Notes under the pieces: generated by a model | The model's input: the letters and a program-made list of their open reading frames with translations, nothing else | Told to the model about the DNA's origin: nothing | Database searches by the model: none | Position numbers and translations under genes: made by a program | Shown here: positions 1 to 37,899 of the stretch, piece after piece | Position numbering within the stretch: the first letter of the stretch is position 1 | Layout: each line of letters starts with the position of its first letter | IMG/VR virus record: IMGVR_UViG_3300028774_000005 | Span: 1-37,899 of that record | Direction: 5' to 3' (one strand) | DNA: 37,899 nt | DNA from: a virus

Positions 1-127
1 TAATCGACTCTAAGAGGTTAGGAAGCAGTACCAGTCTTTAACACAGCCACGATTTGTGGTTGGATGTTAAGAGAACCAACACGTTCTACCCAACGGACAG
101 CTTCACGGTCAGTAGTAATTAAGTTAA
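1..127. repeat. Terminal direct repeat, left copy (circular overlap)
   Basis: Bases 1-127 are identical to 37773-37899. The repeat lies inside the 3' end of the major capsid gene, so it carries no function of its own. A 127-base exact overlap is what a de Bruijn graph assembler using k=127 leaves at the ends of a circular contig. The genome therefore closes at 37,772 bp, and capsid and the 48-codon gene at 37577 are neighbours. Confidence 0.95.
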
Positions 128-1328
128 CGTCAGCATTACCTTCAACGTTCTTAACCATACCAGCGTCAAAGCGTTTAGCCTCCATCGCACCTTTGTTACC
201 AAAGATACAAGCTTGGCGTAAATCACCGTAGATAACAATTTTCTTACCAGCACCAGTAGTAGTGGCTTTAGGCAATACTTCACTTAAGACGTAAGGCTTG
301 TTCCAAATAGTAGATGGTAAAGAAGCGGTTGGAGATTGGTAGATATATTCACCAGTTGTAGATTTCAACTTTCTGATGATTGATAGAATAGTACGGTGGA
401 AGTAGTACTTAGCATTTGCCTGAGCAGATGTAGGGACAGCGTCCTGTAAGTCTAACAATTCCTCAGCGGTCATATCAGTAGCACTTACCTTAGTAGCAGG
501 TAAAGCAACGGACACAACACCTGTATCGTTTAAGATACCAGTAAAACCACCATAGGTAGCAGTACCATCACCGATGAAGAAAGCTTTATCTTCGGCTTCC
601 GCAAACTTTTCAGCAACACGAGAACCTAAGAAAGCAAATAAATCAATTTCCTCATCTTCAAGTAATTCACGAGTCAAAGTAGCAATAGCTCCTAATTTCT
701 TAAGAATTAAAGACTTTTGACCTAAAACAGCTTGAGTAGAACCGATAACAGCACCTTCATCAACCCAGTAAACGGTTACATCAGTAACTAGAACGTTACC
801 TCTATATTCGTTCTTGGAAAGAGTCAAGTTTGTCATTTCTCTACGAGCAACACCAAATTCAGTGATGTAAGATACGATTTCAGCAGAAAGTTCACGGTCA
901 ACTACGTAACCACCGTAAGGTGAACCAGTAGCGTCAGTTGTCATTTCTTTTAATAAAGTATCATCACCGTATAAGGCTTTACAGAAACCTTTAAACTTTT
1001 TATTTAAAGCTTCACGGACTGGTTTAGCGTCCTTAGAGTAGATACCAGCTTGTTTGTTGATAGCTTCTAATTGACTCTTAGACCAATCTTTCATTTCTGA
1101 TTTGATATCAGCAACGGCTTCGCCCAATAGTTTTTTCATTAACCCTTTGGTTTCTTCGGACTTGTCAGCTTCTTCTTCTGGCAAAGCGTTAACTTCCGCC
1201 ACTTCATCAGCTACAACTTCCGCTTCTTCGCTAGGCATTTCTTTAACCATCGCAACTAAGTTTGCTTTTTCAGCTTTAGTGGCAAAACCTTTAGCCAATA
1301 AAGACTTGATTAATTTTAGTACGTTCAT
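18..1328 (-). CDS. Major capsid protein, HK97 fold
   Basis: This 436-residue protein is the HK97-type major head subunit. Residues 1 to about 125 are charged, helical and Glu/Lys-rich, as expected for the N-terminal delta (scaffolding) domain removed by the prohead protease. The mature part begins near residue 130 with the typical segment GSPYGGYVVDRE, followed by the E-loop/P-domain region and the segment AEAEDKAFFIGDGT. Length and order fit a capsid with a built-in delta domain. It lies directly after the protease gene (8 bp gap). The ATG has no Shine-Dalgarno sequence, only AGTTAT before it. A 12-bp hairpin follows the gene across the circle junction. Confidence 0.95.
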   Translation of the reverse strand: MNVLKLIKSLLAKGFATKAEKANLVAMVKEMPSEEAEVVADEVAEVNALPEEEADKSEETKGLMKKLLGEAVADIKSEMKDWSKSQLEAINKQAGIYSKDAKPVREALNKKFKGFCKALYGDDTLLKEMTTDATGSPYGGYVVDRELSAEIVSYITEFGVARREMTNLTLSKNEYRGNVLVTDVTVYWVDEGAVIGSTQAVLGQKSLILKKLGAIATLTRELLEDEEIDLFAFLGSRVAEKFAEAEDKAFFIGDGTATYGGFTGILNDTGVVSVALPATKVSATDMTAEELLDLQDAVPTSAQANAKYYFHRTILSIIRKLKSTTGEYIYQSPTASLPSTIWNKPYVLSEVLPKATTTGAGKKIVIYGDLRQACIFGNKGAMEAKRFDAGMVKNVEGNADVNLITTDREAVRWVERVGSLNIQPQIVAVLKTGTAS

Positions 1329-1336
1329 ATAACTTT

Positions 1337-2311
1337 TTATTTAAGGGTTTTTTTAAAAGCAAGAAGTTCTTTAACGCATTTATTTACGATAATCTTGTTA
1401 TCAAGTTTATCGTCTAGGCTGATGTGGTCGCCGACCTTTAGTTCTCCACAAATTAGCTTAGTAGCGTTGTAAATCTTGTTTAAAGCCCTTTTTCTTGTAT
1501 CAACTTCACATTTGACAATCTCGTTTAAGAGGTCGTCAGCAGTTTTCTTGATTGAATTATTAATGACCTCGTCAGCGATTTCTTCTGGTATCTGTTCAAT
1601 CGGTGCGTCCTCGATATCTTCAATATCTTCAACTACTTCTTCTTCACCCTCTCCCCCTTCACCTTCACCAGCACCCTCTGGTTGCTCAAGTTCAAGTTCA
1701 TCCCCTGAACCATCACCGTCTTGAGGTTCTGGTGCGTCCCCCTCACCGCTAGGTGTAACATCTTTAGTTGATTTACCATATTTTTTTTCGTAAAGTGCTT
1801 CGGCATTAGCAGGTACAGACACCGCACTAATCTCTAACAATTCACTTTCGATTATACGTTCAAACTTATCATCGAACTTCTTAGGAATAAACCCAACGCT
1901 CGAAGTATTTAAGAAGCCACCCTCTGCTAAATCTTTCGCTAATTGTCCGAGTGGGTTAACAGTGGCAAAAATAATATCACCTTCTAACACGCCCTTAGCC
2001 TTAATCTTATCAATACGACCGATGATTTTCTCGATAGAATTGTAGTTATGACTGTCTAAATAAACTGGGTTGTTTTTAAAATTCTTTAGTAACCAATTCT
2101 GCTCAACAATATCGCCGTGGCGGTCAACGCTCGCAGTCGAGAAGATAGCGTGATATTTGTTATCGCTCTCCGCTGATTTAACAAACTTAGTGTTAACAGG
2201 AACAGACAAGCCCTTATAACCTTTGGCTTTCATCTTTTCCCAAAGCTCACTCAAGTTCTTCACTTTGTTTTTCTCCAACGATTTGTTGTGTAGTTGATAA
2301 AACTTCTTCAT
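1337..2311 (-). CDS. Prohead maturation protease with acidic scaffold-like tail
   Basis: This 324-residue protein matches the HK97-type prohead protease (S78 family), which cleaves the delta domain from capsid. Visible family features are the VDRHGDIVEQNW stretch, the catalytic-type His in YLDSHN, the segment NTSSVGFIPKKF with the nucleophile-type Ser, and LLEISAVSVPANAEAL. The protease ends near residue 185. Residues about 190-255 are extremely Glu/Asp/Gly-rich and the last 70 are Lys-rich and helical, so the C-terminal part probably acts as a scaffold. It sits between portal and capsid in the standard HK97 order. Confidence 0.92.
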   Translation of the reverse strand: MKKFYQLHNKSLEKNKVKNLSELWEKMKAKGYKGLSVPVNTKFVKSAESDNKYHAIFSTASVDRHGDIVEQNWLLKNFKNNPVYLDSHNYNSIEKIIGRIDKIKAKGVLEGDIIFATVNPLGQLAKDLAEGGFLNTSSVGFIPKKFDDKFERIIESELLEISAVSVPANAEALYEKKYGKSTKDVTPSGEGDAPEPQDGDGSGDELELEQPEGAGEGEGGEGEEEVVEDIEDIEDAPIEQIPEEIADEVINNSIKKTADDLLNEIVKCEVDTRKRALNKIYNATKLICGELKVGDHISLDDKLDNKIIVNKCVKELLAFKKTLK

Positions 2312-2336
2312 ATAAAATTATGTTTATTCTAGTAAT

Positions 2337-4319
2337 TTAGATGGTACAATGACAATTTATTACATCCTCTGGGCTTCCTGCTGGGTCACCTGGGAACATT
2401 AAGCCATTAGTGAACGGACTGTTTAGCGGTTGTTCCTCTCCATCCATTGCTTCGTGTTCTTCTCTTGGACTATCGGACGCAGAGTGAACCCAAATCTTTA
2501 TTCTCATCCCAACTTGGTCATAGCCGTCTAGGGTTGATTTACCCATAATGCCGTTAGTTTCTGTGCGAGCGATAGTGAAGGCTCTGCCTGTTGTAATATC
2601 TTTATACGTCCCCTTAATGCGAGTTGCTAAATCTGAAAATGTTTCACCTGAACTGACACTCTCAGCAAACTGGGTCTTAAGTTGGTTAAAGGTTGTTTCA
2701 TTAACCTGCTTTAAGAAAATCTTAGCCTTATTATCTAACCAACTGTGAAGGTTGGCGTTTAGGTTGAAATCTCTTTTACCGCCGACTAGATTGATTGCGT
2801 CTTGTCCTGACTTTCTAGCAATCTCCATCATCACTGGCATTAAGCGTTTTACGCCGATAGATATTTCCATATCGACATCAAACAAATCTTCAACGTTGGC
2901 TTTATTATAGGCTCGAACATATTTGTTAACCTTTTCAATTACCCGTTCTCTTTGGCTTAGAGCATAAGAGTTGAAGGCTCGTTTAAAAGTCAGTTCGTTC
3001 TTATCTGCCTTCTTTAAAAACTGATTATAGTATTTGGCTCTAAACTCTTTATTTTGAAGGGGGTGAGCAAACGCACCTTTAGCATTAGGGTCAGCTGGTG
3101 TTGGGGCAGGTGTAGCCTCAGCAACGGGCTCAGCGGTTACACTGCTTAGAGTTGTCATATTAAACGGTACTAAGACATCATCGCCACCCTCGCCTTCGAT
3201 TGGGTCACGTCCAAAGATTTCTCTTATCTCATTAACGCTTAAGTATTTACCAAAGCCATTTTCGGCTAATTTAATTTTTGCGTCTATATTCTCTGGGGTC
3301 TTATCAACGATATCTAATTTAAAATCAGAAGCTAAATCAACATCCGAGTTTAGTAATGTGCCGATTGATTTTTGTTCTGGTAAAATGGTTTCCTTTAAGA
3401 ACGAACGAAGGGCAAGGTCAGCGTTATCAAACGTACTGCCTTCGGCTAACGCTAAAAGTGGCTTAGGTACTTCGGTTAAGATACATAAATCATCAAGCGT
3501 CATTTTCTTGCCTTCTAGATAGCCTAACTCCGCTGGGTTAAGACCCAAATTGTTAACCTGAACGTCACCACCCAAAAACATCGGAGCACCCGTGCGTTTA
3601 GCCTCGGCATATTTCTCCGTATATTTTTCTCGAAGTTCCTCAGTCTGTAATTTAGTAAGCTTATCTCGTTCCTTAAACGAAATGACGGTGTCTAACTTAC
3701 CGCCGTTCTTTAAGATTTCATATTGTAGTTTCTCAATTTCAAGTGAGCTAGAGATAGTTAAGATACCAGCCTTTAAAAGCGAAATACCCTGACGGATGTC
3801 ACGGGGGTTAGGTCGGCGGTCGTAAATAATTTCATCTATCTCGTAACGCTGTTCGCTTCCACCCTCGGTAGTGTAAGTGTAATAGGAGATTGTGCCGTCC
3901 GTATTGTAATACTTCTTAACGCCCATCGGCATTAGTAAGTGAAGTTCACTAACTTTAGACTTAGCAAATAACTCCGCCCCTTTCTTCTTCCAAACATAAA
4001 CTTCACCGAAGATATCTTTGTACTTCTGCCACATTGAGAAAAATTGGCTTTGAGTCATTAACGGGTTTGGTTTTGCTAACAGTTCTAGTATCGGAGCATT
4101 AACGATTTCAGTGTCGCCTTTCTTAGCGGTAAACTCAATCTCACCAACTTTAGTCGCACGTTTTTCTAACGCCTTATTGATGTAGATTGATTTTTCGTAA
4201 GCGGTTAAGTAACTGATGTTTACGCCCTTCGCCCCACTTTGAAACAACAAGTTAACCTTGTCGTCTGATGTACCAACTAATTGTTCGAAAGCTCCTTTTA
4301 TTCTAGAAATAAAACTCAT
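2337..4319 (-). CDS. Portal protein fused to MuF-like minor head protein
   Basis: This 660-residue protein joins two head proteins that are separate in most phages. Residues 1 to about 400 look like an HK97-type portal (PNPLMTQSQFF, the Arg-rich INPD-type region, and LCILTEVPKPLLAL near residue 285). An Ala/Pro linker follows at about 400-420. Residues about 430-660 are a MuF/SPP1 gp7-like domain with ARTETNGIMGKSTLDGY, WVHSASDSPREEH and a C-terminal NCHCTI. The gene opens the head operon behind a structured leader of about 200 nt and a promoter at 4522-4550. No frameshift or stop is seen at the junction, so it is one polypeptide. Confidence 0.93.
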   Translation of the reverse strand: MSFISRIKGAFEQLVGTSDDKVNLLFQSGAKGVNISYLTAYEKSIYINKALEKRATKVGEIEFTAKKGDTEIVNAPILELLAKPNPLMTQSQFFSMWQKYKDIFGEVYVWKKKGAELFAKSKVSELHLLMPMGVKKYYNTDGTISYYTYTTEGGSEQRYEIDEIIYDRRPNPRDIRQGISLLKAGILTISSSLEIEKLQYEILKNGGKLDTVISFKERDKLTKLQTEELREKYTEKYAEAKRTGAPMFLGGDVQVNNLGLNPAELGYLEGKKMTLDDLCILTEVPKPLLALAEGSTFDNADLALRSFLKETILPEQKSIGTLLNSDVDLASDFKLDIVDKTPENIDAKIKLAENGFGKYLSVNEIREIFGRDPIEGEGGDDVLVPFNMTTLSSVTAEPVAEATPAPTPADPNAKGAFAHPLQNKEFRAKYYNQFLKKADKNELTFKRAFNSYALSQRERVIEKVNKYVRAYNKANVEDLFDVDMEISIGVKRLMPVMMEIARKSGQDAINLVGGKRDFNLNANLHSWLDNKAKIFLKQVNETTFNQLKTQFAESVSSGETFSDLATRIKGTYKDITTGRAFTIARTETNGIMGKSTLDGYDQVGMRIKIWVHSASDSPREEHEAMDGEEQPLNSPFTNGLMFPGDPAGSPEDVINCHCTI

Positions 4320-4338
4320 AGTATTTTTGGGTAACTAA

Positions 4339-4481
4339 AACGAGCAAGTGCCTAAAATAAGTTTTAGCTTATTCCTAGCAGTTGCTCGTTATTAGTTCTT
4401 CTATACAACGGGCGGTTGTAAGAAAACCTAGCTAGTATCTTATGCGAGATGACTCTCGTGTAGTTTAAAAATTCGATACTA
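4339..4481 (-). promoter_or_regulatory. Structured 5' leader RNA of the head operon
   Basis: Between the predicted start of transcription (about 4515) and the portal ATG (4319) the transcript can form three hairpins. The first pairs 4475-4481 with 4433-4439 and encloses a CGAGA/TCTCG hairpin (4454-4458 with 4445-4449). The second pairs 4415-4420 with 4404-4409 and extends by four pairs past a bulge. The third pairs 4382-4390 with 4339-4347 (9 bp), continues with mismatches into AATAAG/CTTATT and has loop CTAAAA. No known riboswitch family is recognised. It could control translation or stability of the portal mRNA. Confidence 0.6.
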
Positions 4482-4521
4482 ATTCGGCTATTAAATTTGG
4501 AAACAAAACCTTGACTCTCTA

Positions 4522-4550
4522 ATTATACCAAAATATAAATATACCGTCAA
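4522..4550 (-). promoter_or_regulatory. Sigma70-type promoter for head operon
   Basis: On the minus strand TTGACG (4545-4550) and TATAAT (4522-4527) are separated by exactly 17 bp. The -35 box begins 6 bp after the stop codon of the DUF2292-like gene. Its spacer (GTATATTTATATTTTGG) lacks the AGTTTCTTT motif shared by the early promoters, so it may belong to a different temporal class. Confidence 0.85.
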
Positions 4551-4556
4551 TAAATT

Positions 4557-4718
4557 TTAGGTAGCTTCATTGACTTTGTAGCACCGCTTAGTCGTGGAGG
4601 CTTCCACTCGCACAACTTTTCCGTCTTTTACGATGAGCTCAAGAGTCAGAACGCCGAACGGAGTGAACTTACACTCGTTAGTAATGATATCAATGATTTC
4701 TTTTTCGGGTTGTGACAT
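4557..4718 (-). CDS. DUF2292-like small protein
   Basis: An unbroken 53-codon frame begins at ATG 4718 and ends with TAA. The protein begins MSQPEKEIIDIITNE and then reads FGVLTLELIVKDGKVVRVE. The pattern of a hydrophobic helix, a Gly-turn, then a strand with DGKVV resembles the small DUF2292 family of unknown function, in which the conserved core is G-V-hydrophobic strand-DGKVV-polar. It lies 3 bp after the large terminase stop and just before the head promoter, so it is probably the last gene of the preceding transcript. Family assignment is by eye only. Confidence 0.72.
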   Translation of the reverse strand: MSQPEKEIIDIITNECKFTPFGVLTLELIVKDGKVVRVEASTTKRCYKVNEAT

Positions 4719-4721
4719 AGA

Positions 4722-6155
4722 TTATAACCATCCGATAAACGGAGGCTCGTAAAATGTTAATGCTAAAGCGTCAGCGTAGTCGGGTGATTTCTTATGTCTG
4801 CGTCTTACGAACTCCTTAGGTTCTAAGATAATCTTACGTTCTCCCGTCTGTATTTTCCACTTAATCCAAAATATCTGCTTCATATCGGTGCTGTCGTCAA
4901 TCTCTCCACCAACTAAACACCAGTCCTTTAATCTCCAAAATAGCTCAGCCTTGATGTTAGCGTAGGTTGCGTCATCATCTGCTGGCATACCGACTGATAC
5001 GCTATTAACGGCGTGACCTAGTTCAATCAATCTATCGCAGACTCCTCGACCAATACCAATATCATCAATCGCAATATCTTCGTCTAATATGTCAAACTCC
5101 TCAATCAGTTCTTCAACTACGGTCACGTTTACCATCGTATCACGCACGTTAGTCATCCGAGCAATGAAGGCTAAGCCACCCTTACGCACGATGAAGGGGC
5201 TCTTATCACCACCGCCACCGATATCAACGCCTAGCTTGACTCTAGTCGGCTTCACGCCTCGACTAAGTTCGTCCTGTGTCATTTCAGCAAAGAGTCGCTT
5301 AATCTCTGCCACAGGCTTAAATTTGACCTGCTCAGGGGTAAGCAACTGACGGTAGCCGTCCTTATCTAACTCATCCAGCGGTGGAAACTCGCACTTATAT
5401 AAAATCGAGTAGAGGGGCTTAGTGCTGGCTTCATCTAAAAACTCTTGGCTATACCGCCCTTCGGACACGGCAATCACATCATCAATGAAGATACGGTGAT
5501 AGGCTGGGTTTTCCCAACTCTTTTTAAAATGGCTATATGGCTCAGCGGAATAGAAGGGGTTACCAATCTTACAGTAGAAGCCGTCCGCTCCTTTACCAGC
5601 AATCATACGGAAGATGGTTGCCTCGTTATTATCACTAATTAAATTATACTCATCGCCGATAACAATCTTCGAGCCTAGACCCATAGCTGACTCGATTGAT
5701 TTATTCGAGTTCTTTTCTTGGGATGATACCACGAAAATGCCACCGCCATTATTTAAGATAATTCTGGTCTTGCTATCTTCCTGACGCAGTCTGTCTAATC
5801 GGGTGTTCTTCTCAAGTCGAGTGGCAAAGAACGGAGCGTCACCTAAATGCTCAACGAAGTATCGCATTGTTAGTTTTGCCTTCTCGGTTGATGGAGCAAC
5901 TACGGCGACTATCTCTCCCTGAACACAAGCGATGATAATACAAGCCAGAGCTACAAACAAAGTCTTACCATACTGGGTAGAGCAGATGATTTGAACCCTC
6001 TTGTTGTCCCTAAAGATTAAAGCGTCAAAGATTACTAACTGTCCGTATGAACAAACCTCATCCGCTGGTTGCCCTTCAATTACAAAACTATGTAGTAGGG
6101 TTTTCAGGGCGACTCTCCTCGACTCGCTTAGTTGGGGTAGTATTGGTTTGAACAT
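4722..6155 (-). CDS. terL: Terminase large subunit
   Basis: This 477-residue DNA packaging motor has an ATPase and a nuclease domain. A Walker A-like motif STQYGKT lies at about residues 59-65 and Walker B IVIGDE at 164-169. The nuclease acidic residues are visible as GVDIGGGGDKS (D311), AIDDIGIGRG (D364/D365) and SPDYADALA (D459, D462). Length is normal for TerL. The chosen ATG overlaps the 3' end of the small subunit gene by 68 bp; no later ATG keeps Walker A. A DUF2292-like gene follows. Confidence 0.95.
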   Translation of the reverse strand: MFKPILPQLSESRRVALKTLLHSFVIEGQPADEVCSYGQLVIFDALIFRDNKRVQIICSTQYGKTLFVALACIIIACVQGEIVAVVAPSTEKAKLTMRYFVEHLGDAPFFATRLEKNTRLDRLRQEDSKTRIILNNGGGIFVVSSQEKNSNKSIESAMGLGSKIVIGDEYNLISDNNEATIFRMIAGKGADGFYCKIGNPFYSAEPYSHFKKSWENPAYHRIFIDDVIAVSEGRYSQEFLDEASTKPLYSILYKCEFPPLDELDKDGYRQLLTPEQVKFKPVAEIKRLFAEMTQDELSRGVKPTRVKLGVDIGGGGDKSPFIVRKGGLAFIARMTNVRDTMVNVTVVEELIEEFDILDEDIAIDDIGIGRGVCDRLIELGHAVNSVSVGMPADDDATYANIKAELFWRLKDWCLVGGEIDDSTDMKQIFWIKWKIQTGERKIILEPKEFVRRRHKKSPDYADALALTFYEPPFIGWL

Positions 6156-6585
6156 CTTTTATCATAGCGTTCATTTGCTCTAAAAGTTCTCGACTCTCTG
6201 CTCCGCCTTCATTGACTTGAAGTCTTTGCTGGTAATCAGGGTGTCGGTGCTTTAAGAAAAAACACATCGCCTTTAAATCTTTCTTATTGTAAATCTTAGT
6301 TTTTAAAAACTCATCCGTGTCCTCAAGTATCTTACTCTCACAGTTTAAAAAGTAATCGCCGAAGGTCATACCGTTGCTGTCATCTAAAATAGTATTACTA
6401 TCACGCCACGCATAAACGGTCTGCCTGTTAAAGCGACCGAACTTAGATGCTGGTTTAAGTTGTCGAAATTGTAGTGTCGCCTTGCTGAGGTTTCCGTAAC
6501 ACGCAATATAGAACGCTAAGAACTTAATCTTGTCCGCTCTGGTGAACACTCCGCTGTTTCTTTCCCCCCTGTATTCAATCGCCAT
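6088..6585 (-). CDS. terS: Terminase small subunit
   Basis: This 165-residue protein sits directly before TerL, where the DNA-recognition subunit is expected. About residues 20-60 contain a helix-turn-helix of the terminase type (CYGNLSKATLQF, then RQTVYAWRDS). A middle helical region follows (KHRHPDYQQR), then a polar C-terminal tail. The call rests on the HTH, length and position, because small subunits are poorly conserved. Its 138-bp upstream gap holds a palindrome that could be an operator or packaging site. Confidence 0.88.
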   Translation of the reverse strand: MAIEYRGERNSGVFTRADKIKFLAFYIACYGNLSKATLQFRQLKPASKFGRFNRQTVYAWRDSNTILDDSNGMTFGDYFLNCESKILEDTDEFLKTKIYNKKDLKAMCFFLKHRHPDYQQRLQVNEGGAESRELLEQMNAMIKDVQTNTTPTKRVEESRPENPTT

Positions 6586-6615
6586 AGATTTGTAGTAAAA
6601 GCCTGTTTTGTCAAA

Positions 6616-6634
6616 TTTACCTTAGTTTGGTAAA
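6616..6634. promoter_or_regulatory. Palindrome upstream of small terminase
   Basis: TTTACC (6616-6621) and GGTAAA (6629-6634) form perfect 6-bp arms around a 7-bp centre. It lies about 30 bp before the terS start. It could be an operator or part of the TerS recognition site. A second, weaker pair (GGGAGA at 6654-6659 with TCTCCC at 6683-6688) lies further upstream. The -10-like TATAAT at 6727-6732 lacks a clear -35 box. Confidence 0.4.
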
Positions 6635-6723
6635 AAAATGTTTGAGTGCTTTTGGGAGAGATAATAAGTCATCCCTTAATCATCTCCCCTGAAAGTAGCC
6701 AAACAAATGTTTCCTTAGCCTAT

Positions 6724-6954
6724 TTAATTATACCACGACTGGTCGATAAAAAATACGAGCTCACCGAGTGCTAGGGAGATTAAGCCGATAAAATACAGTT
6801 CTGGCAGACCCCCCATATAGATACACATAAACAAAGAAACCAGACCAGCGAAACTAAAGAGGCTTTTAAGTATCACGTACCAGAAGTGGTATTTGTTATC
6901 TCTAACCTTCTTAGTCTTGATTTGGTTCTTGACGAAGCTATTAAATGAGCTCAT
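6724..6954 (-). CDS. Small two-helix membrane protein
   Basis: This 76-residue protein has a basic, soluble N-terminus (residues 1-25) and two hydrophobic segments at about 27-46 and 50-70. No family is recognised. Holins also have two or three helices, but this gene is far from the lysis genes and next to unknown genes of the packaging-side operon. Function is open. Confidence 0.75.
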   Translation of the reverse strand: MSSFNSFVKNQIKTKKVRDNKYHFWYVILKSLFSFAGLVSLFMCIYMGGLPELYFIGLISLALGELVFFIDQSWYN

Positions 6955-6982
6955 AGATTTTATTTTATTTTAACGTTTATAG

Positions 6983-7219
6983 TTATTTAGTTTCCTCAAT
7001 CGCACTGATAGCCACTACCTCTGAGAAATCAACGTCATATTCCTTGCCAACTTCGAAGTAAACATTATCATTTACAATCAACTGTTCGATAAGACCAGCT
7101 GGGGTGTATTTGTAGAAATTCTTATTTTCATCGCTACCGCTAGTTACTGGTCTGAGCTTGAAAAATCTGCCCGACTCATTTACGCCACCCTCGATACACT
7201 TAAACTTTGCTCTAATCAT
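6983..7219 (-). CDS. Conserved phage protein of unknown function (small beta fold)
   Basis: The 78-residue product belongs to a type of small protein often seen in phage genomes. It begins MIRAKFKCIEG and contains a PVTSGSDENKNFYKYTPAGLIE segment, then a C-terminal VGKEYDVDFSE. The pattern of a strand, a Gly/Asp turn, an aromatic-TPxG motif and a strand suggests a compact beta protein. No catalytic motif is visible. It is in a tight row of unknown genes and has no own promoter. Confidence 0.8.
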   Translation of the reverse strand: MIRAKFKCIEGGVNESGRFFKLRPVTSGSDENKNFYKYTPAGLIEQLIVNDNVYFEVGKEYDVDFSEVVAISAIEETK

Positions 7220-7230
7220 AAAATTAATAG

Positions 7231-7584
7231 TTATTTTTTCTTAAACCTTACAGTGAACAATGGGTCGTACTCCGTCTTATTCTCATCGGTTAACTCAACT
7301 GATTTACCACTAACTAAGTCGATAAGGGCTAGGTCTGATATCATCTGGTTATCTGAGGTAATATTAAGCTTCAAACTTTCTAACTTATCAAACTCCTCTT
7401 TAAAGTCGGCTTTGACGCTGGCTTCAATCTGCTTCTGCTTGTTCTTTAGGGCTTTTAGGCTCTCTAGCACATCTTGGTACTCGGCGTTGACCGAGAGAGC
7501 GTCCTTATAGATTTTTTTAAGTTGTCTTTGCTCACGCTTGTTGTCTTGTATTCGTTTGAATACTTGGTTGATTTTTAGTGACAT
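7231..7584 (-). CDS. Hypothetical coiled-coil protein
   Basis: A 117-residue Lys/Glu-rich protein. Residues 1-85 have long helical stretches with heptad-like spacing (RIQDNKREQRQLKKIY, ALKNKQKQIEAS). The final 30 residues look like a short strand-forming tail ending VRFKKK. No family is recognised. It is separated from the next gene by 2 bp, so the two are co-transcribed and probably translationally linked. Confidence 0.8.
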   Translation of the reverse strand: MSLKINQVFKRIQDNKREQRQLKKIYKDALSVNAEYQDVLESLKALKNKQKQIEASVKADFKEEFDKLESLKLNITSDNQMISDLALIDLVSGKSVELTDENKTEYDPLFTVRFKKK

Positions 7585-7586
7585 AG

Positions 7587-7946
7587 TTATAGGTTTTTAT
7601 TAATAAATTTAACGAGCCGTTTAGCGATGATATTTTTAAAGCCAGATTTAGCTTTAGGGTTATTTCTGGCTTTGATTATTTTATCTAGTTCCTTCTCCTT
7701 CTTTGGGTCGATATCTTCCCATTGGACATTACGCTTGAAAGTGAAATATACGTCAACATTTTCCGTGATGTCTTTTAGAACGACCGAGTAAACGCCTTCA
7801 TTACCCATCCCGACCATAATACTCGAAACCAAGAGGTCTAAAGTATCAGCGTCTAGTTGGAAGGCAGATGATAACTCAATCGTGCCGAAGATATCGGTGA
7901 CTGAGTATTCAAATTTTTCATTAACCTTCTTTTCTAGAAATGTCAT
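7587..7946 (-). CDS. Hypothetical protein, 119 aa
   Basis: No family is recognised. The first 85 residues have mixed hydrophobic/polar composition with a likely alpha/beta core (MVGMGNEGVYSVVLKD, NVDVYFTFKR). The last 35 residues are basic and helical (NPKAKSGFKNIIAKRL), which could contact nucleic acid. It lies in the tight gene row between 6724 and 9104. Start context is AAACCCT-ATG, similar to several other genes here. Confidence 0.78.
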   Translation of the reverse strand: MTFLEKKVNEKFEYSVTDIFGTIELSSAFQLDADTLDLLVSSIMVGMGNEGVYSVVLKDITENVDVYFTFKRNVQWEDIDPKKEKELDKIIKARNNPKAKSGFKNIIAKRLVKFINKNL

Positions 7947-7951
7947 AGGGT

Positions 7952-8392
7952 TTAGCGTCTGCCGAAATAATTAAAAAAGCGTTTCTTCTTGTCGTCTGTC
8001 TTATTAACGTATTTTACTACACCGATAATTAGGGCGACTAGACGGGAGAGGGTCATTTCGCTAAAGAAGAACCCAAACTCTGTACCGCTGAAATTCTTTA
8101 AACCTTCGGAAAGTTTATCTAGCTCATCCTGTAACTCAAACATTTCTGGGTATTGCTTCCGCATAATTTTGTAAGCCTCAGAGTTTTTATCGCCGTATTT
8201 TAATTCAGTCCACAATACTTTTTCCGCTAAGGAAACTTCCTGATTGTTTCTAATCGCTTTGTGTTGGCGGTTAGAGTGGCGGTCTTGGGCGGTTCTAATC
8301 ATTTCTGATAGCACGTCCTTCTTATCTTCGATGGCTTCGGTTAGCTCATTTAGCCTCTTAATCTTGTCATCGGTAATTGAAATTTTAAACAT
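7952..8392 (-). CDS. Hypothetical helical protein, 146 aa
   Basis: A helical protein with a predicted coiled coil in residues 8-40 (ITDDKIKRLNELTEAIEDKK) and a second helical region near 85-105. A hydrophobic segment at about 110-130 (LSRLVALIIGVVKYV) may be a single membrane anchor or a buried helix, followed by a very basic tail (KKKRFFNYFGRR). No family is recognised. Confidence 0.78.
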   Translation of the reverse strand: MFKISITDDKIKRLNELTEAIEDKKDVLSEMIRTAQDRHSNRQHKAIRNNQEVSLAEKVLWTELKYGDKNSEAYKIMRKQYPEMFELQDELDKLSEGLKNFSGTEFGFFFSEMTLSRLVALIIGVVKYVNKTDDKKKRFFNYFGRR

Positions 8393-8397
8393 AGAAA

Positions 8398-8628
8398 TTA
8401 TTTAATTATTTTAACAGAACATTTTACAATCTTAGTTTCGCCTCGCTTGCGGTTATTGAACTTGTCGAACGCCTTTTTAAATTTGATGGCGTTAGACTTA
8501 ATCTCGAAGTAACAACCTTTTTCAGTAATGCCTTTAAAGAACTCTTTAGATAGTTTAGAGCCTGATTTTCCAATCAAGAAACTATCAATTTTACCCTTAG
8601 GGCAATCAAATAAAAAATATACTTCCAT
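8398..8628 (-). CDS. Hypothetical small basic protein
   Basis: A 76-residue Lys-rich protein with several short hydrophobic strands (MEVYFLFDCP, GCYFEIKSNAIKF) and basic ends (NRKRGETKIVK). Its composition would suit a small nucleic-acid-binding beta protein, but no family is recognised. It is spaced 4-5 bp from both neighbours. Confidence 0.75.
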   Translation of the reverse strand: MEVYFLFDCPKGKIDSFLIGKSGSKLSKEFFKGITEKGCYFEIKSNAIKFKKAFDKFNNRKRGETKIVKCSVKIIK

Positions 8629-8632
8629 AAAA

Positions 8633-8920
8633 TTACTGATTAGTTGGCTCAGTTGGGGCTTCTACCTTAGCTGTGCTGATTAATTTAAGACGTTGGTTAA
8701 CAAATTTTTCGGACATCACCTTGCGACCGAACAAACTGCCGTACTTTTTTTCATCAATAAAATCTTCTTCAATTACTTTGACCTCTAAATGGTCAACTAG
8801 CAGGTCAATAATCTGGGTTTGCTTGTTGCTAACGTAGCGACAGGCATTAATCTCCTTCTCTAATTCAGCGATTTTACGCTTTGTGTTGTTTCCAAACATA
8901 CTTTTATTATTTAAGCTCAA
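8633..8920 (-). CDS. Hypothetical coiled-coil protein, 95 aa
   Basis: Residues 10-45 form a likely coiled coil (RKIAELEKEINAC). The remainder is mixed and ends in a Pro/Thr/Gln tail. No family is recognised. The start codon overlaps the end of the upstream gene by 14 bp, so translation is probably coupled. Confidence 0.75.
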   Translation of the reverse strand: MSLNNKSMFGNNTKRKIAELEKEINACRYVSNKQTQIIDLLVDHLEVKVIEEDFIDEKKYGSLFGRKVMSEKFVNQRLKLISTAKVEAPTEPTNQ

Positions 8921-9104
8921 GTTCTTCGAGCTGTTTATCTGCCTCCTTAAGTTTAAGGCAGTATAATTTATTAGATTTAAAAGAGTTTCTTGGGTAAGCC
9001 TTCTTATGAGTTCGATGTTTTCGGTGAGCGAACCCTAAACACTCCTGTCCGAGCAAAGAAGCCATATACCAAATGCTTCTATACTTTGCTCGTTTCTTCT
9101 TCAT
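8907..9104 (-). CDS. Hypothetical small basic protein, 65 aa
   Basis: A strongly basic 65-residue protein (MKKKRAKYRSIW, HRKHRTHKKAYPRNSF) with an acidic helical end (EADKQLEELELK). The charge pattern suggests RNA or DNA contact, but no motif is specific. It overlaps the 3' end of the upstream gene by 26 bp. Confidence 0.65.
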   Translation of the reverse strand: MKKKRAKYRSIWYMASLLGQECLGFAHRKHRTHKKAYPRNSFKSNKLYCLKLKEADKQLEELELK

Positions 9105-9435
9105 AAATAATTTTGATATTTTTTTTAAAAGATAACATCAGTACCTCATCTAATAAAACTTGGGTGCGTGGTTTAAAAATAATTACGTCATCTTTTTTTT
9201 CTAAAAACTTTTCTAGCTGACAAATATCTTTTAGAAATATTGAATTGTAAATATACCCATCGGCTTTTGCGTTTTTAAATCTCTCTCGTGTCCCCGATAA
9301 GTAATCGCCTGATAAACCGTGCCTTTTATAGATTGTTTTAGAGTATAAAAATGCGTAAGCAACGCCTAATCTACTAGCACCTTTCAAATTCATCGGATGA
9401 TTGAAATCACCAAAAACTAAAACTACTGTTTTCAT
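9079..9435 (-). CDS. Unknown protein with its own promoter, candidate moron
   Basis: The frame is open from an ATG at 9480, but the start at 9435 (MKTVVLVFGDFN) is preferred. A promoter TTGTAA-16-TATAAT (9442-9469) lies between the two ATGs and would place the first transcribed base at this ATG. The 118-residue protein starts with a strand-turn (VVLVFGDF) and ends with DDVIIFKPRTQ and IKIIYEEE, an alternating strand/helix layout like a small Rossmann-type domain. A SLOG-like fold is possible but unproven. The gene is visibly more A/T-rich than its neighbours. Confidence 0.72.
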   Translation of the reverse strand: MKTVVLVFGDFNHPMNLKGASRLGVAYAFLYSKTIYKRHGLSGDYLSGTRERFKNAKADGYIYNSIFLKDICQLEKFLEKKDDVIIFKPRTQVLLDEVLMLSFKKNIKIIYEEETSKV

Positions 9436-9441
9436 ACCTTT

Positions 9442-9469
9442 ATTATACCATATCAGAAAAATGTTACAA
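9442..9469 (-). promoter_or_regulatory. Promoter immediately before the ATG at 9435
   Basis: Minus-strand TTGTAA (9464-9469), 16 bp, TATAAT (9442-9447). Six bases separate TATAAT from ATG, so transcription should begin at or next to the A of the start codon. The -35 box overlaps the TAA stop of the NinG-like gene. Confidence 0.65.
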
Positions 9470-9850
9470 TAGTTTATCACGCAAATCTTTGAACATCGCT
9501 TTACAAATTATTGCCGACATCGTTCTATCTTTCTTACAGTAGGTAAACGCTTGTAGTTGAAGCGTATCGAAACGTCTTTGTCCGAGTTGTTTAATTTTAA
9601 ATTCTTTATACTTATCACGCTCATCTCCGTGACCCCATAAATTGTGACAGCCGTAACAAAGTGTATCGCAGTTATCAGGTTCGAACCTCGTACCTTCTTT
9701 GCCTCTCGACCAGTAATGAGAACACTCGTGACTAATCGGCTCAAGCAGTTCATTTAATTTTACTGTTGAACCGCACCGCATACATTTTCTGTCCCGAAGT
9801 CTGATGAAGCGTGAGAAAAAAGTATCGGCTAAGTCAATTTTAATCTTCAT
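9464..9850 (-). CDS. NinG/Rap-like recombination endonuclease
   Basis: A 128-residue Cys/His protein. An N-terminal zinc pair CMRCG at about residues 23-27 is followed by HECSHYWSRG and FEPDNCDTLCYGCHNLWG, then YKEFKIKQLGQRRFDTLQ. This order (His-Tyr-x-Ser-Arg-Gly, then Asn, then CxxC, then a helix with a Gly-x-x-R turn) strongly resembles the lambda NinG/Rap family, which is an HNH-type structure-specific nuclease acting on recombination intermediates. The nearby RecT, YqaJ and SSB genes fit a recombination role. Confidence 0.82.
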   Translation of the reverse strand: MKIKIDLADTFFSRFIRLRDRKCMRCGSTVKLNELLEPISHECSHYWSRGKEGTRFEPDNCDTLCYGCHNLWGHGDERDKYKEFKIKQLGQRRFDTLQLQAFTYCKKDRTMSAIICKAMFKDLRDKLL

Positions 9851-9886
9851 AGTATTTCAATAAGCAGTAAAATAATACTGCTTATG

Positions 9887-10249
9887 TTAGCCAGAGTGAT
9901 TTTTTAATATCTTTGTTCGTTGTAACAAAGCTACTATCTCATCTAGCGTGAGAGTGCCAAACAGCAAATGCCAAGCGTTATGCCTAGACTTGTCCATCAG
10001 CAATAAATTACTATCTAAAGACGTTCCGCCTCTAGACCTTGGCGTTAAGTGGTGTTTGTTGTTCTCACCGCTCCGCTCCCAATCGACTCTTTTCTTTGAT
10101 GAATACCTAAAATAAACCAGCTCTAGCTCGTTGTGATACAATAAATAATTATCACGCCTGAACCATATTTGTAAGTCATCAAAAAATTTACCAGAAAAAC
10201 GCCATCCGTGTTCTTCCAGTCGTTCCGTAGAAACTTTACTTGTTGCCAT
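9887..10249 (-). CDS. HNH-type protein with HHLTPRSRGG motif
   Basis: A 120-residue protein with an N-terminal region of aromatic-rich strands (RFSGKFFDDLQIWFRR) and a C-terminal HNH-like core. The core reads NKHHLTPRSRGG, then SNLLLMDKSRHNAWHLLFG, giving HH, Asn and His in HNH order. No Cys zinc pair is present. Small proteins with this HHLTPRSRGG...HxAWHxLFG pattern are, as I recall, frequent in Patescibacteria genomes and their phages. It may be a DNA nicking enzyme or a regulator derived from one. Confidence 0.8.
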   Translation of the reverse strand: MATSKVSTERLEEHGWRFSGKFFDDLQIWFRRDNYLLYHNELELVYFRYSSKKRVDWERSGENNKHHLTPRSRGGTSLDSNLLLMDKSRHNAWHLLFGTLTLDEIVALLQRTKILKNHSG

Positions 10250-10276
10250 CGTCTGAGTTTTTAAAGTTATGCTTAT

Positions 10277-10282
10277 ATTATA
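10277..10282 (-). promoter_or_regulatory. TATAAT element before the HNH-type gene
   Basis: A consensus -10 hexamer lies 27 bp before the ATG at 10249. The matching -35 position shows only TACTCA, so promoter strength is doubtful. Confidence 0.35.
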
Positions 10283-10295
10283 CCATTTTTCAGGC

Positions 10296-10802
10296 TTAGT
10301 GAGTAGTGTAGATTTCTATACTTTTTACGCCCCACTGCCTTGCGGTAGCAACATCATAACCCATAAAGATATCAATCGACTTCGAGTAAGTTGATTTCAT
10401 ACGGTCAACAATCTTACAGTCGCCGTAATCTTTGATATATACAATCGTCCCTAATTTAAAATCGTTAGACGCACAAAGCTTCTCGCCTTTAGCAAATCGC
10501 TCACAGATGTTTTTGTTATCAGCGGAGATACACGGGCTACCGTCTGTTTGCCCTGACACGCTGTTATAAGCGTAGATGGTAAACTTGCCGATATATTTCT
10601 CTGGCTTCTTAATTGATACTTCCTTAACCACTCGGTGAGTGATTGTTGCCTCGCTGACTGGAAGCGGTTTGCTGGCTTCAATACCAAGAGTAATACCAAC
10701 TTTAACGCACCAGATACCAAACAAAATGGTAAATAAAAAAGAGCCAAGACGTTGATAGTCTTTAACTCTTTTTGCTTTGGTTATTTGAATATAAGTGTCC
10801 AT
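10296..10802 (-). CDS. Membrane-anchored 3D-domain protein (putative cell-wall enzyme)
   Basis: This 168-residue protein has a basic cytoplasmic start, a membrane segment at about residues 20-42 (GSFLFTILFGIWCVKV) and an external domain. Residues about 72-168 form a 3D-type double-psi beta-barrel domain: YIGKFTIYAYN, then TIVYIKDYGDCKIVDRM, SIDIFMGYDVATARQWG and a final strand. The Asp residues of KDYGD, VDRM and IDIF correspond to the family's conserved aspartates. Such domains occur in lytic transglycosylase-like wall proteins. It is not with the lysis or tail genes, so it may act on the wall during infection or on superinfection. Confidence 0.82.
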   Translation of the reverse strand: MDTYIQITKAKRVKDYQRLGSFLFTILFGIWCVKVGITLGIEASKPLPVSEATITHRVVKEVSIKKPEKYIGKFTIYAYNSVSGQTDGSPCISADNKNICERFAKGEKLCASNDFKLGTIVYIKDYGDCKIVDRMKSTYSKSIDIFMGYDVATARQWGVKSIEIYTTH

Positions 10803-10804
10803 AT

Positions 10805-10948
10805 TTATTTACAAACATAGAACACCTGTTGAACGTGGTGAGCGACTGTGCCAATTAAATAAACGAAGGACACACCGATTAAAATAATTAATAAAATCAA
10901 AACTGTTTCAACGAGCAACGAGTAAAATAATTTTTTTGTAATTTTCAT
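10805..10948 (-). CDS. Small single-helix membrane protein
   Basis: A 47-codon frame from ATG 10948 to TAA gives a protein beginning MKITKKLFYSLLVETV with a long hydrophobic helix (residues about 8-33), then a polar end with two His and a Cys. It fits exactly between the zinc-finger gene (1 bp upstream) and the 3D-domain gene (2 bp downstream). Pairing with the 3D-domain protein is plausible but unproven. Confidence 0.72.
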   Translation of the reverse strand: MKITKKLFYSLLVETVLILLIILIGVSFVYLIGTVAHHVQQVFYVCK

Positions 10949-10949
10949 A

Positions 10950-11327
10950 TTAAATCTTTTTACGTCTTAAATAATAAGCCTTTGCCTTTGCTCTCCTACG
11001 TTCAATTTTTTCCTCCTCGGAGAGTTTATTTTTTTCTTGGTATTCTCTAAAGCACTCTGGGTCGCAGAAAATTCTTTTAAGATACTTGTCGTAAATCGGC
11101 TTACCGCAGTTTTTACAAATGTATTTAGTGCCCTTATTGTTCTTGGCAAGTTTGATATACTTCGCCTTCACGTTTAATTTTGCCTGTCGGCTCACCGCTT
11201 CCCGTCCCATAATACCGACTAGAATTGTCCGTATTCTCTCTCTGGTTATCTTATAGTACAAAGCAAGAGCCGTTTCAGTTTCACCATTTTTAAATTTCTC
11301 CACTATTCTTTTATTCCTTGCGTTCAT
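10950..11327 (-). CDS. HTH plus zinc-finger DNA-binding protein
   Basis: A very basic 125-residue protein. Residues 1-45 look like a sigma-region-4/MarR-type HTH (IVEKFKNGETETALALYY, ITRERIRTILVG). Residues about 69-95 hold a treble-clef-like zinc site, CKNCGKPI and FCDPECFREY. The C-terminal tail is Arg/Lys-rich and helical (ERRRAKAKAYYLRRKK). It could be the phage transcription regulator that reads the repeated promoter or endolysin operator sequences, or an HNH relative. No catalytic motif is seen. Confidence 0.8.
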   Translation of the reverse strand: MNARNKRIVEKFKNGETETALALYYKITRERIRTILVGIMGREAVSRQAKLNVKAKYIKLAKNNKGTKYICKNCGKPIYDKYLKRIFCDPECFREYQEKNKLSEEEKIERRRAKAKAYYLRRKKI

Positions 11328-11354
11328 ATCTTTGATACCCCTAGGGGGTGTATA

Positions 11355-12023
11355 TTAATAATCTAAAGCACCTTTCTTCTTCGCCAACATTATAAATTCT
11401 TCTAAATTTTCCTTAAATAATAATGCCAACTTGTAATCTCGATACTCTTGAGTTGTCTTAGTAATTTCTTCGGCTTCGAGTCTTGAACAGCCACGCTTGG
11501 CTTTCTCAGTCATCAGCACCTTACGATACATCTGGTCTTTATAGACTCTGTCCTCATCGACCCACTTCATCAGCGTTGCGATTTCAAGGGCAAGGTCTAG
11601 CCAATCATCCTTTTTCATCGCTGAGCGTTCCTTAATTATCTTACGAGTCGCTGTGATGATAGTGGTAATTCGATTGATAGCGTTAGCACAGCTATCACGC
11701 CAGACAGTAAATTGGGCTTGTTCATCTTCGGACATCTCGCCCATAAACTTAGCAAGGGGGGCGTTTTCTTCCTTCATTATGCCCATTGCTTCCTCGCCGA
11801 TTGTCTTAGTAATCTCGGCAATTAAATCGCTCTCTCCTGCCTGTAAGTCGATAAGATAGTCTTTTAACCGACTAATCTCAGCAACGTCTGAGCATTGAGC
11901 CTGAAACTCTAAGAGAAATTGGGGTAATTTCTTTTGGAAATACGCCTCTCGTATTCTTCCCTTGAAAAAACCGCCGATACTATTAGTGCTGTTAAGCTCA
12001 ATCTTCTCTTTTTTTGGTGGCAT
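11355..12023 (-). CDS. Hypothetical helical protein, 222 aa
   Basis: The first gene after the promoter at 12107-12135. The product is almost entirely helical and charged, with regions such as LPQFLLEFQAQCSDVAEI and AINRITTIITATRKIIKE, which may form a coiled-coil bundle. No family is recognised. Because it directly follows the recombination block and opens a new transcript, a role in late DNA metabolism is possible but unsupported. Confidence 0.82.
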   Translation of the reverse strand: MPPKKEKIELNSTNSIGGFFKGRIREAYFQKKLPQFLLEFQAQCSDVAEISRLKDYLIDLQAGESDLIAEITKTIGEEAMGIMKEENAPLAKFMGEMSEDEQAQFTVWRDSCANAINRITTIITATRKIIKERSAMKKDDWLDLALEIATLMKWVDEDRVYKDQMYRKVLMTEKAKRGCSRLEAEEITKTTQEYRDYKLALLFKENLEEFIMLAKKKGALDY

Positions 12024-12037
12024 ATTTTTAAATAAGC

Positions 12038-12067
12038 CTAGATAATGGCTAGTATTTTAACTTTCAT
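12038..12067 (-). CDS. Possible 9-codon leader peptide
   Basis: In the leader between the promoter (12107) and the gene at 12023 there is ATG, eight codons (MKVKILAII) and TAG. Its coding sequence lies inside the hairpin formed by AATGGCT and AGCCATT (12082-12088 with 12044-12050). This layout resembles a translated leader that could open or close the hairpin, but such a short frame can arise by chance. Confidence 0.3.
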   Translation of the reverse strand: MKVKILAII

Positions 12068-12088
12068 AAGGTTATCTTCCCAGCCATT
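12044..12088 (-). promoter_or_regulatory. Leader hairpin before the 222-aa gene
   Basis: AATGGCT (12082-12088) can pair perfectly with AGCCATT (12044-12050) in the transcript, starting about 12 nt downstream of the predicted start site. The 31-nt loop contains a small reading frame start. Confidence 0.4.
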
Positions 12089-12106
12089 AAATTAGCTTCA
12101 AACTTT

Positions 12107-12135
12107 ATTATATTATATAAAACAAACCTCGTCAA
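12107..12135 (-). promoter_or_regulatory. Sigma70-type promoter with conserved spacer
   Basis: Minus-strand TTGACG (12130-12135), 17 bp, TATAAT (12107-12112). The spacer AGGTTTGTTTTATATAA is closely related to that of the promoters at 15660, 18161 and 24404. The -35 box abuts the TAG stop codon of ssb (12136-12138). Confidence 0.88.
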
Positions 12136-12666
12136 CTAGAAAGGGATGTTTTCGACCCTGATTTCCTCCTCTTGAGGTTCAGGTGGCATTTCTTCTGGTG
12201 GGAGATTTCGGTATCTATCTAAGCCGTCATCCTGCCGTGTTACCTCATCGCTACCGCCTCCGTTCTGCTCCTCCTGAAACGATTTATAGGTTTGGCGATT
12301 GTCTTGAGGTGCTTCTGGTTCTTCTTCTCTACGGGCTTCCTGTGGCTTGCTATCTAACATCCTGAAACTGTCCACCATAATCTTAGTCGTATAGCGTTTA
12401 CTGCCGTCCTGAGCGACCCAGTCCTCAGTCGTTAGTTTGCCTTCAATTAGTAGTTGACTTCCTTTGTGGCAGTACTTAACGATATTCTCCGCCGACTTAC
12501 GCCAGAGCACCAGATTATGAAACTCGGACTTCTGCTTGCGTTCGCCGTTTGCGTCCGTCCACACTTCACTGGTAGCTAGACTAGCGTTAGCGACCATAAT
12601 ACCGCTTGGCGTATTTCTTGCTTCGGGGTCACGTGTTAGGCGACCACATAGAATAACTTTATTCAT
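12136..12666 (-). CDS. ssb: Single-stranded DNA-binding protein
   Basis: This 176-residue protein has the OB fold of bacterial SSB in residues 1-110: MNKVILCGRLTRDPEARNT, EFHNLVLWRKSAENIVKYC and KGSQLLIEGKL are typical. A Gln/Asp/Glu/Pro-rich linker follows, and the protein ends in VENIPF, close to the DDIPF tip by which bacterial SSB binds partner enzymes. It is the last gene of the recombination set. Keeping the tip suggests it recruits host repair or replication proteins. Confidence 0.96.
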   Translation of the reverse strand: MNKVILCGRLTRDPEARNTPSGIMVANASLATSEVWTDANGERKQKSEFHNLVLWRKSAENIVKYCHKGSQLLIEGKLTTEDWVAQDGSKRYTTKIMVDSFRMLDSKPQEARREEEPEAPQDNRQTYKSFQEEQNGGGSDEVTRQDDGLDRYRNLPPEEMPPEPQEEEIRVENIPF

Positions 12667-12670
12667 AGGG

Positions 12671-13531
12671 TTATATGATAATTGAATTAACTTTTTTGTA
12701 GGCGGTTACCAGTATCGAACCGTCTGGTTGCTTATCTTCTTTAATGTAAAATTCATCTTTAGCGGTTTGGTTAGTCATACCGCAATATCTTAAAAAGCCC
12801 TGATACTTCTCGCCACGAGCTCTAATTTTTCTATCTTCTTCCTCATCGGCTTGGCGTTTTAAGTCGTCCGCTTTGCGGTTTGCCTCAGCGTCAATAATGT
12901 CCTGAGCTTCCTTAGCGATACGTCTATCGTTATCAGCTTTAGCCTGTAAGATTTTATTGTTGTTTATTAGCACGGCGTTTTTAATTCTAATTTTTTCGTT
13001 TTCTGCCTGAGCTTTTTTATCATCTTCCTCTTTCTGCTTCTCCCGTTGAATACGGTCTTTATTTTCTAAATAGGAGAGCTTTTGAGTGCTGTAATAATTA
13101 GCCCAATCTTTCTCGTCCATCTCAAGAATTAAATCAATCTGCTCCTTATCATCTTCAATGACTAAAATCTCGATGTCTTTAAGAGCTTGTATGCGGTCGG
13201 GCAATAAGACCCTGCGACTTTCTCTAGCCATCTCTTTGTCGATGGTTTCAAACTGAGTTTTTAAATCATTTTTTACAGGAGAAGTAATAGTTAATAGGTC
13301 TTTTTCAAGCGAGATAATGCCCCGTTGATAATTTAATGCCCCCTCACGCTCTTGCTTAGCTAGTTTCTCAAGGGCAATTTCAGCGTCCCTTAATTTCTTC
13401 GCCCCTTCTTTGGCTTTGTTATAGCCATCGACATCATTAATGCCGTTAATCTTAAAGTCCTTATACTCATTTGCCAAAAGCGTTAGCTCGCTTCTGATTT
13501 GATTAAAGACTTCTAGGTTTTGATTGTTCAT
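12671..13531 (-). CDS. Coiled-coil protein of the recombination operon (DUF1351-like?)
   Basis: A 286-residue helical protein with long charged coiled coils at about residues 30-110 and 160-230. Residues about 1-55 (LNEVF...YKDFKINGINDVDGYNK in type) and the central DRIQALKDIE region resemble phage proteins of the DUF1351 kind, found next to RecT/exonuclease genes. The start overlaps the exonuclease stop as ATGA, indicating coupled translation. Its last 50 residues (YQGFLRYCGMTNQT) look like a small separate domain. Family call is tentative; the genomic position is firm. Confidence 0.7.
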   Translation of the reverse strand: MNNQNLEVFNQIRSELTLLANEYKDFKINGINDVDGYNKAKEGAKKLRDAEIALEKLAKQEREGALNYQRGIISLEKDLLTITSPVKNDLKTQFETIDKEMARESRRVLLPDRIQALKDIEILVIEDDKEQIDLILEMDEKDWANYYSTQKLSYLENKDRIQREKQKEEDDKKAQAENEKIRIKNAVLINNNKILQAKADNDRRIAKEAQDIIDAEANRKADDLKRQADEEEDRKIRARGEKYQGFLRYCGMTNQTAKDEFYIKEDKQPDGSILVTAYKKVNSIII

Positions 13532-14136
13532 AAGTTTACCAAATTATATTTATTAATTAACTGCTTGATTTTTTCTTCGGCAACTATGAAGCCAATTTTT
13601 AACGCCTTAAACTTTTCTTCGTTGGGGTAAATTCGGTGAATAAATATCGGTTTACTAAAGTTAGGGTTATAGGCTACGAAGTCCCACCACTCACGACCAG
13701 TAATTAGAAGGTTCATCTGTATCTGCCACATATAGTCGCTACTGATTGCCTTCTCTCCCTCGGTAATTAAATATAGATAGCATTTATCGTCATAACATTT
13801 TATTTCGACACCGCCGACCTCAGATACTAAACCGTCTGGGCTACAACCGATGTATTCGTTATGTTCGATAAAACCAACCTGCTCGACTTCTACGTCCTTC
13901 ATCAGCTCATAGATTGACCGTGCCTGAGCTTCCAGCTCTTTACCCCGTTTGGTATGTTCGTTCTCAAACCCTTCTTTCTCACCGCTTGAAAAGAACTCAG
14001 ACACGATTTCTAAAACGTAAGTATCAAGACCCTTACTGGCAGTAGCAATGGCGGTAGCGTGTGAAGCTGTCGCTTTCCCTTTCCGCTTAGCAAACCACTC
14101 AGGCGAACCTTGAATAATATCTCGGTGAATAATCAT
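13528..14136 (-). CDS. YqaJ-type viral recombinase (5'-3' exonuclease)
   Basis: A 202-residue lambda-exonuclease-fold enzyme. The N-terminal GSPEWFAKRKGKATAS motif is diagnostic of the YqaJ family. The catalytic PD-(D/E)xK core is visible as GCSPDGLV (Asp) followed by GVEIKCYDDK (Glu-x-Lys). The later WQIQMNLLITGREWW segment is also typical. It would resect double-stranded ends for the RecT-like annealase encoded directly upstream (4-bp gap). Confidence 0.94.
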   Translation of the reverse strand: MIIHRDIIQGSPEWFAKRKGKATASHATAIATASKGLDTYVLEIVSEFFSSGEKEGFENEHTKRGKELEAQARSIYELMKDVEVEQVGFIEHNEYIGCSPDGLVSEVGGVEIKCYDDKCYLYLITEGEKAISSDYMWQIQMNLLITGREWWDFVAYNPNFSKPIFIHRIYPNEEKFKALKIGFIVAEEKIKQLINKYNLVNL

Positions 14137-14140
14137 AAAA

Positions 14141-15007
14141 TTATTGTGGCTTATTTATATAAACGATATCTCCTTTATCATCGGTCACGACATCACCGCT
14201 TTGTTTTAACTGCTTGCTTAGTTCATCCTTCTTCATTGAGATGTACTTATCGAAACTAGCCCCACGACCTTGGTTATTTAAGTAGTATTCCATCAGCTCT
14301 TTAATACCCGTAATGTTATCAATCTCGTCTTTATACTTAGCTTCTAGGTCGAGGGGGTTATCAAGATTGTAGTTATCATTGTCAAGGCTCTCTATGTTTT
14401 CATAGATATCATCGAAGTGTTTTTTACAAGCCTTTTTAATAACCGTCTTGAGGCACATTTCTACAAACCAATCGTTCCAAACGTTCTTGGTCTTGGCAAT
14501 CGCTCGGTGCTTCTCTAGCTCCTCTTTACTTAGAGTAGTCATAAACTCACCACGCTTATTGATAATGACGCAGTACGCCCCCATAACATCATCGGCTTTA
14601 TGATTAAACGGGTCAGCAATAGTGTGGTGATAGATAACGCTTCCACTCTCCTTAGCGAAGTTAAAAGTATCACCTTTAAAAACTAACTCCATATCAATCT
14701 TACTTTCTGGGTAGGCGATAAACATCTTATTTTTATAAGATACGTAGTCGTAGGTCACACCAGTTGATTGAAGCGTCACGTGTTTACCATCAAAAGACAA
14801 GCCGTCTTTAGCGACTCTAAGATACAAGTTAACCATCTCTTGCTCAGTTTTATTCTGAATAAAAGTGTTGACGATTTTTCCTGCTCTGTCCTTAGCCAGT
14901 AAAAGTCTAATAATATAACTCGCAAACTGCTCCCGTCTGGCTTTCTCATCCTGATTAGATAACTCAATCGCTGGTAATAGCTGTAAGATTTTTTCTTTAT
15001 TCATCAT
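14141..15007 (-). CDS. recT: RecT-family single-strand annealing protein
   Basis: A 288-residue RecT-like protein. Features include the N-terminal helix IIRLLLAKDR, LYLRVAKDGLSFDGKHVTL, a KNKMFIAYPESK strand region, and the ISSRE-type segment DVMGAYCVIINKRGE, followed by KNVWNDWFVEMCLKTVIKKACK, which is the best-conserved RecT block. It pairs with the YqaJ exonuclease next to it. A second ATG (MMNK) at the start leaves a one-codon ambiguity. Confidence 0.93.
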   Translation of the reverse strand: MMNKEKILQLLPAIELSNQDEKARREQFASYIIRLLLAKDRAGKIVNTFIQNKTEQEMVNLYLRVAKDGLSFDGKHVTLQSTGVTYDYVSYKNKMFIAYPESKIDMELVFKGDTFNFAKESGSVIYHHTIADPFNHKADDVMGAYCVIINKRGEFMTTLSKEELEKHRAIAKTKNVWNDWFVEMCLKTVIKKACKKHFDDIYENIESLDNDNYNLDNPLDLEAKYKDEIDNITGIKELMEYYLNNQGRGASFDKYISMKKDELSKQLKQSGDVVTDDKGDIVYINKPQ

Positions 15008-15008
15008 A

Positions 15009-15221
15009 TTATTTGTAATAAGTTACTTTTATTTTTTTAATTCGAGCACAGAAGATAAGCGGAAAAAACAAAATCAGTATTAAACAAGCCTGACCTGCGT
15101 TCCACTCTTTGATTTCTTCCTCGCTGTCAACGGCGTAGCCATCAGAGAATAACTTTTTTTCAGTAACCGCTCTTAAGTTTCTGCCGAAGATATCTTTTCT
15201 ATAAGTCTTAATAATTTTCAT
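15009..15221 (-). CDS. Small membrane protein, 70 aa
   Basis: A basic N-terminal region (KIIKTYRKDIFGRNLRAV), an acidic middle (DSEEEIKEW) and a C-terminal hydrophobic helix (ACLILILFFPLIFCARI), then a Lys-rich end. It may sit at the inner membrane with its N-terminus in the cytoplasm. It directly precedes RecT. No family is recognised. Confidence 0.72.
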   Translation of the reverse strand: MKIIKTYRKDIFGRNLRAVTEKKLFSDGYAVDSEEEIKEWNAGQACLILILFFPLIFCARIKKIKVTYYK

Positions 15222-15236
15222 AAGTTTGATAACGCC

Positions 15237-15371
15237 TTAAACGGCGTTGTAAAATAAGATTACGTTAGCGATTAACATCACTAAACCAATCACTAGCCAG
15301 ATTTTATTGTATTTTTTTTCCTGTCTAGTTTTTAATAATAGCTCACGATGGGTTAACAATCTGCTTGTCAT
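15237..15371 (-). CDS. Small single-helix membrane protein, 44 aa
   Basis: A 44-codon frame from ATG 15371 to TAA. The first 23 residues are basic (RELLLKTRQEKKYNK) and residues about 25-42 are hydrophobic (WLVIGLVMLIANVILFY). It sits 15 bp before the next membrane protein and after the Cys-rich mini-gene, so the spacing supports a real gene. Function is unknown. Confidence 0.65.
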   Translation of the reverse strand: MTSRLLTHRELLLKTRQEKKYNKIWLVIGLVMLIANVILFYNAV

Positions 15372-15388
15372 AAATTTTAAAAATTAAT

Positions 15389-15469
15389 TTAATTATCAGG
15401 GCACATTTCACAGTCAACGCACTCGTCATCCTCGATGACTTCTTTATCTAAGGGACAATATCTACTCAT
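15389..15469 (-). CDS. 26-residue four-cysteine mini-protein
   Basis: A 26-codon frame from ATG 15469 to TAA. The product begins MSRYCPLD and ends DECVDCEMCPDN, with cysteines at 5, 17, 20 and 23, enough to bind one zinc ion. Its start overlaps the upstream stop codon (ATGAGTAG), and a strong Shine-Dalgarno sequence GGAGG lies about 7 bases before it, which is exceptional in this genome. That makes translation likely despite the size. Confidence 0.6.
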   Translation of the reverse strand: MSRYCPLDKEVIEDDECVDCEMCPDN

Positions 15470-15629
15470 TACTTCCCTCCTCTCTACAATCGACTGCTTG
15501 ACTCTCAGCTAGGTCTAGGCGATTGTTTTCTTCCATTATATCATCGCCGTCATCGTCTTGATTATTAGCTCGTTCAAATTCTTCCTTTGAGCCGAGCATA
15601 CTTTCTAAATCTTTTGGTAGTAAACTCAT
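15462..15629 (-). CDS. Small acidic protein, 55 aa
   Basis: The first gene after the promoter at 15660-15688, with a leader of only about 24 nt. The 55-residue product is very acidic (NNQDDDGDDIMEENN) with one helical stretch (KDLESMLGSKEEFERAN). The strongly acidic character recalls DNA-mimic or inhibitor proteins, but this is a weak argument. The GGAGG in its 3' end serves the next gene. Confidence 0.7.
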   Translation of the reverse strand: MSLLPKDLESMLGSKEEFERANNQDDDGDDIMEENNRLDLAESQAVDCREEGSNE

Positions 15630-15659
15630 ATTTGTTATAGGTTAAATAATTATATGATT

Positions 15660-15688
15660 ATTATATATTATCAAAGAAACTTTGTCAA
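15660..15688 (-). promoter_or_regulatory. Sigma70-type promoter with conserved spacer
   Basis: Minus-strand TTGACA (15683-15688), 17 bp, TATAAT (15660-15665), a perfect consensus. The spacer AAGTTTCTTTGATAATA is nearly the same as at 24404. It drives the mini-proteins and the recombination set. Confidence 0.92.
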
Positions 15689-15703
15689 TACTTATAACAC
15701 GAA

Positions 15704-15733
15704 AATAAAACCCTGTTTTAATTGGGTTTTATT
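15704..15733 (-). terminator. Rho-independent terminator
   Basis: A perfect 10-bp stem: AATAAAACCC on one arm (15724-15733 read on the minus strand) and GGGTTTTATT on the other (15704-15713), with a 10-nt loop, followed by TTT on the minus strand. It ends the transcript of the replisome-organizer block 14 bp after the gene at 15747, just before the next promoter. Confidence 0.75.
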
Positions 15734-15746
15734 AGTTATACACAAT

Positions 15747-16205
15747 TTAATTGTCTAAAAAATTTCCTGTATTAAATGGTTTAGCCTGATAGGTCGCTTC
15801 GGTTAAACCGTCTAGAGCCTTCAATCTGGTAACAAAACCGTCCATAATTACCTGCTGTTTAAGACTAATCGGGTAACCCTGACGCTCAACGCAATCGCTC
15901 AAGCCCTTAATCATAGATTGGAGAGCTCGGCGGTTCTTAGCCAGTGAAAACGGTATCGGTGCTTCTGATTTAAAAGTCGGGAGCTCAACTGCTGGTTTTT
16001 CTTCTGGTCGCTGTCGGTAATACTCACCCAGTTCAATGATGTCGGAAATGTTAGACGAGTTAATTTTATTTCCGTTGATAATCACATCGCTTTTATCAGG
16101 AGTGTTCCTGAGGGCTTTCTCTTGTTGCTCAGTGATAATATACTTTAGTTTTGAATACGTAAGAAGCATAAACTTCTTAGTGTACGGCGTTACTTGGTTT
16201 GTCAT
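15747..16205 (-). CDS. Hypothetical protein, 152 aa
   Basis: The last gene before a terminator. It has a helical N-terminal region (KYIITEQQEKALRN), a Pro-rich linker at about residues 75-92, and a helical C-terminal region (NRRALQSMIKGLSDCVER, LKQQVIMDGFVTRLKALDG). No family is recognised. Its place in the replication-side operon is the only clue to its role. Confidence 0.8.
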   Translation of the reverse strand: MTNQVTPYTKKFMLLTYSKLKYIITEQQEKALRNTPDKSDVIINGNKINSSNISDIIELGEYYRQRPEEKPAVELPTFKSEAPIPFSLAKNRRALQSMIKGLSDCVERQGYPISLKQQVIMDGFVTRLKALDGLTEATYQAKPFNTGNFLDN

Positions 16206-16219
16206 AAGTTTTGTTTTAA

Positions 16220-16744
16220 TTATAAACTAACTTTAAGATTGCCATTTTCAATCTCGTGCTTTTTAATGGTTAGCGATTTAATATTGCTAATTGCGTGGTC
16301 GATATTTCTCTCCTCCTCCTTAATCTTTTCACGCACACATTGTAACATAGTTTCTTGGGAACGCTCAGAGCCGTTTTTCTTATAGTAATAAATACATCCA
16401 TCAGAGCAAGCTTTTTGTCTTGAAACTCTAAAAATATCTTTATCATCATAGTGCTTGGCTTCCCAACTCTCAATTAGGGTGACATCTTTAAAATTAAAAA
16501 AGTAATCAAACGCTCCACCTTTAGAAACTTCCAGTTCAATCTCTGTAATTTTAAATCTTCTACCACTCTTGTCATTAATTCCCCAATAGGTATCATAAAA
16601 AACAATCTCATCATCCTCCTTGATAGCTACTAGATAACCTTCGAAGCAGTGATAACGACCGTCCCACCCGTGCTCTTTTTTAGGAGAATACCTAAACAAA
16701 TAAACATCGCCCTCGCTTATTTTGTAATCAGCTTTTTTTGTCAT
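16220..16744 (-). CDS. Phage protein of unknown function, 174 aa
   Basis: Residues 1-110 have many aromatic and strand-forming segments (DVYLFRYSPKKEHGWDG, IVFYDTYWGIND, DYFFNFKDVTLIESWEAKHYDD). Residues 140-170 form a coiled coil (CVREKIKEEERNIDHAISNI). The layout recalls an unnamed phage protein type found in small-gene blocks. No catalytic motif is recognised. Confidence 0.78.
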   Translation of the reverse strand: MTKKADYKISEGDVYLFRYSPKKEHGWDGRYHCFEGYLVAIKEDDEIVFYDTYWGINDKSGRRFKITEIELEVSKGGAFDYFFNFKDVTLIESWEAKHYDDKDIFRVSRQKACSDGCIYYYKKNGSERSQETMLQCVREKIKEEERNIDHAISNIKSLTIKKHEIENGNLKVSL

Positions 16745-16750
16745 AAAGTT

Positions 16751-16942
16751 TTAATTACCAACTTCAAATTTATTAGGGTGGCACATTGGTGAGTAATCTT
16801 TGTCGTTAAGATACCTCTCGCCACAATTTATACACTTTAAAATTTCAGCGTATATATTCCAAAACTTATTTTTTTGCTTACACATTGGGCAGGTGAACGA
16901 GTAACAAACTTTTATATTAACCTGTGGTTTAATTTTTTTCAT
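16751..16942 (-). CDS. Zinc-ribbon protein, 63 aa
   Basis: Two zinc knuckles are clear, TCPMCKQKN at about residues 17-23 and LKCINCGERYL at about 35-42, which together form one zinc ribbon. A further Cys/His pair (PMCHPN) lies near the end. Such ribbons bind nucleic acid or proteins. The gene sits between two unknown phage genes without own promoter. Confidence 0.8.
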   Translation of the reverse strand: MKKIKPQVNIKVCYSFTCPMCKQKNKFWNIYAEILKCINCGERYLNDKDYSPMCHPNKFEVGN

Positions 16943-16943
16943 A

Positions 16944-17264
16944 TCATTTAGTTAATTGTTCAATCTCGCTCTCCTCTAGCGGTTTAAAATGGCGATAGGA
17001 CACTTCCATCGAGGCTTGCTCTGTTTCCTTCGCCTCAAGCCATTTGATAGCCTTAGAAGCCCCTGCCTTATTGTTATAGCCGTGAATAAAACCAAACACT
17101 AGATTATCTCTGCCCCTGACCTTACGCTCTAAATCAACGATGGAGTACAGGTAAGTCTTTCGAGCGTTGAACGGCTTAGTTAAAATTATAAATCTCTTAC
17201 TAAACGCCTGAACTTTGTACCGCTGTTTTTCTCCCTCCATTTTTATTTTATCGCCTCTCATCAT
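16944..17264 (-). CDS. Conserved phage protein of unknown function, 106 aa
   Basis: The core reads QRYKVQAFSKRFIILTKPFNARKTYLYSIVDL (quoted here only in pattern: KRY-V, RF-I-TKPFN, TYLYSIVD), then RGRDNLVFG and a helical AIKWLEAKE, ending SYRHFKPLE. This is a recurrent small phage protein type of unknown role, with a beta-rich front and short helix. Two ATGs (17264, 17261) could serve as start. Confidence 0.8.
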   Translation of the reverse strand: MMRGDKIKMEGEKQRYKVQAFSKRFIILTKPFNARKTYLYSIVDLERKVRGRDNLVFGFIHGYNNKAGASKAIKWLEAKETEQASMEVSYRHFKPLEESEIEQLTK

Positions 17265-17268
17265 AAAA

Positions 17269-18024
17269 TTAAATATTGTCTAAATCAACGGCTTGTCGTC
17301 CTTGATTAGAGAATAAATTATTACTATTAAACTTTCCAAACCAAGTAACGAGTCGGCGGTTAACCTCAAACGTTTCTTGAAGTTCCCAGCGTTGCTTTTT
17401 ACCGCTCTTATTTTTCTCCGTCCAGTAAGAGATGAACTTTGAAAGTTCCTTTTTAACGATTGACTCATTGTAACCTTTTTCAGTAAGCCAAGTAATTACT
17501 TTTAAAATATATTCTGACTCTGGGTTATTGAAGAAATCTTTAGCGATTTGTGAGGGGGAAGCGTCAGCTTCCTGTTCCCTGTTAACGGTAACATCATCTT
17601 TAAATTCTAAAATCTGCTGGTTAGCATTACTCTCCTCTATACTACTCTCCTCTACTCTATACTCCTCTATACTGGCTGAGCGAGTGCTAAGCTCATATTT
17701 TTTATTATCAGTCAAGACTATTAATTTCTTCTCAGCCTGATATTCAGTGCTCTTAATTCTGCGATTATCAAGCCAATTATTCGTATTCCAATCAGTGATT
17801 ACAACTACACCAGATGGGAAACTAATTAAGAAGTTTTTGGCTACCAGTATCTTTGCGTCATCTTCGCTACCGCCGTGTATTCTGAGAACCTTTTTGTAGG
17901 AAACAAAACCTTCATCATCAGCCTCCATCCCAAGTAAAAAATAGAGAGCTTTAGCTGATACTGGTAAGTCCATAAATCTGTCAGTATCAATAATCGCTCT
18001 ATCGAACATACGCTTTTGACTCAT
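17269..18024 (-). CDS. Replisome-organizer-like replication protein
   Basis: The frame is open to an ATG at 18093, but the family start is at 18024: MSQKRMFDRAIIDTDRFMD, then LPVSAKALYFLLGMEADDEGFV. This matches the N-terminal winged-helix domain of phage replisome organizers. The region about residues 120-165 is a polar, disordered linker, and the C-terminal third (ITWLTEKGYNESIV, LSKFISYWTEKN) is helical. No helicase or loader gene is found, so it probably recruits host proteins to the origin. It is preceded by a structured leader. Confidence 0.88.
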   Translation of the reverse strand: MSQKRMFDRAIIDTDRFMDLPVSAKALYFLLGMEADDEGFVSYKKVLRIHGGSEDDAKILVAKNFLISFPSGVVVITDWNTNNWLDNRRIKSTEYQAEKKLIVLTDNKKYELSTRSASIEEYRVEESSIEESNANQQILEFKDDVTVNREQEADASPSQIAKDFFNNPESEYILKVITWLTEKGYNESIVKKELSKFISYWTEKNKSGKKQRWELQETFEVNRRLVTWFGKFNSNNLFSNQGRQAVDLDNI

Positions 18025-18058
18025 AATTTTAAAATTTAATAAACAAAAAACACACTCG

Positions 18059-18140
18059 GAGCGTCCAACATTAAGAGGTTTCCCCCCAAACATTGAACTT
18101 TCTAAATGTGTTTTAAAGTTCTAGTTTTTGTTAGACGCTC
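18059..18140 (-). promoter_or_regulatory. Structured leader RNA before the replisome-organizer gene
   Basis: GAGCGTCTAAC (18130-18140) can pair with GTTGGACGCTC (18059-18069), 11 pairs with one G-U. Inside this stem GAACTTT (18115-18121) pairs with AAAGTTC (18095-18101), and GGGG with CCTC near 18077-18087. The result is a three-way junction followed by TGTGTTTTTT. An alternative pairing of AAAACACA with the downstream TGTGTTTT is also possible. No known riboswitch matches by eye. Confidence 0.5.
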
Positions 18141-18160
18141 ACCTTTAGTTAGGTATTGAA

Positions 18161-18189
18161 ATTATATTATATAAAAGAAACTATGTCAA
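18161..18189 (-). promoter_or_regulatory. Sigma70-type promoter with conserved spacer
   Basis: Minus-strand TTGACA (18184-18189), 17 bp, TATAAT (18161-18166), a perfect consensus. Spacer TAGTTTCTTTTATATAA carries the shared AGTTTCTTT core. The TAG stop of the upstream 58-codon gene lies inside the spacer start. Confidence 0.92.
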
Positions 18190-18357
18190 CAGGAGAATTA
18201 AAAATCTTGTTAAAAAATCTAATTCGGCAACACAATCGTTATATCTTTTGTCTTTTATTCTTTGCTCATAGTCTGGTAAATTACGAACTAGATAACGTTT
18301 ACGACCCTCTAGAGAAAAAATCTTTGCTCTAGTTTTTGCTTCTTCTGAGTCTGCCAT
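18181..18357 (-). CDS. Small basic helical protein, 58 aa
   Basis: A 58-codon frame from ATG 18357 to TAG. The product is charged (SEEAKTRAKIF, EGRKRYLVRNL, YEQRIKDKRYND) and ends in a hydrophobic stretch FLTRFLILLLT. The stop lies within the next promoter. It is the last gene of the early transcript and no family is recognised. Confidence 0.65.
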   Translation of the reverse strand: MADSEEAKTRAKIFSLEGRKRYLVRNLPDYEQRIKDKRYNDCVAELDFLTRFLILLLT

Positions 18358-18361
18358 AAAT

Positions 18362-18571
18362 TTAAAAAGTGTTAGGTGATTTAATTACTAAGTAATTAGG
18401 TTTATTCATCAACCTCATATCACTACCATCGCCAGATTTACCACAGTATATTTTACCAACATTTATCTTATCGAGAAAGCACTCAGAGCACCAACGACCA
18501 ACTCCACAATTACACTTCGGTTTATTTTTTGTGGTCGCCTCGTAATAACTTTTTAGTCTAAATTTTTTCAT
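18362..18571 (-). CDS. Cys-rich small protein, 69 aa
   Basis: Five cysteines at about residues 18-44 (PKCNCGVGRWCSECFLDK, then YCGKSG) suggest one bound zinc ion. The N-terminus is basic (KKFRLKSYYEATTKNK). It is adjacent to another zinc-ribbon mini-protein. Function is unknown. Confidence 0.68.
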   Translation of the reverse strand: MKKFRLKSYYEATTKNKPKCNCGVGRWCSECFLDKINVGKIYCGKSGDGSDMRLMNKPNYLVIKSPNTF

Positions 18572-18572
18572 A

Positions 18573-18740
18573 CTAAAATGGTAAGTTTTTTAATTCATCA
18601 TCGGTCGCTTCCCTATTCTCTGTCGGTGGCTCGAACCAATCACAGACGGTACACGCCAAATTACTGTACGCTATTCCATCTGGGTGACAGTTTACATAGT
18701 CGCAAACTCCACCGCATTTAGGGCATTTAATATTTGCCAT
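18573..18740 (-). CDS. Zinc-ribbon mini-protein, 55 aa
   Basis: A 55-codon frame from ATG 18740 to TAG, 1 bp from both neighbours. The product begins MANIKCPKCGG and continues with CTVCDWFEPP, a standard CxxC...CxxC ribbon with an extra Cys/His pair between. The acidic tail (EATDDELKNLPF) is probably flexible. It is likely a nucleic-acid or protein-binding module. Confidence 0.72.
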   Translation of the reverse strand: MANIKCPKCGGVCDYVNCHPDGIAYSNLACTVCDWFEPPTENREATDDELKNLPF

Positions 18741-18741
18741 A

Positions 18742-19089
18742 TCAGTTTTGTCTTAAATCAATTAGCAATTTCTCTAATCTGTCTATTTCAATTCTGGCAA
18801 AATTTTGTGCGATATTATCACTCTCTAAATCTCTGCCTTTTGGTCTATCATCAAACACTTTTTTCCAGTATTTAATTTCAGATTTAATCATTTCCTCTAT
18901 CGTTTGATTGATTATTTTTCGATTAAAATCAACTATAAAATTAACAATTCTTCTATATTCAAAATCTTTATCATAATCTTCAAAGTATGGTTCGGTGTGT
19001 TTTTTGGCTACGGCGTTTAATAAACCTCTAAAACTTTGACCGTATTTATCTCTGAACTTAAAAAATTCTATTAGAGTTTCTATTAACAT
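18742..19089 (-). CDS. Hypothetical protein, 115 aa
   Basis: A longer frame starts at 19152, but that would overlap the upstream gene by 59 bp; the ATG at 19089 lies 4 bp after its stop and has the usual ACTAT-ATG context. The protein (MLIETLIEFFKFRDKYG...) is helical and charged, with SEIKYWKKVFDDRPKGRD and a final LEKLLIDLRQ. No family is recognised. Confidence 0.72.
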   Translation of the reverse strand: MLIETLIEFFKFRDKYGQSFRGLLNAVAKKHTEPYFEDYDKDFEYRRIVNFIVDFNRKIINQTIEEMIKSEIKYWKKVFDDRPKGRDLESDNIAQNFARIEIDRLEKLLIDLRQN

Positions 19090-19093
19090 ATAG

Positions 19094-19510
19094 TTATAAA
19101 CAAGCTTGACCTTTAGGAACGAGCACGGCAGTTCCACCAGCGACAACCTCATAGTGTTGAACGTTATCTACTGAGTAAAATGTTGGTGCTAAACCTTTTT
19201 CTTCAAACCAGTTAGCGATTAAATTTAATAACTCATCTCTAAACTCACTTCCGACATCATCTAAGTAATCTTCGGCATATTCACCAACCTCATCGCACGC
19301 CTTTTCGTTCATCTGCTCCATCAAAATATCAACATCAATTAGTTGACCAAGCGAAATCTTGACTGGGTTTCCGATGTAGATACTATCGCCGACATCTGAG
19401 TCAGCCTCAAGTATCATAAAGTCGATACACTCTTTGACTGAGCCAAGCACAGGAGAATTAAAACTTTCGTTATCTCTACCTGCGACAAATTGTTCGTTTT
19501 CTTTTTCCAT
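19094..19510 (-). CDS. Hypothetical acidic protein, 138 aa
   Basis: An acidic protein with a possible N-terminal strand/helix region (SVKECIDFMILEADSDVGDS), the segment VDILMEQMNEKACDEVGEYAEDYLDD, which is a long helix, and a C-terminal strand pair (VQHYEVVAGG, GTAVLVPKG). No family is assigned; similar helix-rich small proteins occur in phage early regions. Confidence 0.75.
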   Translation of the reverse strand: MEKENEQFVAGRDNESFNSPVLGSVKECIDFMILEADSDVGDSIYIGNPVKISLGQLIDVDILMEQMNEKACDEVGEYAEDYLDDVGSEFRDELLNLIANWFEEKGLAPTFYSVDNVQHYEVVAGGTAVLVPKGQACL

Positions 19511-19535
19511 AAAGTTTAAATATAGATTTTTATAA

Positions 19536-19772
19536 TTAAAGTTCGGTGTCTAAGTTTTTAATACGCAGGGCGTAGTCAAGTAACTTCTCGCCGTTATTTT
19601 GCTTACAGCAATCGTGATGTAAATAATAAACGTCATCATCGCCACGACCCCAACCGACATAAGCAATTGTAATAATCTTAAGTGTCTTATCGGTAATCTT
19701 TTGCTTACAGCACGAGCAGACGTTCTCGAAGTAATTTGTTTTTCTTTCGATTGTGACCCAGTGAATAAGCAT
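19536..19772 (-). CDS. PARP-finger-like zinc protein, 78 aa
   Basis: The ATG at 19772 is preferred to the one at 19817, because it follows the upstream stop by 4 bp. The protein has VCSCCKQKI, an 18-residue strand pair and then YLHHDCCKQ. The order CxxC...HxxC is that of small PARP-type or A20-like zinc fingers, which bind DNA breaks or RNA. The rest is a short helix. Assignment is by pattern only. Confidence 0.72.
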   Translation of the reverse strand: MLIHWVTIERKTNYFENVCSCCKQKITDKTLKIITIAYVGWGRGDDDVYYLHHDCCKQNNGEKLLDYALRIKNLDTEL

Positions 19773-19776
19773 AATA

Positions 19777-20091
19777 TTATTTGCTGATATGAACGATACT
19801 ATTGGGGTAAAGTTCACACTGCCTAATTAGTTCTCCTAAGAAGTTCATCGCCACAGTGTAGTCGCCCCAGCCATTGCTCGGCTCTAAAGCGATATAAACA
19901 TCTGGCTCTAATCTCATCTTCTCGAAGCCTTTTTTTAAATTATTAACTACCTCCTTCGCTTTCTTTCCTTCGGAATTATACAAGTCATTATAAATTTCCG
20001 CCCTGTCCCACATCTCAGTGAGGTTGTGGGTGACGTTAGAGTCATACACGGTGGTGATGACCCTAGCTTTTAAATAAATATCTAAGCTCAT
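19777..20091 (-). CDS. Conserved phage protein of unknown function, 104 aa
   Basis: Begins MSLDIYLKARVI, then VYDSNVTHNLTEMWDRA and later ALEPSNGWGDYTVAMNF, then LIRQCELYPNS. The combination SLDIYL...NxTHNL...xPxNGWG-Y...C-x-P is one I recognise from many phage and prophage genomes as a conserved protein without known function. Length is normal for it. Confidence 0.82.
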   Translation of the reverse strand: MSLDIYLKARVITTVYDSNVTHNLTEMWDRAEIYNDLYNSEGKKAKEVVNNLKKGFEKMRLEPDVYIALEPSNGWGDYTVAMNFLGELIRQCELYPNSIVHISK

Positions 20092-20107
20092 ATTTTAATA
20101 ATTAATT

Positions 20108-20347
20108 TTAAATACTATCGCTCTTACCACCTAACGCCTCGGCTAGAAGCTCGACAATTTTAGGACAATAACCATCGCCCCAATCATTGAAATCAACCTC
20201 GTGCTTATTCATCTCCTCGTAATCATCCTTTTCAGACTCTTGGTTGATGTCCCATTTACCTTTGTAGATACTGGGAACAGTATTGTCCCAATATACGATG
20301 GTAAAGTTTCCGCTCTTAAATAATTCGATTAGTTGTTGGTCTGACAT
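20108..20347 (-). CDS. Conserved small phage protein, 79 aa
   Basis: The N-terminal part is a helix and strand (QQLIELFKSGNFTIVYWDN), the middle is acidic (QESEKDDYEEMNKHEV) and the C-terminus is a helix ending EALGGKSDSI. It is probably a compact single-domain protein, possibly a regulator or inhibitor. Function is unknown. Confidence 0.75.
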   Translation of the reverse strand: MSDQQLIELFKSGNFTIVYWDNTVPSIYKGKWDINQESEKDDYEEMNKHEVDFNDWGDGYCPKIVELLAEALGGKSDSI

Positions 20348-20352
20348 ATTGG

Positions 20353-20571
20353 TTAGAATAGTCCGCCCTGTCTGGGCTTAAGTTTATAAACGTAGTCTTT
20401 TCCGTACTCAGTTTTTACCCAGCTCGCCTCAATGTCGTAGCCCTCCTTCTTTAGGTCACAGATGATAGCCCCTAAACGGCTGATGTAGCGACTTAAGCAG
20501 AAGTTCCGAGTAATGAAGCCATTGACCCTTAGCTCGCTCAACACGAGGTCTTTTTGAGTCTTATTTAACAT
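20353..20571 (-). CDS. Winged-helix HTH protein, 72 aa
   Basis: The ATG at 20571 (MLNKTQKDLVLSEL) is preferred to that at 20601, since it reduces overlap with the upstream gene to 11 bp. The protein has the shape of a small phage HTH domain: helix QKDLVLSELRVNG, turn FITRNF, recognition helix SRLGAIICDLKKEGY, then a beta-wing with a basic tail (DYVYKLKPRQGG). It may act as an early transcription regulator. Confidence 0.8.
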   Translation of the reverse strand: MLNKTQKDLVLSELRVNGFITRNFCLSRYISRLGAIICDLKKEGYDIEASWVKTEYGKDYVYKLKPRQGGLF

Positions 20572-21055
20572 AGGTTTGATAGTGAGAGAGTGGTTTGTCA
20601 TCTTCGCTCCCTAACTTTGACAAAATTTCTAAAACCTTTTGTAAATCATAGTTCCTCCAACTACCCGTAGCGTAGGTAAACGGCTGGTTGTAGTGGTAGT
20701 CGTTTAGGTCAATATGCTCCTGAGCTTGTTTGTCGGTAAAGAACATACCACATCTATCAACGATTTCATCCTCTAGCTTGTAGTGGTTATATGCTTCTTC
20801 ATCGCAGTCATCACAATCGTCTGGTAAATCTTCATCATTATCGTAGAGCTCACGACACTTAGGACAGAGGCAATAAGGTTGAGCGTCCTCGACACGTTCT
20901 CGCTCATCCCAGTCCTCGCCGACTTCTACCCATCTTTTTACTTTTTGTCTAATTTCGAACATTGGAAATTGAGTGCCCCGATTGTTACAGGCGTTCATCT
21001 CCTTACCCAATTTAACCAAGAAGGCTAAATCTTCATCTGATATTTTATTTATCAT
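20561..21055 (-). CDS. Conserved phage protein with Cys cluster, 164 aa
   Basis: Residues 1-60 are helical and charged. A zinc site of the form CLCPKCRELYDNDEDLPDDC then CDDC lies at about residues 62-84. Residues about 105-150 read FFTDKQAQEHIDLNDYHYNQP and TYATGSWRN, a combination found in many phages (helix, HIDxNxYHY, then WRN). Function is unknown. Confidence 0.8.
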   Translation of the reverse strand: MINKISDEDLAFLVKLGKEMNACNNRGTQFPMFEIRQKVKRWVEVGEDWDERERVEDAQPYCLCPKCRELYDNDEDLPDDCDDCDEEAYNHYKLEDEIVDRCGMFFTDKQAQEHIDLNDYHYNQPFTYATGSWRNYDLQKVLEILSKLGSEDDKPLSHYQTYVK

Positions 21056-21056
21056 A

Positions 21057-21350
21057 CTAGTTAAGGGTTACGGTAGTCGTTGCTACCTGTTGTTTTTTAA
21101 GTGAATAATAATTATTTTTATATTTTACTGACTCCTTTTGGCAGTCAGCTAATTCTTTCTGCTTGTAACTCTGAACGCCAATACAAATCTGTGAGGCGAT
21201 ATTCAAAGTTTTTTCGTAGGTGCTCAGTTCATACTCGCCAACACAGACTTTGCCCTCCCGTTCTTTTAAAACTCCTTGGAGAAAGCTGATGTGATAGACA
21301 AAGTAAATAACCGTCACGTTGATTGCTAACCAAACTAATTTTTTAAACAT
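21057..21350 (-). CDS. Membrane-anchored helical protein, 97 aa
   Basis: An N-terminal hydrophobic helix (residues about 5-26, LVWLAINVTVIYFVYHISFL) is followed by a mostly polar region with three Cys (VCVGEYE, ASQICIG, LADCQKE) and coiled-coil character. The layout resembles an inner-membrane spanin subunit, but it is in the early block, far from lysis genes. Superinfection exclusion is another guess. Confidence 0.7.
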   Translation of the reverse strand: MFKKLVWLAINVTVIYFVYHISFLQGVLKEREGKVCVGEYELSTYEKTLNIASQICIGVQSYKQKELADCQKESVKYKNNYYSLKKQQVATTTVTLN

Positions 21351-21353
21351 AGA

Positions 21354-21512
21354 TTATTTAGCTTCAAATTTATTATTTTCGCAAACTCCGCAAGGTGGGT
21401 TAATATGGCAATAACAACTTTCATCTTCTTTGTTAGAGCAACCATCACAATCTTCGCCGTAGTTTTCTTCTTCCTCGGTAAAGTGTTTACAGTCCTTACA
21501 ATTAGATTTCAT
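21354..21512 (-). CDS. Cys-rich mini-protein, 52 aa
   Basis: A 52-codon frame from ATG 21512 to TAA, 3 bp before the next gene. The product has eight cysteines (NCKDCKHF, DCDGCSN, SCYCHIN, CGVC) and two histidines, enough for two zinc ions. It is otherwise very acidic. No family is recognised. Confidence 0.7.
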   Translation of the reverse strand: MKSNCKDCKHFTEEEENYGEDCDGCSNKEDESCYCHINPPCGVCENNKFEAK

Positions 21513-21524
21513 AATCGTTTAATT

Positions 21525-21926
21525 TTAAACTTCATTTTTAAGCATTTCTAAAAACTCAGGAATAGCCATCGTCTTGTAAGGAGCATAACCGTTTTTCTCG
21601 GTGACTCTGGTAATTGCTATTCTCGGTGCTTCGATAAATTGAGCTAGTGTTAAGTCGATGTAGTAACCGTTAAACTTCATCCACGTATGGTCACGACCTT
21701 CGAACTCTCCACGGCAGACCTCGGCACAGTAGTAATCGCTCGTTCCCTGTAATTTAATTATCATCCAAGCAACAGCGTTATTACAGAGCTGATAAACATC
21801 TTCGCCGTAATTGTCGGTTATGCCGTCTAGCTCCCCGACATCAATCATCTTTTTAAGAAAGTCATCGGGGTTAAATTTTTGGCAGAGTCGTTTAAATGAC
21901 TTAGCTTCTGGTGGTAAAAATATCAT
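21525..21926 (-). CDS. Putative papain/transglutaminase-fold protein
   Basis: A 133-residue protein with a possible catalytic triad: Cys48 (YQLCNNAVAWM, at the start of a helix), His80 (GRDHTWMKFNG, on a strand) and Asp91 (YYIDLTLAQF). The pattern of Cys-helix, then H-x-W on a strand, then a Gly turn and D-x-T-x-x-QF is typical of transglutaminase-like and papain-like folds. It may be a protease, a deamidase or an inactive relative. It lies in the early block next to the YopX-like gene. The family is not identified; the assignment is an inference from motif order. Confidence 0.7.
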   Translation of the reverse strand: MIFLPPEAKSFKRLCQKFNPDDFLKKMIDVGELDGITDNYGEDVYQLCNNAVAWMIIKLQGTSDYYCAEVCRGEFEGRDHTWMKFNGYYIDLTLAQFIEAPRIAITRVTEKNGYAPYKTMAIPEFLEMLKNEV

Positions 21927-21930
21927 AGGG

Positions 21931-22290
21931 TTACTTAATTAATTCAGGGTTATCAACGGTATTACCTACTAGCACGATATTATCTTGCCAATAATCTAGA
22001 CCGACTTTCGACTCATTAGTCAGTTGCTTAGCCATCACGCAATCGAGCACGAGATATTTTATATTGATATCGCCTAAGTGAAAAATATCGCCCTCGTATA
22101 TTTCATTTTTACTTTTGTCTTTAAAACCAGTGAACTGCTGAATTGAGTTGACATCAACGAAGTGATAGCCTTGCCCGTCCATACTCATAATCTGTAAGCT
22201 ATCGCCGTAGCCCCTGATATCTCTTAAAGTGAAATATCTGAGGCAGTTGTAATCAACATCGACAGCTCTAAATTTCTTTTCCTTTGTCAT
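21931..22290 (-). CDS. YopX-family protein
   Basis: A 119-residue protein with the YopX pattern: N-terminal KFRAVDVD, then VDVNSIQQFTGFKDKSKNEIYEGDIF (visible as QFTG-KDK, EIYEGDI), then a strand region and a C-terminal GNTVDNPELIK. YopX is common in phages of Gram-positive bacteria. Its role is unknown. Length and terminal motifs are complete. Confidence 0.88.
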   Translation of the reverse strand: MTKEKKFRAVDVDYNCLRYFTLRDIRGYGDSLQIMSMDGQGYHFVDVNSIQQFTGFKDKSKNEIYEGDIFHLGDINIKYLVLDCVMAKQLTNESKVGLDYWQDNIVLVGNTVDNPELIK

Positions 22291-22302
22291 AAGGTTATAA
22301 GG

Positions 22303-22872
22303 TTATTTAGAATTAAGTTTTTTAAGTTCGCTTCCGTCCCAGTGACCATTGTCTAACCGTTCGGAAAGCTTTTTTATTTTTAGATAATCAGACCAGTTAA
22401 TGCCCAAGTTATCAAGAGCCTTTTTAACATCAGCAATCTTAGCGTTTCGCTCCTCGTTGATGGCATTGTTCTGCTTGACAAAGCGTTCTCTTAATAGGTT
22501 AATGAACGCTTGAACTTCCATCTTGCCATAAAGCTCCTTTTCAGTTGGGCTTATAAACTGGATGGCATAAACGGCTTTATCATTTCCATAATCGTGCCAG
22601 TTTTCAGATGTTCTTTGAGGAACTTTCTTGAGCACAATCTTGAAAAAGTATCTTTCATAACCACGCTGACCCGAAACACTAAAATCAATCTCAGCGAAGT
22701 TACCCTTATGACTTACAAATAGCCAGTCTTTTTTTCTCTTAGGTTGAGGAAAATGTTTTTTGATAATGGCTAGATATTTGTCGTCATTGTAAGGCAGAGA
22801 ATAAAAACAATATTTTTTCCAGTTTCTTTTTATCTCAGCGTTCTGAACTGATAGTAATTTATTTAAGTTCAT
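22303..22872 (-). CDS. Hypothetical protein, 189 aa
   Basis: The first 120 residues look alpha/beta with aromatic strands (RNWKKYCFYSLPYND, KNFAEIDFSVSGQRGYERYFFKI in pattern). The C-terminal 60 residues are helical (MEVQAFINLLRERF, KKLSERLDNG). No family is recognised. It resembles its upstream neighbour in layout, an alpha/beta module followed by helix, which suggests a linked function. Confidence 0.78.
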   Translation of the reverse strand: MNLNKLLSVQNAEIKRNWKKYCFYSLPYNDDKYLAIIKKHFPQPKRKKDWLFVSHKGNFAEIDFSVSGQRGYERYFFKIVLKKVPQRTSENWHDYGNDKAVYAIQFISPTEKELYGKMEVQAFINLLRERFVKQNNAINEERNAKIADVKKALDNLGINWSDYLKIKKLSERLDNGHWDGSELKKLNSK

Positions 22873-22876
22873 AAGA

Positions 22877-23410
22877 TTAATTCCAGTCTGGCAAGCTTTC
22901 CTCTGGGATGGAAGGCTTTATCACAGCCAAAGTATTTAATATTTTATTTTGTTCTAGTTCGCATTTAAGCCGATAATCTTCTACCAATTTCCCAATCTTT
23001 TCAACCTCAGAAATTTTCTCTCTATTTTCTGGGGTGTCTTGAACAAACTTTTTTCTTGAGTATTCTCTAACTTCCTGTTGGCTTCTATCTTTTTTATCAG
23101 AAGTGAACCAGAAAAATAAAGTTTTATCACCGTGCCATCTAGATTTAAAACCGAAAGCTCCGACATTACCAAAGGTTATTTTTTTAGCGTAACTTCCTTG
23201 GTGTCCTTCTTCGATTAAAATCGCTGGTTGCTTAGCCTGTTTAATTTTTGAGGCTTCTTCAAGAGCGTCCAATTTTTCCCTTAACTTAACTAGGCTGTTG
23301 GCTCTTTTGATAATATCAGCACCATCTTTTTTGAACTCACAGACAAACTCGTTTGAGTTATCGTTGTAAGTAATTTGCTTGCCATCATATTTTTCAATGT
23401 TGATAATCAT
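22877..23410 (-). CDS. Hypothetical protein, 177 aa
   Basis: Residues 1-60 form strands and a helix typical of a small alpha/beta front (IINIEKYDGKQITYND, KLREKLDALEEASK). Residues about 75-115 have ITFGNVGAFGFKSRWHGD and KTLFFWFTSDKK. The end is helical (RLKCELEQNKILNTL). No family or catalytic motif is recognised. The start context is TTAACCTT-ATG, the same as several neighbours. Confidence 0.78.
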   Translation of the reverse strand: MIINIEKYDGKQITYNDNSNEFVCEFKKDGADIIKRANSLVKLREKLDALEEASKIKQAKQPAILIEEGHQGSYAKKITFGNVGAFGFKSRWHGDKTLFFWFTSDKKDRSQQEVREYSRKKFVQDTPENREKISEVEKIGKLVEDYRLKCELEQNKILNTLAVIKPSIPEESLPDWN

Positions 23411-23414
23411 AAGG

Positions 23415-23648
23415 TTAATCGTTTAAACAATTTTTAATTTTTTTAATTACAATATCTGGTAGCGAGGACAAGTCCTCGAAGCGTAGCTTGCCAGTCCTAA
23501 TTGTCTGGTAGCCAACGGTAAGTAAATAGTCGCCGTTCTTATAAATCATATAGATGTAGTCGGCAGAGTTCACTCGGTTCTGTCCGCCATCTAACTCATA
23601 CTTGTCACCTTTGTCCGTAATCTTTAGCAATGTTTTGTAGTTAACCAT
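23415..23648 (-). CDS. Hypothetical small protein, 77 aa
   Basis: A compact, probably beta-rich protein (YKTLLKITDKGDKYELDGG, DYIYMIYKNGDYLLTVGY) with a C-terminal helix (LPDIVIKKIKNCL). No family is recognised. Tight spacing to both neighbours supports co-transcription from the promoter at 24404. Confidence 0.75.
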   Translation of the reverse strand: MVNYKTLLKITDKGDKYELDGGQNRVNSADYIYMIYKNGDYLLTVGYQTIRTGKLRFEDLSSLPDIVIKKIKNCLND

Positions 23649-23661
23649 AAGGTTTGAATAA

Positions 23662-24111
23662 TTATTTTTTATTAAGTTCCCAGACGATTAGATTGTCGGG
23701 GTTAAATTTTTTATCGCACTTCGCACAACTGCTTCGTGTCGCTCGACTTCCGCCGAAGGTGTTGCCACACTTCTTACAAGTCCCCGTATATTTTTTAGGT
23801 GGTAAGACTACGTCCTTGCTCTTGTAACATCTCTCGCCGTTACATCCGATTGAGAGAGCCTTAGTTCGCCAGACGTTATCGTGACCGTGATGTCTATCAA
23901 CTAGGGCGTGAGCAATCTCGTGGAGGATGGTGTCTTTAACGTGCTCGATTTTGTTTAGCTGGGTTAGCTTGAGTGAAAGCTGTATCATTTTTCTTTTATG
24001 ACTACAACACCCAAATCTTCTAACCGCTTTATCAAACTTGAAGTTCCAGTCGTGTAGTCCGTGTTCAGTCATTAGACCGACTGCCAACTCTCTTGCTTCT
24101 TGTAAAATCAT
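23662..24111 (-). CDS. SprT-like zinc metalloprotease
   Basis: The ATG at 24111 (MILQEARELAVGLM) is chosen rather than the one at 24138, because it lies 4 bp after the upstream stop. The 149-residue protein has the active-site HEIAH at about residues 64-68 and a following HGHDNVW, which supplies the third zinc ligand as in SprT/Spartan-like proteases. A C-terminal zinc ribbon (TCKKCG, SCAKCDKK) completes the usual architecture. SprT-like proteases cut DNA-bound proteins, so it could remove DNA-protein adducts or host DNA-bound factors early in infection. Confidence 0.92.
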   Translation of the reverse strand: MILQEARELAVGLMTEHGLHDWNFKFDKAVRRFGCCSHKRKMIQLSLKLTQLNKIEHVKDTILHEIAHALVDRHHGHDNVWRTKALSIGCNGERCYKSKDVVLPPKKYTGTCKKCGNTFGGSRATRSSCAKCDKKFNPDNLIVWELNKK

Positions 24112-24115
24112 ATAG

Positions 24116-24289
24116 TTAATCTTCAATTTCGAACTCAATTTTTAAATCATCTGCCAAACAACCACAGTCGAACTCGCAACCGTCATAACCTTTTACGTCC
24201 CACTGAATTGTTGTATAACCACCAGCGTCATTAAGAAGGTCGATAGCTTTCATTAATAACATTTTTTGTCTTTCAGTTAAACCAGCCAT
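24116..24289 (-). CDS. Small protein, first gene of early transcript, 57 aa
   Basis: A 57-codon frame from ATG 24289 to TAA, missing no codon. It begins MAGLTERQKMLLMKAIDLL, a helix, then YTTIQWDVKGYDGCEFDCGC, a strand pair with three Cys, and ends in an acidic strand. As the first early gene after a structured leader it may act on the host or on phage gene expression. No family is recognised. Confidence 0.72.
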   Translation of the reverse strand: MAGLTERQKMLLMKAIDLLNDAGGYTTIQWDVKGYDGCEFDCGCLADDLKIEFEIED

Positions 24290-24325
24290 AGATTTTAAAT
24301 TAAAGATTTTAATTATTAGATGACC

Positions 24326-24386
24326 GAGGAAGTGGTAGAGTTTTATCGTTTTAGCTTTCGCTTCACTTACGCTCTACCGACTCCCC
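24326..24386 (-). promoter_or_regulatory. Leader hairpin of the early transcript
   Basis: In the leader, GGTAGAG (24372-24378) pairs with CTCTACC (24334-24340). Beyond a 2x2 internal loop GGGGAG (24381-24386) pairs with CTTCCTC-side bases at 24326-24332, allowing G-U pairs. The loop contains a GAAA tetraloop closed by AGC/GCT. It is about 10 nt from the predicted transcript start, where it could protect the 5' end. Confidence 0.5.
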
Positions 24387-24403
24387 AAGTTATGTATGTA
24401 AGT

Positions 24404-24432
24404 ATTATATACCATCAAAGAAACTTTGTCAA
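24404..24432 (-). promoter_or_regulatory. Early promoter with conserved spacer
   Basis: Minus-strand TTGACA (24427-24432), 17 bp, TATAAT (24404-24409), a perfect consensus. Spacer AAGTTTCTTTGATGGTA shares 14 of 17 bases with the promoter at 15660. It drives the large early block. Confidence 0.93.
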
Positions 24433-24439
24433 CACTCTA

Positions 24440-24470
24440 ACACAAACAAAAGACCCTTTAAAATAAAGGG
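24440..24470 (-). terminator. Rho-independent terminator
   Basis: CCCTTT and AAAGGG (24454-24470) form a stem with a short A/T loop, followed on the minus strand by TCTTTTGTTTG. It is the second of two terminators after the endolysin gene, directly before the early promoter. Confidence 0.75.
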
Positions 24471-24512
24471 CTATATTTATTAAGCAAAAAGTTATCAACA
24501 GGCATATAAAAC

Positions 24513-24535
24513 AAAAAAACCAGATTGCTCTGGTT
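24513..24535 (-). terminator. Rho-independent terminator after endolysin
   Basis: AACCAGA and TCTGGTT (24529-24535 and 24518-24524) pair around a GCAA loop, followed by seven T on the minus strand. It is a textbook intrinsic terminator 50 bp after the endolysin stop codon. Confidence 0.9.
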
Positions 24536-24584
24536 CTTCTGCTAATTATTAAAACCTGTAACTTATGACAATATAATTATACCG

Positions 24585-25172
24585 CTAGTTTAATTTCTTG
24601 TAAATGCTCTTTCCGATACGCACTAATTGTTTTTCAGTTAGTGAGGCGAGCTCTTTAGCGTCCGCCACCTTATCGAGCGTGGAGTAGATATCTTTACCGA
24701 CTCTGACTAAGTATTCTTCACGAAGTTCTTTTAGCCAAACAGGAGATTTTACTTTCACTACGTTCGGAGCTTTTTTACCCTTGATTAAATCTTGAATAGA
24801 TAAACCGAACAAAAACTCTAGGTGAGGCAGGTCAACAAACTTAGTCCACTCACCGCCCCAAGTAAGACCCAAACTCTCGCCGATACTGCCAGCGATACCC
24901 CAGTTCTTATTTCGGGAGTCCCAATCAGCTCGACCATTAGTTAGAATAACGAAGTCAAACGCTAAACCGTAATTGTGTGGTGATTGACCGCCCTTACAGT
25001 TAGTCACAATCTTCCCAACAGTCGTGCGTCCTTGGGCATACAAGCTATTCTGGTAAGCGATAGTTCTAAAACCCTGAGTAATAGCGACATCAATTCCTTT
25101 CGCCTTACAGAGAGCAATAAACTGATTAGCTTTTTCTTGTAAGACGGGATGTAGATTTTTTAAATCTGGCAT
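24585..25172 (-). CDS. Endolysin, M15C peptidase (L-Ala-D-Glu/D-Ala type)
   Basis: A 195-residue peptidoglycan peptidase. The zinc site reads SPHNYGLAFDF (His66, Asp73) and DLPHLEF (His117), with the typical ITQGFRT near residue 32 and WGGEWTKF at 105-112. This is the layout of Listeria-phage Ply118/Ply500-type VanY-like endopeptidases. Residues about 135-195 lie outside the peptidase and contain two similar units (LVRVGKDIYSTL and LVRIGKSIYKKL), probably a wall-binding domain. It has no signal peptide, so it needs a holin. Its upstream region carries phased repeats. Confidence 0.95.
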   Translation of the reverse strand: MPDLKNLHPVLQEKANQFIALCKAKGIDVAITQGFRTIAYQNSLYAQGRTTVGKIVTNCKGGQSPHNYGLAFDFVILTNGRADWDSRNKNWGIAGSIGESLGLTWGGEWTKFVDLPHLEFLFGLSIQDLIKGKKAPNVVKVKSPVWLKELREEYLVRVGKDIYSTLDKVADAKELASLTEKQLVRIGKSIYKKLN

Positions 25173-25181
25173 ATAATTTTA

Positions 25182-25269
25182 GTTTACAATTAATTATAAA
25201 ATGGTTTACAATCGCAAACCAAGAGGTTTACAGTAGTAAACATAAACATTTACAGTAAGCGTTACGTTA
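25182..25269. repeat. Four TTTACA repeats phased at exactly 22 bp
   Basis: TTTACA occurs at 25183, 25205, 25227 and 25249, each 22 bp apart, about two helical turns. The second and third units contain dyads: GTTTAC-N4-GCAAAC-like (25204-25219) and a perfect GTTTAC-AGTA-GTAAAC (25226-25241). The first and fourth units are half-sites. The array overlaps and lies upstream of the endolysin promoter. It may be a set of operator sites for a dimeric regulator or iteron-like sites. Confidence 0.8.
25193..25222 (-). promoter_or_regulatory. Candidate endolysin promoter under the phased repeats
   Basis: TATAAT (25193-25198) has only TTGGTT (25217-25222, 18 bp away) at the -35 position, a 3/6 match. One dyad of the repeat array falls between the boxes and the next lies just upstream. 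The weak -35 box plus sites at both places suggests a regulated promoter. Confidence 0.55.
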
Positions 25270-25293
25270 GGTGCTCCACTTAATGTAACGCTT
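25257..25293. repeat. Long imperfect palindrome
   Basis: AAGCGTTAC (25257-25265) and GTAACGCTT (25285-25293) form perfect 9-bp arms. The next eight bases on each side also pair apart from two positions, leaving a 3-base centre. On the plus strand the two exceptions become G-U pairs; on the minus strand they are A-C mismatches. No T tract follows, so it is not a standard terminator. It adjoins the phased repeats. Confidence 0.7.
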
Positions 25294-25299
25294 TAAGTT

Positions 25300-25332
25300 A
25301 AAAAAAGAGCTAGGAATTACCCCAGCTCTTTT
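25300..25332 (-). terminator. Rho-independent terminator
   Basis: AAAAGAGCT (25324-25332) and AGCTCTTTT (25303-25311) pair, with GG/CC pairs continuing into the loop, and seven T follow on the minus strand. It ends the transcript of the gene at 25342, which stops 10 bp upstream. Confidence 0.92.
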
Positions 25333-25341
25333 GAATTTTGA

Positions 25342-25770
25342 TTATTGTAAAGTTGGGTCGATTGGTTCTTCCTCTGTCGCTGGTGCTACATTAGCACTGG
25401 CTTCTGGGGCTTGAGCTTCCGCTGGAGCGTCAGGCGTAGTAGTGGCTACTGTTTCTTCGGCTTTAGCTTCTACCTCGCTTGTAGCCTCAGCTGTGGCTTC
25501 TGGCTTAGCTTCGGCAACTGGTTCAGCAACTTTGTTAGCTTCACCGTAACCGTTAATATTATCATCACCCACGAAGTAATCAGCTTTAGCGTGATTACGA
25601 ACCGCACCATTGAAGTAACCAGCTGGTTTACCTTGGTAATAAATACCAGTGGTATCATCAGCACCAACGAACACCGTTAGTATATTAGTTTCTTCTTCGA
25701 ACTTTTGCCAAGTCGAGTCTGGCTTCTGGCAATTTTGACGAGAGTCATTACCCTGTTTTAAATTTTCCAT
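25342..25770 (-). CDS. Ala/Glu/Pro-tailed protein in the lysis region, 142 aa
   Basis: The ATG at 25770 (MENLKQGNDSRQ) is preferred over the one at 25791. Residues 1-80 are probably folded and contain strand segments (ILTVFVGADDTTGIYYQG). Residues about 80-142 are low complexity, rich in Ala, Glu, Pro and Thr, and probably disordered. It has its own promoter (25818-25847) and terminator, making it an independent unit between the holin-like genes and the endolysin. It could be a virion decoration or a lysis regulator. No family is recognised. Confidence 0.78.
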   Translation of the reverse strand: MENLKQGNDSRQNCQKPDSTWQKFEEETNILTVFVGADDTTGIYYQGKPAGYFNGAVRNHAKADYFVGDDNINGYGEANKVAEPVAEAKPEATAEATSEVEAKAEETVATTTPDAPAEAQAPEASANVAPATEEEPIDPTLQ

Positions 25771-25782
25771 AGTAATAAAACT

Positions 25783-25798
25783 TATTAGCAAGAGCTAA
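25783..25798 (-). promoter_or_regulatory. Short leader hairpin
   Basis: In the leader of the 142-aa gene, AAGAGC and GCTCTT pair around GATTA, directly after the predicted transcription start. It resembles the leader hairpins at 24326 and 12044 in position. Boundaries are approximate. Confidence 0.35.
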
Positions 25799-25817
25799 TC
25801 GCTCTTTAACTATTTAT

Positions 25818-25847
25818 AGTATATCAAAGAAAGGTTTGCGGTGTCAA
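25818..25847 (-). promoter_or_regulatory. Sigma70-type promoter in the lysis region
   Basis: Minus-strand TTGACA (25842-25847), 18 bp, TATACT (25818-25823). The spacer ends in CTTTCTTTGA, related to the shared early-promoter spacer. The -35 box abuts the TAG stop of the upstream gene. Confidence 0.8.
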
Positions 25848-26111
25848 CTATTTAATTAAAGCCATCGCTACCTGCCTTATCTTGTCCACGTTAGTAATCT
25901 GCCAACCCAATATGACGATAGCCCCACCTAAAGCCCAGATAAACTTTTCTAGTTTTCGGACACGTCCGTTAGTGTGATTTTGTTTCTCGATGACCATAGT
26001 ATGCTCGGTTGTATTAACCTTCATAAAGGTCTTGATATTCTTGTTCATATTCTCCAATATCAAGCCAATTTCCCGATTTGTGTATTCGACTGGTGGTGGC
26101 AGTTCTAACAT
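25848..26111 (-). CDS. XhlA/BhlA-like holin-associated membrane protein
   Basis: An 87-residue protein with a polar helical N-terminus (NREIGLILENMNKNI), a region with LEKFIW near residue 55 and a C-terminal membrane helix at about 58-76 (WALGGAIVILGWQI). The order helix, LEKF-type junction and C-terminal membrane segment resembles the XhlA/hemolysin family encoded beside endolysins. It is third in a row of small membrane genes. Confidence 0.72.
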   Translation of the reverse strand: MLELPPPVEYTNREIGLILENMNKNIKTFMKVNTTEHTMVIEKQNHTNGRVRKLEKFIWALGGAIVILGWQITNVDKIRQVAMALIK

Positions 26112-26126
26112 ATCGTTTCTTTTTTA

Positions 26127-26303
26127 TTACTTTTTAGTGGTTGATAGTAACCAATTTTGAATTAATTGAAAGACACTGTTTGCTTTGATACTAGGTATCT
26201 GGGCAAGAATTTCCGACAAGATTAATAAGGCAGAAAGAATAGCAAGAAATGCGTTGCTAATATCGTTCCAGTTATTAAAAATTAATTTGATAAACTCCAT
26301 CAT
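26127..26303 (-). CDS. Holin-like small membrane protein, 58 aa
   Basis: The start codon is ATG 26303 or 26300 (ATGATG). The 58-residue product has one hydrophobic helix (residues about 16-36, ISNAFLAILSALLILSEI) and a short polar C-terminus ending in KK. Dual adjacent Met codons occur in some holin genes that make a holin/antiholin pair, but those are usually further apart. It overlaps the upstream gene by 29 bp. Confidence 0.65.
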   Translation of the reverse strand: MMEFIKLIFNNWNDISNAFLAILSALLILSEILAQIPSIKANSVFQLIQNWLLSTTKK

Positions 26304-26436
26304 ATAAATTTTGATTTAAAGATTTATAGTTAGCGACCTTTGATGTTGATATTTGAATTACCCCAGACCACATCCCTAGAATAAACAGTATGAAAAACGA
26401 GCCGAGAAAAATTAAGCTTAGGATGATTGACTTCAC
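26275..26436 (-). CDS. GTG-initiated membrane protein, 53 aa
   Basis: No ATG serves this frame. GTG at 26436 overlaps the fibre gene's TGA stop as GTGA, which suggests coupled translation. The product begins MKSIILSLIFLGSFFILF, a hydrophobic helix of about 22 residues, followed by a polar 28-residue tail. Together with the genes at 26127 and 25848 it forms a set of three membrane proteins, which suggests holin, antiholin and accessory roles, but which is which cannot be told. Confidence 0.62.
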   Translation of the reverse strand: MKSIILSLIFLGSFFILFILGMWSGVIQISTSKVANYKSLNQNLYDGVYQINF

Positions 26437-28922
26437 AAATTTACAGAGGCACTTACGGGTGAAGGCAAAGCGTCATAACATAATCTAAAGTTTTTTACCC
26501 CTGCGACTGAGTTAGAAGCCGTACCATAAACGTAAACCTGAATTAAATCACCATTAGCAACTGAGAAGTCATTTGATACATCTAGCCAGCCATTATTACC
26601 CATTGAAGTGTAAGCACTAATAATCGTACCATTTTTAAATACCGCACCAAAAGCATTAGCCGTACCTGACATTAAAGACAACTGAAACTTAGCTCTAATT
26701 GTTCCAGCTAAACCATTGAACTTAAACTCTTTTACTTTTACAGCTGTCACACCAGTTGAAGTAACTTGAGTATCATTAATATCTCTTTCGTTAGCTGATA
26801 CGACAGGAATTAATTTTAATAATAATGGGCTCACCTTTCCTGTGTTATCAAGGCGGATGATTTTATCGTCCTCGCCGACACCTAAAACCTCAACGGCTTT
26901 AGACGCACAATCAAGATATGGTGTCGCCCCTGCTCCTGAGATATCAGTACCGATTGATGGAGATGTAAATTTTAGAACCTGAGAAAAAGTATTTGTTATG
27001 CTAGAAACGATAGAAAGTCTATCAGTATAATTTACAATTTCCGTTTTTCCAGTAACAGCACGGATTGCTAATTGAAGACAAGTAGCTATGTCTGAGAAAG
27101 AAGAAACGACCTTACTTTTTGTATATATATTATAACAAAGGCGTTTTGTTGTATCTTTTGTAGTGCTATTTGGGTAATAACCTAAACTTGTATTTGTTGA
27201 ATATTTAATGCCCCAGCCAGTTGCTCCGCCAGCACGATACATCTTCCAAACAATTGTATAAATAGTATTTTTGGAAATAATCAGTGTTGTATCAAACGAT
27301 ACTTTTGTTAAAAATGTCCCGCTAGTCCCAAATGAAGCCATAGTTTTAGAACCTATGAGTGTTCCGCTAACACCATCGCCAAGTCTAATTTCACATACAG
27401 GCTGAACCGTATTGCCAGTCTGGTTATAGACCATAGCTTCAATAGCAGTAATAGTCGTAAGATTACCAGAGTCAAAAACTTGAGCCACATATTGAGCATT
27501 ATCTGAGTTGATACCAGTTTCCCCAGCAATAGTAGTATTTCCATAATTTACTGGCTCTGTTTCTGTTGTGCTAGTAGATGGGCTATTGTCTAAATCAACG
27601 GCAACATTATCATAGGTAACCCCATCAATTGAAGTTTTTATTTTACCATTATTAGAGCCAGCTCTTAGGGCTTCAAAAACACTTACTACACTAACAGAAG
27701 AACCGCCGATTAATCTACCTTCAACCTGAGGGTTAATTCCAGTGCCTAAAGTTTCAACCGCATTGGACGCACAATCTAAATATAAAGGGGAACTAGAACC
27801 AGATAAATCAGTACCACTGCTAGGAGTCATTAATTTTAATATCTTAGATGTAGAACCGACACGGCTTGAATAAATTTCAAAGTGATTAGTATTGTAGATT
27901 ATGGCTTCGGTCTTTCCCGTAATATTTCTAATCGCTGTTTGGAGTAGAGTAGCAACATCAGTTAGAGAAGTTAGTGCCGTACCGTTATTATACTGGTAAC
28001 AATTTTGTCCGCTCATTGTGAAAAATCTTGAGAAGTCAGAGCTGACGTAACATCTTCCTCCGCCACCAGAAGCTAAACTAAAACTTGAACCACTATATAC
28101 CATTGTTGAAATGTCCCACGCTGTACCTAAGTTCCATGCTTTACCGTCACCACCTAAACAATTTAAACCGTTATTATAGAACGTTAAGTTATCACCAGCA
28201 GTAGCGAAAGTTTTGCCATCAGCGGTAGCGGTTGCTGTATTCCAAGGAGTAGATAGAGTATATTGCCTCATTGTACCACTAAACCAAACATACATTTTTG
28301 TCCCATCTGGTTTAAAAGTAATTCCCCCAGCACTAACTACTGAACCAAATGTTAAATCATATAAAGGGCTTCCAGCAGTTGTAATGTCCCAAGGTGTTGA
28401 CATAACCGCTCTCATCAAAATGTCATTAGCCCCTGAGTTTCGCCAAACAGTATATAAGTTAACGCCATCAGGACTCATTGTAAAACCACCACCGTTTGAT
28501 AAGCTAGTAAAATATTTACTTGTTGCTCCGCCAGCCGTTGTAATGTCCCAAGGTGTTGATAATGTTCTTTGAAAAACAGAACAACCAGCCGATTGGTCGA
28601 AATAATAAACCTTAGTCCCATCTGATTTAAAATATAAACCCATATTTCCGACACCAGATAATGTCGTAAACATTTTATTGGCATAAGAAAAGTTTAATAG
28701 AGAAAATGCTGGCAGGACTATAACGTCATCGAAGATATTACCATCAATATTTATCTTTAATTTTCCAGCGTTTCCACTAGTTCTTAAAGACTCAAAAATA
28801 CTAACAGCCGAGGGGTTATTACCACCCACTAATTTACCAGCTGTACCAATCAAAGGCATTACGCTTTGAATATCTTTAGCGTATAACTTATCTCCTGATT
28901 TTGGTGCGTATCTATCTGTCAT
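26433..28922 (-). CDS. Large tail fibre with duplicated split module
   Basis: An 829-residue fibre-like protein. Residues about 32-70 and 318-394 form the left and right parts of one module copy, and 404-444 and 608-683 form a second copy (compare VSIFESLRTSGNAGK with VSVFEALRAGSNNGK, and YLDCASNAVETLG with YLDCASKAVEVLG). Between the halves, copy one carries a beta-propeller-like insert (repeats of SPDG or KPDGT and STPWDIT) and copy two a different beta-sandwich-like domain. The end (690-829) looks like a C1q/tip-type domain. It is likely the receptor-binding fibre. Confidence 0.85.
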   Translation of the reverse strand: MTDRYAPKSGDKLYAKDIQSVMPLIGTAGKLVGGNNPSAVSIFESLRTSGNAGKLKINIDGNIFDDVIVLPAFSLLNFSYANKMFTTLSGVGNMGLYFKSDGTKVYYFDQSAGCSVFQRTLSTPWDITTAGGATSKYFTSLSNGGGFTMSPDGVNLYTVWRNSGANDILMRAVMSTPWDITTAGSPLYDLTFGSVVSAGGITFKPDGTKMYVWFSGTMRQYTLSTPWNTATATADGKTFATAGDNLTFYNNGLNCLGGDGKAWNLGTAWDISTMVYSGSSFSLASGGGGRCYVSSDFSRFFTMSGQNCYQYNNGTALTSLTDVATLLQTAIRNITGKTEAIIYNTNHFEIYSSRVGSTSKILKLMTPSSGTDLSGSSSPLYLDCASNAVETLGTGINPQVEGRLIGGSSVSVVSVFEALRAGSNNGKIKTSIDGVTYDNVAVDLDNSPSTSTTETEPVNYGNTTIAGETGINSDNAQYVAQVFDSGNLTTITAIEAMVYNQTGNTVQPVCEIRLGDGVSGTLIGSKTMASFGTSGTFLTKVSFDTTLIISKNTIYTIVWKMYRAGGATGWGIKYSTNTSLGYYPNSTTKDTTKRLCYNIYTKSKVVSSFSDIATCLQLAIRAVTGKTEIVNYTDRLSIVSSITNTFSQVLKFTSPSIGTDISGAGATPYLDCASKAVEVLGVGEDDKIIRLDNTGKVSPLLLKLIPVVSANERDINDTQVTSTGVTAVKVKEFKFNGLAGTIRAKFQLSLMSGTANAFGAVFKNGTIISAYTSMGNNGWLDVSNDFSVANGDLIQVYVYGTASNSVAGVKNFRLCYDALPSPVSASVNL

Positions 28923-28926
28923 AAAA

Positions 28927-29496
28927 TTAAGCGTTTAGTAATTGATATTTAGAGCTAACAAACATTGAACCAGTTTTAACCCAACCGCCAGTTAGAAAAA
29001 GTGAGAACGCAAGACCAGAGTTTCTTGCCATTGTTCCTGCCATAAACGTTGCCCACTCATTGAAAGTTTGATTAGCAACATCGCCAGCCCCGATAAAGAA
29101 GTCAGCGTACATCGTATCGTTTTCAAAAGATGTCGAGTTAGGCACGCAACGATAAATCTCATTAGTTAAGCCGTGATTATTTTCAATAAACGCCGTTGAC
29201 CCAGCCCCCAGTGCTCCGTGAGTGATATCAATATCGTTAGTATTGTCCCCAGCCAAACGTGCCATAATGTTACGTCTGCCGTCTAAAGCGATGATATTAT
29301 GCCCACTAGCGTAATTTAAAATGACCCTGCTTTTGATGTAAGGTCTTAATGAGCTCCACTCGGTTTTACCCATTGCGAAATCTGTTAGAGCTTTGATTAC
29401 TGGGTGGTCTTTAGTTACAAAACTGGCTAGAGAGAAAAAAGTTTGATTTCTTTTTAATTTAAGCGTTGCTTGGTCAATGCGATTGTCGTTATTCAT
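28927..29496 (-). CDS. Tail protein of unknown role, 189 aa
   Basis: Sits between the hub-like gene and the fibre. The N-terminus is basic and helical (QATLKLKRNQTFFSLAS), and the rest is beta-rich with HGALGAGSTAFIENNHG and FFIGAGDVANQTFNE. It probably is a baseplate or fibre-attachment protein. A TATAAT lies exactly 6 bp before its ATG, suggesting an additional leaderless transcript. No family is recognised. Confidence 0.78.
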   Translation of the reverse strand: MNNDNRIDQATLKLKRNQTFFSLASFVTKDHPVIKALTDFAMGKTEWSSLRPYIKSRVILNYASGHNIIALDGRRNIMARLAGDNTNDIDITHGALGAGSTAFIENNHGLTNEIYRCVPNSTSFENDTMYADFFIGAGDVANQTFNEWATFMAGTMARNSGLAFSLFLTGGWVKTGSMFVSSKYQLLNA

Positions 29497-29502
29497 AGTA
29501 TT

Positions 29503-29531
29503 ATTATAACATTTTTTTAATGATTTGAAAA
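29503..29531 (-). promoter_or_regulatory. Promoter-like element with TATAAT 6 bp before ATG
   Basis: Minus-strand TTTTCA (29526-29531), 17 bp, TATAAT (29503-29508). The -35 box abuts the TAG stop codon of the upstream gene. It would start transcription at or near the ATG at 29496. Confidence 0.5.
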
Positions 29532-32009
29532 CTAATAAAGTGTAAGGGAATTATCTAAAATTCCAACACGCTTAGGGTCACTCGCACTCGTTGGGAAATA
29601 ATCACCCAAAACCCAAAACGGCTCGACACCTGCTCCCAGTGGGTTAATATAATGCGTTTCTAAAACTTCTAAATCAGCGTCATCTAAGAACGCACTGACA
29701 ACGGTATGCTGTTCAACTAATTTTAACTCAGCAATATCAAGTCTTATATCTTCATTAACTTCGGTATCATCAATATCTAAAGAAACAGGAACGAGCAATT
29801 TGCTTAATATACTAATTAAAGTGGCTCGCTTGGTATTAATTAAGTCCACCTGATATCTAAACGAAGTTGGGCTATTAGTGATAAACTTCACAGTCTTAAT
29901 GGTTAAACTCTCCGTGAAATTACGGCTAGGACAATCAACTAAAACCGATTGCCCAACTCTTAAACCACTTTGAGTAGTATCGAACCGAGCGTCAATGATA
30001 CCATTTGAGTAAGCATAGAGTTCTGCCACCGCTCGCTTACGAGCAATCACGTTATCTCTAATATCATCTTCTCTGATTAACTTCTCAATTCTGCCGTACT
30101 GATTAATGCTCGAAGTATCTTCGGCGATTTGAAAGACACGCACCTTAGGGTTACCAGAGTATTCAATGACATCGCCATCAGCTAAGTTGTTTTGGAAAGC
30201 GATTGATTGATTATTATAATTATATAAAACATCATCAGTCGTGAAATTATCAATGTTATCTATACCAACATTTTTAACTACGCCGTTTAATTTAACGGTT
30301 AGATTAGAAAGTTTTTTAGCGATAGTAAAGGTCTTAGTCACTGAGCCAGAAGCGGTAATTTTATCAGTAAACAACGCCCCGTCATATTCTCCGCCACGAA
30401 CCTTAACCACGTTCACTAACTGTGAGCCGTCTAAAGTTCTCTCTAGTGAGTCAAACTCATAACCGCCAGCGTCCGTAATTGAGAACGGAGCAAAGCCATC
30501 ACTCTCATTAAAGAAGTGAATTGATTTGTTATAGTCGATGAAGAACGAGAAGTTAACAATGCTGGCTAATTTTTTTATACACTCTAATATCGGCACTTGG
30601 TTAAAGACAATTTTAGGAACGATAAAATCACAGTGAGCATTGGTTGCGTTAAATTCAGGGGCGAAAGATGAACAGAGGTCTGTTAAAATATTGTTAACAG
30701 TCCAATTAGTTGCTGGCGTAGTTGTACCTGTTACCTCCGCACCTGCTGTACTAAATGCTGGTTCAGCCGTCATTGTCTTTTTAGCATAGACGTAATCGTA
30801 AGCAAGCGTTCCGCTATCAGTTGAGGCTTCCTGCCAAACACGAGCACCAAGCATTAAATAACGACTAGTACCAAGAGCCTTAGTCCAAGCGTTACCAGTC
30901 GCAACATCATCCTTCTTAAAGGTCGCTGTTGAGCCGACTAATTTCAAAGCGATTTTATATAAAACGTTTTGAGAGAAAGAGCCAACAGTTGCTTGAGCCT
31001 GAGTCCAAGTTCCAGTCGCTCTTGAGTAAAGATTAAAATTACTGGTGTTATTAAAAAATGTTGTAATCGCATTACCGTCCGCTTGATTTGAGTCAAAGAT
31101 ACTAATACCTAAATTAGAAGCGATGGCTGTGGTCGCTTTCATATAAGCCACCATTTCAATATCACCAGCCAAGGCGTTCTTTGACTGTATCATTTTCTCA
31201 GGGGACACAGCGTCATTAACCACGGTAAGTAAATCACTTGCCTCAGTCGCACTATCTGAACCACTGCCAGCCCCCACGACCCACTTATTAGCGTCAATTA
31301 AGCCATCAGCGAAGTCATCAAACAATAAGAAAGTATTATCGCCATTACTGACATTAGTAGTATCACCGCTGTAAGCTAAATAGATATTCTGATTAGTTCC
31401 TAAATCAGCCGATACCTTAACCCAGCACTTAGCCACACGATTAGGCGTTACGCCCGTTACACTCTCAACCCAAAACGGCAACTCAGTAGTCTGGTCTGAC
31501 GCTCTAAAACGCAAATCACCAGAGATATTTTTAGCGGTTGGGAATAAACTAGAGTGTCCGTTAGTGTGAACATTTACCCCAGCAGAGCCAGAACTTTCAC
31601 CAACTAAAATCGGCACTTGAAAGCCAGTACCAGCCCCAGTCTGACCCGTGATTGTAATCATCTTGCTGTACAAATAAGCAGGGACAACCGCAGGAGTTGA
31701 TTTATAGGTCTTTGAAGCAAAGATACCAACTAATTTAACGGTGTAATCACTCGCTTCGATATCGTAGATAATCACGCTTGAGTTTTCGACAGTCTGCTTA
31801 ACGGTCTGAATAGTCCCAGCAAAAACAACGTTACCGTCCTCTTTTACTTTTACATCTTGATTATATTGAGGGTTAAAAGTCACACCTTCATAAACAAATA
31901 CTCTGAAATTAACAGTATCAATGATTTCATCCTTATTCGACTCAACGGCAAAACTCTCCCAGTCGATGAGAGATGTCTTATCAATATTGTCGATTAAAAC
32001 TTGTAGCAT
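29532..32009 (-). CDS. Tail hub/tail-tip protein with inserted DUF2341 and lectin-like domains
   Basis: An 825-residue tail-tip protein directly downstream of the tape measure. Residues 1 to about 105 and from about 433 look like the two parts of a hub (tail-associated, gp27-like) protein, with INNILTDLCSSF-type and YNKSIHFFN segments. Residues about 115-230 resemble DUF2341 (LPFWVESVTG, WVKVSADLGTN, IYLAYSGD) and about 230-412 a concanavalin-like domain (FDDFADGLIDANKW, YDYVYAKK). The insert starts and ends cleanly at low-complexity joins. It may bind host glycans. Confidence 0.85.
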   Translation of the reverse strand: MLQVLIDNIDKTSLIDWESFAVESNKDEIIDTVNFRVFVYEGVTFNPQYNQDVKVKEDGNVVFAGTIQTVKQTVENSSVIIYDIEASDYTVKLVGIFASKTYKSTPAVVPAYLYSKMITITGQTGAGTGFQVPILVGESSGSAGVNVHTNGHSSLFPTAKNISGDLRFRASDQTTELPFWVESVTGVTPNRVAKCWVKVSADLGTNQNIYLAYSGDTTNVSNGDNTFLLFDDFADGLIDANKWVVGAGSGSDSATEASDLLTVVNDAVSPEKMIQSKNALAGDIEMVAYMKATTAIASNLGISIFDSNQADGNAITTFFNNTSNFNLYSRATGTWTQAQATVGSFSQNVLYKIALKLVGSTATFKKDDVATGNAWTKALGTSRYLMLGARVWQEASTDSGTLAYDYVYAKKTMTAEPAFSTAGAEVTGTTTPATNWTVNNILTDLCSSFAPEFNATNAHCDFIVPKIVFNQVPILECIKKLASIVNFSFFIDYNKSIHFFNESDGFAPFSITDAGGYEFDSLERTLDGSQLVNVVKVRGGEYDGALFTDKITASGSVTKTFTIAKKLSNLTVKLNGVVKNVGIDNIDNFTTDDVLYNYNNQSIAFQNNLADGDVIEYSGNPKVRVFQIAEDTSSINQYGRIEKLIREDDIRDNVIARKRAVAELYAYSNGIIDARFDTTQSGLRVGQSVLVDCPSRNFTESLTIKTVKFITNSPTSFRYQVDLINTKRATLISILSKLLVPVSLDIDDTEVNEDIRLDIAELKLVEQHTVVSAFLDDADLEVLETHYINPLGAGVEPFWVLGDYFPTSASDPKRVGILDNSLTLY

Positions 32010-32010
32010 A

Positions 32011-34137
32011 TTAATTGGTTAATTTTGCGTTAGCTCCGACCATCTGACCAACTTTATTACTGACTAAATTGGCTAGAGCTTTAATACCAGCGTCACCGAC
32101 TACATTGCCAGCGTTGATATTTACGGTGACCGCTGTGCTTGCTGTTGCCCGTTTATCAGTGCCACTAGCTAGAGCGACACTCGATGAGCGTTGACCTGCT
32201 TTGGCTCTAGCGATTGCGTCCGCTAAAGCGTTGTAGTAAGCGATTTCTTTATTTACACTATCAGCCGTTTGCTTCTCGCCTTGAGCAAGAAATTTATCAG
32301 CCTCTTTTAAAGCTTGCTCCTGTAAGGCTTTAACCGTTGCCTGTTTAATCTGCTCGGCAGTCAATTCTTTTTGGAAGCTTTCCATCTTGTTATTAAACTC
32401 ATCTTGAGCCAATAACATTTTCTTGTTGGTCGTTTCTAAGGTCTTTTCAAAATCAGTTAAGTTGTTGACTCGTCTTGCGTCCGCAACTTTATCGCCGTAT
32501 GCGATTAAAATTGTGCTATGAGCCTCTAGAGCCTGTTTCTCTTTATCGTAAGTTGCCTTTTGTGCGTCTAGTTCGGTTTGAAGTTTAGCCATCTCCTGAT
32601 TATGGCTCACGATATTATCAGAAGTTACCGACTCGTTCATCTTGGTGTTATAGTCAGCTTTTTTCTGTGATAATTCTTTGGCTAAATCAGCGACCTTAGT
32701 TTCTTGGTCGGCATAGGCTTTAGCTAAATCTTCTTGGTCAGAAAATTTATTCAAAGCGTTCTCGGAACTAAGCTGACCCATCTGGGTTTGAATATCAATA
32801 ATCTTCTTTTGAAGTTCATCAAAAGCGTCCACCCCCTTTAAGACGGTATCTTTCATCTTGTCCTTTAACTCCGTCATCTTCTGAGCGAGTTCATCAACCC
32901 CAGCCCCAGCGTTACCCGTTGCATCTTTAACGTTATTAAAGCCGTCCTTTGCTCCCTGAATATCAAATTTCAAATTGTTTGCTCCCTGCGTTCCAGCAAA
33001 CATTTTCTTAATGCCAAATTGTAATTCACCGACACTCTTGCCAGCCTCCTGAGCGTTATTATTAAAAGCGTCCATACTCATAGATAAGCCAGAAGTATCA
33101 ATCTCGTTTAAACTAGCGAGTGTGTTTTTTGCTCCCTCGAAGTTACCGCTAATACCCTCAAACATCGCCTTAAAAATAAGACCCAAGTTCTTAGCGAAAT
33201 TTTTAAAATTGTCCCAGACTGTTTTAACAAAGTTCCAAGCGATATCGCCGACTAAGATTAGCCCAGCTCCGAAGTTGCCGAAGATTTTTATAATCGTCCA
33301 TACGGTCTGACCTAAACCGATTAAGAAATTAGATACGACCGCTAGAGTATTGCCCATTATGTTTGCTCCCTGCGAGTCAGCGATTAAAGCGTCTAGCAGT
33401 CCCATCCCTGCGTCAGCGACCGAGTTAATCACGGGCAAGAAGCCACCGCCTAAACCTTCTTTGACTTCGTTAAATTTCTCCTTCATTATGGCAGTCTTAC
33501 CCTCAGTCGTTTTTGCCCAATCTTCAATCGAGGTCGTTGCTTTCTTTTGAATTGCGTCTAACTGTTCGGCAGTCGTTGCCCCATCTTTTAAGTTAACCTT
33601 ATATTCCATTAGAGCTCTTGTGCCTTTACCGACTAAAACCTTACTGAGATTATCAACGTTGGACTCAAGTGTTCCATAACCCGAAGCGGTTAGGTCTAAC
33701 GCCGTTTTCATTAAGTGTTGGCTCTGTCCTACGTCACCAGTCGCTTTTAAGAACTTAGCGGTATAAAGTGTCGCCTGTTCATTATCAACGCCGTATTGAA
33801 GCAAGGAGTTGCCGTAGCTAAGCGTGGCTTGTCTGGCTTGCTCAGTTAGATTTGGGATGGAGTTTAAGACGGCATTATATTTAACCGTAGTCAGTTCGGC
33901 TTCTTTGGCTAACTCGATACTCTCCGAGATGAAACCACTCGCCATACGGAACGCCCCTTTTGCTAAGTCCCACATTGCGACACCGTTAAATACCGCCTTC
34001 GACATCGAGCCTTGGGCGGTATTTGCTTTATCACTGGCTGTACTGACACCACCTAAAGACTTAGTAACATCGTCTAGCTGTTTACTGGCGTTATTTACTG
34101 CGTTGATTGCTATCTCTAGATTTTTTTGGTCAGCCAT
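32011..34137 (-). CDS. Tape measure protein
   Basis: A 708-residue protein in the usual place after the tail chaperones. It begins with a helical region (LEIAINAVNNASKQLDD), has hydrophobic segments at about residues 240-335 (GLGQTVWTIIKIFGNFGAGLIL) that may be used during DNA entry, and a long coiled coil at about 430-640 (KVADLAKELSQKKADYN). It sets tail length, and at roughly 1.5 angstrom per residue it would specify a tail of around 105 nm. The contractile-tail sheath is absent, so siphovirus morphology is likely. Confidence 0.93.
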   Translation of the reverse strand: MADQKNLEIAINAVNNASKQLDDVTKSLGGVSTASDKANTAQGSMSKAVFNGVAMWDLAKGAFRMASGFISESIELAKEAELTTVKYNAVLNSIPNLTEQARQATLSYGNSLLQYGVDNEQATLYTAKFLKATGDVGQSQHLMKTALDLTASGYGTLESNVDNLSKVLVGKGTRALMEYKVNLKDGATTAEQLDAIQKKATTSIEDWAKTTEGKTAIMKEKFNEVKEGLGGGFLPVINSVADAGMGLLDALIADSQGANIMGNTLAVVSNFLIGLGQTVWTIIKIFGNFGAGLILVGDIAWNFVKTVWDNFKNFAKNLGLIFKAMFEGISGNFEGAKNTLASLNEIDTSGLSMSMDAFNNNAQEAGKSVGELQFGIKKMFAGTQGANNLKFDIQGAKDGFNNVKDATGNAGAGVDELAQKMTELKDKMKDTVLKGVDAFDELQKKIIDIQTQMGQLSSENALNKFSDQEDLAKAYADQETKVADLAKELSQKKADYNTKMNESVTSDNIVSHNQEMAKLQTELDAQKATYDKEKQALEAHSTILIAYGDKVADARRVNNLTDFEKTLETTNKKMLLAQDEFNNKMESFQKELTAEQIKQATVKALQEQALKEADKFLAQGEKQTADSVNKEIAYYNALADAIARAKAGQRSSSVALASGTDKRATASTAVTVNINAGNVVGDAGIKALANLVSNKVGQMVGANAKLTN

Positions 34138-34143
34138 ATAATT

Positions 34144-34664
34144 TTATTCTTTGTTATTTACTTCCTGCTCACAAGCGATTATTTCTAGAAAGACTTGAAG
34201 CTTATAATTATCTATCTCGTCTAACTGATTAGGAGTCCAGCCGAAATGCTTACATAGTCGATATTCGACATACTCCTCAGGAACATCAGGGACACTTACC
34301 CCACTTAGTAGCTTGTAGATAGTGTCCGTTAAGCGTTTGGGAGTTCTGGGTTGACTAATAAATTTACTTCCTTGCTGATGATATCAAAGTCACGAGTATC
34401 AAGAGCGTCAAAATCATTAACGGTTAGATTTAATTTTTCAACACCGCCGATGATTAGTTTCTCAACTAGTAAAGTTAAGGCTAAATCGTTAGCGTCCTCT
34501 AAGGCTTTCATTGATAAGCCGTCCGTTTTCATCTTACCGCCTTCACCTTGGTTCATCACTGTGCCTCCGAACAATAGGTTTTTAATTCGCTTCTTCTCGC
34601 CACGGGAACAAAAGTCTTTGATAACGGCAACGTCCGTGCCGTTTGATAATTTGATTTCTTTCAT
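34144..34664 (-). CDS. Tail assembly chaperone, frameshifted long form (G-T type)
   Basis: The heptamer CCCAAAC lies at 34335-34341 in the correct phase (C-CCA-AAC) near the end of the 111-codon gene. A -1 shift there yields 110 residues plus a 63-residue extension that begins RLTDTIYKLLSG and ends EQEVNNKE, a total of 173 residues. The extension frame is open up to 34144 and ends 7 bp before the tape measure ATG. This mirrors the lambda G/G-T pair, which both bind the tape measure. No obvious downstream hairpin is described here. Confidence 0.88.
34329..34664 (-). CDS. Tail assembly chaperone, short form (G type)
   Basis: A 111-residue protein before the tape measure gene. It begins MKEIKLSNGTDVAVIKDF, with a helical second half (LEDANDLALTLLVEKLI, LNLTVNDFDALDTRDFD). 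It is the zero-frame product of the frameshift pair and should be made in excess. The leader (34667-34724) can form two competing hairpins whose outer stem covers bases close to the start codon. Confidence 0.9.
   Translation of the reverse strand: MKEIKLSNGTDVAVIKDFCSRGEKKRIKNLLFGGTVMNQGEGGKMKTDGLSMKALEDANDLALTLLVEKLIIGGVEKLNLTVNDFDALDTRDFDIISKEVNLLVNPELPNA
34335..34341 (-). other. -1 ribosomal frameshift site CCCAAAC
   Basis: A slippery heptamer of the X-XXY-YYZ form in the exact zero frame, one codon before the zero-frame stop. In phages of the lambda type, a shift here joins the two tail chaperone frames. Confidence 0.88.
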
Positions 34665-34666
34665 AG

Positions 34667-34724
34667 AGTTCTTTTCTGTCTAAGGTGGAGTTAGTTAGAC
34701 AAATAACCACTCCACCAAAGAACT
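34667..34724 (-). promoter_or_regulatory. Possible bistable RNA before the tail chaperone gene
   Basis: The transcript can form two hairpins that exclude each other. Hairpin A pairs GGTGGAGT (34709-34716) with ACTCCACC (34684-34691). Hairpin B pairs TGTCTAA (34695-34701) with TTAGACA (34677-34683); both cannot form without strain because no bases are left to bridge them. An outer stem AGTTCTTT (34717-34724) with AAAGAACT (34667-34674) encloses either and ends 2 bases before the ATG. Confidence 0.55.
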
Positions 34725-34744
34725 AATTTATTAATTAATTTATT

Positions 34745-35731
34745 TTAAACACCAGTTGAATAACCAGCGGTTAAATTTCTTAGGGTTAAAGAAAATAACT
34801 TAGCGTCAGTTGCGTTCCAATAGCCTTTAAAATCAACATCCTCAGTGATGATATCTTCGGCGTTACCTTTCGGTGACCAGTTAGTAACCTGAGCTTTATT
34901 CAAAGTTAAGATTATTTGTGGGTGATTAGTAGCGTCAAGCAATGCGTCACCAACGATAGCGATTTGAATATACTTCGCTGTGCCGTTTTTAAACATTGTT
35001 TCGTAGGAATTATCAACAAAGTTTTTGCTGATTGAACCTTCGATTGACATCTTAGTCGCAAGCACCTCAGTAGGTGGTAAAGAACCAAGGCAATGATTGG
35101 CTTTTGAGCCGTTATCAAACTTAAACTTAAAGTTAGTGGCTAAGACAGGAGTTGCCCCAGTTAAACCAGCTAAACTGTCCGCCATCTTGATAGTCACTTC
35201 CTTACCGATGAAATCATACTCACTCGTTGAGTAAGTTGGGCTCTTAGTATCAGCGACACCTCCTCTACCGATTAAGTTACCGCTAAACTTCACGTAATCT
35301 TCGACACTGCCTGAGATTTCAAGGCTTGATACTTGGCAACCGTTATAACCTTCTTGTTTTATTCCACCATCTTTTAAGAATAAAGAAAGGCTAGGATGTA
35401 AAGCGTCAGCGTCTAAGATGAAGTCGTGGTCTTTTACATTGGCTAAAACCGCAGTTGTAGTCGGAGCACCGAGTAAAGAAGCCAGTAAATAACCGATACC
35501 GTCAGCGTGGACGTGACCAGTAATTTCACCTTCTACCCAAGTTTTCACAACTCTGTGACCATCAGCGTCAGCAAAGGAATTGTGTTGACTCTTATCTTCG
35601 ACTTTTGCGATTTTTTCTCTAAAGGTTGTAGTTAAATACTTCAACCATTTTTGAGCAGACGCACCCAGAGTGCCACGAGTAGCCTCTATGGAAACGCCGA
35701 CTTCAATTTGCTTTCCGATTATTTCGCTCAT
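34745..35731 (-). CDS. Major tail (tube) protein
   Basis: A 328-residue protein with the pattern of siphovirus tail-tube proteins: MSEIIGKQIEVGVSIEATRG at the start (ring-type N-terminal strand), then VKTWVEGEITGHVHADGIGYLLASLLGAP, VSSLEISGSVEDYVKFSGNL and a C-terminal LTLRNLTAGYSTG. Position between the tail-completion protein and the chaperone is standard. A 10-bp hairpin lies just before the start codon. Confidence 0.9.
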   Translation of the reverse strand: MSEIIGKQIEVGVSIEATRGTLGASAQKWLKYLTTTFREKIAKVEDKSQHNSFADADGHRVVKTWVEGEITGHVHADGIGYLLASLLGAPTTTAVLANVKDHDFILDADALHPSLSLFLKDGGIKQEGYNGCQVSSLEISGSVEDYVKFSGNLIGRGGVADTKSPTYSTSEYDFIGKEVTIKMADSLAGLTGATPVLATNFKFKFDNGSKANHCLGSLPPTEVLATKMSIEGSISKNFVDNSYETMFKNGTAKYIQIAIVGDALLDATNHPQIILTLNKAQVTNWSPKGNAEDIITEDVDFKGYWNATDAKLFSLTLRNLTAGYSTGV

Positions 35732-35743
35732 AAAATTTATCTG

Positions 35744-35777
35744 CCTATTCTAGTTTGCGTTAGTTTCCTAGAATAAG
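35744..35777 (-). promoter_or_regulatory. Hairpin before major tail protein gene
   Basis: CTTATTCTAG (35768-35777) and CTAGAATAGG (35744-35753) pair over ten positions (one G-U), with a 14-nt loop. No T tract follows. It could stabilise the 5' end of a processed tail-protein mRNA. Confidence 0.55.
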
Positions 35778-35790
35778 TTGTTTATTAAAT

Positions 35791-36243
35791 CTAATTATTA
35801 GTTAACATTTTTATTTCAATATCAAACTCACCGATTGCCTGAATACCTTTGTCATTATCGCTCTTGATAATCTTGCTTAAATCTATCTTCGCCCAAACCC
35901 GATGACCATCAATCGAGTTTAAGTTCCAGTTCGAGTCAAACGCTTCCATCACACTATCGCACGAGTTAGGTAAGATAGTTTCAAACAGCGTTTCAGTATC
36001 GGCGGTGGTAGTAATTCCAGCAACGACCCAAAGTTTAAAACGATATACTTTAAAATTTTGCTGACTATTATTAAAACTGTTTTCGGTTTTATCAGGGAAG
36101 AAGATAATCGCTGGGTAATTCTCTGGTTCTTCGGTCGGGTAAGCGAACACGTCCTTAAATCTTTTAACCGATACGCCATCAACTTCGAGCGTGATAGTAT
36201 CAATAATGCTTTTGATTTGTTCTATTAGTGATGTAATTATCAT
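35791..36243 (-). CDS. Tail terminator/completion protein
   Basis: A 150-residue protein beginning with a helix (TSLIEQIKSIIDTITLEV) and containing YPAIIFFPDKTENSF and YRFKLWVVAGI, then a C-terminal FDIEIKML strand. The pattern fits a tail-completion (terminator) protein between the gp10-like and major tail genes. It overlaps the upstream gene's end by 4 bp (ATGA). Confidence 0.8.
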   Translation of the reverse strand: MIITSLIEQIKSIIDTITLEVDGVSVKRFKDVFAYPTEEPENYPAIIFFPDKTENSFNNSQQNFKVYRFKLWVVAGITTTADTETLFETILPNSCDSVMEAFDSNWNLNSIDGHRVWAKIDLSKIIKSDNDKGIQAIGEFDIEIKMLTNN

Positions 36244-36656
36244 AGTTGTCTTATAACATTATCGAGTAATTCTTTTTCCAGCTTCTCAATCTCGGACTTC
36301 TTATCTTGAGCTACGAAATCAAGCCACGGTCTTAACTTCACGCCTCGCTTGTTAACCAGTTGACCATCTAAACCGTGAACGTAGGGAGCGTACCAAGCTG
36401 TTGGCTTAATGCTTCCACTCCACGGCGTAACTGATACTTCGTGACTGGCTCTTAAGCTTCCGCCGTTTACCAGTGCCACAGGCGAACCGCCACCGCTACT
36501 ATTCATCGTCCAAGGGTTATTTTGTATTCCGCTACGGTACTGAGCCATCGCTCGCTGAATAAAATTTGACACTTCCTTAACAACTATGTCGGGGGCTCTC
36601 TTGAAACTGGCAATTAACTCCTTACATCCTTTAGTTGTTATTGAATAACCTGCCAT
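36240..36656 (-). CDS. HK97 gp10-like neck protein
   Basis: A 138-residue protein starting AGYSITTKGCKELIASFKRAP, a helix/strand front, then IQNNPWTMNSSGG and LRASHEVSVTPWSG. It ends in an alpha-helix (EIEKLEKELLDNVIRQL). Proteins of the HK97 gp10 family have this arrangement and lie between head-closure and tail-completion genes. Confidence 0.82.
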   Translation of the reverse strand: MAGYSITTKGCKELIASFKRAPDIVVKEVSNFIQRAMAQYRSGIQNNPWTMNSSGGGSPVALVNGGSLRASHEVSVTPWSGSIKPTAWYAPYVHGLDGQLVNKRGVKLRPWLDFVAQDKKSEIEKLEKELLDNVIRQL

Positions 36657-36674
36657 ATTGTCTTGTAGTGAGTT

Positions 36675-36980
36675 TTATTTAATAACTTGCTCAAGTATGA
36701 GCTCTAGATGTTTAACGTTCCCTACGGCTCGTTTTGAGCTTCCTTTGACGTAATAGTTATTGCCCGACTCAGTGATTTTATCTCCGACCTTCACGTTGGT
36801 ATTAATATCGCACCAGACCGAGAAAGCGAGGCTACTTGCCATATTGTAGTTCTGAGCGAGTTCGAGGCTCGATTGCTGAATATGCCCCTTGAACGTCCCG
36901 ACTACTTCTAAACTGCTTTGCTCCCCCTTTGATACTTGCCGACTATTCTGAAATTCAGTTGTGAAAAAATTATTTATCAT
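36675..36980 (-). CDS. Head-closure/head-tail joining protein
   Basis: A 101-residue small beta protein (SSLEVVGTFKGHIQQSS, FSVWCDINTNVKVGDKI, NYYVKGSSKRAVG). This resembles SPP1 gp16-like head closure proteins, with the GDKI turn and K-G-strand order. It overlaps its upstream gene by 4 bp. Confidence 0.78.
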   Translation of the reverse strand: MINNFFTTEFQNSRQVSKGEQSSLEVVGTFKGHIQQSSLELAQNYNMASSLAFSVWCDINTNVKVGDKITESGNNYYVKGSSKRAVGNVKHLELILEQVIK

Positions 36981-37570
36981 ATCTGTATATTTTCGTACTG
37001 CTTCATTATCGCTTTTAATTTATCAAAGTTGTCCCAATCTTTATCGCCGTAACTGACTGAATAATTGCCGATACTTTCTGATTTAAGATTGTTGCTTGGT
37101 AGTTGAGCGTTATACATCCCACCAGCTAAAGCAGTCGCAACGAAAGTGATATCAGCAGGTATAGCTTTCCAGCCCCACTTAGCAGTAACTTTGATATTCT
37201 GATAGCCCTGAAAGAAAGCGATGTAACGTAAGATTAATTTTCTAATCGGTACGTTAGCCTCGTTCGGGTAGGTCTTATACTCGGTATCAGGCACTTCGGT
37301 AAAGTTATCACCCCACTCATCAGTCGCAACTTCGAGCTTAGTAATCTCCGCACAGTCACTAATTAAGAGTTCACGGCAACCGTTACCGTCAAACAATCTA
37401 GCCGTTTCAGTTTCATCAGGAGCAAATATGCGACCAGTCGTATTTTCAATCAGCTCTTGAGCCGACAAAATATAGGACGTTAAGTCATCGCTAATCGTAC
37501 CGCTTCTTAGAAACGACTCAATCAACGCTTTGGATGTATAGCCCCTGCCTATTTTTGCGACTTCTGGCAT
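36977..37570 (-). CDS. Head-tail connector protein (gp6-like)
   Basis: A 197-residue protein with a helical N-terminal half (ALIESFLRSGTISDD, YILSAQELIENTTGR) of the HK97 gp6/SPP1 gp15 type and a beta-rich part (RLFDGNGCRELLISDC). The segment KWGWKAIPADITFVATAL near residue 135 is typical of the family. It is the first connector gene after the capsid genes. Confidence 0.85.
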   Translation of the reverse strand: MPEVAKIGRGYTSKALIESFLRSGTISDDLTSYILSAQELIENTTGRIFAPDETETARLFDGNGCRELLISDCAEITKLEVATDEWGDNFTEVPDTEYKTYPNEANVPIRKLILRYIAFFQGYQNIKVTAKWGWKAIPADITFVATALAGGMYNAQLPSNNLKSESIGNYSVSYGDKDWDNFDKLKAIMKQYENIQI

Positions 37571-37576
37571 ATAAGA

Positions 37577-37723
37577 TTATTTACTTTTTTCTAAAACTTC
37601 ACTCGACTTCATAGACGCATTTTTAGTGGAAGATTTTAATTCCAACTTGTCGTCTTTAAGTTCCTTCTGAGAATAAACTGTCTGACCAGTTTCTTTGTTT
37701 TTATAGATGTAGTTATAAAACAT
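37577..37723 (-). CDS. Small Lys-rich protein downstream of capsid, 48 aa
   Basis: A 48-codon frame from ATG 37723 to TAA. It begins MFYNYIYKNKETGQTVYSQ and is followed by a Lys/Ser-rich tail. Small genes of this kind occur between capsid and connector in many HK97-like phages, but no family is recognised. It lies 6 bp before the connector gene. Confidence 0.68.
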   Translation of the reverse strand: MFYNYIYKNKETGQTVYSQKELKDDKLELKSSTKNASMKSSEVLEKSK

Positions 37724-37754
37724 AGTGTTTATAAATTAGTTTCTTAACTCTAGC

Positions 37755-37782
37755 GAGCCGACTAGCCTAAGCTAATCGACTC
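37755..37782 (-). promoter_or_regulatory. Perfect 12-bp hairpin after the capsid gene
   Basis: In the transcript, GAGTCGATTAGC and GCTAGTCGGCTC pair over 12 positions (three G-U pairs) with loop TTAG. It spans the circle junction, immediately downstream of the capsid stop codon. No T-run follows, so read-through to the connector genes is expected. It could protect the capsid mRNA 3' end after cleavage. Confidence 0.65.
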
Positions 37783-37899
37783 TAAGAGGTTAGGAAGCAG
37801 TACCAGTCTTTAACACAGCCACGATTTGTGGTTGGATGTTAAGAGAACCAACACGTTCTACCCAACGGACAGCTTCACGGTCAGTAGTAATTAAGTTAA
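37773..37899. repeat. Terminal direct repeat, right copy
   Basis: Identical to bases 1-127. It contains the last 36 capsid codons again on the minus strand (stop at 37790-37792). It should be counted once in the circular genome. Confidence 0.95.

Follow-up and report, generated by a model that had tools for sequence, protein, structure and literature searches.

LexA (SOS) boxes are short dyads with a small spacer that lie over a promoter, and LexA motifs differ widely among phyla, one example being TTAC-N3-GTAA in Bdellovibrio (PMC8565304). The CopY-type motif is TACANNTGTA (PMC7253601), to which the dyads described here do not conform. Iteron arrays built on GTTTAC are 22-bp direct repeats that are nearly identical over all 22 bp. 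Finally, the CI/Cro-type operators of temperate-type elements, two of which are described below, consist of tandem TTTAC-N4-GYAAA dyads with a 22-bp pitch, overlapping or abutting the promoter region beside a repressor gene. The locus analysed here resembles each of the last two in its pitch, sharing the GTTTAC direct repeats with the iterons and the tandem dyads with the CI/Cro-type operators, and it resembles LexA boxes in its short dyads over a promoter. It differs from LexA boxes in having four phased sites, and its motif matched no LexA box tested; from the iteron arrays in keeping only about nine positions per unit and in that two of its sites are dyads; and from the CI/Cro-type operators in lying at an endolysin gene. 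The array looks like a regulatory element of a familiar type, unusually placed at a lysis gene of a phage without a recognisable switch protein.

Genome context

The window, by which we mean the whole 37,899-nucleotide stretch of IMG/VR record IMGVR_UViG_3300028774_000005, begins and ends with an exact direct repeat of 127 bp (positions 1-127 and 37773-37899), so the record contains the whole genome, a circle of 37,772 bp. The source samples are, judging from their sample numbers, presumably fen peat. Nearly all genes are on the minus strand, and they encode portal, major capsid, protease, terminase and tail proteins, RecT, YqaJ, a DnaD-like replisome organiser and an M15 endolysin. No integrase appeared in Pfam scans, which covered most of the predicted proteins. 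Shine-Dalgarno sites are lacking throughout the window and start codons stand in a T-rich context (...TATG or ...TTATG), which suggests a host lineage that initiates translation without Shine-Dalgarno pairing.

Structure of the repeat array

The array lies in a 169-bp gap between the gene at 25342-25791 and the endolysin start codon at 25172. Its elements are as follows.

25182..25190, plus strand: repeat 1, GTTTACAAT, without a right arm; lies immediately past the -10 box, about where endolysin transcription is expected to begin
25204..25219: repeat 2, or dyad 1, GTTTACAATCGCAAAC, beginning as GTTTACAAT at 25204; one arm mismatch; spans the -10/-35 spacer
25226..25241: repeat 3, or dyad 2, GTTTACAGTAGTAAAC, beginning as GTTTACAGT at 25226; perfect 6-bp arms
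25248..25256, plus strand: repeat 4, ATTTACAGT, without a right arm
25257..25293: near-palindrome of 37 bp abutting repeat 4, with 17-bp arms and two non-Watson-Crick pairs, which are G-U on the plus strand and A-C on the minus strand

An earlier note on this DNA had described four TTTACA sites phased at exactly 22 bp, two of them carrying dyads, with no similar cluster noticed elsewhere in the window. All of this is borne out: TTTACA occurs on the plus strand at 25183, 25205, 25227 and 25249, so that the repeats, which start one base earlier (25182, 25204, 25226 and 25248), have a pitch of exactly 22 bp; repeats 2 and 3 are dyads, one with a single arm mismatch and the other perfect; and a search of the window for a second cluster found none. 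The proposed placement on one helix face also holds, 22 bp being about 2.1 helical turns, with a drift of about 30 degrees per site. TTTACA is preceded by G in the first three copies and by A in the fourth, and it is followed in turn by AT, AT, GT and GT. The core kept across the repeats is therefore (G/A)TTTACA(A/G)T, and the remainder of the unit is not conserved (about 9 of 22 positions are).

The array is real and unlikely to have arisen by chance. It is the window's only 6-mer to occur four times at a constant spacing (12-60 bp tested), and just 2 of 2,000 genomes simulated with an order-3 Markov model contained any such four-copy run. What stands out is the phasing, the total of TTTACA in the window being ordinary (33 against 41 expected). 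Dyads 1 and 2 are the only dyad matches in the window with at most one mismatch; with at most two there are 8, against 8.7 expected, which is the chance level, so the significance sits in the clustering. An isolated GTTTACAGT is present at 21485. The near-palindrome beside repeat 4 may be a second operator or an RNA hairpin.

Conservation of the array

Scans with the portal and tail proteins found sibling fragments in other metagenomes, which over the query match the window at 100% identity, and no other matches. The array region is absent from the six portal contigs, and the tail-protein contigs, judged by their length and position, do not extend to it. Scanning viral contigs with the endolysin protein gave no relatives, searching them for the exact array core gave no copy, and a nucleotide search of phages with the window gave no match; no close relative carrying the endolysin turned up in the collections searched. 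No comparable phased array or dyad lies upstream of the endolysin homologue at 80 distant loci (33-51% identical). One of these loci (L095) has a three-copy run with 15-bp spacing that resembles coding sequence.

The predicted endolysin promoter and transcription unit

The gene and the signals around it are listed below.

24585..25172, minus strand: endolysin of the M15 L-alanyl-D-glutamate peptidase type; the ATG at 25172 agrees with the N-termini of homologues
25198-25193, minus strand: -10 box of the predicted endolysin promoter, a perfect TATAAT between repeats 1 and 2
25222-25217, minus strand: best -35 of that promoter, only TTGGTT, with an 18-bp spacer
25303..25332, minus strand: strong intrinsic terminator at the end of the upstream unit (gene 25342-25791)
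about 24531-24509: terminator-like hairpin, ACCAGAGCAATCTGGTTTTTTTG, downstream of the endolysin
24453..24471, minus strand: another terminator-like hairpin downstream of the endolysin
24404..24432, minus strand: next promoter after the endolysin, TTGACA-17-TATAAT, its spacer being the phage-wide AAGTTTCTTTGAT

Terminator-like hairpins on both sides, together with its own promoter, indicate that the endolysin forms, as far as can be judged from these predicted signals, an independent transcription unit. Like the other genes of the phage, it has no Shine-Dalgarno site. The overlap of the array with a promoter that has a poor -35 box was also correctly noted: the repeats surround the minus-strand TATAAT, and the best -35 is merely TTGGTT. 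Transcription would be expected to start near 25186 on the minus strand, placing the centre of dyad 1 at about -25 and that of dyad 2, upstream, at about -47.

Other promoters of the phage are built differently: three strong ones, at 15688, 18189 and 24432 (minus strand), share the pattern TTGACA-(A/T)AGTTTCTTT(G/T)AT-...-TATAAT, while three more, at 4550, 12135 and 25847, are near consensus. The endolysin promoter lacks the TTGACA/AGTTTCTTT signature and does not appear in the list of phage promoters with at most two mismatches. The AGTTTCTTT-type motif in the spacer could be a site for a regulator in its own right.

A promoter with a perfect -10 and a poor -35 might be one that depends on activation, with a phage late activator bound at the dyads recruiting RNA polymerase and switching the endolysin on late. 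A possible activator is the helix-turn-helix (HTH) protein encoded at 10950-11327, which is weakly Mor-like and whose structure model suggests a NarL/LuxR-like HTH. The geometry argues otherwise: with dyad 1 at about -25, within the spacer, an ordinary activator bound there would stand in the way of polymerase, and about -47, the position of dyad 2, is not usual for a class II site. Nor did a search of the window turn up the array at other late genes. We consider activation unlikely, if by no means negligible.

Comparison with phage repressor operators

Viral contigs were scanned for two tandem TTTAC-N4-GYAAA dyads with a 22-bp pitch. Five contigs matched, and two of the five matches are repressor regions, in phages unrelated to this one. 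In the first (L146), the dyads and a third one farther along occupy the space between the divergent genes of an HTH_3 repressor and a DUF739 Cro-sized protein, next to an integrase; in the other (L147), they stand directly before a gene with Phage_CI_repr and Peptidase_S24 domains. These two layouts indicate that tandem dyads at 22 bp are used by phage repressor switches. The remaining three viral matches have no evident repressor context, nor does the one match from a genome scan for double dyads, a Prevotellaceae intergenic repeat. Elsewhere, three copies of GTTTACAAT at 22 bp occur in intergenic positions of three other phage contigs (L039, L041 and L043), and two large phage contigs (L148 and L150, 114 and 161 kb) have arrays of the palindrome TTTACAWTTGTAAA, with a pitch of about 22 bp, between minus-strand genes.

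Taking these comparisons together with the array itself (at least two dyad sites at a fixed helical spacing, here two dyads and two half-sites at 22 bp, over a promoter), we favour, on balance, the reading that the four sites are cooperative operators through which a sequence-specific DNA-binding protein controls the separate promoter of the endolysin. Repression is the likeliest mode, since the -10/-35 spacer falls under dyad 1 and the start region under repeat 1. The binder, probably a dimer with an HTH, would bind strongly to the two full dyads and weakly to the outer half-sites, and the pitch of about two helical turns would let neighbouring bound proteins touch. An occupied array would block RNA polymerase and keep the endolysin repressed until the binder becomes too dilute, is drawn off by the replicated phage genomes or loses its activity, and the several linked sites would make the release steep. 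Counting against the operator reading are the missing second arms of repeats 1 and 4, the lack of a comparable array or dyad at the 80 endolysin loci, the matches without an evident repressor context, and the Pfam scans of most predicted proteins, which gave no XRE/CI-type protein or integrase.

The earlier suggestion that endolysin transcription may be regulated separately from the rest of the late genes is in part upheld: the array over the promoter of a terminator-bounded unit, the distinct type of that promoter and the same layout at repressor genes all point to separate control, while binding, cooperativity, repression and timing are what we infer from them. The timing of lysis is usually credited to the holin together with a single shared late promoter. 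If an apparently virulent phage does control its endolysin cooperatively from a dedicated promoter, lysin transcription would become a separate, additional timing step. One could go further and regard the array as a lysis timer in a virulent phage whose host belongs to an uncultured lineage that lacks Shine-Dalgarno sites, the replicating genome copies titrating the binder so that endolysin transcription turns on abruptly once they reach a set number, apart from the other late genes; this we put forward as a long shot.

Candidate binding proteins

A cognate XRE/CI-type repressor is usually encoded next to such operators. Here the neighbours of the array are the endolysin and the gene at 25342-25791, and Pfam scans of most predicted proteins gave no XRE/CI-type, HTH_3, CI or S24 match, indicating that a cognate repressor is missing or belongs to another family. 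Two phage proteins are candidates.

10950..11327, minus strand: HTH/zinc-finger protein, with an N-terminal HTH and a zinc-finger-like part
20353..20601, minus strand: winged-helix HTH_39 protein, assigned by Pfam; its structure model is poor

The first has weak similarity to Mor-type late activators, and its model, of moderate confidence, resembles NarL/LuxR- or sigma-4-like HTH domains with weak matches (E 0.47 at best). Sequence searches against solved structures returned nothing useful for either protein. The binder could be one of these two or a host protein.

A host protein such as LexA would tie lysis to the state of the host, for instance to DNA damage. The failure to find a phage CI-type repressor in the Pfam scans is consistent with such control, and a 4-bp centre would be plausible for a LexA-type dyad. 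For LexA, however, it would be unusual to have four linked sites at one gene, and we regard host-controlled operators as distinctly unlikely.

Comparison with replication origins

Uniform 22-bp tandem arrays of GTTTAC, iteron-like in character, are present in five contigs (L021, L034, L040, L042 and L052), and one could ask whether the array described here serves as iterons at an origin of replication or as a partition site like those of plasmids. The 49 contigs with three copies of GTTTAC at 22 bp are, overall, a mixed set of iteron-like arrays, other repeats and spacings of 11 or 22. In a Rep_3-type iteron origin near-identity would extend over about 17-22 bp, but the units here share only (G/A)TTTACA(A/G)T. 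No Rep_3 initiator was found in Pfam scans of most predicted proteins; the replication protein is instead DnaD-like, 47-51% identical in part to Lactococcus and Streptococcus phage proteins. The GC skew does not turn at the array, and the gene of the DnaD-like replisome organiser (17269-18093) offers a better candidate for the origin: three 15-bp repeats of the TACTCTCCTCTATAC type within it, at 17628-17673. In the relative Tuc2009, a Lactococcus phage, the origin is annotated inside the homologous gene, and by analogy the repeats at 17628-17673 are likely the replication origin. We therefore consider an iteron or partition function of the array very improbable.

RNA structure at the array

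The 22-bp phasing of TTTACA(A/G)T creates three overlapping promoter-like sites on the plus strand (TTTACA-18-TACA(A/G)T). These matches could drive a short plus-strand RNA ending in the hairpins at 25257-25293 and 25303-25332, or the hairpins could act in a leader. The plus strand does fold between 25213 and 25345 (z -6.6), and the non-Watson-Crick pairs of the 17-bp helix are G-U on that strand only. The TACAGT -10 boxes are weak, though, and no plus-strand gene follows; no Rfam family reaches threshold, and much of the folding score is supplied by an ordinary minus-strand terminator. An origin of the phasing in RNA or promoter function seems to us hardly probable, and cooperative operators remain the preferred reading.

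Downstream of the endolysin, between the promoter at 24432 and a small open reading frame at 24289-24116, the minus-strand segment 24400-24330, for which no Rfam family reaches threshold, forms a structured RNA leader with a fold z of -3.7.
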